Shown here in pieces: positions 1-40,292 of a stretch of DNA of 40,292 bases (the stretch's first letter is position 1; every line of letters begins with the position of its first letter). The notes below the pieces were generated by a model that was not told where the DNA came from, searched no databases, and saw only the letters and a program-made list of their open reading frames with translations. This DNA is from an uncultured Bacilli bacterium. Its GTDB lineage: Bacteria > Bacillota_I > Bacilli_A > RF39 > UBA660. The position numbers and the translations under genes were made by a program. The stretch lies in contig CALVSR010000005.1 in the NCBI GenBank assembly GCA_944359075.1, positions 1 through 40,292 of the forward strand, read 5' to 3'.

Positions 1-77
1 TGCTATTGGCTAGTGGTTCCTACTACCAAGCCCACAGGCAACTTTCATGCCCTAGTTTTAACACATGCGTGTCGCAC
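1..77. other. GC-rich structured non-coding segment, identity unknown
   Basis: This stretch is far richer in G and C than its surroundings and can form several hairpins in succession. On the minus strand these are GGCTTGGT/ACCACTAGCC (imperfect, about 37-13), GGCA/TGCC (about 50-34) and ACAC/GTGT near 70-58. No convincing protein reads through it in any frame. It begins directly after the T-run of the terminator of the HerA gene. It could be the end of a structured RNA (for example a transposon-associated RNA) or the edge of a mobile element. The left part is outside the window, so strand and identity are open. Confidence 0.35.
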
Positions 78-78
78 T

Positions 79-107
79 AAAAAAAGAGTGATTTTTAAAT
101 CAACTCT
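79..107 (-). terminator. Intrinsic terminator of the SIR2-HerA operon
   Basis: Read on the minus strand, an AGAGTTGATTT / AAATCACTCT stem with one bulged base is followed by seven T. It lies 65 bases after the stop of the HerA-type gene and is the natural end of that two-gene transcript. Confidence 0.75.
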
Positions 108-171
108 AATTATAAATTATCTTATCGTCTAAATTTTCTAAAATTTTATATACACATCTCTTTTTTGAAAA

Positions 172-2064
172 TCATATTTCATTTGTTTCATTATTAGTAT
201 TCCATATTTGAGTCAACACAGTAGTTTCACTTTCAACAGAATATTTCGGTTTCTTAACCTGAACCAAAGTCGGGCTAAAAAAAGCAGTCCCTGAAAAAAT
301 CGCTTGGCCAGGAGCTAATATTGAAAGCATATCAATACTTTTTTTATCAACAAACGAAACAACATTATATATTTGATTAATATCATTTGGATTCGCTAAC
401 CTATGTATAACATAATTATGACATTGTGATAGAATTGTAGGAGATATATCAACTGGTCTTTGACTTGAAATTGTCATATATACTCCAAACTTTCTACCCT
501 CTTTTATTATCCTTTCAAAGACTTCTAAAGTTCTTAATGCCATTTTATCTTCATTTTCTATTGTTTTGTTGTTTAAATAATTATGAGCTTCATCTATTAT
601 TATAGATAATGTTTCTTTATTTCTTGTTTCCTGTTCCTCATAATATTTGTACAGTTTATTAGAAATTAGAGAACTCAATGCAATCTTAAATTTTGAATTA
701 GTTAAGCTTATGTCAAATATAACTAAAGGTTTGTTTTCAAATATAATATCAATTATACTTTTTTCACTAGCATCATCAGAAAATATTTTTTCAAAATTAT
801 TTTTCATGCTATTAAATCTGTTTAATAATGGTCCAATAAAGTTTTCATTTATTTCATAAGCATTTATATTATATTGATAATTAAACTTTAAGAAGAAATC
901 TAATTCATCTATACCAATACTAATTGCTTTATCATTGCAAGAGTTTTCTTTTATAACTTTCAATTTATTTATATGATTATCAATTTCTTCAATAGAAGGA
1001 GAAACTGACAAATTACCAAAACAAAGTTGACCATAATATACTCTAATTTCAAAAAAATCATTAATTGAATCATTATCTATAAAATTATCATGAACATATT
1101 TATGTAAATACCCGTCTATAATTTGATGTAAATTTGAAATAGCTGTAAATTTTTGGTTAACATTTTTTGTTGAGTTAAAAATTACCTTAGCTAACATTTT
1201 TGTTCTACTCTCTATATAATTAAGCATTTCAAATACAGTCTTAATCTTTTTTAAATCACGAAATGATTTATCAATTAATGGTTGTTGAGTTTTATCAGTA
1301 GCATTTAACATTACTCCCCAATCTTCTGCATCCGTACACATTAAAGGAATTTTAAAGTCACTAATTTCTTTTCTCATATTAACTTTAATAATCTTTTTAT
1401 ATTCATCATTTATAAAAGATTTAGTATATTCACCATTAGTATCTATCACTAAAAATCTGCTCTTATTATTTAATAATTCAATATATTTTTTACCTACACT
1501 ATTTTTGGAATTAAACATATTTTCATACAAACTCGCTAGAGTATTTGATTTGCCACTACCTGTGTTTCCTAAAATGGCAATATGACTAGCAAAAAAACGA
1601 TTTATATCAATTGTAAAAGATATATTATCATTTAATACAACATTCCCAATTACATATCGTCCATCATTAACTTGTGATGTATATATTTTTTCAACATCTT
1701 CTTTTTCCGTCAAATATACAGAATCAAAAACCATCGGAGAATCATAGACCCCCATTTTGTACATACCATTATTGAACAATTTACCCTTAATTTTACCTTT
1801 GATAGTCCTTAATATTTTAGGTTTAATTATAATATCTTGATTTTGTTTTACATCAAATTCACAAGCTTGTTCTGATAATATTTCAATCATAAGTTCACCA
1901 TCAATTTTTTTGGATTTAAGATAGTTTCCAACACCTCCTATTTCATAGATTTTTGATAATGAAGTTAAATATTGTGATGTAGTCAAGTCTTCAAACAATT
2001 CAATTGTCACATAGACTCCATCAACAGTTATGATTTTTCCAACCTCAATTGATTTATTTTCCAT
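172..2064 (-). CDS. HerA-like ATPase of a SIR2-HerA antiphage module
   Basis: A 630-aa HerA/DUF87-family hexameric translocase ATPase. An N-terminal beta-barrel-like (HAS) region covers roughly residues 5-150. A perfect Walker A (GNTGSGKS, residues 166-173), a Walker B with catalytic Glu (IIIDEAH, 488-494) and a conserved TISSQRP segment near 531-537 mark an intact motor. The start chosen is the ATG at 2064, preceded by GGTGATGAG. In-frame ATGs also occur at 2070 and 2076. All overlap the 3' end of the SIR2 gene, so translation is probably coupled. In known SIR2-HerA (Nezha-type) systems the HerA hexamer assembles with SIR2 subunits and supports NAD+ depletion and abortive defence after phage infection. 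That role is inferred here from gene pairing and motifs. Confidence 0.88.
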   Translation of the reverse strand: MENKSIEVGKIITVDGVYVTIELFEDLTTSQYLTSLSKIYEIGGVGNYLKSKKIDGELMIEILSEQACEFDVKQNQDIIIKPKILRTIKGKIKGKLFNNGMYKMGVYDSPMVFDSVYLTEKEDVEKIYTSQVNDGRYVIGNVVLNDNISFTIDINRFFASHIAILGNTGSGKSNTLASLYENMFNSKNSVGKKYIELLNNKSRFLVIDTNGEYTKSFINDEYKKIIKVNMRKEISDFKIPLMCTDAEDWGVMLNATDKTQQPLIDKSFRDLKKIKTVFEMLNYIESRTKMLAKVIFNSTKNVNQKFTAISNLHQIIDGYLHKYVHDNFIDNDSINDFFEIRVYYGQLCFGNLSVSPSIEEIDNHINKLKVIKENSCNDKAISIGIDELDFFLKFNYQYNINAYEINENFIGPLLNRFNSMKNNFEKIFSDDASEKSIIDIIFENKPLVIFDISLTNSKFKIALSSLISNKLYKYYEEQETRNKETLSIIIDEAHNYLNNKTIENEDKMALRTLEVFERIIKEGRKFGVYMTISSQRPVDISPTILSQCHNYVIHRLANPNDINQIYNVVSFVDKKSIDMLSILAPGQAIFSGTAFFSPTLVQVKKPKYSVESETTVLTQIWNTNNETNEI

Positions 2065-3148
2065 TCTCATCACCATCAATTTTATTTTTTATGTTTTGTG
2101 TTATTCCTTGCAATGTCGAATCTTTTCCAAATATAAATATAATATTATTTCTTTTACCACCTAGTTGTTTCAAAACATATTCTTTATTCTCTTCACTGTA
2201 GACTCCCGCAATTAAAGTAAATTGATCTAACATTAATGCTTCTTTTATTAATGAGTTAATATGCAAATCCCCATATCCATAACCTATTGTTAATAGTATA
2301 CTTTTTTCTTGTTTTATATTATTAGAGAATTCTCTTAATAATGTAGAATAATATGGAAGTAGAGCCACTCTTATAAATTTATTAGATGATGGTTGGATTA
2401 GTTCACATTTTTCAATATTATTCTCATAATCTTGAACTTCATATAATTCACCATCAGCATTGTTTCTCCATGAAAATGAGCCATGAATTTTAAATAAATT
2501 GAAATGATCCTTTTTTTGATAATATTTACTCTTGTTTAATTCCATATTTTCTACATATTTGTATTTGTAATAATTGGCATTAAAGGTTCTTTTATAATTA
2601 CCAACAAATCCATTGTAATAATGAATACCTAAATTATCCATACTTTCTTCGCATAACATATCATAGTTCGTTGTAAACACATTAACTACATTATTAAAAT
2701 TTTTAACTTGATTAATATCACGCAAACTATTAAAAAATTCTTCATAATTTTTTAATGGAATTTGTTTATTTGATGAATGAATTCTATTTATTATTTTATA
2801 TTTTATTAGCATCAATAATTTTTCTAATATACTTATTAAATCACAATTTGTAATAAATTGACTTACTCCTTCTAAAGAGCTCAACAAACCCTCAACATCA
2901 TTTTCATGAAATTTTAACTGATTGATAACAATATCCTTTTGATCTGTTTCCATGCTTTCTATTTCACTAATACAAGTTTGTATATCAAAATCTTCTTTAA
3001 CTGCTTTAACCAAGTCAGTCATTAAAGGAAATTCTTCACTTTTATTTTTTAAATTACATTTAGGAGCACCTGCTCCAAATAAAATATTAACTTTATTAGC
3101 TAGTAAGTAATTAGTGATTTCTAATTTTATATCTTCAACTTCTTTCAT
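2054..3148 (-). CDS. SIR2-domain NADase-type effector of a SIR2-HerA module
   Basis: A 364-aa protein with the SIR2 Rossmann fold signatures in order: GAGAP (residues 25-29), FTTNYD (158-163, the catalytic Asn region), GFVG (180-183), KIHGS (220-224, catalytic His) and GYGYGD (289-294). This is the SIR2-like branch used as NAD+-cleaving effector in bacterial antiphage systems, not the histone-deacetylase branch: no zinc Cys4 cluster is visible. The ATG at 3148 is preferred over an in-frame GTG at 3157 because GAGGTG lies six bases upstream of it. It overlaps the HerA gene by 11 bases. A promoter and an attenuator-like hairpin precede it. Function is inferred from family and partner. Confidence 0.88.
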   Translation of the reverse strand: MKEVEDIKLEITNYLLANKVNILFGAGAPKCNLKNKSEEFPLMTDLVKAVKEDFDIQTCISEIESMETDQKDIVINQLKFHENDVEGLLSSLEGVSQFITNCDLISILEKLLMLIKYKIINRIHSSNKQIPLKNYEEFFNSLRDINQVKNFNNVVNVFTTNYDMLCEESMDNLGIHYYNGFVGNYKRTFNANYYKYKYVENMELNKSKYYQKKDHFNLFKIHGSFSWRNNADGELYEVQDYENNIEKCELIQPSSNKFIRVALLPYYSTLLREFSNNIKQEKSILLTIGYGYGDLHINSLIKEALMLDQFTLIAGVYSEENKEYVLKQLGGKRNNIIFIFGKDSTLQGITQNIKNKIDGDENGK

Positions 3149-3165
3149 ACTTAACACCTCACTTC

Positions 3166-3209
3166 AAAAAAATAAGCAGTATCCATCTTAAAAAAAGAAT
3201 GATACTGCT
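3166..3209 (-). terminator. Terminator/attenuator hairpin in the SIR2-HerA leader
   Basis: On the minus strand AGCAGTATC pairs perfectly with GATACTGCT, extended imperfectly toward the loop, and is followed by TTATTTTTTT. The T-run ends only a few bases before the Shine-Dalgarno GAGGTG of the SIR2 gene. A good -10 box lies just upstream, so the hairpin sits inside the likely 5' untranslated region rather than only after the preceding gene fragment. It may terminate read-through from the amidase remnant, attenuate the defence operon, or both. Confidence 0.7.
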
Positions 3210-3221
3210 ATTCTTAACTAC

Positions 3222-3227
3222 ATTATA
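3222..3227 (-). promoter_or_regulatory. -10 box of the likely SIR2-HerA promoter
   Basis: A consensus TATAAT on the minus strand. No strong -35 stands at 17 bases (only TTAAAA); a TTGTCA lies closer. Transcription would begin near 3215, immediately before the hairpin at 3209-3166. Confidence 0.45.
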
Positions 3228-3371
3228 CAACAAAATTTGACAATTTTTAACATTTGAAGTGAAATATATTAAAAATTCTTTATTTTATGCCTTTATTCAA
3301 GTTAAAAGCTCAATTTTAGTATAATTATCAATAAATTTATTTAGCTTAAATATAGTCGTCTAAATGCCCAA

Positions 3372-3665
3372 TTAAATTATGTAATGGTAACTGAACTCCG
3401 CTCCCCCTGAATTTATGTGATTAGATAAAATTATTACATTAGGAGTAGTTCCAAAGGTATTATTCATAATATTTAATCTTTCTTGCCTAGTTAAAGTCTT
3501 ATCACTATCCCTTGTAATTGCTACAGGAACTCCCAATTCTTTAAAACGATTATACATATAGTTAGCCGCCTCAAGATTAAAATCTTTTTCTTTTAAGTTG
3601 CCACTTACAGCGCCTGGATCATCCCCACCATGTCCAGCATCCACTATTATTTTATAATCTCCCAT
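3372..3665 (-). pseudogene. Truncated N-acetylmuramoyl-L-alanine amidase (Amidase_3)
   Basis: Encodes 97 aa matching the N-terminal half of the Amidase_3 family: VDAGHGG with the first zinc His (about residues 9-15), EKD with the zinc Glu, TRDSD, and SNHINSGG carrying the second zinc His. The domain normally continues for about 80 residues more, through the ECGF-type segment; here similarity ends at GGAEF and is followed by an unrelated SYHYII tail and a stop. An excellent AGGAGGA ribosome site sits seven bases before the ATG. The cut end lies next to a short repeat that also occurs beyond the SIR2-HerA module, suggesting a rearrangement there. Confidence 0.75.
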
Positions 3666-3734
3666 ATATATTCCTCCTCATAATAATCTATGAATTAGAG
3701 GAAAATATGTTTTTCTTTTTCTAAAAATTGTATT

Positions 3735-3756
3735 AAAAAAAGGACTATATTAGTCC
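3735..3756 (-). terminator. Left copy of the IS target hairpin with intact T-run
   Basis: GGACTATATTAGTCC is a near-perfect palindrome followed, on the minus strand, by seven T. It is the T-run half of the terminator that originally ended the thioredoxin-like gene now 1.6 kb away. It probably now ends transcription leaving the insertion sequence. Confidence 0.7.
3742..3756. repeat. Target-site duplication, left copy
   Basis: GGACTATATTAGTCC matches GGACTATATTAGCCC at 5364-5378 in 14 of 15 positions. The two copies exactly abut the terminal inverted repeats of the IS1182-type element. Confidence 0.75.
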
Positions 3757-5363
3757 TTCAGAGTGTAGACAAACCCCTAGATTTTTTTCTAGAGGTTTTC
3801 TTATGAATAAATTTTTTTGTTTAAATTTATAATGTTTTTAATATTTTTATGAAATTATATATATTTGATGATAGTTTAAGTGGTTTCTTTCCTACATTAT
3901 CATTTTTTATTGCTATATTTTTCATATTTTGGGCAGTACAAATAAGCCATGTATAATGTTGATTTTTTTTAACTCCTTTATACATTGCATATCTATATCC
4001 ATGATTTTGTTTTGAATCGGCAAAGCTTCTTTCTACATGTTCTTTTCTTTTTTTGATAAAGTTCTTTTCCTTCTTTTGAAAGTCTATTTTCTCTAAAAAT
4101 CTCGTTCCATTCTTCATGAATGTGTCTTCTTACTACTTTTGTTTTATCTGTATTTTCATATTTTTTATAACCTTTTTTATCTATTAATCCTTTATATTCT
4201 AAAACTTCTCCTGTTTCTTTTTCATAATATATATCTAATTCTTTTATGTATTCATATTTGCTTTTTTCTTTTCTTGATTCTGGTGTCCCATATCTTCTAT
4301 ATCCAAATACTCCAAATATATTATTTTCTATAAAATATTTTTTTATATTCAAGGTTAAATAGCCTGAATCAACTCCATATTTCTTTATATCAAATCCAAA
4401 TTTATGTTTTATATATTCAGCCCTATCTATAAACGGAGAAGCATCATGAACATTTCCTTTGGTAATGTATGCATCAACTATTATGTTACATTTATCATCT
4501 ACTGTTCTATGGTCTAAATACATAAAGCCTTTCTCTTTATTATCTCTATGGTAATATCCTGATTCTTTATCTGTTGTACTTACTTTGATATGTTTTTCTT
4601 CTATCTCATCTTTATATTCAAATGGTTTTTTTCCTTGTTTGATTCTTTCTTCATTTATTTCTTCTTCTAACCATTTTCGTCTTTCTTTTATAATACTTAC
4701 TATTTCATCATTATATTTATTTTTATTAGCATTCGCTTTTTTATGAGTTGAGTCTGTATAAAATGTTGTTCCATCAACCAAGTTATATTTTATTGCCTGA
4801 TTTACGATTTCTACAAATATTTCTTCAAATATATCTGAGTCTTTAAATCTTCTTTCATAATTTTTACTAAATGTCGAAAAGTGTGGAGTATCTATTCCAA
4901 ATGGTATTCCTAAGAACCATCTATATTCTGCATCCACTTTAATTTTTTTACATGTCTGTCTCATTGATTTTAATCCATCTAATGCCTGTATAAAAACTAT
5001 TTTAAATAATACTACTGGATCTATACTTGGTCTGCCGTTGTTTTCACTATACAAGTCTTTTACTTTATCATAAATAAAAGTAAAATCTATGTATTTATCT
5101 ATCTTACGGAATAAACTATCTTCTGGTACAATTTCCTCCATAGTAGTCATTAAGATTTCACTTTGAATATTTCTATTTATGGTTATCATTTTTATCACTT
5201 ACTCTCTTTTATTCCCATTATAATTATATCAAAATTATATAAAAAAAGTAAGGACAGTAAGCTTAAATTTTGGGAATAAAAGCAATCCTTACAATTAAAT
5301 TATAATACTTTTTTATCAAATTAAAAAGACTATTAACAAATTTTACTTTGTCAACAGTCTGAA
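3757..5363 (-). mobile_element. IS1182-family insertion sequence (about 1.6 kb)
   Basis: The element is bounded by 17-bp imperfect terminal inverted repeats, TTCAGAGTGTAGACAAA (3757-3773) and TTCAGACTGTTGACAAA (5363-5347 on the minus strand), with 15 of 17 matches. It carries one transposase gene on the minus strand and a subterminal hairpin at 3771-3799. A 15-bp target duplication flanks it. Length and transposase type agree with IS1182. The transposase reading frame is broken, so this copy is probably inactive alone. Confidence 0.85.
3827..5189 (-). pseudogene. IS1182-type transposase, frameshifted
   Basis: The first frame runs from the ATG at 5189 to a stop at 3993 and contains the IS1182 N-terminal region (GRPSIDPVVLFKI, then the YRWFLG segment) and the DDE-type core with TDSTHKKANANK. 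At the T-run 4048-4054 (seven A in the mRNA) the frame is lost. The family C-terminus, including ERSFADSKQNHGYRYA and the final helical region, is continued in another frame that ends at 3827. Joining them needs a +1 (or -2) shift. IS1182 members normally use a single uninterrupted frame, so an indel in the homopolymer, real or from sequencing, is the simplest explanation. Confidence 0.82.
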
Positions 5364-5378
5364 GGACTATATTAGCCC
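5364..5378. repeat. Target-site duplication, right copy, and disrupted terminator stem
   Basis: GGACTATATTAGCCC can still fold (with a G-U pair) but, on the minus strand, is followed by the IS end instead of a T-run. Its 5' part overlaps the stop codon of the thioredoxin-like gene. See the left copy at 3742-3756. Confidence 0.75.
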
Positions 5379-5929
5379 CTACTATTCTGTCTTCTTGAAA
5401 CTACTGCAATAATTATTAATCCAGCAATCACTATAATCGCTACCGTACCAACAATATTACTATAATCTGGTTTATTATTAATTGCTTCGATTACATCATA
5501 ACGATTGTCGCTCTGGTAAACTTCTAGGATTCTTTCAATTAATTGATCTCCCATTGTTTGATCAGAATCACTACTTACTATACTATCTGCAGAAAATCCA
5601 TTTGGATAAGTATATTCTCCAACAATAATATAAGGAACTCCACTAGCAGTATCTCCCATCATTTCAGCAGCCTCTTCCATTAGAGCAGCATTATCCGTAT
5701 CATTCCAAACTTCATAAGTAATTAAATCAAAATAGTCACCATACTCGTCTTCAATACTATCAAACCATTCTAACGCTTTCTCACAAAAACTACAAGTTGA
5801 CCCTCGAAACATATAGACCTTAACCGGTTCTTTATTAGCCTCTGGTTTTTCTATTTCGGCTTTTACTCCAGCTGGTAAGAAAGTCATCAATACAAATAAA
5901 ATTACAAACAACTTCTTAAATTTTTTCAT
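5372..5929 (-). CDS. Membrane-anchored extracytoplasmic thioredoxin-like protein
   Basis: A 185-aa protein with a lysine-rich start and hydrophobic signal segment (residues 5-24), a thioredoxin-like fold with a CSFC active site (about 46-49), a cis-proline segment GVPYI near 97-101, and a C-terminal membrane helix (about 158-178) followed by basic residues. It should sit outside the membrane, anchored at its C-terminus, and act in thiol-disulfide exchange or redox sensing. No partner enzyme is adjacent. A promoter with TTTACT-18-TATAAT precedes it. Its terminator has been split by the insertion sequence, so read-through into the element is likely. Confidence 0.7.
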   Translation of the reverse strand: MKKFKKLFVILFVLMTFLPAGVKAEIEKPEANKEPVKVYMFRGSTCSFCEKALEWFDSIEDEYGDYFDLITYEVWNDTDNAALMEEAAEMMGDTASGVPYIIVGEYTYPNGFSADSIVSSDSDQTMGDQLIERILEVYQSDNRYDVIEAINNKPDYSNIVGTVAIIVIAGLIIIAVVSRRQNSRG

Positions 5930-5997
5930 TCTTTTCTCTCCACTTCTATCTCTCTCACTTCTTATATTATATAATAAATAAGCTTTATAAGTAAATA

Positions 5998-6819
5998 TTA
6001 TTTCTTATAATCATCCAAAAAATGATAAGTTTTTTCATCTTTATGATAACCAATCAAGGTATTTAAATTTACATTAAAAGCACTTTTAAAAATACTATAT
6101 TCTACATAATCATTATCCTTTTTCAATTCTTGAATTAGCCTTTTTACTAATAGTCTCTTACTATCTTGGATCTGATCATGATTTCTTTCTGTAAATCGGC
6201 AGGCGCAATTTAAAAAATCTAGTTCATGATATTTAGCAAAGCTAATAATATCCTTTTCTCTGACATAATACATTGGCCTAATTAATTCCATCCCTTGAAA
6301 ATTCGTACTATGTAATTTAGGCATCATTGTTTTGAATTCTCCTCCATATAAAACACTAAGCAAAATAGTCTCCATCACATCATCATAATGATGACCTAAT
6401 GCTATCTTATTACATCCTAATTCTTTAGCCTTGTTGTAAAGGCATCCTCTACGCATCCTAGCACATAAATAACAAGGAGAAGAATCCACTTTTTCCACAA
6501 TTGAAAAAATATCAGATTCGAATATCGTAATAGGAATATTCATAGTTTTCGCATTTTCTATAATTTTTTGTATGTTTTTATCATTGTATCCAGGATTCAT
6601 TACTATAAATTCTAAATCAAATCTTACTTTACCGTGTTTTTGAATCTCCTGCATACATTTGGCTAATACAAAAGAATCTTTTCCTCCAGAAATACAAACA
6701 GCTATCTTGTCATTTTCTTCAATCATTTGAAACTCTTGAACTCCTTTTACAAATTTAGCCCAAATATCCTTTCGATATTTTGTAATTAAACTACTTTCTA
6801 TCTTTTGATATCTTTCCAT
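5998..6819 (-). CDS. TtcA-type PP-loop tRNA-thiolation enzyme
   Basis: A 273-aa member of the TtcA/TilS ATP-pyrophosphatase superfamily. The PP-loop SGGKDS is at residues 44-49, followed by CYLCARMRRGC (116-126), LGHHYDD (141-147) and a second cysteine pair NCAC (204-207). The cysteine arrangement is that of TtcA-like proteins, which adenylate a tRNA base and insert sulfur (2-thiocytidine in TtcA) with an iron-sulfur cluster. The exact tRNA target is not proven. The ATG at 6819 is chosen because GAGGTG lies five bases upstream; an in-frame TTG at 6831 precedes that site. It has its own promoter. Confidence 0.75.
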   Translation of the reverse strand: MERYQKIESSLITKYRKDIWAKFVKGVQEFQMIEENDKIAVCISGGKDSFVLAKCMQEIQKHGKVRFDLEFIVMNPGYNDKNIQKIIENAKTMNIPITIFESDIFSIVEKVDSSPCYLCARMRRGCLYNKAKELGCNKIALGHHYDDVMETILLSVLYGGEFKTMMPKLHSTNFQGMELIRPMYYVREKDIISFAKYHELDFLNCACRFTERNHDQIQDSKRLLVKRLIQELKKDNDYVEYSIFKSAFNVNLNTLIGYHKDEKTYHFLDDYKK

Positions 6820-6842
6820 AGTACACCTCAAAATCTAGTAAT

Positions 6843-6851
6843 ACTATATCA
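6843..6851 (-). promoter_or_regulatory. Extended -10 promoter of the TtcA-like gene
   Basis: TGATATAGT on the minus strand gives an extended -10 (TG-n-TATAGT), about 25 bases before the start codon and just after the terminator of the upstream operon. Confidence 0.45.
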
Positions 6852-6860
6852 TAAAAAACC

Positions 6861-6887
6861 AAAAAGAAAAACCATATTACTATGGTT
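6861..6887 (-). terminator. Terminator of the Abi_2-HtrA operon
   Basis: AACCATA and TATGGTT pair on the minus strand and are followed by TTTTTCTTTTT. The stem overlaps the HtrA stop codon. Confidence 0.75.
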
Positions 6888-8001
6888 ACTCTTCAATTTT
6901 GGTAAGAGTTACTTGGGTTGTTTCCATTTTTCCATTTCTCATATAACTAACTTCTATCGTATCTCCAACATTACATTTATATAACTCATATTTTAAATAA
7001 GCTGCATTGGATACTTTTTGACCGTTTACGGCTAAAATAATATCTTCCTTTTTTAATCCCGCTTTTTCAGCTCCACTATTTTGACTAACACCAATTACGA
7101 CAACTCCTGATTCAATATCCTCATCTAACATAATGCCATTTTGGTATAGTCCATAAACATCTGTAGCATTTAGCATCGTAATTCCAATCAATGGTCTTTC
7201 TAATTCTCTTCCCTGTTCTAGATCATCCACATAATTCATAGCATATTCAATTGGTATCGCAAATCCCATTCCTTCAATTTCATCTTCTACCAATTTTAAT
7301 GAGTTAATACCAATTACTTCTCCATTGATATTTACTAAGGGTCCACCACTATTTCCTGGATTAATAGCAGCATCAATTTGAAGAACTTGCATTACAAAAT
7401 CATTGGTTGAGGCAATACTAACTTCTACCATTCTATTTTTTCCAGATAAAGTTCCTCTAGTTACTGTTCCACGATACTCATATCCTACTGGTGATCCTAC
7501 TGTAAATACTGTATCCCCAACATTCGAATCTTCACTTGTTCCAATCTTAGCTACTTGGCTAACATGAGATCCATCTATTTTTACTACAGCCAAATCTAAA
7601 TATTCATCACTACCAGTTACAGTTCCTTCTACTTGATCATCATTTGATAAAGTAATGATTACTTTATCTGCTCCAGCTATTACATGATGGTTAGTCATAA
7701 TATATCCATAGCTATCATCTTTTTTATAAATAAAACCACTTCCCGAAGAAGCTAGTCTTCCATTCTGATAATTCTGAATTGTGACTGTCGCATCGTAAAT
7801 TTCTCCTACAGCAGTTGATATTCCAGTTTCATCAATCGTAATATCATTACTACATTGAATAACTCCTGTTGTGTAATTAGAGTTATTAGAAACATTACTT
7901 AGCTTTTCATTTTCGTTTACTTCTACAAAATAGTACATAGCACCTCCTCCTAATAAAAATGCTATTAGTACTAAAGCTAGTGATATTAATTTTCCCCTCA
8001 T
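6886..8001 (-). CDS. HtrA/DegP-like membrane-anchored serine protease with PDZ domain
   Basis: A 371-aa protein with one N-terminal membrane helix (residues 5-25), a trypsin-like domain with His106 (TNHHV), Asp136 (YLDLAV) and Ser218 (GNSGG), and a C-terminal PDZ domain (about 285-365). This is the usual HtrA layout: a surface protease/chaperone that degrades misfolded exported proteins. The start is the ATG at 8001, preceded by GGAAGGTGG; it overlaps the stop of the Abi_2 gene as ATGA, so the two are translationally coupled. An upstream in-frame start at 8040 would lie deep in the Abi_2 gene and has no ribosome site. Confidence 0.92.
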   Translation of the reverse strand: MRGKLISLALVLIAFLLGGGAMYYFVEVNENEKLSNVSNNSNYTTGVIQCSNDITIDETGISTAVGEIYDATVTIQNYQNGRLASSGSGFIYKKDDSYGYIMTNHHVIAGADKVIITLSNDDQVEGTVTGSDEYLDLAVVKIDGSHVSQVAKIGTSEDSNVGDTVFTVGSPVGYEYRGTVTRGTLSGKNRMVEVSIASTNDFVMQVLQIDAAINPGNSGGPLVNINGEVIGINSLKLVEDEIEGMGFAIPIEYAMNYVDDLEQGRELERPLIGITMLNATDVYGLYQNGIMLDEDIESGVVVIGVSQNSGAEKAGLKKEDIILAVNGQKVSNAAYLKYELYKCNVGDTIEVSYMRNGKMETTQVTLTKIEE

Positions 8002-8945
8002 TCTTCCACCTTCCTTGTAATATTTGCTAGCTGAGCCCAATTTTCTGGAAATCCCATTCGATCTAATACTTTACCAATAGGAATGGTCTTTAAATTGTAC
8101 TCTAAATTATTAATTGCGTGCTCTATTTCCAAGCACATATCTTTAAATTCATTCTCCTTTAACATCTGCTTTATCATGATAATCAAGGCAAAAATATCAT
8201 TCTTACCATAAATATATTCACCATCCATTTTATCAATACCCAATAATCTATGATATAATGTATCGTTAATTGCTCTTTGTGTGTGGTTTTCAAACACAAT
8301 ATCTTCATGGGCACATAAATTACGATAATTAGATAGAATTGGTAAATACATTTCTAATATATCCACATCCAAGTGATAAATATCAGCAATTTGTTGTTGA
8401 TCCTCTTTCTTTAGTATGGCAAATAATTCCCCAACAATGCCAAAAGATAATACTTTTACTAAAATCCATAAAGGAATGTACCCATAATGATCGATATAAT
8501 GCTTGGTAGCACTATGTTGAGGGCCATTGATTCTTACTTGTCTTTTCATTTTTTTGATTAAATCTTGCACTTGCCTTGATTTTTGTGGTGCATTCGTAAA
8601 GTTTTTTGCTTTTAAATATTCACTTTCTTTGTATCCATACTTTTTAGATAATTGATAGGAGATGATAGATTTGATATTATTTTCGATTACTAATAAGTTT
8701 TTAAAAATAATATTACGAAAAGTTCGATCAAATAGGAATAAGCTGTATAATTCATCAAAAGTGGTTCCTGATAAAAAACGTTTCTCTGTTTCTGACTTTA
8801 AAAACAGGTGACGATATCCACTTAAAAAGAAATAATTTTCACGTAATAGCACTTCTTTGGCATATTCTTTATCAGGAATATTCATCCCTTTATATTCCAT
8901 AATCATAATCTGCTCTTCTAAATTTTTAAATTCTTTATTACTCAT
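7998..8945 (-). CDS. Abi_2 family (AbiD/AbiF-like) abortive infection protein
   Basis: A 315-aa Abi_2-family protein. Typical features are an N-terminal ENYFFLSGYRHLF segment (36-48), FDELYSLFLFDRTFR (63-77) and an Rx4H motif in YRNLCAH (Arg208, His213), which in HEPN-fold proteins is the RNase active site. Family members abort phage infection and are often found singly or beside genes for RNA. Here the stop codon overlaps the start of the HtrA gene (ATGA), an unusual partnership. A minus-strand promoter with an inverted repeat precedes it. The antiphage role is inferred from the family. Confidence 0.82.
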   Translation of the reverse strand: MSNKEFKNLEEQIMIMEYKGMNIPDKEYAKEVLLRENYFFLSGYRHLFLKSETEKRFLSGTTFDELYSLFLFDRTFRNIIFKNLLVIENNIKSIISYQLSKKYGYKESEYLKAKNFTNAPQKSRQVQDLIKKMKRQVRINGPQHSATKHYIDHYGYIPLWILVKVLSFGIVGELFAILKKEDQQQIADIYHLDVDILEMYLPILSNYRNLCAHEDIVFENHTQRAINDTLYHRLLGIDKMDGEYIYGKNDIFALIIMIKQMLKENEFKDMCLEIEHAINNLEYNLKTIPIGKVLDRMGFPENWAQLANITRKVEE

Positions 8946-8963
8946 CTATCTCACCTAGCATAA

Positions 8964-8984
8964 ATTATAACACAACAATTGTGT
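8964..8984. promoter_or_regulatory. Abi_2 promoter with palindromic operator candidate
   Basis: A minus-strand extended -10, TGTTATAAT (-10 hexamer 8964-8969), is directly preceded by the inverted repeat ACACAA-3-TTGTGT (8970-8984), placed in the promoter spacer. It lies between the divergent Abi_2 and phospholipase-like genes and could bind a repressor for either. Confidence 0.45.
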
Positions 8985-9044
8985 AAAATATATGAAAAAA
9001 ATATGAAAAATTATGTTAAAATATAACTATTGGGAGGAAACAAG

Positions 9045-10025
9045 ATGGCAGGTACTATGACTCATGCACTTTTTGCATTGGATTTATATGATCGACTGAG
9101 TATTCGAAGTAAAGAATTGCTGGTTGATTATAAAGAAGATCTAAAATTTTTTGCTCAAAATACCGATATTTTGTTCTTTTATAATATTACTAACTTTAGA
9201 TGTGGAAAAGCAATCCGTAATTTTGGATATTACAGTCAAAAAGTAAAAACCTACGAATTTTTCTCAACCTTGATTAATTATATAAAATATAATGGACATC
9301 AATATCATCCTCAAGTTATGGCTTATTTATATGGAATGCTTTCCCACTACGTTTTAGATAGCACAATGCATCCTTATATCATTTATAAAACAGGAAATTT
9401 TGATAAAAACAAGAAAGAGACTTATAAATATAATCATCTACATAATGAAATGGAATCCTATTTTGATAATTATTTATTGACACTTCGTAAAGGGATCAAC
9501 CCCTATAAATTTAAATGTCATCGTTTTTGTTTTAATGTAGATTCTTTTGATCCGACACTAATTGAAGTAATAAACTTTACTTATAAAGAAGTTTTTGGAA
9601 TTTCTAATTTTGATCAATACTACTTAGTTGCCGGTAAACAAATGAAATTTTTTTATAAAGTATTTCGATATGATCCGACAGGTTTTAAAAAAGCTTTTTA
9701 TCAAATCATTGATTGGACATTTCCCAAAAACTTTCTAAGAAAAGTACCATTGTCTTACCATATTAATAAAAAGGGAAAAAAAGAGTTTTTAAATCTTGAA
9801 CACAAACGCTGGTATAATCCAACGGATAAGAGAACAAAAAGTAATGAATCTATTTTAGATCTTTATATCAAAGCTTTAGGAAAAACTACGAAAATGATTC
9901 AAGAGATTAATCAATATCTTTACTATGATAAGAAGATTAATTTGAAAAAAGTAGTTGGTAATTTAAGTTATGAAACTGGAAAAGATTGCGATAAAAAAAG
10001 AGAATTGAAATATTTTGAATTTTAA
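9045..10025 (+). CDS. Zinc-dependent phospholipase C-like protein
   Basis: A 326-aa protein resembling the zinc-dependent phospholipase C family (Zn_dep_PLPC). GTMTHALFA at the N-terminus, FAQNTD near 35-40, the HYVLDSTMHPY segment (about residues 101-111) and HNEMESYFD (about 132-140) supply the His/Asp/Glu metal ligands expected for this fold. No signal peptide is visible, so the protein looks cytoplasmic; the substrate is unknown. The start is the ATG at 9045, seven bases after GGGAGGA; a TTG at 9030 would include that site. A weak TAAAAT-type -10 precedes it. It converges on the next gene with a shared terminator. Confidence 0.72.
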   Translation: MAGTMTHALFALDLYDRLSIRSKELLVDYKEDLKFFAQNTDILFFYNITNFRCGKAIRNFGYYSQKVKTYEFFSTLINYIKYNGHQYHPQVMAYLYGMLSHYVLDSTMHPYIIYKTGNFDKNKKETYKYNHLHNEMESYFDNYLLTLRKGINPYKFKCHRFCFNVDSFDPTLIEVINFTYKEVFGISNFDQYYLVAGKQMKFFYKVFRYDPTGFKKAFYQIIDWTFPKNFLRKVPLSYHINKKGKKEFLNLEHKRWYNPTDKRTKSNESILDLYIKALGKTTKMIQEINQYLYYDKKINLKKVVGNLSYETGKDCDKKRELKYFEF

Positions 10026-10036
10026 TTCTCTTTTAA
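9993..10036. terminator. Bidirectional terminator between convergent genes
   Basis: AAGAGAATT (9998-10006) pairs with AATTCTCTT (10024-10032), with an A-run on the left and T-run on the right, so it can act on both strands. It overlaps the 3' ends of both flanking genes. Confidence 0.75.
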
Positions 10037-10509
10037 AATCGATTAATGCGTAAGTGTTCTTCCAATTTTTTTCTCTTTTCATTAGAAATAACACTTCCTC
10101 GTAAATTAGCTATCATATTAATATAAGCATCCAAAAAAATACTTTTCTCTACCTCAGTTAATTTATGAGGAATATACTGTAAGTATAATTGGTAAATATG
10201 GGAATTCACAAATTCGTCTTGCGAAATAATGTATTTAAAAATAAATTTCTTATGTTTACTTAAAAATTTTCTTAACTCATCTACTTCCTTTGGCTCTAGG
10301 CAAAGCTGAAAGAAAAAGTCTGAATCTACATTGTGTTCTTTATCACACATATTTATCATTCTATCAGCAAATTCATCTATGATAGCAAATTTAGCATCCG
10401 CTAAGGATTCTATAATGGGCATTCCAAATTCATAATATTCCAATACTATTTGTGCTTTCGTTTGAATTGGCACCTGATAAATTTTTAAAGATTTTTTGGA
10501 TACATTCAT
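10033..10509 (-). CDS. Hypothetical protein, 158 aa
   Basis: I do not recognise this protein. It is predicted mostly helical and soluble, with aromatic and charged residues, no signal peptide, no cysteine pairs (only isolated Cys) and no nucleotide-binding motif. A Shine-Dalgarno AGAGGTGATAAA stands just before the ATG. It is convergent with the phospholipase-like gene and divergent from spoIID, so it appears to be a single-gene unit. Confidence 0.6.
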   Translation of the reverse strand: MNVSKKSLKIYQVPIQTKAQIVLEYYEFGMPIIESLADAKFAIIDEFADRMINMCDKEHNVDSDFFFQLCLEPKEVDELRKFLSKHKKFIFKYIISQDEFVNSHIYQLYLQYIPHKLTEVEKSIFLDAYINMIANLRGSVISNEKRKKLEEHLRINRF

Positions 10510-10579
10510 TTTATCACCTCTTATATATAAAATATATCATAATTTATGGATGATATCATATTTTTTGGTTCTTCTGTAT

Positions 10580-10617
10580 GAAAGTTGAAACTTTCCCCAA
10601 TAATAATATTGGGTGAT
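10580..10617 (+). promoter_or_regulatory. Tandem hairpins covering the spoIID ribosome site
   Basis: Two stem-loops stand side by side: GAAAGTT/AACTTTC (10580-10595) and CCCAAT/ATTGGG (10596-10613). The second holds the GGG of the Shine-Dalgarno GGGTGAT (10611-10617) in its stem, so folding would hide the ribosome site. A sporulation-type promoter could not be assigned with confidence. Confidence 0.5.
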
Positions 10618-10620
10618 AAA

Positions 10621-11691
10621 ATGTTTTATAAATATTTATTGGTTAGTGAACAAAATACTCCTATTTTATACTTATATGTAAATGATAATTTTGAATTTGC
10701 AAAAGATCAAGAATCCTCTGCTACTACTAATATCTATCAAAAAACAAAAAACTATTTGGTAAGGACGAATATTCCTTTTAAAGGAGATAAAATCTGTTTT
10801 GTGAAAAATGGCATTATTATTGGTTCTATTTACTTAAGTGATTATGATTTTTTACATAATAGACCTGTAGAAATTATTGAAGCTGCTACTAGCGATAAAC
10901 TAATTGACTTAGAAAAAAGTAGTGGCATTATTGAAAGATTAAAATTAGAAGAATATGTTTTTGGTGTCGTTAGTGGTGAAATGCCGGCTATTTTTCATGA
11001 AGAAAGTTTGAAAGCTCAGGCAGTAATTGCTCGTACTTATGCATTAAAAAGATTAAGTCGCAATCTACCTATTAAAAACTTTAATTCTACTCAGATTTAT
11101 CGAGACCATTCTTATTTAAAAGAAATTTGGGGAACTCATTATGAAAAATATCGTGCTAAGATTATTAAGGCTATTCATGATACAAAAGATGAAGTAATTA
11201 AATTTGATGGTGACTATATTGATGCTTATTATCATCTTGCTAGTAATGGCCAAACAGAAGATTCTCGCAATGTTTTAAAACTAGCTTATCCTTATCTAGT
11301 AAGTGTTCCTAGTAGTTGGGATGTCAAGGAAGAGAAAGTTAGTCGTAGAATTGTTCCAAATGACTACTTAAGTAAACTATTAAACACTAAGATTACTAAA
11401 AATACTACTGTCGATATTATTATGAAAACAATTGGACACAGAGTAAAGTATATTAAATTTGGTGATAAAGTATTTGATGGATTGATTCTAAGCAATCGAT
11501 TAGGACTTAACTCTAATGATTTTACGGTTAGTATTGAAAATGAATATACTACTTTCACTACCTATGGTCATGGACATGGACTAGGCCTTAGTAAATATGG
11601 GGCTGAAGCTATGGCTAGAGCAGGATATCATTATAAGCAAATTATTTCTCATTATTACCCAAATACCTATATTGAAAAAGTTAGTTATTAA
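10621..11691 (+). CDS. spoIID: SpoIID/LytB-domain peptidoglycan lytic protein
   Basis: A 356-aa protein with the SpoIID domain: the EEYVFGVVSGEMPA block with catalytic-type Glu120, LKAQAVIARTYAL (130-142), SNGQTEDS, and the C-terminal HGHGLGLSKYGA (about residues 318-330). SpoIID cleaves denuded glycan strands during engulfment in endospore formers. The start is the ATG at 10621, spaced from GGGTGAT; a TTG at 10585 lies inside a hairpin. The N-terminus lacks the hydrophobic membrane segment usual in SpoIID, so export is uncertain. Its last 11 bases overlap the convergent cwlD-like gene. Confidence 0.82.
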   Translation: MFYKYLLVSEQNTPILYLYVNDNFEFAKDQESSATTNIYQKTKNYLVRTNIPFKGDKICFVKNGIIIGSIYLSDYDFLHNRPVEIIEAATSDKLIDLEKSSGIIERLKLEEYVFGVVSGEMPAIFHEESLKAQAVIARTYALKRLSRNLPIKNFNSTQIYRDHSYLKEIWGTHYEKYRAKIIKAIHDTKDEVIKFDGDYIDAYYHLASNGQTEDSRNVLKLAYPYLVSVPSSWDVKEEKVSRRIVPNDYLSKLLNTKITKNTTVDIIMKTIGHRVKYIKFGDKVFDGLILSNRLGLNSNDFTVSIENEYTTFTTYGHGHGLGLSKYGAEAMARAGYHYKQIISHYYPNTYIEKVSY

Positions 11692-12346
11692 AGTAAGTAA
11701 TAACACTATCGGTAATTACTTGTGATAGTTTTCTTTGATAACTTTCTTGTTGAAGAAGATATCTTTCATTGGGATTGGATAAAAAGCCACATTCTATTAA
11801 AACACCAGGAACTGTTGTATTCTGGTACATATAGAGATCCGTGGTTTTCAGCTTTCTTCTCGATCCTAAAGCTGTTTTAAAATTATTCATTAAAATGGTA
11901 GCAAATATTTTATTTTGAGCATTAATAGGATGATATAAAACTTCTGCTCCACTTTCACTAGTATCTTGATAATAATTGATATGAATCGATAAATATAATT
12001 CGGCATTATACTTTTTGTACATTAGGATTCTTCGATATAAGTCTCCTCTTTTTTTTCGTTCATCCCACTCACTAGATAAATCCGTATCTGTTTCTCTAGT
12101 CATATAAACAATAGCACCTTTTTCACTTAGTTGATCTCTTAAAATATTGGAGATTTCTAACACAATATCTTTTTCTTGAATTTTGCCATAGCTAGTTCCA
12201 GGATCTCTCCCACCATGTCCTGGATCTACAAAAATGACTCTACCTAGTAGTGGCAATTCATTCGTAATAGCATCTACCTTTGTGAGAGTAATAATTCCAA
12301 TTAGGAAAAGACTAATTACTAACAGCTTATATTTTGTTTTGGTCAT
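11681..12346 (-). CDS. cwlD: CwlD-like N-acetylmuramoyl-L-alanine amidase
   Basis: A 221-aa exported Amidase_3 enzyme: hydrophobic N-terminal segment (residues 7-24), FVDPGHGG with zinc His44, QEKD with zinc Glu58, SIHIN with zinc His122, and a C-terminal GVLIECGFLSNPNE carrying the catalytic Glu. The domain size and TTDLYMYQNT segment fit CwlD, which prepares muramic-delta-lactam in spore cortex. The ATG at 12346 is chosen over starts at 12352/12355 because AGGTG lies a suitable distance upstream. SpoIID next door supports a sporulation role, although general cell-wall use remains possible. Confidence 0.8.
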   Translation of the reverse strand: MTKTKYKLLVISLFLIGIITLTKVDAITNELPLLGRVIFVDPGHGGRDPGTSYGKIQEKDIVLEISNILRDQLSEKGAIVYMTRETDTDLSSEWDERKKRGDLYRRILMYKKYNAELYLSIHINYYQDTSESGAEVLYHPINAQNKIFATILMNNFKTALGSRRKLKTTDLYMYQNTTVPGVLIECGFLSNPNERYLLQQESYQRKLSQVITDSVITYFNN

Positions 12347-12426
12347 ATCCATCACCTATTCTAGTATATGTTTTTTTCCTCTGATTATTGTTTTTTCATT
12401 TTTTCTTTTGAAAAAGTTACCAAAAA

Positions 12427-12446
12427 TCGACAATTTTCGACAATTT
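12427..12446 (+). repeat. Tandem 10-bp direct repeat upstream of the LytTR regulator
   Basis: TCGACAATTT occurs twice without a gap, 63 bases before the regulator's start codon. A 10-bp period puts both copies on one face of the helix, as expected for a dimeric regulator such as a LytTR protein. Confidence 0.55.
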
Positions 12447-12508
12447 ACAAGAGTAAAAGATTACTTTTAGTTAAATATGATAGTATTTATTGTGTTATGA
12501 GGTGTTTT

Positions 12509-13249
12509 ATGATTAATATTATTATTTATGAAGATAATGAAGAAATGCAAAAATTATATCAAGAAGTAGTTCGAAGCTTTTTTCAATCACAAAAAATAAA
12601 AATTAAATTTTATATTTTTTCTTCGTATATCAGAAACCTAGAAAAAAAATTAGCTAGTATTCCTGGCAAGAAACTATTTATTTTGGACATCGAAGTACCT
12701 GGAAAGTCTGGTCTTGATTTAGCAAGAACCATTCGAAACGAGGGAGACTGGATGAGTCCATTAATGGTGATTACTAGTTATGAAAACTTAAAAAGCACAG
12801 GATTCACTAGTAAATTACTGATGTTAGATTTTATTTCTAAAAGGGAGAATATAAGAAAAAGATTATGGGAATCTTTAGAAACTGTTTATGACATCTTACA
12901 CATGAAAGATACATACACTTTTCAATATAATGGAAAATTATTTCATGTTCCTTTTGATGATATTTTATATTTTGAGAAAGATTTAAATGATAATTACACT
13001 TTTTTATATACAGAAGATTTTGCTTATAAAATTAAAGAAAGCATTACGCAAATTGGAAAAAAGTTAGAACAACATTCTATGTTTCTAAAAGTTCATCGTA
13101 GTTGCATTGTAAATATCAATCAAATCTCGATGCTTAATTTAAAAGAAAAACGCATTTATTTAGGAAAATATTCAACTAATTTGATTACAAAAGAGTGTAG
13201 AGATTTTCTAAAAAAGAAATTAAGAACTATGAATAATGTTATGAAATAA
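12509..13249 (+). CDS. LytTR-family response regulator (AgrA-like), orphan
   Basis: A 246-aa two-domain regulator. The receiver has an acidic pair (Glu8, Asp9), a phosphoacceptor Asp60 in FILDIEVPG and a Thr/Lys region near 90-115. The C-terminal LytTR DNA-binding domain (about 140-240) contains DILYFEKD and KVHRSCIVNIN. Such proteins, like AgrA, respond to peptide-sensing kinases. No histidine kinase or peptide gene is in the window, so it is an orphan here. The ATG at 12509 follows GAGGTG by seven bases. The upstream tandem repeat suggests autoregulation. Confidence 0.85.
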   Translation: MINIIIYEDNEEMQKLYQEVVRSFFQSQKIKIKFYIFSSYIRNLEKKLASIPGKKLFILDIEVPGKSGLDLARTIRNEGDWMSPLMVITSYENLKSTGFTSKLLMLDFISKRENIRKRLWESLETVYDILHMKDTYTFQYNGKLFHVPFDDILYFEKDLNDNYTFLYTEDFAYKIKESITQIGKKLEQHSMFLKVHRSCIVNINQISMLNLKEKRIYLGKYSTNLITKECRDFLKKKLRTMNNVMK

Positions 13250-13279
13250 AATGATTTTGAATATTACTGTATACTTTAC

Positions 13280-13314
13280 AAAAAAAGAGACAAGCTGACT
13301 TATCTCTTTTTTTT
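13280..13314 (+). terminator. Terminator of the LytTR regulator gene
   Basis: AAAAAAAGAGA and TCTCTTTTTTTT flank a 14-base loop. The T-run follows on the plus strand. Confidence 0.7.
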
Positions 13315-13499
13315 GTATATTTTATATTATCCTCTCTATATTTGTTTATTCGGATTATTAAATACTGGAAGATTTAGATTGATATATTTATTAAAGATTC
13401 ATCTATTTATTTTTAAAGTTTTCAAAATCTTTGATGATACAATATATTTTAAAAACAGGATACTGAACTTTCATTCTGCACCCCTTAATGTTTAAGAAC

Positions 13500-13527
13500 A
13501 AAAAAAAGAATCATTATGATCCTTTTT
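13500..13527 (-). terminator. Terminator of rplM-rpsI
   Basis: On the minus strand, AGGATCA/TGATTCT with one G-U pair closes a TAA loop and is followed by eight T, eleven bases after the rpsI stop. Confidence 0.75.
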
Positions 13528-13537
13528 ATCCAATATC

Positions 13538-13957
13538 CTAACGTTTTGAGAATTGTGGTGCACGACGTGCTTTCTTTAATCCTGGTTTCTTACGCTCTTT
13601 CTTACGAGCATCACGAGTAATAAATCCTGCTGCTTTTAAAGGTTTTCTAAAGCTATTTTCAGAGTCCTTAGCAGTTGTAGAATCATAACTTAAAAGTGCT
13701 CTTGTAATTCCTAAGCGAATTGCTCCTGTTTGACCAGAGAAACCTCCGCCAGTAACATTTACTTCAACATCAAATATTTCATTGGTTTTAGTAAGTACTA
13801 GGGGTTGCATTAAATCCATAATAAGAGTTTCATATGGTAAATACTCATGAACATCTCTACCATTAATTGTTACATTACCTTTACCTGGAATTAACTTTAC
13901 TCTAGCAACACTAGTCTTTCTTCTACCTGTTCCAGTATAAACTTTATCTTTTGCCAT
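13538..13957 (-). CDS. rpsI: 30S ribosomal protein S9
   Basis: A 139-aa S9 with the family N-terminus [13 protein letters not shown], the GGGFSGQ loop and the basic C-terminal tail ending in [12 protein letters not shown], which reaches the P-site tRNA. It is slightly longer than the common 130 aa because of a short N-terminal addition and a KDSEN insertion. It lies 9 bases after rplM, the normal pairing, and is last in that transcript. Confidence 0.97.
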
Positions 13958-13966
13958 ATTGCCCTC

Positions 13967-14398
13967 CTACTTTAACTCAATCACAACAGGCTTTTGTGCT
14001 TGTTGATTATGAGTTTCTCCTTCATATACGAATAATTTCTTATACATTTGTCTACCCAAACGATTATGTGGAAGCATTCCTTTTACAGCTCTTTCCATCA
14101 TTTCAATTGGATATTTTTCTTTCATTACTCTTGCAGTTCTTTCTCTTAATCCACCTGGATACATAGAGTGATTATAATACATTTTTTGATCTAATTTGTT
14201 TCCAGTTAGTTTTACATCTTTTGCATTAATAATGATGATGTAATCTCCACAATCAATATGTGGTGTATAAGTAGGTTTATGTTTTCCCCTTAACATGTGA
14301 GCAGCTTTAGCAGCCACTTTTCCTAATGGTTGATCCTTGGCATCAATCACATACCATTTACGATCAACAGTTTCTTTCTTTTGCATAAAACTTGTCAT
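13967..14398 (-). CDS. rplM: 50S ribosomal protein L13
   Basis: A 143-aa L13 with [16 protein letters not shown], the [15 protein letters not shown] segment and [10 protein letters not shown]. The start is the ATG at 14398, preceded by AAGGAGAA; an upstream start at 14431 would add residues not seen in L13. It heads the rplM-rpsI pair with its own promoter and leader, whereas truA upstream belongs to the ECF transcript. Confidence 0.96.
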
Positions 14399-14518
14399 AT
14401 ATATTCTCCTTTTATTTGTTTCCCTTCTCAAATATGTTTTCCCAGGACATAATCAAGAATTTGGAATATATAAAATGTACCAGTTAAAATTATATGATAA
14501 ATGAGTGTCAAAAGTCAA
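14399..14518 (-). promoter_or_regulatory. Promoter and possible L13 leader of rplM-rpsI
   Basis: On the minus strand TTGACT (14518-14513), an 18-base spacer and TATAAT (14494-14489) form a good promoter. About 84 bases of leader follow before the L13 start. The leader contains several short runs of G that could pair with C/U stretches. Bacillota often carry an autogenous L13 leader here; the match is by position, not by a confirmed structure. Confidence 0.6.
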
Positions 14519-14556
14519 TGAAAATATGTTTTTTTGCACAATTTTATCGTCTAAAA

Positions 14557-15056
14557 TTAATTTTTCTTCATTTTTATTGCCTTTTCAGCTATATATTCTA
14601 CAAAGCTATCGTTATATTGAAAGGAAATGCTAAGTAATTCAAACAATTTTTGATAAGTATTTAAAGGACTAAAATCAGATTCCACTAACTAATTTAAACA
14701 CCTTTAGTGATGTTATCCAATCATTTATAGTTTCTATCTTTAATTCTTTTTCTTCCGCATAAGGAATTTTTTCTAGTTCTTTTCTTAGTTTAGTAGTTAA
14801 CTCAGAAAGCCTATTTCTTTTATAGCTCCTTATATTTGTAACAGGACCATTTATACCGTGAGCAATCAGTTCTTTTGTCAATTTTCTTAATGCAAAATAT
14901 CCATCATTGCTAACATTATCTTGATTCTTTATATAAGATATAATTTCCAAATCTTTATTAAATGTTTCTATATAATTATCCCAAGTGATTTTATAATTTC
15001 CATGTATATATTATTTTTTCTGCTAGAAGTTCTAATTTTTGTTTTATTTCTTCCAT
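14557..15056 (-). pseudogene. Pseudogene of unknown function with two frameshifts
   Basis: Three overlapping minus-strand frames make one plausible protein of about 165 aa. An MEEIKQKLELLAEK start (ATG 15056, weak AAGGTG upstream) passes near 14995 to the frame containing YKITWDNYIETF and the long helical middle ending VFKLV. It passes near 14690 to a frame reading ESDFSPLNTYQKLFELL and ending at 14557. The protein is helical and charged with no motif I recognise. It lies between truA and rplM, usually close neighbours. Confidence 0.5.
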
Positions 15057-15057
15057 C

Positions 15058-15789
15058 TTAGTACCACACCTTTTTTAAATATAGTCCTTCAGCTGGTGCA
15101 GTCTTAACTGATTTCGTTCTATCCTTTGCTTCTATTATTTGACTCACATCTTGAACTTCTTTTTTGCCACTACCAATATAAATTAGAAGTCCTACCATAT
15201 TTCTTACTTGATACTTCATAAAACCATCGGCTTGAAAACTAATTTCAATGATTCCTTTTTTTTCTTTTATATTTGTCCTTAAAATAGTTCTAACTTTATT
15301 TTCTCGTTCATCTTCACTAGATACAAAAGAAGTAAAATCATGTGTTCCTTCAAAATACTGAATGGCCTCTTTCATTCTTTCTATATCAAGTGGTCGATTA
15401 TACTGATAAACATAGTTTCTCATCATCGGATCATATTCTGAGGTATTGATTTTATAAATATACTCTTTTTTCTTAGCTGAAAAACGAGCATGGAAATTAG
15501 ATGATACTTTTCTTACCCTGATTATATGAATATCTTCTGGAAGATTGGAATTTAATCCTCTTTTTATTTTTTCTAAAGTGGTATCAATATTTAAATCAAA
15601 ATGAGCTACTTGATTTAGTGCATGAACTCCTTTATCCGTTCTACCTGACGATTGGACAGAAGTAGCAGTTTGTCTATTTAAATAACTTACTGCCTTCTCA
15701 AGTTCAGATTGAACTGTTCTTAAATTAGGCTGTAATTGATAGCCATTAAACTGAGTTCCATCATAAGAAAAATCAATTCGATAACGCAT
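15058..15789 (-). CDS. truA: tRNA pseudouridine synthase A
   Basis: A 243-aa TruA with the catalytic GRTDKGVHA motif (Asp at about residue 52), NFHARFSAKKKEY and the FVSSEDER segment. It makes pseudouridine at tRNA positions 38-40. The start is the ATG at 15789 because GGGAGGT sits just before it; an ATG at 15801 would contain that site. It follows ecfT in the conserved ecfA1-ecfA2-ecfT-truA order. Confidence 0.95.
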   Translation of the reverse strand: MRYRIDFSYDGTQFNGYQLQPNLRTVQSELEKAVSYLNRQTATSVQSSGRTDKGVHALNQVAHFDLNIDTTLEKIKRGLNSNLPEDIHIIRVRKVSSNFHARFSAKKKEYIYKINTSEYDPMMRNYVYQYNRPLDIERMKEAIQYFEGTHDFTSFVSSEDERENKVRTILRTNIKEKKGIIEISFQADGFMKYQVRNMVGLLIYIGSGKKEVQDVSQIIEAKDRTKSVKTAPAEGLYLKKVWY

Positions 15790-15790
15790 A

Positions 15791-16438
15791 TTACCTCCCA
15801 TAAAAACAAACCAATAAGAAAATGAATATATGAATTACTAAATAATTAGTATCCCAAGATTCCCAAGTTGGCTTTTCCATATAAGTTCTTTGTTTAGAAT
15901 CATTATAGAATCTTAATTTATTGAGTTGCATAAATTCTTTCATCTGTTCTTTTGTTTGATGATAAGCATTTTTTATCATAAATGTAACAAAATGAATACT
16001 ATAGTTTAATCCATAATCATCTTTTAGAATCATTAATCTTTTTAAATTCTTTTTAAAATATTTTCCAAAATAAATAAACGAAAGAATCTTATAAGTAACC
16101 TGTTTTTGTTGAAAACGATAAAGTGTGCTTTCTAACACGTATCTTAGTTCTATGGCTCTTGTTACCTTTTTCAACAGAATTGTGTATATGATTAATATTC
16201 CTAATTTAGTTATCCACAAAATTTGTGGAAAAAATATTCCCAGTAAAGCAACCAAAACAATTAAAATATTCATTTTCAACAGATTTGGATATTGCTTAGT
16301 AATTAACAATAAAAATAAATTCACAAATCCAATAAAAATAGGTTCTTTTACTACTAATAATGATATTAGAATGATTCCATAACAAATTACTTTATTTAAA
16401 ATATTTACTTCTTTAATAATAGAATCTGTATTAAACAT
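15791..16438 (-). CDS. ecfT: Energy-coupling factor transporter membrane protein EcfT, divergent
   Basis: A 215-aa membrane protein with several hydrophobic helices in the first 110 residues, a long amphipathic cytoplasmic region (about 110-185) and a final membrane helix. Position after two ABC ATPase genes and before truA identifies it as EcfT, the subunit linking ATPases to vitamin-binding S components. It is shorter than the common 260 aa, and the usual Ala-Arg-Gly coupling motifs are hard to find (QLNKLRF may stand in). The ATG at 16438 is chosen for its upstream AAAGGATG; it overlaps ecfA2. Confidence 0.72.
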   Translation of the reverse strand: MFNTDSIIKEVNILNKVICYGIILISLLVVKEPIFIGFVNLFLLLITKQYPNLLKMNILIVLVALLGIFFPQILWITKLGILIIYTILLKKVTRAIELRYVLESTLYRFQQKQVTYKILSFIYFGKYFKKNLKRLMILKDDYGLNYSIHFVTFMIKNAYHQTKEQMKEFMQLNKLRFYNDSKQRTYMEKPTWESWDTNYLVIHIFIFLLVCFYGR

Positions 16439-17240
16439 GTTTATACACATCCTTTATTAAATCTCTAATATCACGATGGAAAGAAAGTTTCACTTTCTTT
16501 TGCTTTGCTAACATCGTAAACTTTATTAGGTCTGGCATATCAATATCATTTTCTTTTAGAAGAGTCATATTTTGGTATACTTTAACTGTATTATCGGCAG
16601 CTAAGATGCGTCCTTTTTTTAGAATTACAATATCATCTGTAATTTCATATAAGAGATTACAGTTATTACTAGTGATGATTATTGTTTTTTGATACTTTTC
16701 TTTTAATACTTTTATCAGTTTTAAGAGTTTTCTTTGATTGATAAAATCTAGTTCCACAAATGGTTCATCAAAAATAATGATATTGGGATTATAGATTAAA
16801 CCAATGGCTACTTGCAACAACTTTTTTTCACCGCTTGATAAAGTTTTAATCTCTTTATCTAAATATGATTTATTTAGACCAACCATTTCTAAAGCTTGTT
16901 CCATCTTTTTGTTGATGTCCTTTGGTTGATAAGCTAAACGAGATATTAAAAAGGCAATTTCTTCTTTGACATTGTTCGTAAAAAATTGATTTTGAGGATT
17001 CTGTTGAATTAAACATACTTCTTTACGAATCCATTTTAGATTTTCTTTATTTAAAAGAGCATCTCCTACTACTACACTACCACTATAATCTAGTTTGGTA
17101 GCATCTATGATTTCACATAATAAAGTCTTATACTCGCCAGTAATTCCTGTAATGCAATTATGTTCTATTTTTAGGTTGATATGATCTAGAATTTTTTTAT
17201 TTTTATAGCGATATCCTACATTTTTTAATGTTATTTCCAT
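16431..17240 (-). CDS. ecfA2: ECF transporter ATPase EcfA2-type, altered Walker A
   Basis: A 269-aa ABC ATPase, second of the ECF pair. The Walker A reads GITGEYKT (32-39): the Gly before the Lys is Tyr. The Q-loop (IQQNPQNQ), signature LSSGE (134-138) and Walker B FDEP (Asp158, Glu159) are normal, but the switch His after the Walker B is absent (ITSNN, 189-193). It overlaps the 3' end of ecfA1 and the 5' end of ecfT. With ecfA1 it should form the heterodimer powering micronutrient uptake; how nucleotide is used is uncertain given these changes. Confidence 0.88.
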   Translation of the reverse strand: MEITLKNVGYRYKNKKILDHINLKIEHNCITGITGEYKTLLCEIIDATKLDYSGSVVVGDALLNKENLKWIRKEVCLIQQNPQNQFFTNNVKEEIAFLISRLAYQPKDINKKMEQALEMVGLNKSYLDKEIKTLSSGEKKLLQVAIGLIYNPNIIIFDEPFVELDFINQRKLLKLIKVLKEKYQKTIIITSNNCNLLYEITDDIVILKKGRILAADNTVKVYQNMTLLKENDIDMPDLIKFTMLAKQKKVKLSFHRDIRDLIKDVYKHV

Positions 17241-18040
17241 AAGCCATTCACCATCCTGTCCATATCAGTCTCGATTCCTTTTATTAGTTCATAGAACTCT
17301 AGCTTCAAAGATAAATCCACCATAAAAGGAAGAGATAATCCTAAACGACTTAATAAGGTATCTTCTTTTAATACAACTAAGGGCTCTCCTTCTACCACAA
17401 TATTGCCATCATTTAAAATATATAGATAGTCTGTATCCAAAGTATCTTCTAAGTTCGTTGTGGTTAGAATGATTGTTAAATTGTATTTTTTTTGATACTC
17501 TTTTAGTGCCTTTTTTATCTTTTGTTTTGCTTTAGAAGTCATCATCGAAAAAGCATTATCTAATAAAAGAATTTTTGGTTGATGCAAAAGAGAAATTGCT
17601 AATAATACTTCTTGTTTTTCAGAATTAGTCAAATCTTCCGTTCTTTTATCCAATAGTTTAGATATGCCAAATAATTTTGTGATTTCCAATATTTTATTCT
17701 CTATCTCTGTAGTTTCTTTATTTAAATTTTCTAATGGAAATGCCATTTCTTTATACACGTCTTCAAATAGAAAAGCAGTTAAATTGTTTCCTAATACTAC
17801 CCCTAATTCTTTAGAGTGGTCTTGGATACGATTGTTATCCACATAAGAATAACCTATTGTGATAGTATTTTTACTAGGAAGAATTCCTGTTATTAATTTT
17901 ATTAATGTGGTTTTACCACTAGTATTATTTCCAGCAATACCAATATAGCTTCCTTCTTTTACAGAAAGATTAAAGTCTTTGAAAATGGTAGTTTTACCGT
18001 ATTGATAATTTAAATTTCTGATTTCTAAAATATTTGCCAT
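17231..18040 (-). CDS. ecfA1: ECF transporter ATPase EcfA1-type, altered Walker B and signature
   Basis: A 269-aa ABC ATPase. The Walker A is intact (GNNTSGKT, 37-44), but the Q-loop Gln is missing (VVLGNN), the signature is LTNSE (137-141), the catalytic Glu after the Walker B Asp is Asn (LLLDN, Asp161-Asn162), and the switch His is absent (TTTN, 193-196). These are the positions for ATP hydrolysis. It is the first gene of the ECF/truA transcript, with GAGGTGG before the ATG and a strong promoter 25 bases further upstream. Confidence 0.88.
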   Translation of the reverse strand: MANILEIRNLNYQYGKTTIFKDFNLSVKEGSYIGIAGNNTSGKTTLIKLITGILPSKNTITIGYSYVDNNRIQDHSKELGVVLGNNLTAFLFEDVYKEMAFPLENLNKETTEIENKILEITKLFGISKLLDKRTEDLTNSEKQEVLLAISLLHQPKILLLDNAFSMMTSKAKQKIKKALKEYQKKYNLTIILTTTNLEDTLDTDYLYILNDGNIVVEGEPLVVLKEDTLLSRLGLSLPFMVDLSLKLEFYELIKGIETDMDRMVNGLWK

Positions 18041-18064
18041 TCTACCACCTCATTTTGTCTTATT

Positions 18065-18093
18065 ATTATACTCGATAATACTAACGAATTCAA
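18065..18093 (-). promoter_or_regulatory. Promoter of the ecfA1-ecfA2-ecfT-truA operon
   Basis: TTGAAT (18093-18088), a 17-base spacer and TATAAT (18070-18065) on the minus strand. It makes the operon independent of the ribosomal run. Confidence 0.75.
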
Positions 18094-18095
18094 CG

Positions 18096-18119
18096 AAAAA
18101 AATACTATTTCTAGTATTT
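18096..18119 (-). terminator. Terminator of the dehydrogenase gene
   Basis: AAATACTA/TAGTATTT with a GAAA loop, followed by T on the minus strand, starting right at the stop codon of the gene. Confidence 0.75.
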
Positions 18120-18120
18120 T

Positions 18121-18873
18121 CTATTTCAATTTTTTCTTTTGAATCCGATATGTAATTTTCATTAATGTCTTATCCGATACAAACCTTCCCAAAAATTTAG
18201 CACATTTTATTTTGAATCCTGGAATAATCAATAATTTTCCTTTTAACATTTTATCAATAGCATATTTAGCCACATAATCTGCTTTTAAAGGTTTCACAGA
18301 AAATCTAACTTCTGCTATATTATTAAAATTGGTATCTACGGGTCCTGGACATAAACACGATACTTGAACATTTATTTTTTCTTTTTTCAATTCATAGTTA
18401 ATCGCTTCTGTTAATCTATAAACATAAGATTTAGTACTATAGTAAGTTGCCATTAATGGTCCTGATTGAAATGCTGCAGATGATGCTACATTTAAGATAT
18501 ATCCTTTATTTTTTCTTTTCATATCTTTTAAGAAAAGCTTTGTTAAAATATGGACTGCTTTGATATTAACATCAATCATATTTAATTCTTTTGATAGGTC
18601 TGTTTCTGTAAAATTGCCACATAATCCAAATCCTGCATTATTAACTAAAATATCGATATCATCATTCTTTACTAATACATATAATGATTTTATATCTTCT
18701 ACTTGTTGTAAATCCATCACAATGATTTTGGGTTTATGTTTCAATGTTTTTGCCACTGCTTCTAGTTTTTCTTTACTCCTAGCTACCAATATTACTTCGT
18801 ACCCTAATGTATCTAGATATTTAGCTATTTCTAGACCAATGCCAGAAGAAGCACCTGTTACTAAAGCTTTCAT
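18121..18873 (-). CDS. Short-chain dehydrogenase/reductase
   Basis: A 250-aa classical SDR oxidoreductase: TGASSGIG cofactor loop (residues 6-13), ARSKEKL typical of NADP(H) preference, NNAGFG (about 88-93), catalytic Ser in VASSAAF (about 139) and YYSTK (Tyr about 153, Lys about 157), then CPGPVDT. The basic C-terminal stretch after residue 215 recalls membrane-associated SDRs of the YqjQ/DltE type. The substrate is unknown. The Shine-Dalgarno is GGGTGGT and an extended -10 stands close upstream. It sits in the block separating rplQ from ecfA1. Confidence 0.88.
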   Translation of the reverse strand: MKALVTGASSGIGLEIAKYLDTLGYEVILVARSKEKLEAVAKTLKHKPKIIVMDLQQVEDIKSLYVLVKNDDIDILVNNAGFGLCGNFTETDLSKELNMIDVNIKAVHILTKLFLKDMKRKNKGYILNVASSAAFQSGPLMATYYSTKSYVYRLTEAINYELKKEKINVQVSCLCPGPVDTNFNNIAEVRFSVKPLKADYVAKYAIDKMLKGKLLIIPGFKIKCAKFLGRFVSDKTLMKITYRIQKKKLK

Positions 18874-19109
18874 ATTACCACCCTAAATTTATTATATCAC
18901 TCATTTATGTATTTTTAAAACACTTTTTACATAGAAAAAGTATTTATATTCTATAATTTTTTGGCAATTTCCATCTTCAAACTTTAATTCTTGCTTTTCA
19001 GGCATTCATTACCATTCTATTTAACTATATTTATATATCTGCTATAGTAAATCGGCAAATCGCTAATTAAGTGTAATTGCAAATATTACACTTAGAGATT
19101 CTATATTTT
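18874..19109. promoter_or_regulatory. Intergenic region with SDR promoter
   Basis: A minus-strand extended -10, TGATATAAT (hexamer 18896-18891), lies before the dehydrogenase gene. I see no gene or other clear structure in the remaining 200 bases. Confidence 0.45.
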
Positions 19110-19568
19110 TTATGAACTCTTTTTTCTCGAATAAACTTTCCTTTTTGTAATTTTGACTACTTCATTAGGTAATTCAAAACTATTATAGAATTTAGAAATG
19201 TTTTCATTTTGTTGTAGGAAGGTTATTCTACTATGTAAGATTCTCTTTGGATCATAAATGACAGCACTACTTTTTAATTCACGAGCAGCTTTTTCTTTCT
19301 TTTCATAGTTTATAGATCCCCTATAATAACATATTGGTTTAGTGCTAACTTGAATTTTCATTTCATTGATTAATACTTGATTTCTAATTACGGGTATTTC
19401 CTCTTGATTATTATATAATATTACGACTTCTATTCTTTGGAGACCTCCTATTTGATAAGGACATAAGTAAACTCCTAAAATTCTGTTACCATATTTTTCA
19501 ATATAAGGAATTGTTAGTTTTGATATAGAATCCGATACAATTTCTTTTACTGGTTTTTTCTTTCTCAT
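19110..19568 (-). CDS. Hypothetical basic protein, 152 aa
   Basis: I cannot name this protein. It is Lys/Arg-rich, with alternating hydrophobic strands (ILGVYLCPY, RIEVVILYN) and a SAVIYDPKRIL segment, a pattern that recalls nucleotidyltransferase-fold proteins but without a clear GSxxxGxxxxxD active site. A good GAGGTGATA precedes the ATG and a TATAAT (19627-19622) lies upstream, directly after the VirD4 operon terminator. It appears to be a single-gene unit. Confidence 0.6.
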   Translation of the reverse strand: MRKKKPVKEIVSDSISKLTIPYIEKYGNRILGVYLCPYQIGGLQRIEVVILYNNQEEIPVIRNQVLINEMKIQVSTKPICYYRGSINYEKKEKAARELKSSAVIYDPKRILHSRITFLQQNENISKFYNSFELPNEVVKITKRKVYSRKKSS

Positions 19569-19631
19569 ATTATCACCTCGTAATTTTTACACTCTTCCTC
19601 AAAATCCGAGTAATTTATCTTATTATAACAG

Positions 19632-19651
19632 AAAAACTACCATTTGGTAGT
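19632..19651 (-). terminator. Terminator of the VirD4-like operon
   Basis: ACTACCA/TGGTAGT with a two-base loop, followed by TTTTTC on the minus strand. The stem and flanks closely match the rplQ terminator at 22329-22353. Confidence 0.75.
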
Positions 19652-19773
19652 CTAATATTATTTTTCTTTCACTTTTTCCATAGAATAGAACTATGTATCT
19701 TAATTTCTATATTATTATACTCACTAATTAATCTATCCTTTTCTATTAATTATTCTCTGTTCATATATATTGA

Positions 19774-19992
19774 TTATATGCTATTCTTTATACTAGGATG
19801 TAGTCCTAACTTTTTTACTAAATAATTCCCTTCTTTTTGCTTTTGTAGTTCTAGATTTAACTTTAACATCTCAAGCATATCCATTGCTTTATTGATGACT
19901 AACTGTTTAAAATCTTCATTATTTAAATTATCATAAGCACTTTCTTCATCTAGTAAAATATATTTACCGTTGGTTTCAACATATACTTTCAT
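19774..19992 (-). CDS. Small hypothetical acidic protein of the VirD4-like operon
   Basis: A 72-aa protein with an N-terminal strand-turn-strand (KVYVETNGKYILLDE) and a helical, partly coiled-coil-like remainder (MLEMLKLNLELQKQKEG). GGGGAA lies seven bases before the ATG, which supports translation. It is third after the VirD4-like gene and 20017-20505, with only 24 bases between, so it belongs to that operon. Function unknown. Confidence 0.6.
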   Translation of the reverse strand: MKVYVETNGKYILLDEESAYDNLNNEDFKQLVINKAMDMLEMLKLNLELQKQKEGNYLVKKLGLHPSIKNSI

Positions 19993-20016
19993 CTTTCTTC
20001 CCCACTTTTTTATCTA

Positions 20017-20505
20017 CTATTTTACTTCATAATATTCTTTAAAATCGCTATATTTTATAGTAATCAAATCATATGGAACCTGCTCTTTGTTGCATCTATA
20101 TTTCATAGAATGCTTGTCTTTCATGAAATCTTCATTATTTTTAAAAACATATATATATCCTTGCATATCATCCTTTATATTTACATTTTCCAAAGTCATA
20201 ACGGGATAAATCTTTTGATTTTTTATAATAATTCGATATTTTAATCCCACACTATTTTTCTTAATTGTATCTTTAAAGGCATAAGCAGTTGCTCTAACGA
20301 ATTCTGGAAATATAAAAATAGGTTCGTTTGAATTTTCCTTTCCTATATCAACGATATCCATTTTCTCATTACTTCCATAAAATAAATATTTTGGATGATG
20401 AATATCCTGTTCCATATATTCTTTTAATTTTTCTTTTATTGATAAGTTATACTTTCTTTCTATTAATATTTTTCTATTTGCATTATTTAGTCCATTTAAT
20501 TTCAC
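20017..20505 (-). CDS. Hypothetical protein of the VirD4-like operon, 162 aa
   Basis: Begins at a GTG inside the 3' end of the VirD4-like gene (23-base overlap), so translation is probably coupled. After a helical basic start it has strands in the order YLFYGSNEKMDIV, EPIFIFPEFVRATAYAF, GLKYRIIIK, and GYIYVFKNNEDFM. The YGS then aromatic-rich AYAF spacing resembles small ADP-ribosyltransferase-like proteins that start with HGS/YGS, but the resemblance is by eye only. A shorter version could begin at the ATG at 20415, though without a ribosome site. Function unknown. Confidence 0.6.
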   Translation of the reverse strand: MKLNGLNNANRKILIERKYNLSIKEKLKEYMEQDIHHPKYLFYGSNEKMDIVDIGKENSNEPIFIFPEFVRATAYAFKDTIKKNSVGLKYRIIIKNQKIYPVMTLENVNIKDDMQGYIYVFKNNEDFMKDKHSMKYRCNKEQVPYDLITIKYSDFKEYYEVK

Positions 20506-21766
20506 TATCAGATTTTAATTTAGTTCGGATTGGTAATACTCTTGGCATTAATATAATTGCTTCAAACATATCTAGTAATTTTAATTCTTCTGGTGTAATT
20601 AATGGTATATTATCTTTTTTTCCACATCTTTTGCTGATTTCTTCTAGTGTTTCTATATCATTAGCTAGCAGATAGATTATATTTCCAAAAGATATTTTGA
20701 TAAATTCTGTTGTTTCATCACCATATACATTCCTTAATTCTAACAAACTCATCACAAATATAGTAAATTTAATATTAATACTTCTAGCATTATTTATTAC
20801 ATTAATAAAATCTTTGATTCTATTTATTTTACCAAATTCATTCACTATAATATTTACTCTTTTTTCTTGATTTCCATAAATATCTACCATGTAATAGATT
20901 TGATTTACTATTAATGGTATTAATGCGTTTGCGTATGATACATTCCCACCTATTATAAATATCGCTGTTTTTACTTTCGCAATTTTTGTAATATCAAAAT
21001 CAGTTTTTGACATCATCTCTGATAAATTCTCTCTACTTATATATAATTTTAATTTCTGAGAAAATACAGATATGATACTGCCTCTCGTTTCAATCGGTGC
21101 TTGCAATATCCCTACAAGATTTGCATATATAGCCGGATTACCTTTAATATCGGATAATATTCTTTCTAATGTTTCCTTATTGATATTAATTTCTGTGGAT
21201 AAATCAAAGATTCGGTTTAATGTTATATTTGGCTGTTCTTCTTTTTCAAACAAATAAAATGCTAATCCTGTAAAATAATTAATTGCTGAGTTTTCCCAAA
21301 AAGGATCACTATTATTTGTTTTTCTTTCACTGAATAAATAGTATGCAATATTCTCAACTAATTCCATCGCCTTGTCTTTATTACCAACTTTAAACTGTTG
21401 ATAGGCAGGTTTTAAGGGATTATAACTATTACCGTTACTAGGATTTTCTAAATTTAATATGACTATATTATAATTATTATTTTTTAAATCCTCCTTTAAT
21501 GATTCATAAATTTCACCTTTTGTATCGTTAATTACTAGAGATTCACTCGCTCTAATAGCTAATCTTGATTGTGGTAATAAAATAGATTGTACTTTCCCAC
21601 TCCCTGTTGTTCCTATCACTAATGAATGCTGTTCACTATCATCGATATATAAACTATTATCATCGTATGCCATAGGAATTCCTGATTTCTTTACTTCTGT
21701 ATTGGTATTTACTTTTGTTAGTTTGGCTTTTAACTCCTCTTCTGTTAACCATCTTAAATAATTCAT
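20483..21766 (-). CDS. VirD4/TraG-like ATPase homologue with altered nucleotide-binding motifs
   Basis: A 427-aa protein of the VirD4/TraG coupling-protein family: GTTGSGK (52-58), the INDTKGEIYE segment (79-88), NPLKPAY (116-122), the PFWENSAINYFTGLAF region (155-170) and a VNEFGK block (308-313). Two key positions differ: Val59 replaces Ser/Thr of the Walker A, and Asn309 replaces the Walker B Asp before Glu310. The two N-terminal membrane helices of conjugative VirD4 are absent, and no relaxase or secretion genes are near. Strong AAGGAGG. It is first in a three-gene operon, divergent from an AraC-type regulator. Probably a domesticated or regulatory relative. Confidence 0.8.
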   Translation of the reverse strand: MNYLRWLTEEELKAKLTKVNTNTEVKKSGIPMAYDDNSLYIDDSEQHSLVIGTTGSGKVQSILLPQSRLAIRASESLVINDTKGEIYESLKEDLKNNNYNIVILNLENPSNGNSYNPLKPAYQQFKVGNKDKAMELVENIAYYLFSERKTNNSDPFWENSAINYFTGLAFYLFEKEEQPNITLNRIFDLSTEININKETLERILSDIKGNPAIYANLVGILQAPIETRGSIISVFSQKLKLYISRENLSEMMSKTDFDITKIAKVKTAIFIIGGNVSYANALIPLIVNQIYYMVDIYGNQEKRVNIIVNEFGKINRIKDFINVINNARSINIKFTIFVMSLLELRNVYGDETTEFIKISFGNIIYLLANDIETLEEISKRCGKKDNIPLITPEELKLLDMFEAIILMPRVLPIRTKLKSDSEIKWTK

Positions 21767-21787
21767 ACTTTTTCCTCCTTCGCATTT

Positions 21788-21844
21788 AATATATCATCTT
21801 ATTTTGTTATGAATTTAAACAAAAATGGCTTTTTATGATATAAT
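21788..21844. promoter_or_regulatory. Divergent promoters of the VirD4-like operon and the AraC-type gene
   Basis: The minus strand has TGATATATT (-10 hexamer 21793-21788); the plus strand has the extended -10 TGATATAAT (hexamer 21839-21844). The two -10 boxes are about 45 bases apart, so one bound regulator could affect both. Confidence 0.5.
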
Positions 21845-21863
21845 GCTTGTAGAGGGATGTTAT

Positions 21864-22328
21864 ATGTTTTCTAATGAACTAGTTTGCGATATTTTAGAAT
21901 ATATTCATGAAAACCTAAACAAAGAAATCACAATCGATGAATTATCTTTCCTTTTTCATTATAATAAAACATATATTATGAAACGATTTAAAAAAGAAAT
22001 TGGGTTAACTATCCATAATTATATTAATAGCATTAGAATATATAATAGTTTGCTAGATTTTCAAGCAGACAATTATATATTATCTATTGCTTTAAAGCAT
22101 GGTTTTAATTCATTGGAGTACTTTTCTGAAACTTTTAAAAATATTGTAGGTGTTAGTCCCAGTATTTATAGAAAATTTCTTTCCATAAACAGTAATATTT
22201 CTAATGAAGAGATTACTTTAATTTGTAGTTCTATTGGCCAACTTCAAAGTTTAAATAATAATGCAATTAAATATCTAAATAATAGAAAGCCTAAGGAAAT
22301 GCCTGTTAAAAAATTTATTTTTAAATAG
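21864..22328 (+). CDS. AraC-family HTH regulator (DNA-binding domain protein)
   Basis: A 154-aa protein. Residues about 5-105 form the double helix-turn-helix of AraC/XylS regulators: ITIDELSFLFHYNKTYIMKRFKK is the first unit, and ILSIALKHGFNSLEYFSETFK followed by GVSPSIYRK the second. A short C-terminal tail of unknown role replaces the usual separate sensory domain. ATG 21864 is preceded by GAGGGATG; the predicted transcript start near 21851 leaves a very short leader. Divergent orientation suggests it controls the VirD4-like operon. Confidence 0.82.
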   Translation: MFSNELVCDILEYIHENLNKEITIDELSFLFHYNKTYIMKRFKKEIGLTIHNYINSIRIYNSLLDFQADNYILSIALKHGFNSLEYFSETFKNIVGVSPSIYRKFLSINSNISNEEITLICSSIGQLQSLNNNAIKYLNNRKPKEMPVKKFIFK

Positions 22329-22353
22329 AAAAAAACTACCATTTTTTGGTAGT
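22329..22353 (-). terminator. Terminator of the ribosomal/alpha operon after rplQ
   Basis: ACTACCA/TGGTAGT with a five-base loop, followed by seven T on the minus strand, ten bases after the rplQ stop. It also covers the 3' end of the convergent AraC-type gene. Confidence 0.8.
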
Positions 22354-22362
22354 CTCCTATTA

Positions 22363-22707
22363 TTATTTTACTAATTCTAAAATAACCATTAAGGCATCAT
22401 CGCCTTTTCTTTCAGCTGTTTTTAAGATTCTAGTATATCCACCATTACGATCTTTATAACGAACAGCTAGTTCATCAAATACCTTTTTAACAGCTTCTGT
22501 ATCATTATGTAAGAAAGCAAGTGCTTGTCTTCTAGATACTAAGCTTCCATTTTTTCCATAAGTAATCATCTTATCAACAAATTTACGAACTTCTTTTGCT
22601 CTAGTTTCTGTTGTAATGATTCTTTCGTTCATGATAACATCTTTTGTTTGATTAGCAAGCATGCTTCTTCTATGTTTGTTATCACGACCTAATTTTCTAT
22701 AAGCCAT
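22363..22707 (-). CDS. rplQ: 50S ribosomal protein L17
   Basis: A 114-aa L17 with the family start [29 protein letters not shown] and a final LVILELVK-type strand. It lies near the tunnel exit of the 50S subunit. AAGGAGG precedes it. It follows rpoA by 18 bases and closes the long ribosomal transcript. The usual next genes, ecfA1 onward, are 4 kb away here. Confidence 0.96.
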
Positions 22708-22725
22708 ATTAGATCCTCCTTATTA

Positions 22726-23676
22726 TTAATCTTCATCACGAAGCACTAATCCTAAATCTCTAACTTTATCTAGTACTTCTTTTAATGATTTCTTACCTAG
22801 ATTACGAATCTTCATCATATCTGATTCCGATCTGTTAACAAGGTCTTGTAGTGTATGAATTCCAGCACGTTTTAAACAATTGTAAGCACGTACTGAGAAA
22901 TCTAAATCTTCGATTGTAGTTTCTAAAGCTTTTACTTTTGGATCTTCTGTTTTTTCAATCATGATTCCACTCATATCGGCTATGCTACTTAAATCTGTTA
23001 AAATTTCAAAATGTTCAATTAAAATACGTGATGCCAAAGCTACAGCTTCTTCTGGTCTCATAGAACCATTTGTCCATACACTTAATACTAGTTTATCATA
23101 GCTTTCATTCTGACCAACACGAGCTGGTTCTACCTCGTAAGCTACTCTTTCAATAGGAGAATATAAAGAGTCAATTGCGATCGTACCAACTTTTTTATCT
23201 GTTAATAGTTTTTTATTATCATCGCTTTTTACATAACCTCTACCGTTTCCTACTGTCATTTCCATAACTAGTTTTCCACCCTTAGCTAAAGTTGCGATTT
23301 CTTTATCTGGGTTTAAAATTTCGATATCACTATCATGCTCGAAGTCTCCAGCAGTAACAATACCCTCTTTGTTAGCATTAAGGCGAATTACTTTATTTTC
23401 ATTAGAGTGATTTTTTATAACTACTCCTTTTAAGTTTAATACGATTAATGCTACATCTTCTCTTACACCATCGATTGTTTGGAATTCATGACTTACTCCT
23501 TCTATTTTTACACTAGTAATCGCTGAACCAGGTAAACTAGATAGCATTACTCTTCTTAGTGCATTTCCTAAAGTATGTCCAAATCCTCTTTCTAACGGTT
23601 CAAGTTCAAATTTTCCATAGAAATTACTTTCTACATTTTCTACGATTTTATATATTGGTTTTTCAAATTGTAACAT
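22726..23676 (-). CDS. rpoA: RNA polymerase subunit alpha
   Basis: A 316-aa alpha subunit: the N-terminal dimerisation domain with LEPLERGFGHTLGNALRRVM (about 22-41) and the C-terminal DNA-binding domain with RAYNCLKRAGI and LVNRSESDMMKIRNLGKKSL (about 255-300). It assembles beta and beta' and contacts activators and UP elements. The start is the ATG at 23676, preceded by AAGGAGG; a start at 23733 would run back into rpsK. Confidence 0.97.
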   Translation of the reverse strand: MLQFEKPIYKIVENVESNFYGKFELEPLERGFGHTLGNALRRVMLSSLPGSAITSVKIEGVSHEFQTIDGVREDVALIVLNLKGVVIKNHSNENKVIRLNANKEGIVTAGDFEHDSDIEILNPDKEIATLAKGGKLVMEMTVGNGRGYVKSDDNKKLLTDKKVGTIAIDSLYSPIERVAYEVEPARVGQNESYDKLVLSVWTNGSMRPEEAVALASRILIEHFEILTDLSSIADMSGIMIEKTEDPKVKALETTIEDLDFSVRAYNCLKRAGIHTLQDLVNRSESDMMKIRNLGKKSLKEVLDKVRDLGLVLRDED

Positions 23677-23698
23677 GAAACTAACCTCCTTATTTGAA

Positions 23699-24082
23699 TT
23701 AGCCACGAGGGCGTTTTGGTGGACGACATCCATTATGTGGAATTGGAGTTACATCTGAAATAGCTGTTACTTCTAATCCTGCTGTTTGTAATGAACGAAT
23801 TGCTGTTTCACGTCCTGGTCCCATACCTTTTACGAATACCTCAACTTTACGCATTCCCATGTCATATGCTGCTTTACCTGCTGCTTCTGCTGCCATACCA
23901 GCTGCAAATGGAGTTGATTTTTTACTTCCTTTAAATCCAATCGCTCCACTTGATGCCCAGCTAATTGCATTTCCTTCTTTATCACTAATCGTTACGATTG
24001 TGTTATTAAATGTTGAATGAATATGAGCCATTCCTTCTGGTACATTCTTTTTGACTTTTCTTTTTCTTGTTTTGTAGGCCAT
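23699..24082 (-). CDS. rpsK: 30S ribosomal protein S11
   Basis: A 127-aa S11 of standard length with [14 protein letters not shown] and the C-terminal [20 protein letters not shown]. It helps form the mRNA exit region of the 30S platform. GGAGGAGAG precedes the ATG. It lies between rpsM and rpoA in the standard order. Confidence 0.97.
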
Positions 24083-24108
24083 AGTCTCTCCTCCTTTATT
24101 TCAAATTA

Positions 24109-24474
24109 TTATTTCTTTTTATTTGCGATTGTTTTTGGTTTACCTTTACGAGTACGTGCATTACGATTTGTTCTTTGTCCTCTTACTGGTAAACCTTTTT
24201 TATGACGAGTTCCTTGATATGAATTAATTTCCATTTTAGTCTTGATGTTCATATTTACTTCACGACGAAGATCTCCTTCTGTTAGGTATTTATTTACTTC
24301 ATCACGAAGTTTTGTTAGTTCATCTTGATCTAAATCTTTCGCTTTTTTGGTTGGATCCACTTTGGCATCTTTACAAATAGTAAGAGCTAGTTTTCTTCCA
24401 ATTCCATAAATAGCTGTTAATGCAATCGATACATGCTTGTCATTTGGTAAATCAATTCCTTTAATACGTGCCAT
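24109..24474 (-). CDS. rpsM: 30S ribosomal protein S13
   Basis: A 121-aa S13 with [19 protein letters not shown] at the N-terminus, the [27 protein letters not shown] block and a basic C-terminal tail that contacts tRNA. AGGAGGTG precedes it. Standard length and place after rpmJ. Confidence 0.97.
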
Positions 24475-24492
24475 AAATACACCTCCTATTTA

Positions 24493-24606
24493 TTATCCTT
24501 GTTTTTGTTTGTGTTTTGGATTTTCACAAATAACCATAACTTTTCCTTTACGTCTGATGATTCTACATTTAGCACACATTTTCTTTACTGATGGTTTTAC
24601 TTTCAT
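24493..24606 (-). CDS. rpmJ: 50S ribosomal protein L36
   Basis: A 37-aa L36 in the gap between infA and rpsM. It starts [14 protein letters not shown] and carries the zinc set Cys11, Cys14, Cys27 and His32, so it is the zinc-binding form. AGGAGGGAATAATA precedes the ATG. Length and order (infA-rpmJ-rpsM) are standard. Confidence 0.95.
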
Positions 24607-24618
24607 TATTATTCCCTC

Positions 24619-24837
24619 CTACTTTCTATAGGTTATTCTCCCATGTTTTAAGTCATAAGGCGATAATTCTATGGTTACGGTATCACCTGGTAAAATGCGA
24701 ATGTAATTCATTCGGATTTTACCAGAAACATGGGCTTCTACAATGTGACCATTCTCAAGTTCTACTTTAAATTTTCCGCCTGGAATGATTTCTAAAACTT
24801 TGCCTTCAACTTCAATAATATCATCTTTTTTAGCCAT
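24619..24837 (-). CDS. infA: Translation initiation factor IF-1
   Basis: A 72-aa IF-1 of standard length: a single S1-type OB fold with [22 protein letters not shown] and [14 protein letters not shown]. It binds the 30S A site during initiation. GGGAGTGTGAT precedes the ATG. It directly follows adk; the map gene often found between them is absent. Confidence 0.96.
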
Positions 24838-24852
24838 TTTATCACACTCCCG

Positions 24853-25524
24853 TTAATTTTTATAATCAGTTTGACTATCTTTTTTTAGGATTAATTCAAT
24901 TTGTTTAAATGTTTCTTCTTTACTAATACTACTATCAATTTCATAAAGAACCCCTTGATTTTGATAATACTGTATCAATGGTTTGGTTTGAGTTTCATAT
25001 TCCTGATAGCGAATTTGAAAAGTTTTTTCATTGTCATCTTTACGTGCTATCAAAGGATTTCCACATTTATCGCAAATGGAATCTACTTTTGGTTTCAACG
25101 GGTCAATACCCACATTGTAGATTGCTCCGCAACTTTTACATAATCTTCGACCAACTATTCTATTCAACAAAATTTCTTTTTCTACATTTAGAAGAAAAAC
25201 ATAATCTATTTTTTGACTTTTCTTTTCTAAAATTTTATCTAATGTTTTTGCTTGATAGATATTTCTAGGAAAGCCATCTAATAATAGATTAAAATTGGTT
25301 GTTTGGTCTAAATAACGATTTAATACCTCTAATACAATATCATCGCTTACTAGATTACCGCTTTCCATGATTTGTTTTAACTCTCGTCCAAATGCACTTT
25401 CTTCCTGAGATGCTTTTCTTAATAAGTCACCCGTTGAAATGTGATTTAGATTATATGTGTTCATTAATATCTCGGCTTGAGTTCCTTTGCCCGCAGCTGG
25501 TGGAGCAAGTAAAATGATATTCAT
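24853..25524 (-). CDS. adk: Adenylate kinase
   Basis: A 223-aa enzyme for ATP + AMP = 2 ADP. It has the P-loop APPAAGKGTQ (residues 7-16), GDLLRKA, the DGFPRN motif and a zinc-type LID with two Cys pairs (CKSCG and CDKCG, about 129-156), as common in Gram-positives. The ATG shares a base with the secY stop (TAATG), so the genes are coupled. Confidence 0.96.
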   Translation of the reverse strand: MNIILLAPPAAGKGTQAEILMNTYNLNHISTGDLLRKASQEESAFGRELKQIMESGNLVSDDIVLEVLNRYLDQTTNFNLLLDGFPRNIYQAKTLDKILEKKSQKIDYVFLLNVEKEILLNRIVGRRLCKSCGAIYNVGIDPLKPKVDSICDKCGNPLIARKDDNEKTFQIRYQEYETQTKPLIQYYQNQGVLYEIDSSISKEETFKQIELILKKDSQTDYKN

Positions 25525-26804
25525 TATCTTCTCCTATAGCTTTTTTTGTAACTACGAGTTACTAAGCTTCCTTCTAACTGTTTATAAGTTTCTAATGCTA
25601 CTCCTACTACAATTAAAAGTCCTGTTCCTCCAATGGTTACTTGGCTAGATAGACTTACCTTATCAGATAAATTTACCAAAGCTGTAAATAAAATTGGAAT
25701 ACCAGCAATGATAATTAAGAATATAGAACCTACTACAGTTAATCTTGATAATACTTTGGATACATAATTTTCTGTTTCTTTTCCTGGTCTTACTGCTGGA
25801 ATAAATCCACCATTTTGCTGTAAATTCTTAGCTAATTCTTCTGGTTTAATTTGAATAAAGGTATAAAAATATCCAAAGAAGAAAATTAAGAATACATAGA
25901 TTAAGAATCCAATAGGTGTTGAATAACTTAGATAGTTATTACAGAAATTTATAAATCCAGCATTACCAGTAAATTGAGCAATGGTTGATGGAATCATCAA
26001 AAAGCTCGAAGCAAAAATTACTGGTACAACTCCCGCAGAGTTGATTTTAATTGGCATATAAGACTGTCCTGATCCATATGTACTACTAGATTTATTAGCA
26101 TATTGAATAGGAATCTTACGATCTGCTTCTTGTACCCAAATCACACCAATAATAATTAAGAAATATACAATCACGAATACTACGAATAATAAGATACCTA
26201 GCCATAATTCTAAAGAAGAATCCAATACTAGTCCTTGGAAGGCTAGCACAAACATGGTTGGAAGTTCTTTAATAATACCAGCCATGATAATCAAACTCAT
26301 TCCATTACCGATTCCTTTTTTCGTGATTTGATCTCCTAACCATAATGTAAAAGCAGTACCTGCTGTTAATATGGTTGCGATATATAGGTGTTCCATTGCA
26401 CTAGAAGCACTAAAGAACACAAAAGAGAATGCAAATCCTTCAATAAAGGCAAAGATAATTCCCATGTAGCGGGTAATTTGATTAATTTTTTGCCTACCCA
26501 CTGGTCCTTCTTTATTTAATTCGCTGAAATATGGAATAATATCTAACTGTAGTAATTGCATGATAATGGATGCTGTGATGTAAGGCATAACTCCTAATGC
26601 AAAGATTGAGAAGTTTCTTAAACCACCACCACCCATAGCGTTCATTAATTCTAGAAATCCTAGATTGTTTGTTATTTCGTCGGTTCCAGGAACTCTAATT
26701 GAAGTTCCAATTACGAAGATCATTAATGCACCGAGCGTAAATAAAATTCTTTTTCTTAAATCTTTATTTGTAGGTGCAAATAATTGTTTCAAAGTATGAA
26801 ACAC
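25524..26804 (-). CDS. secY: Preprotein translocase subunit SecY
   Basis: A 426-aa, ten-helix channel protein. RKRILFTLGALMIF opens helix 1, the plug-type region follows near residues 55-70, and the PGKETENYVSKVLSRLTVVGS region (about 336-356) is the SecA/ribosome-facing loop with nearby conserved Arg. The start is a GTG at 26804, seven bases after GAGGTGAT at the rplO end; the ATG one base earlier is out of frame. Standard place before adk. Confidence 0.96.
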   Translation of the reverse strand: MFHTLKQLFAPTNKDLRKRILFTLGALMIFVIGTSIRVPGTDEITNNLGFLELMNAMGGGGLRNFSIFALGVMPYITASIIMQLLQLDIIPYFSELNKEGPVGRQKINQITRYMGIIFAFIEGFAFSFVFFSASSAMEHLYIATILTAGTAFTLWLGDQITKKGIGNGMSLIIMAGIIKELPTMFVLAFQGLVLDSSLELWLGILLFVVFVIVYFLIIIGVIWVQEADRKIPIQYANKSSSTYGSGQSYMPIKINSAGVVPVIFASSFLMIPSTIAQFTGNAGFINFCNNYLSYSTPIGFLIYVFLIFFFGYFYTFIQIKPEELAKNLQQNGGFIPAVRPGKETENYVSKVLSRLTVVGSIFLIIIAGIPILFTALVNLSDKVSLSSQVTIGGTGLLIVVGVALETYKQLEGSLVTRSYKKSYRRR

Positions 26805-26805
26805 A

Positions 26806-27249
26806 TTAGATCACCTCAGCTTTACTTCCGCTCTTTTCTATTTTTTCAATTGCACTAGCAGAAAATTTATTAGCTTGAATTGTTAACTTTTTGTCTAAGT
26901 TTCCTTCTCCTAGTACCTTAATGCCATCTAATCCCTTTTTAATTAATCCTACTTCTTTTAATAAAGCAGGAGTCACTACTGTACCATCTTCAAATCCATT
27001 TAAATCACTTAAGTTGATTACTGCATAAACTGTTTTAAATTCTGCATTTGAGAATCCACGTTTTGGTAAGCGTCTATATAAAGGTAATTGTCCACCTTCA
27101 AAGGTTGCTCCTTTACCACCACCACTACGTGCCTTTTGACCTTTTTGTCCTTTTCCACTTGTTTTTCCTAAACCGCTACCTGGTCCACGACCAACTCTTT
27201 TTTTGCTTTGAGTTGCTCCTTCATTTGCTACTAATTCATGTAATTTCAT
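26806..27249 (-). CDS. rplO: 50S ribosomal protein L15
   Basis: A 147-aa L15: the Gly/Lys/Arg-rich N-terminal extension with [17 protein letters not shown] and a C-terminal globular part with [10 protein letters not shown]-like sequence. It starts in a TAATG overlap with rpsE. Usually rpmD (L30) stands between rpsE and rplO; here there is no room for it. Confidence 0.96.
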
Positions 27250-27758
27250 TATCCTAAAATCTCCTCTACTTTTTTTCCTCTAAGTTTTGCAACTTCTTCT
27301 ACTGATTTTACAGATTTTAAAGTATTAATTGTAGCAGTAGCCATGTTTAGTTTTGTACGTGATCCAAGTGATTTAGATAAAATGTCTTTTACTCCAGCAA
27401 GTTCTAATACAGCACGAACAGCTCCTCCAGCAATAACTCCAGTACCGGCTGCAGCTGGTTTTAAGAACACTTTTGCTGCACCATTTACTCCTGTTATTTC
27501 ATGTTGGATTGTACGTCCATCCACTAAAGGTATTTTAACGATATTCTTATTGGCAGCTTGAATTGCCTTTTTAATTGCATCAGGTACTTCGTTTGCTTTT
27601 CCAATTCCTAATCCAACTTGACCTTTTCTATCCCCAACAACAACACAAGCAGAGAATCTTCTTTGACGTCCACCTTTGTTTACTTTAACAACAGATTTTA
27701 CTTCAACTACTAATTCTTCATATTGTTTTTGTTTAGGGTCCATGTTTCTATTTTGCAT
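27249..27758 (-). CDS. rpsE: 30S ribosomal protein S5
   Basis: A 169-aa S5 with [20 protein letters not shown] (about residues 18-37), [20 protein letters not shown] and a C-terminal [12 protein letters not shown]. It takes part in decoding accuracy and helicase activity at the mRNA entry. AGGAGGG precedes the ATG. It overlaps rplO by one base. Confidence 0.97.
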
Positions 27759-27772
27759 AAATACCCTCCTTT

Positions 27773-28129
27773 TTAGAATTCTAATCCATTTTCACGTGCA
27801 GCATTAGCTAAAGCTTCTACACGTCCGTGATAAAGGTAACCACCTCTATCGAATACTACTTTAGTAATTTTAGCTTTCTTAGCAGCTTCAGCGATTGCTT
27901 TTCCAACTTCTGTTGCAGCCTCGATATTTCCACCATTTTTAAGTTTTAAACTTAAAGAGGAAGCACTTGCTAAAGTAACACCATTTTCATCATCAATAAT
28001 TTGACAACTAATATTTTTATTTGATCTAAATACGCATAATCTAGGCACTTCAGAAGTTCCTGAGATTTTATCACGAACTCTTCTATGTCTCATTAAACGC
28101 ATTTGATTACGAGATACTTTATTAATCAT
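27773..28129 (-). CDS. rplR: 50S ribosomal protein L18
   Basis: A 118-aa L18 with [23 protein letters not shown]-type N-terminal region and the C-terminal [20 protein letters not shown]. It binds 5S rRNA. The ATG at 28129 (MINKVSRNQ) is chosen because GGGAG lies at a normal distance; an ATG at 28138 would overlap that site. Confidence 0.95.
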
Positions 28130-28155
28130 AAGTAACATCTCCCTTCTACATGCTT

Positions 28156-28692
28156 TTAAGCAGCTTTCTTCCCTTCTTTACGACGAACATATTCATCTTT
28201 ATAACGAATTCCTTTTCCCTTATATGGTTCAGGTTCTCTTACACTTCTGATTTCAGCTGCAAATTTACCAACTAAAACTTTATCAATTCCGCTTACTGTA
28301 ATCTCAGTATTAGAAACTTGTTCTACTTTCAATCCAGCTGGAACTGATAATTCTACTGGATGAGAATATCCAGCGTTAATTACTAATGTATTTCCTTTCA
28401 CATTGAAACGGTAACCTACACCAATAATTTCTAATCCTTTTTGGAAACCATTTGTAACTCCATTAATCATATTTTGGATGTTAGCATTGGTTGTTCCATG
28501 CATTGCTTTTGTAGCTTTTTCATCATTAGGGCGAGTAACTGTTAATGTATTTTCTTCTAGATTTACTTCGATTCCTTTTACTAGTTCTAATGATACTTCT
28601 CCTTTTGGTCCTTTTACTGTAACAACATTATTTTCGTTTGTTATGGTAACACCAGCAGGTACTACAATTTTTCTATTACCAATACGGCTCAT
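28156..28692 (-). CDS. rplF: 50S ribosomal protein L6
   Basis: A 178-aa L6 with [14 protein letters not shown], the two repeated domains and the C-terminal [19 protein letters not shown] signature. It lies at the factor-binding site near the sarcin-ricin loop. AAGGAGGTG precedes the ATG. Standard place and length. Confidence 0.97.
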
Positions 28693-28718
28693 ACTTGCAC
28701 CTCCTTATATAATGTTTT

Positions 28719-29120
28719 TTACCAAATATAAGCTAAAACTTCTCCACCTAAACCTTGTTTTCTTGCATCTTTATCTGTCATAATTCCTTTTGAAGTTGAA
28801 ATAATAGCGATTCCTAATCCGTTTAATACTTTAGGAACTTCATCCGCTTTCGCATAAACTCTAAGTCCTGGTTTAGAAATTCTTTTAAGTCCAGTGATAA
28901 CTCTTTCCTTTTTTTGTCCATATTTTAAAGTGATTAAAATCATGCCTTGAGCAGTCTCTTCTAACACTTTGTAATCTTTAATAAATCCTTCTTCTTTTAA
29001 AATTCTAGCTAATTCTAATTTTAGTTTAGAAGCAGGTACTTTAACTTCCGTATAACGCATACTATTTGCATTACGAATGCGAGTTAGCATGTCTGCGATT
29101 GTATCTGTAACTACAGCCAT
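28719..29120 (-). CDS. rpsH: 30S ribosomal protein S8
   Basis: A 133-aa S8 with [15 protein letters not shown] at the start and the C-terminal [20 protein letters not shown] block that binds 16S rRNA helix 21. In many bacteria S8 also represses its own spc mRNA; no matching leader was looked for in detail. AGGAGGA precedes the ATG. Confidence 0.97.
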
Positions 29121-29142
29121 AATAAATCCTCCTTCCTAGGTC

Positions 29143-29328
29143 CTACCAGCTTGATTTCTTAACACCTGGTATTTGTCCTTTACTTGCTAATTCTCTAAAA
29201 CAAATACGGCAAATTCCAAATTTACTCATTACTGCATGAGGTCTTCCACATCTTTCACAACGAGTATATTCGCGAACTTTAAATTTTTGTTTACGATTAG
29301 CTTTAACGATCATACTTTTCTTTGCCAT
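29143..29328 (-). CDS. rpsZ: 30S ribosomal protein S14, zinc-binding type Z
   Basis: A 61-aa short S14 with CERCG and CRICF Cys pairs (about residues 24-27 and 40-43), the zinc form typical of Gram-positives. AGGAGGATATT precedes the ATG. Standard place between rplE and rpsH. Confidence 0.97.
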
Positions 29329-29340
29329 AATATCCTCCTA

Positions 29341-29880
29341 TTACTTTCTAAAAGGAATTCCAAGTTCATTTAATAAGTCAAAAGCTTCTTCATTAGATTT
29401 TGCAGTTGTAACGAACACGATATCCATACCACGAACTTTTACAACATTATCATAATCGATTTCTGAGAAGATTAATTGTTCTTTAATTCCTAATGTATAA
29501 TTTCCTCTACCATCAAATGCTTTTGGAGAAACACCTCTAAAATCACGTACACGAGGAAGTGCAATAGAAACCAATTTATCCATAAAGTTATACATATTTT
29601 CACCACGTAATGTTACTTTACATCCAATGGATTGACCTTCTCTTACTTTAAATCCAGCAATTGATTTTCTAGCTTTCGTAATGACTGGTTTTTGTCCTGA
29701 AATTACTTCTAGATCTTTTACTGCTGCTTCTAATAATTTAGAGTTTGAGGTAGCATCCCCTACACCCATATTAATTACGATTTTTTCTAATTTTGGAACT
29801 TGCATGATTGACTTATAACCATGTTTTTCTTTTAAGCTTGGAACTACTTCATTAAGATATTTTTCTTTTAGGCGGTTCAT
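29341..29880 (-). CDS. rplE: 50S ribosomal protein L5
   Basis: A 179-aa L5 with [31 protein letters not shown] and the [19 protein letters not shown] segment. It binds 5S rRNA and contacts P-site tRNA. AAGGAGGG precedes the ATG. Confidence 0.97.
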
Positions 29881-29898
29881 ATATTACCCTCCTTCCAA

Positions 29899-30210
29899 CT
29901 AATCAATCTTTTCGTTTGATTTTTTAGAAATTCTTATTTTTTTATTTGTTTTTTCATCTATTGTGTAACCGATTCTAGTAGGCTTTTTTGTTTTAGGATC
30001 GATTAACATTACATTAGAAGCATGAATTGGTGCTTCTACTTCAAGGATTCCACCAGTTTCTTGGCCATTTCCTTTTTTATGTTTTTTCACAATATTAGCA
30101 CCTTCTACGATGACTTTGTTTTCTTTGCTTAAAACTTTAATAATCTTTCCTTCTTTATCTTTACTAGATCCGGCTATTACTCTTACTTTGTCTCCAACTT
30201 TAAGTTTCAT
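29899..30210 (-). CDS. rplX: 50S ribosomal protein L24
   Basis: A 103-aa L24 beginning with the KOW motif region KVGDKVRVIAGSSKDKEGKI and ending in a basic tail. It starts 50S assembly at the 23S 5' end. AAAGGAGGA precedes the ATG. Standard place between rplN and rplE. Confidence 0.97.
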   Translation of the reverse strand: MKLKVGDKVRVIAGSSKDKEGKIIKVLSKENKVIVEGANIVKKHKKGNGQETGGILEVEAPIHASNVMLIDPKTKKPTRIGYTIDEKTNKKIRISKKSNEKID

Positions 30211-30221
30211 AATATCCTCCT

Positions 30222-30590
30222 TTATAGCACTTCTTTAGCTAAAGATACTATTTTCATGAAATCTTTGTCACGTAATTCACGTGCTACTGGTCCGAAGATA
30301 CGAGTTCCAACCGGACTCTTATCATCTTTTATGATTACGCAAGCATTATCATCAAATTTAATATAGCTTCCATCTTCACGACGAAGACCTTGCTTACTTC
30401 TAACGATAACTGCTTTCACAACTTTTCCTTTTTTTACAGTTCCATTAGGTGTGGCATCTTTGATTGTACCAACAACTATGTCACCGATATTACCAGTTTT
30501 TACTTTGCTTCCACCAAGTACTCTAATTACTAATAAGCTTTTTGCACCTGAGTTGTCAGCAACTTTTAAACGGCTTTCTTGTTGTAACAT
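30222..30590 (-). CDS. rplN: 50S ribosomal protein L14
   Basis: A 122-aa L14 with [20 protein letters not shown] and the central [14 protein letters not shown]-type loop, ending [12 protein letters not shown]. It bridges to the 30S subunit. GAAGGAGGAAT precedes the ATG. Standard length. Confidence 0.97.
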
Positions 30591-30615
30591 AAATTATTCC
30601 TCCTTCACCTAAGAG

Positions 30616-30873
30616 TTATAAAATAACTGCTTCTTTTACGATTTCAGCTAAATAGAAGTGTTTTGTCTTAGAAATTGGTTTGCATTCTACGATTCTAACA
30701 GTATCTCCTACTTTTGCTTTGTTTGATTCATCATGTGCTGCATATTTTTTTGAATATTTTACTCTTTTTCCATATTTTGGATGTTTTTTATAAGTCTCTA
30801 CTCTAACAGTAATCGTTTTGTTGTTACAAGCACTAACTACTGTACCAACCAATTCTTTTTTTACTTTTTCCAT
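30616..30873 (-). CDS. rpsQ: 30S ribosomal protein S17
   Basis: An 85-aa S17, an OB-fold 16S binder, with [20 protein letters not shown] and [19 protein letters not shown]. The GGGGAGG ribosome site lies inside the 3' end of rpmC, two bases upstream. Confidence 0.97.
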
Positions 30874-30875
30874 TT

Positions 30876-31079
30876 TTACTTAACCTCCCCAGCAAGTTCA
30901 CGCTCACGAAGTACTGTTTTACATCTAGCTACATCGTGTCTTAACTCTCTAATTCTTGAAGGTTTTTCTAAGTTTCCGGTTGCTTGTTGAAAACGTAGAT
31001 TGAATAGTTCTTCTTTGCTTTCTTTGATCTTAGCAACAATTTGTTCAGTGGTTAGTTCTCTAATTTCTTTAACCTTCAT
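30876..31079 (-). CDS. rpmC: 50S ribosomal protein L29
   Basis: A 67-aa two-helix L29 with [20 protein letters not shown]. It sits at the tunnel exit and helps dock SRP and trigger factor. Its start overlaps the rplP stop by 11 bases, indicating coupling; GGTGGTGAGAT serves as ribosome site. Confidence 0.96.
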
Positions 31080-31500
31080 TTATCTCACCACCATCTTCTT
31101 TTTTTACGAATTTTGTTTGAATTGGTAATTTGTGAGAAGCAAGTCTTAATGCCTCACGTGCTACTTCTTCACTAACACCAGAAATTTCAAACATAATTTT
31201 TCCTTCTTTTACTACTGCTACCCAAGCTTCAACGTTACCTTTACCTTTACCTTGACGAGTACCAATAGGTTTCTTTGTTAAAGGCATATGTGGGAAAATA
31301 TTGATCCATACTTTTCCACCACGCTTCATATAACGAGTCATCGCTATACGAGCTGCTTCAATTTGATTAGAAGTAATCCATGCACCTTCTTTAGCCATAA
31401 GTCCATACTCACCATTTGTTAGAGTTGTATTTCCTTTAGCATGACCTTCGTAAGGTAATCTATGAACACGACGATATTTTGTTCTTGATGGGATTAACAT
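31069..31500 (-). CDS. rplP: 50S ribosomal protein L16
   Basis: A 143-aa L16 with the start [34 protein letters not shown] and [17 protein letters not shown]. It shapes the A site of the peptidyl transferase centre. GGAGGTAATTAATT precedes the ATG, two bases after the rpsC stop. Confidence 0.97.
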
Positions 31501-31502
31501 AA

Positions 31503-32156
31503 TTAATTACCTCCTTTAGTCTTTTTAGAAGGAAGGATTTCTCCTTTATATATCCATACTTTAACACCAATTTTACCGAATGTTGTATCTGCTTCACTTG
31601 TAGCATAGTCAACATCAGCTCTTAAAGTATGAAGAGGAATTGTTCCTTCTGTATATCCTTCACTACGAGCCATATCAGCTCCACCTAGACGTCCAGATAC
31701 TAAAGTCTTAATACCTTTAGCACCAGATTTCATAGCGTTACGGATAGCTCTTTTTTGTGCCATTCTAAATGATGCACGATTTTCGATTTGAGATGCGATA
31801 GAATCTGCTACAATTTGTGCATTCATATCAGGCTTTTTGATATCTACAATAGAAATTTGAATATCTTCATTTACTAATTTAGATAAATCTTTTTTCATTG
31901 CTTCGATTTGTTCACCACCACGACCGATGATTACACCAGGTTTTGATGTATGAACAATAACTTCTGTTCTCTTAGAATTTCTTTCAATTTGAACTTTACT
32001 AATTCCGTTTGCTTTTTGGATTTTTTCAAAATAGTTACGAATTTTTACATCGTTAGCTAAATACTTAGAAAAGTCTTTTTTACTAGCATACCATTTTGAG
32101 TCCCAATCTTTATTAATTCCAAGCCTTAGTCCATTAGGATTTACCTTTTGTCCCAT
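31503..32156 (-). CDS. rpsC: 30S ribosomal protein S3
   Basis: A 217-aa S3: [20 protein letters not shown] start, KH domain with the VIIGRGG loop, and the C-terminal [21 protein letters not shown] block. It forms the mRNA entry. The start is the ATG at 32156, preceded by AGGAGGT; a start at 32192 would overlap rplV and add non-S3 residues. Confidence 0.97.
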
Positions 32157-32175
32157 TTCTTCTGACCTCCTCCTA

Positions 32176-32508
32176 CTACTTAGTTGCCACAACGATTACG
32201 ATGTGACTTGTTCTTTTATCGTTATGTCCAATGTGACTACGTGAGTCAAACATATGTCTTTTCATCACTGGACCAGCATCTACTCTAGCTTCACTCACAA
32301 ATAACTCTTCTTGTTTTGCACCGTTATTATTCACAGCATTTGCGATTGCAGATTCAAGAACTTTCTTTGTAAGACGAGCAGGCTTCTTATTCATATTGTT
32401 TAAGATGTTTAGCGCATCATTCACATTTTTATCACGAATTAAATCTACTACTAAACGAGCTTTAATAGGTGATACTCTAAGAGTTTTTGCGATTGCTCTT
32501 GCTTCCAT
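32176..32508 (-). CDS. rplV: 50S ribosomal protein L22
   Basis: A 110-aa L22 with [20 protein letters not shown] and the hairpin loop [15 protein letters not shown] that lines the peptide exit tunnel (site of macrolide-resistance changes). AGGAGAAAAAT precedes the ATG. Standard order. Confidence 0.97.
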
Positions 32509-32527
32509 ATTTTTCTCCTCCTAGTCA

Positions 32528-32797
32528 CTATTTTTTCTTATTGTCGCCGTGTCCACCAAACTTACGAGTTTGTGAAAATTCTCCAAGTTTGTGTCCTACC
32601 ATATCTTCAGTAACATATACTGGAATAAATTCTTTTCCGTTATGTACTGCAAATGTATGTCCAATAAATGCAGGATAGATTGTTGAACGGCGTGACCATG
32701 TTTTAATGACTTCTTTTTTTCCAGTTTCATTTAACTTTTCAACCTTAGCTAGTAATCTTTCGAATACATAAGGCTTTTTCTTTGCACTTCTTGCCAT
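32528..32797 (-). CDS. rpsS: 30S ribosomal protein S19
   Basis: An 89-aa S19 with [23 protein letters not shown] and [16 protein letters not shown]. It lies in the 30S head. AGGAGGAGATTATT precedes the ATG. Standard place between rplB and rplV. Confidence 0.97.
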
Positions 32798-32811
32798 AAT
32801 AATCTCCTCCT

Positions 32812-33642
32812 TTACTTACTATTACGACGACGTACGATAAATTTATCAGACGCTTTGTTCTTTCTTGTCTTATATCCAAGTGCTGGTTTACCCCAAGGAG
32901 TAACTGGTCCTTTACGACCGATTGGTGCACGACCTTCTCCACCACCATGTGGGTGATCATTAGGGTTCATAACAGATCCACGAACAGTTGGGCGAATTCC
33001 TAAATGACGAGTACGTCCAGCTTTTCCTAATCTTACTAGATTTTGATCTTCATTACCAACTTCACCAATAGTAGCATAACAAGTTCCTAAAATTAATCTT
33101 TGTTCACCACTAGAAAGTCTAACCATTACATAATTTCCTTCACGTCCAAGGATTTGAGCACTTGCTCCAGCACTACGTGCTAATTCTCCACCTTTTCCTG
33201 GACGAAGTTCGATATTATGAATCATAGTACCAACTGGAATATTCATAATAGGAAGTGCATTTCCTACTTTGATATCCACATTTTCCCCTGATACAATAAC
33301 ATCTCCTACACTAAGTTTCTTTGGAGCGATGATATATCTCTTTTCACCATCGTTATAATTAATTAAGGCAATATTTGCCGTTCTATTTGGGTCGTATTCA
33401 ATACTAGCAACTTTACCAGGAATATCATATTTATTACGTTTGAAATCAATGATACGGTATTTTCTTTTTGCTCCGCCACCTTGATGTCTTACCGTAATTC
33501 TTCCTTGGTTGTTACGACCACCGTTTTTCTTTAAGCTTACTACTAGACTTTTCTCAGGAGTACTTTTGGTAATTTCTTCGTTTACTAAAGTACTTCTTTT
33601 TCTTTGTCCAGGAGTATTAGGCTTATAGTTTCTTACTGACAT
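32812..33642 (-). CDS. rplB: 50S ribosomal protein L2
   Basis: A 276-aa L2 with [16 protein letters not shown], the [17 protein letters not shown] stretch and the C-terminal [19 protein letters not shown] containing the conserved His near the peptidyl transferase centre. AGGAGGGTT precedes the ATG. Standard length. Confidence 0.98.
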
Positions 33643-33656
33643 GAGTAACCCTCCTT

Positions 33657-33941
33657 TTAATTAAGTTCAATTGTTTGACCTTCCGCTAGTGTTACAATTG
33701 CTTTCTTGCTGCGATTTGTAAGTCCAGCATAACGTCCAACTCTTCTTTTCTTTGGTTTTACGTTTAGTGTACGAATTTCTTGTACTTTTACGTTAAATAT
33801 TTTTTCGATTGCTTGTTTAATTTCTGTTTTATTTGCTTTAGGATCTACTTTAAAAACATATTGTCCTTTATTTTGTCCTAAAGAAGCTGATTTTTCAGTA
33901 ACTACTGGCGCTTTTATGATTTCTAAATATTTTGTATTCAT
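33657..33941 (-). CDS. rplW: 50S ribosomal protein L23
   Basis: A 94-aa L23 with [18 protein letters not shown] and [16 protein letters not shown], ending in a strand. It is the tunnel-exit docking site for trigger factor and SRP. The start overlaps the rplD stop (TAATG) with GGAGGTG upstream. Confidence 0.97.
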
Positions 33942-34537
33942 TATTTAAGCACCTCCTCAATTGCCTCTAATCCTTCTTTTGTAGTTAAGACAACATCTGC
34001 ATAACTTAAATCTAATACATTCAGTTCTGTTGGTTCTAATAACGCAATATTTCTTAAGTTACGAGATGCAAGGATTAGGTTTTCTTCTAATTCTTTTACA
34101 ACGATTAATACTTTTTTATCAGCAAGTTCTAATGTATTAAGCATAGTAATCATTTCTTTAGTTTTTGGTGTAGCGATAGCTAAAGAATCTACTACTACTA
34201 ATTGTTTGTTGTTGTATACATTTAAGAATGCTGTTTGTAAAGCTAATCTTCTTTCTTTTCTGTTTTGTTTCTTTGAGTAATCTCTTGGAACTGGAGTACC
34301 ATATCTTCCTCCACCTACCCATTGAACCGCACGGATAGATCCTTGGCGAGCATGTCCTGTTCCTTTTTGACGCCATGGTTTTCTTCCACCACCGCTTACT
34401 TCACTACGATTTTTTGTTGAGTGAGTTCCTTGTCTTAATGATGCTCTTTGTAAAATGATGGCATCATATAAAACTTTGTCATTTGGTTCTATATTTAGTA
34501 AATCTTTATTTAACTTAATGTCCTTTAATTTTTCCAT
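33941..34537 (-). CDS. rplD: 50S ribosomal protein L4
   Basis: A 198-aa L4, slightly shorter than the common 205-207 aa. The tunnel-lining loop with RGGRKPWRQKGTGHARQGS-type sequence (about residues 50-70) is present, then the FLNVYNNK and VLTTKEGLEAIEEVL segments. In some bacteria L4 represses the S10 operon; whether it acts on the rpsJ leader here is unknown. AAGGAGGAATTAAAG precedes the ATG. Confidence 0.97.
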   Translation of the reverse strand: MEKLKDIKLNKDLLNIEPNDKVLYDAIILQRASLRQGTHSTKNRSEVSGGGRKPWRQKGTGHARQGSIRAVQWVGGGRYGTPVPRDYSKKQNRKERRLALQTAFLNVYNNKQLVVVDSLAIATPKTKEMITMLNTLELADKKVLIVVKELEENLILASRNLRNIALLEPTELNVLDLSYADVVLTTKEGLEAIEEVLK

Positions 34538-34594
34538 CTTTAATTCCTCCTTTCACTACAATTTTAAATTTTATGATTATTTAACCTGCAGTGA

Positions 34595-35356
34595 TTATTC
34601 GTTTACTTCTTCTTGATTTTCTTCAGTTACTTCTGTTTCTACTGTTTCCGTTTCTTCTACTTCGGCAGTTTCCACTGGTGTTTCTTCTATTTCTACATAA
34701 GAAATTAATTCTTCTGTTTCATTTACTTTTTCACCTTTTTTAACTGATGTTCTAATCATAACTAAAGACTTTTTAGGACCTGGTACATTACCTTTTACTA
34801 AGATAATGTTGTTTTCTAAATCTACATCTACAACTTCAAGATTTTGAATTGTACATGCTACATTACCCATATGACCAGGTAATTTTTTACCTTTTAATAC
34901 GTGCATTGGTAACATAGTACCTAATGAACCAACACCTCTATGATATTGAGAACCATGACCCATAGGCCCACGAGATTGGTTGTAACGTTTGATAACACCT
35001 TGAAATCCTTTTCCTTTACTAATACCACTTACATCCACGATTTCTCCTTTTGTAAAGATACTAGCATCGATTACTTGACCTAATGTGTAATCATTTACAT
35101 TTACTCCCCTGATTTCTCTTAAGAAGCGCTTAGGTTCTGTATTTGCTTTGTTGGTATGACCGATTTTAGCTTTATTACTAACTTTTGGTCTTACTGTTTG
35201 ACATCCTAATTGGATAGCGTCATATCCGTCTTTTTCTGTTGTTTTAATTTGAGTAACAACATTAGGTTCTACTTCAATGACTGTAACAGGAATTAACTTT
35301 CCATTTTTTGTAAAAACTTGTGTCATTCCTATTTTTTTACCTAAGATTCCTTTCAT
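34595..35356 (-). CDS. rplC: 50S ribosomal protein L3 with acidic C-terminal extension
   Basis: A 253-aa L3. Residues 1-210 are a normal L3 ([14 protein letters not shown] start, then [20 protein letters not shown] and GHMGNV). About 40 further residues are added that are almost all Glu, Thr, Val and Asn ([16 protein letters not shown]-type repeats). An L3 usually ends near 210. The tail is unlike the basic ribosomal proteins around it. AGGAGGAAACAAAA precedes the ATG. Confidence 0.96.
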
Positions 35357-35372
35357 TTTTGTTTCCTCCTAA

Positions 35373-35690
35373 TTAATTTTGTTCTACTTTGATTTGAATA
35401 TCAACACCGCTTGGTAAATCTAAATGTGCTAATGCATCAATAGTTTCCTTGCTAGGGTTCTTGATATCAATAAGTCTTTTATGCGTACGCATTTCAAATT
35501 GTTCACGACTGTCCTTGTATTTGTGCACAGCACGTAAAATAGTAAACTTTTCAATTTCTGTTGGAAGTGGTACTGGTCCACTAATTTCCCCTCCAGATCT
35601 TTTTACAGTTTCTACTATTTTCTTTGCAGCATTGTCTAGAATTCTATGATCATATGCTTTTAATCTGATGCGAACTTTTTCTTTTGACAT
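35373..35690 (-). CDS. rpsJ: 30S ribosomal protein S10
   Basis: A 105-aa S10 with [21 protein letters not shown] and the [17 protein letters not shown] loop. It belongs to the 30S head and also acts as NusE in antitermination. First gene of the S10 operon, with GGGAGGATTCGAA upstream. Preceded by a leader with an attenuator-like hairpin. Confidence 0.97.
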
Positions 35691-35852
35691 TTCGAATCCT
35701 CCCTTCGCCTATATCTAGTATAGACTTGCTCCGTGTAAAAACCTGAGTTTACTCAGTTAAAAATTAACAACTTAACCGGGTGTATCAGCAACCTCACACA
35801 TCTAAGCAGCCACACAGTTAAGATTATAACACAAGTAATATAAGGAAATCAA
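35691..35852 (-). promoter_or_regulatory. Promoter and structured leader of the S10-spc-alpha operon
   Basis: On the minus strand TTGATT (35852-35847), an 18-base spacer and TATAAT (35828-35823) form the promoter. The leader of about 125 bases can close a long-range stem CTTAAC/GTTAAG (about 35818 with 35770) around a GC-richer region, then a terminator-like hairpin (35756-35737). This layout fits an S10-type ribosomal leader regulated by attenuation. Confidence 0.65.
35737..35756 (-). terminator. Attenuator hairpin in the rpsJ leader
   Basis: CTGAGTAAACTCAG forms a six-pair stem, followed by GTTTTT on the minus strand, 47 bases before the rpsJ start. It is an intrinsic-terminator shape inside a leader. 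Confidence 0.65.
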
Positions 35853-35896
35853 GAATTTTTTTTAAGATTTTTCACTCAATTTTTTTGTAAATAAGT

Positions 35897-35923
35897 AAAA
35901 AGAAGAAGCTACTCGTCTTCTTC
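35897..35923 (-). terminator. Terminator of the SNF2 helicase gene
   Basis: GAAGAAG/CTTCTTC with an eight-base loop, followed by TTTTT on the minus strand. The stop codon is inside the loop. Confidence 0.75.
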
Positions 35924-38900
35924 ATTATCAATGGATAATAATCTTTTAATATCTTTTTCTGTTAATTGCGAAATCATATTTTGATCCCTATCTTTGCCTT
36001 CTATTAACTTATCACTTAGAATCTTCTTTTTATTTTGAAGTTCCAATATTCTTTCTTCAATAGTACCTTTACAAATTAATTTAATCACTTCTACTGTATT
36101 TTTTTGACCAATTCTATGAGCTCGGTCAGTTGCTTGATTTTCTACTTGTGGATTCCACCATAAATCTAAATGAATTACTACATCCGCACTTGTTAAATTT
36201 AATCCGGTTCCTCCAGCTTTTAAAGTGATTAAGAAAACATTCGTATCATCCCTATTAAACTTATCCACTAATTCCATTCTTTTTTTACTGGATACACTTC
36301 CATCAATTACATAAGTAGAAATATTATTATTGGTAAATTCTCTGTTTACAATATCTAGAGCAGTTTTGTAACTTGTAAATAATAATATTTTATGACCGTT
36401 AGCAATGATATCTTTCGTTAAAGAAACTAAACTTTCTATCTTACTACTTCCTCCTTGATAATTTTCATAGATGATTCTAGGATCAATACAAAGTTGCCTT
36501 AATTTAGTAAGTAACTGTAATATTTTAAAACTTCCTTTTTGAAATCCTTCCGTAGCTAAAATATCGTCCATTTCTTTCTTTGTCTTTTCTAATTGTGCCA
36601 CATACAATTTTTTCTGCTCTGAATTCAAATCAATATAGATATTATTTTCAATTTTATCAGGTAACTCTTTTACTACATCCTTTTTCCTTCTTCTTAAAAT
36701 AAAAGGTTTAATTTGTTTATTTAGATTATCCAATAATTTTAAACTGCTACTATCTACGTCTTTGATGTTATACTTCCTTTGAAAAGTTAGACTACTAGCT
36801 AAATAACCCGGCATAATAAAATCAAAAATACTCCATAACTCTAATACGGAATTTTCTAATGGAGTTCCCGTTAATGCTATCTTAGTATTTGCCTTTAAAG
36901 CTTTTACTATTTTAGTCATCTGAGCATTTTGATTTTTAATATTTTGAGCTTCATCTATTGCTATTAGTTCAAAATTCATTTCTAAATATTTTTCTTGATC
37001 CTGTCTTACAAGTCCATAAGTAGTAATTAAAATATTAACTCCTTCAATATGGTCCAATTCTTCTTTTCTTGTCTTTCTGTTTTCCGCAAACACTTTATAT
37101 TGCAACTCACTACCAAACTTATCAAACTCATTCTTCCAATTATATATTAGCGATGTTGGTGCTACTATTAGTATTTTGACATCATTTTTTTCTTTTAAAA
37201 TTTGTTTGATTAGATAAATTAGTTGAATACTTTTTCCTAATCCCATTTCATCTGCTAATATTCCACCAAATCCGCACTTATATATATTGTATAACCATTT
37301 CACACCAATTTCTTGATAATCTCTTAAAATTTTTTTATCTTTCTTACTAAGACTCACATCCGTGTTTTTGTAGGAATTAAACTTATTAATTAGCTCATCA
37401 AAAAGATTATTTGTTTTTATGATATGGTATTTATCTTTTTTTATACTATCTAAATAAATAGCTCTATATTTTGGAATTTCCCCACTACCATTTTTTAAAT
37501 CTTTCTTGGAGATGTCCATATCCTCAATTAATTCTTCTAATTGTTTTAATTCTTCATTATTATTTAGATCAATCAAATCTCCACTTTTTAGTCTATAATA
37601 TTTTTTCTTGCTTTTCATTGTCTCTAATATATCGACAATTTCTTCATTTTTAATATTTCCTAGATCAAATTCGTATTTCATAATATTATCTTGACCAATG
37701 CTGAAACTAGATTGAATACTATTATTTTTTATAATTTGGGTACTTTTCATTTTATCAGAAGTAAATATCTCATACTTTTTAGCTAATTCTATTAAATTTT
37801 CTTCTAAGAATTCTCCTATGGTATCTATATCGTCCATACATATTACATTATTATTGATTACAAAACCATATTTCAATAAATCCTCTATTACTTCCTGTTC
37901 TACGCTTTCATCTCTAATAATAGAAGAGTTTTTTTCAAAATAATCTAGTTCTTCTTTTCCATATTCTAATTTTACATTACATAAAATCATATCATTTTTT
38001 AAATCAAGATAGATTTTAATATTAGGCTTTACTCCTAATACAATAGTATCTTTAGTAGTTTCATCTAAATTAACATTATCTTTAATATTGGGTAAAATAC
38101 CATTTGTAAATAACTCTAAATCTTTTTCTTCAAACACAATTTCATCTAGTTGATTAGATATAAGTACATGCATCATTTTACTAACTTTATTGGAAAGATG
38201 ATATAAAATGTTATCTTTTACTATATAATCACAATTACTTGTTAATATTTGGCAATTTTCTGAATCTATTTTTAATTTGTAGTTTTTATCTGTTTTTGAT
38301 AAAAGCATTTTAAAAGGATTAGCTTCTATAATATCATAAATGGGACCATATCCAATAATCTCAAATTCTTTATTTTTTAAATTATTTAAGAAAAATTCTA
38401 TTTGATTGGTTTTAATATTTATATATTGAAAATTATAATAGTTGTTTCTTTCATATATATTTGCAAAAAAATCAAGAATGGTTTCATCTGTTTTAGAAAA
38501 GTAATATTTATTAGGTTCATAAATCAAATTTTTACCAAATTCTACTATTCCTTCATTTGAAAGATAAGCTTCTAAGAATCTACGGAGTTTATTATTTAAA
38601 TTATATAGTCGTTTCTCACCTATTTTTAAGTTAATAGATACAGACGGTTCATAGTAACTTTCATGGAATTCTAGAGAAACAAATAAGTTTAATTGCTTTT
38701 TCAACATAATTTCTTGTTTTACTTTTGGCGTATAAAATTCTTCTAAAAGAGCTTTAGATACGCGTCTTTTTTTCTCTTCTGGATCAACAGGAAAAATTTG
38801 TTCTTGATAGTGAATTAAACAAGCTGCAATATGCTTACAGCTTCCTGTTGCATAATATTGTGGACAGGTACAATCTGTATCGATAATTTTATGATTTTTT

Positions 38901-39088
38901 TCCCTAATTTGAACATCATATTCATCATAATTTCTCTCTGACTCCACTTGAAATAGATGAATATTCACATTTTTTTCCTTATAAGAATCGACATATTGTA
39001 TATAATTAGCAGGATAGTACTTTCCCTTAGTATAATCATATCTTCCAACAGCCTTATATATTTCTTCTAATTCTAAATCTAAATCCAT
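35909..39088 (-). CDS. SWIM zinc-finger SNF2-family DNA translocase
   Basis: A 1059-aa protein. A SWIM zinc finger (CTCPQYYATGSCKH, Cys73, Cys75, Cys84, His86) is followed by a long middle region with no motif seen, then the SNF2 ATPase. The ATPase has ADEMGLGKS Walker A (about residue 610), IDEAQN Walker B (about 713), ALTGTPLEN motif III (about 740) and the RAHRIGQ motif VI (about 990). Bacterial HepA/RapA-relatives of this SWIM-SNF2 type occur widely in Bacillota with unclear roles in chromosome or RNA polymerase maintenance. AAGGAAGA precedes the ATG. It stands alone, reading toward the S10 operon with its own terminator. Confidence 0.92.
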   Translation of the reverse strand: MDLDLELEEIYKAVGRYDYTKGKYYPANYIQYVDSYKEKNVNIHLFQVESERNYDEYDVQIREKNHKIIDTDCTCPQYYATGSCKHIAACLIHYQEQIFPVDPEEKKRRVSKALLEEFYTPKVKQEIMLKKQLNLFVSLEFHESYYEPSVSINLKIGEKRLYNLNNKLRRFLEAYLSNEGIVEFGKNLIYEPNKYYFSKTDETILDFFANIYERNNYYNFQYINIKTNQIEFFLNNLKNKEFEIIGYGPIYDIIEANPFKMLLSKTDKNYKLKIDSENCQILTSNCDYIVKDNILYHLSNKVSKMMHVLISNQLDEIVFEEKDLELFTNGILPNIKDNVNLDETTKDTIVLGVKPNIKIYLDLKNDMILCNVKLEYGKEELDYFEKNSSIIRDESVEQEVIEDLLKYGFVINNNVICMDDIDTIGEFLEENLIELAKKYEIFTSDKMKSTQIIKNNSIQSSFSIGQDNIMKYEFDLGNIKNEEIVDILETMKSKKKYYRLKSGDLIDLNNNEELKQLEELIEDMDISKKDLKNGSGEIPKYRAIYLDSIKKDKYHIIKTNNLFDELINKFNSYKNTDVSLSKKDKKILRDYQEIGVKWLYNIYKCGFGGILADEMGLGKSIQLIYLIKQILKEKNDVKILIVAPTSLIYNWKNEFDKFGSELQYKVFAENRKTRKEELDHIEGVNILITTYGLVRQDQEKYLEMNFELIAIDEAQNIKNQNAQMTKIVKALKANTKIALTGTPLENSVLELWSIFDFIMPGYLASSLTFQRKYNIKDVDSSSLKLLDNLNKQIKPFILRRRKKDVVKELPDKIENNIYIDLNSEQKKLYVAQLEKTKKEMDDILATEGFQKGSFKILQLLTKLRQLCIDPRIIYENYQGGSSKIESLVSLTKDIIANGHKILLFTSYKTALDIVNREFTNNNISTYVIDGSVSSKKRMELVDKFNRDDTNVFLITLKAGGTGLNLTSADVVIHLDLWWNPQVENQATDRAHRIGQKNTVEVIKLICKGTIEERILELQNKKKILSDKLIEGKDRDQNMISQLTEKDIKRLLSIDNEEDE

Positions 39089-39303
39089 AATAAAATCTTC
39101 CTTACTTCATAATTATTTCACTGGAGTCTTATTATACTATAACATAATGTTATTTACAATTCTTTTTAAATTCCTTGTTCTTTACTTTATTTATACCGAT
39201 AGTCTAACAAAACTAACACGAATATCAATTTTAGAAATAAAACAAGTTTTATTTTCCTCCGTCATTACCTCCTGAGATTCCTACTTCATAGGTAGAATAA
39301 ATA
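39089..39303. other. Intergenic region
   Basis: AT-rich spacer upstream of the helicase gene. I see only a possible TATAAT-like promoter (TTATAGTATAATA region near 39129-39142, minus strand) and no gene. The next part (39304-39540) holds a decayed gene. Confidence 0.35.
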
Positions 39304-39540
39304 CTAGAAAAAAGGCAAAATTTCTATTATGTAAATAAGCTGCATATTACTATTTAGTTCGATATGAATATATTCTTGATCTGCCATTCCCAAAACATCT
39401 ACTATTTTCATTCTCTCTAATACCGTTTGAATAGGCAACTCATTTCTTAAAAACCGAATTACTTCTACTTTTCTTTTAATAATCCCGACAAGAACTCTTG
39501 CAATAAGATTTTATCATATTCATTACAAAGTATCGTCTAT
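39304..39540 (-). pseudogene. Decayed fragment of a PD-(D/E)XK nuclease/transposase-like gene
   Basis: Minus-strand frames join by one shift near 39450: a first part with NEYDKILLQEFLSGLLKEK, and a second with VEVIRFLRNELPIQ and VDVLGMADQEYIHIEL, ending at 39304. The KILLQ/EVIRFL start and the Asp...Glu spacing (VDVL to IHIEL) resemble the N-terminal part of Rpn/PD-(D/E)XK-family transposase genes, which are common mobile genes in gut Bacillota. No start codon with a ribosome site survives. Only a remnant; the identification is by eye. Confidence 0.35.
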
Positions 39541-39593
39541 CAAAAGAAAAAGCAAATCTTAATTTTCCCTAAAGGGTTCTTTAAGATTTACTT
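39541..39593 (-). terminator. Terminator after the small membrane-protein gene
   Basis: AAATCTTAA (39554-39562) pairs perfectly with TTAAGATTT (39581-39589), with an inner CCC/GGG pair. The minus strand continues as GCTTTTTCTTTT. Confidence 0.7.
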
Positions 39594-39643
39594 TACCTTA
39601 CTTCATAAATATTTAATCTATATCATTTTTTAAATTTATATAA

Positions 39644-40051
39644 TCACTTATTCACAACATATTCTAAATTTACAGAAGATGATAAATCTTGATCGATGCT
39701 TGCGGTGATTCTTTTTGCTTCATCTTTATCTAAAGACTCTCCAATATATCCTACTAATGTGATAACATTATCAGCCTCATCTGTTAACTGAATACTAATA
39801 TCTTTTAAGTTATAGATATCTCCACTCTCATTGTAGACTTCTACTGTAAATGTAGTAATTCCATTTTCATAGACTAACTCTGCATTTTCAAATGATAATC
39901 CATCTACACTTTGATTCCTTAGATAGCCACTATTAGGATCTGCTACACTTCTTCCTATTAAGAATATTACTATCATAATAATTAGTAAACTTCCTATGAT
40001 AATAATTGGTTTCTTACTTTTTTCAAACCATATTTTTATTTTCTTATCCAT
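39644..40051 (-). CDS. Small membrane-anchored extracytoplasmic protein
   Basis: A 135-aa protein: a basic cytoplasmic start (KKIKIWFEKSKK), one membrane helix (about residues 15-33), then an outside domain of about 95 residues of beta strands (ITTFTVEVYNES and IYNLKDISIQLTD) like FxLYD or Ig-like domains on surface proteins. The ATG at 40051 is chosen because AAGGTGA precedes it; a GTG at 40060 overlaps that site. It lies 13 bases after the next gene's stop, in one operon with it. Confidence 0.6.
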   Translation of the reverse strand: MDKKIKIWFEKSKKPIIIIGSLLIIMIVIFLIGRSVADPNSGYLRNQSVDGLSFENAELVYENGITTFTVEVYNESGDIYNLKDISIQLTDEADNVITLVGYIGESLDKDEAKRITASIDQDLSSSVNLEYVVNK

Positions 40052-40064
40052 TGGATTCACCTTC

Positions 40065-40292
40065 TTACTGTACTACATAAGGATTATCTTTTGTTCCGGA
40101 ACCTGTGACAGTGATATCAGCATTTAAATTTATCACAGGTCTTAATAAATATGACCTGACTGTACTACAAAAAACATAATCATCATAAGTATAGAGAGGC
40201 CATATGTGGGTTGTACTACTATATATACCAGCAGGACTCATCGTCCAAGATTGAGTAGAGCCATTATATATATAATAACTGCTATTAGTAGT
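40065..40292 (-). CDS. C-terminal end of a surface/pilin-like protein (partial)
   Basis: The last 75 residues and stop are in the window; the 5' part is cut off by the window edge. The segment reads STQSWTMSPAG, then VRSYLLRPVINLNADI, and ends TGSGTKDNPYVVQ. WTMSP followed by RPVINL...GSGT..NPYVV is the C-terminal pattern of a large family of secreted proteins in gut Bacillota, many of which start with a prepilin-type signal. The N-terminus is not visible, so the pilin link is an inference. Confidence 0.6.
   Translation of the reverse strand, partial: TTNSSYYIYNGSTQSWTMSPAGIYSSTTHIWPLYTYDDYVFCSTVRSYLLRPVINLNADITVTGSGTKDNPYVVQ

Follow-up and report, generated by a model that had tools for sequence, protein, structure and literature searches.

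A short, soluble relative of VirD4 coupling proteins and a divergently oriented gene for an AraC-type regulator, with one common box between them, constitute a two-gene cassette that has wandered as a joint unit among chromosomal sites in a family of uncultured Bacilli. The representative described here (Table 1) resides in a 40,292-nt stretch of contig C5 (the window) within a 1.34-Mb draft genome. The strict conservation of this arrangement suggests that it is an undescribed module, the possible target of which is the type IV secretion system (T4SS) resident in the same chromosomes. Coupling proteins determine the export cargo of a T4SS. If the proposal is true, a regulated, mobile, soluble VirD4 would represent a novel means of controlling or sabotaging a chromosomal T4SS, and the predicted operator would offer a single handle on the switching of the cassette.

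Table 1. Positions of the cassette, its predicted control elements and adjoining features in the window
Feature	Position	Strand	Remarks
Left copy of terminator-like hairpin (ACTACCATTTGGTAGT)	19636..19651		matches the single rplQ-flanking hairpin of sister genome G008
72-aa ORF	19774..19992	-	related small proteins end around LGxHxxM
162-aa ORF, GTG start	20017..20505	-	overlaps 3′ end of virD4-like gene; optional passenger
Short soluble VirD4-like gene	20483..21766	-	427 aa; NBD and all-alpha domain; no TMD; no C-terminal tail
Predicted -10 (TATATT) of virD4-like gene	21788..21793	-	21 bp downstream of box
Conserved intergenic box AAAGCCATTTTTGTTTAA, predicted AraC operator	21815..21832	-	sole match with 0-1 mismatch in the genome
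Predicted -10 (TATAAT) of AraC-type gene	21839..21844	+	5 bp from box
AraC-type, DNA-binding-domain-only regulator	21864..22328	+	154 aa from conserved start; 27 orthologues aligned
Right copy of same hairpin (ACTACCATTTTTTGGTAGT)	22335..22353		adjoins rplQ

The VirD4-like protein matches the Pfam families T4SS-DNA_transf (PF02534, 2e-39), TrwB_AAD_bind (8e-17) and TraG-D_C (PF12696, 6e-13), and it scores 186.3 bits (9e-55) against NF045973, the VirD4-like conjugal transfer protein of the CD1115 family, which does not reach the curated cut-off of 250 bits. The N-terminal transmembrane domain that is present in most type IV coupling proteins (T4CPs) is absent. The maximum hydropathy over 19 residues is 1.76, versus 3.12 for the full-length VirD4 of the same genome, and no membrane segment appears in the AlphaFold model (pLDDT 91.9). 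Alignment places the N-terminus at a conserved Trp that comes after the membrane helices of full-length VirD4, and the C-terminus before the long tail of the latter. In Foldseek comparisons, the model matches chains of TrwB-deltaN70 with TM scores of 0.68-0.76 and also the Cag-beta ATPase; it resembles the HerA and DndH ATPases too, but scores less well with them than with TrwB. The protein therefore displays both the T4SS-DNA_transf/TraG-D_C homology and the TrwB-like fold by which T4CPs are recognized, and the model indicates that it is the whole soluble body of a coupling protein. Thus, the original prediction of a VirD4/TraG relative without membrane helices is borne out by the domain matches, the hydropathy and the modeled structure, and its gene coordinates and its reading of the Walker motifs agree with the ORFs and the sequence.

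The intact Walker A and B motifs that are a further hallmark of T4CPs are missing from the window copy, in which Walker A reads GTTGSGKV (GSGKV core), with Val, and Walker B reads VNIIVNEF (VNEF core), with Asn. The original prediction had suggested, in view of these changes, that the protein could bind rather than pump. However, comparison with the 26 other short VirD4s reveals both substitutions in the window copy only, and a shared motif change was therefore rejected as a family trait. The P-loop of the relatives conforms almost throughout to GxTGSGK[TS], and their Walker B to [LIV]D[ED]F; those that clearly deviate are G268 (P-loop GEDDLQKE, Walker B DNF), G206 (P-loop AGTGSGKT, Walker B DNF) and G353 (Walker B LEDF, arginine finger absent). 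The window copy departs from the other short forms at 6 of the 78 positions that they conserve, two of which lie in the ATP center, and it keeps the arginine finger, the position of which is retained in 24/27 short VirD4s. Because canonical motifs prevail among the 26 relatives, the family is, as judged by its sequences, built as an ATPase, and binding without pumping does not hold as a family property. What does stand of that suggestion is that three other copies have also lost catalytic residues, such that independent loss has taken place about four times, each in an otherwise open gene.

The partnership with the AraC-type gene recurs throughout the family. A search of 386 family genomes with the AraC-type protein returned 34 matches, and every match above 160 bits adjoins a short VirD4. 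A VirD4 alignment search of the same genomes separates short forms (at least 562 bits, in frames of 436-550 aa) from full-length forms (at most 509 bits, in frames of at least about 650 aa) by a clean score gap. All 24 short forms among the matches listed are in AraC-positive genomes, and a 25th, the degenerate copy of G268, is cut by a contig end. The AraC-first and VirD4-first searches recover the same genomes, which amount to about 6.5% of the 386. With two further genomes, G005 and G010, the collection comprises 27 cassettes, and a short VirD4 with a divergent AraC-type gene exists in 27/27, which confirms the predicted tie between the two. Given this recurrence in 27 genomes, with dN/dS ratios of about 0.1-0.3 for both the AraC-type and the virD4-like gene, the pair is beyond chance. 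When the AraC search was widened to the class, all matches came from this one family.

The remaining two ORFs, which the original prediction had included in a four-gene arrangement, are optional. Relatives of the 162-aa ORF occur elsewhere and not beside short VirD4, and relatives of the 72-aa ORF reside directly or closely downstream of short VirD4 in 4/27 cassettes. The four-gene operon was thus rejected as the unit, and the sequences indicate that what is conserved is two genes plus a predicted operator. The 162-aa protein has no Pfam, NCBIfam or PADLOC match, and its model (pLDDT 79) has no PDB match, leaving a by-eye suspicion of an ADP-ribosyltransferase-like protein unsupported. No membrane helix is found in the ORFs neighboring the VirD4-like gene. 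In G010 (L034 2028-2303 and 4211-4438), two related ORFs of 91 and 75 aa lie on either side of the pair, and both end in a W-x-S-P-x-D stretch.

In keeping with the prediction that the VirD4-like gene stands outside larger conjugative elements, the 27 copies occur alone between ordinary chromosomal genes, which supports the notion of a domesticated soluble coupling-protein relative. No T4SS or relaxase genes were recognized next to any of the 27 cassettes, and no integrase, relaxase or conjugation genes, which would characterize an integrative conjugative or mobilizable element, were recognized within them. Plasmid and phage sequences yielded only distant (under 60%) VirD4s, and one IMG/VR viral contig carries the AraC-VirD4 pair; scanning plasmids and phages with a 27-row VirD4 profile revealed nothing beyond that contig. 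There, the pair resides at the contig end (L120 7418-8951), after a peptidase/holin-like region that resembles a lysis region, and represents either a phage moron or host flank.

The AraC-type protein displays the two helix-turn-helix units of the AraC DNA-binding domain (HTH_AraC PF00165, 1e-16; PF12833, 2e-12), lacks a ligand domain and carries a conserved C-terminal tail that ends in I-F-K in most of the 27 aligned orthologues. This tail is a candidate docking peptide. From the first ATG, at 21825, the ORF (21825-22328, + strand) would encode 167 aa, and the family alignment indicates that the true start is probably at 21864.

A near-invariant box with the consensus AAAAGYCRYTWTTGTTTAA occupies the gap between the two genes in 27/27 cassettes (which in L079 contains the annotated AraC start). 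A strict form of the pattern is matched by 25/27 gaps, versus a mean of 0.004 for shuffled sequences. From the end of the box to the virD4 start codon, the distance is 46-52 nt in 26/27 cassettes, the exception, L082, reflecting a start chosen too early. On the virD4 side, 22 of the 26 cassettes scored have a -10-like hexamer 20-21 bp downstream of the box; on the AraC side, a TATAAT is mostly 5 or 14-15 bp away. The predicted operator holds a fixed position relative to the predicted divergent promoters in 27/27 cassettes. No good -35 element is apparent for the virD4-like gene, and the box occupies its place. MarA and SoxS, of the AraC/XylS family, likewise consist of the two-HTH domain alone, and they act at a box of about 19 bp beside the -35 element. 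By analogy with such activators, the position of the box would suit a protein that activates virD4 and is also seated on the promoter of the AraC-type gene itself. The cassette protein differs from MarA and SoxS in its C-terminal tail, often ending in IFK, in having one visible target and in its VirD4-like ATPase partner. The frames are intact, and the earlier expectation that the pair is probably expressed is supported.

The tail and the missing ligand domain could conceivably signify that the short VirD4 senses a ligand or DNA and, as a partner, controls the AraC-type protein, with gene regulation as the output, and the two proteins do co-diverge (r 0.76 between their divergences). However, the genome of the window holds one box with at most one mismatch, that of the cassette itself, and additional matches in other genomes are at about control level, those inspected being mostly within genes. 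A wider AraC regulon was rejected on these grounds, and with no regulon visible beyond the cassette, a switch of this kind seems very unlikely. For the same reason, the AraC-type protein seems, from the genome sequences, to serve its own cassette alone.

The ancestry of the short VirD4s links them to a secretion system. They form one clade (support 100/100), the sister of which, in a tree with an outgroup, is the resident full-length VirD4 of the family (98/97), and the short and resident forms together stand apart from the other VirD4s of the class. Most genomes of the family encode the resident VirD4 at a chromosomal T4SS locus that also has genes for a pilin, a VirB6/TrbL-like protein, VirB4 and a cell-wall hydrolase, and VirD4-type matches occur in 339/386 family genomes. 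In the genome of the window, this locus, with full-length VirD4, is on contig C35, and the PF03432 relaxase was not found in that genome. The original assertion of no relaxase or secretion apparatus is therefore accurate for the window locus and does not extend to the whole genome as regards the T4SS. In each of the four T4SS loci that were read (L039, which is that of contig C35, L040, L041 and L032), VirB4 is split into an ORF of about 180-220 aa and one of about 596 aa, and no relaxase was seen. Full-length VirD4 accompanies the cassette in 24/25 cassette genomes of the family sample, none having been found in G353, and it is also present in about 87% of cassette-free family genomes (Fisher p 0.34). 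Given this high background of full-length VirD4, its co-occurrence with the cassette is uninformative and no proof of a link. The resident chromosomal T4SS is nonetheless the most likely context of the cassette.

A different context would be cellular defense, in which the short VirD4 is an independent cytosolic pump, a hexamer that is induced via the AraC-type protein and acts on incoming phage or plasmid DNA in the manner of HerA or DndH. The patchy distribution noted above, horizontal movement, fast evolution and confinement to a single small islet are consistent with such a module, as are the lower-scoring resemblance to the HerA and DndH folds and the copy at the end of a viral contig. On the other hand, the cassettes have no conserved nuclease or other effector as a partner, they do not lie within defense islands, and PADLOC provides only weak single-gene matches to the VirD4-like protein (mad8 1e-7, HerA 1e-3), with no system partner. 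Its nearest relatives are resident T4SS VirD4s rather than HerA, and a defense pump appears rather unlikely.

The neighbors of the cassettes, as named from sequence reading, are rplQ, ychF, rny, gltX, an smpB/tmRNA pair and further ordinary genes, and the flanks are unrelated except between same-site orthologues. In the window, the inserted stretch with all four ORFs is bounded by the two copies of the rplQ-side hairpin, and the same site in the sister genome G008 is cassette-free and has one such hairpin. The interval from an SDR gene to rplQ (18874-22362) is a variable site in the genus, the gene content of which differs among sister genomes. Within it, a 152-aa ORF without family matches (19110-19568) is 84% identical in G008, where its homologue is followed, at the site of the cassette, by a 301-aa ORF of similar look. 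Grouping of same-genus copies as one clade is rejected (p-AU 0.0003 and 0.00004), and these phylogenies thus indicate that the cassette has moved horizontally among chromosomal sites. The dN/dS ratios place both genes under purifying selection, yet they evolve fast: at shared sites, cassette genes are 60-68% identical, versus 74-89% for neighboring genes.

These features bear on the idea that the cassette is a decaying relic of an integrative conjugative element. Such an origin would accord with the VirD4 ancestry and with the damaged catalytic motifs in the window copy and three others. However, the two genes, their orientation and the operator are constant in 27/27 cassettes, and no further conjugation gene is left beside any copy. 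Purifying selection and invariant architecture already disfavor a relic, which is highly improbable.

The mobility of the pair might also be that of a satellite, a minimal hitcher that supplies its own substrate adaptor and is exported by a resident or visiting T4SS. A precedent is CloDF13 MobB, through which a mobilizable element brings along a coupling protein of its own (PMC7431656). The cassette occupies many different chromosomal sites, and in G261 (L075 4733-7334) 26-bp direct repeats of the tmRNA 3′ end enclose no clear genes other than the AraC-VirD4 pair, in the style of an integrated element; the stretch resembles a 2.6-kb islet without an integrase. Nevertheless, a relaxase, oriT or integrase was recognized in no copy, and the copies share no boundary sequence, which makes a satellite distinctly unlikely. 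Common insertion boundaries or repeats were rejected in general, the exceptions being the tmRNA repeats of G261 and the duplicated hairpin of the window. A candidate structured RNA downstream of the G261 cassette is weak (z -2) and not common to the others, and a relaxase-bearing element in G073, which includes a recombinase, was dismissed because about 9 kb, with further genes, separates it from the cassette.

Proteins of both kinds, soluble relatives of VirD4 and regulators of the AraC type, are known; their free-standing, mobile pairing is the novel part. Compared with NF045973 and the resident full-length VirD4, with which homology extends across the whole NBD and all-alpha domain, the short form lacks the transmembrane domain and the long C-terminal tail, resides outside the T4SS operon and is always accompanied by an AraC-type gene. 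T4CPs without a transmembrane domain are known, TraJ/TraI of pIP501 being likewise soluble coupling-protein relatives, but T4CPs of this type work within a transfer operon, some with a small membrane protein, and the cassette has neither (PMC7434980). Chromosomal T4SSs of Patescibacteria, which are of a monoderm conjugation type and mostly without relaxase, parallel the resident T4SS; they belong to another phylum, and the portion of that account considered here describes no AraC-linked soluble VirD4 (PMC12102498). In the literature searched, chiefly open access, there is no description of a free-standing, operator-linked, mobile VirD4-AraC pair, in support of the view that the arrangement is undescribed.

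The tentatively favored interpretation, held at somewhat less than even confidence, is that the cassette provides an AraC-controlled, mobile, membrane-free paralogue of the coupling protein that interferes with or redirects what is presumably its target, the resident T4SS. The AraC-type protein would bind the box and switch on the short VirD4, as suggested by the box at the -35 place where no good -35 is apparent, and would also control its own gene. Association of the short VirD4 with the resident VirD4, with the substrates of the latter or with the T4SS could then block or redirect that system. The short form retains the predicted fold of a coupling protein, as well as the P-loop lysine and, in 24/27 copies, the arginine-finger position; catalytic residues could be lost, as in the window copy, since a spoiler need not hydrolyze ATP. 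The intact ATPase motifs of most copies, needless for a pure decoy, argue against the spoiler reading. Somewhat more doubtful is the specific proposal of a mobile immunity or fertility-inhibition module, in which an AraC-switched cytosolic coupling-protein paralogue poisons or reprograms the host T4SS, hydrolysis is dispensable and pseudo-ATPases are recurrent.

Interference through coupling proteins has parallels. Deletion of the transmembrane domain usually abolishes transfer, and a chimeric TrwB coupling protein is dominant-negative (PMC7431656). The small plasmid proteins PifC and Osa inhibit conjugation via coupling proteins and embody the same proposed logic, in which a coupling protein is the target of an accessory gene that is small and mobile; they are unrelated in sequence, and the proposed inhibitor of the cassette is instead a coupling-protein paralogue itself (PMC5696584). 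Elsewhere in the window, positions 35705-35812 match the S10-Clostridia ribosomal protein leader (RF03136), barely over the gathering score.
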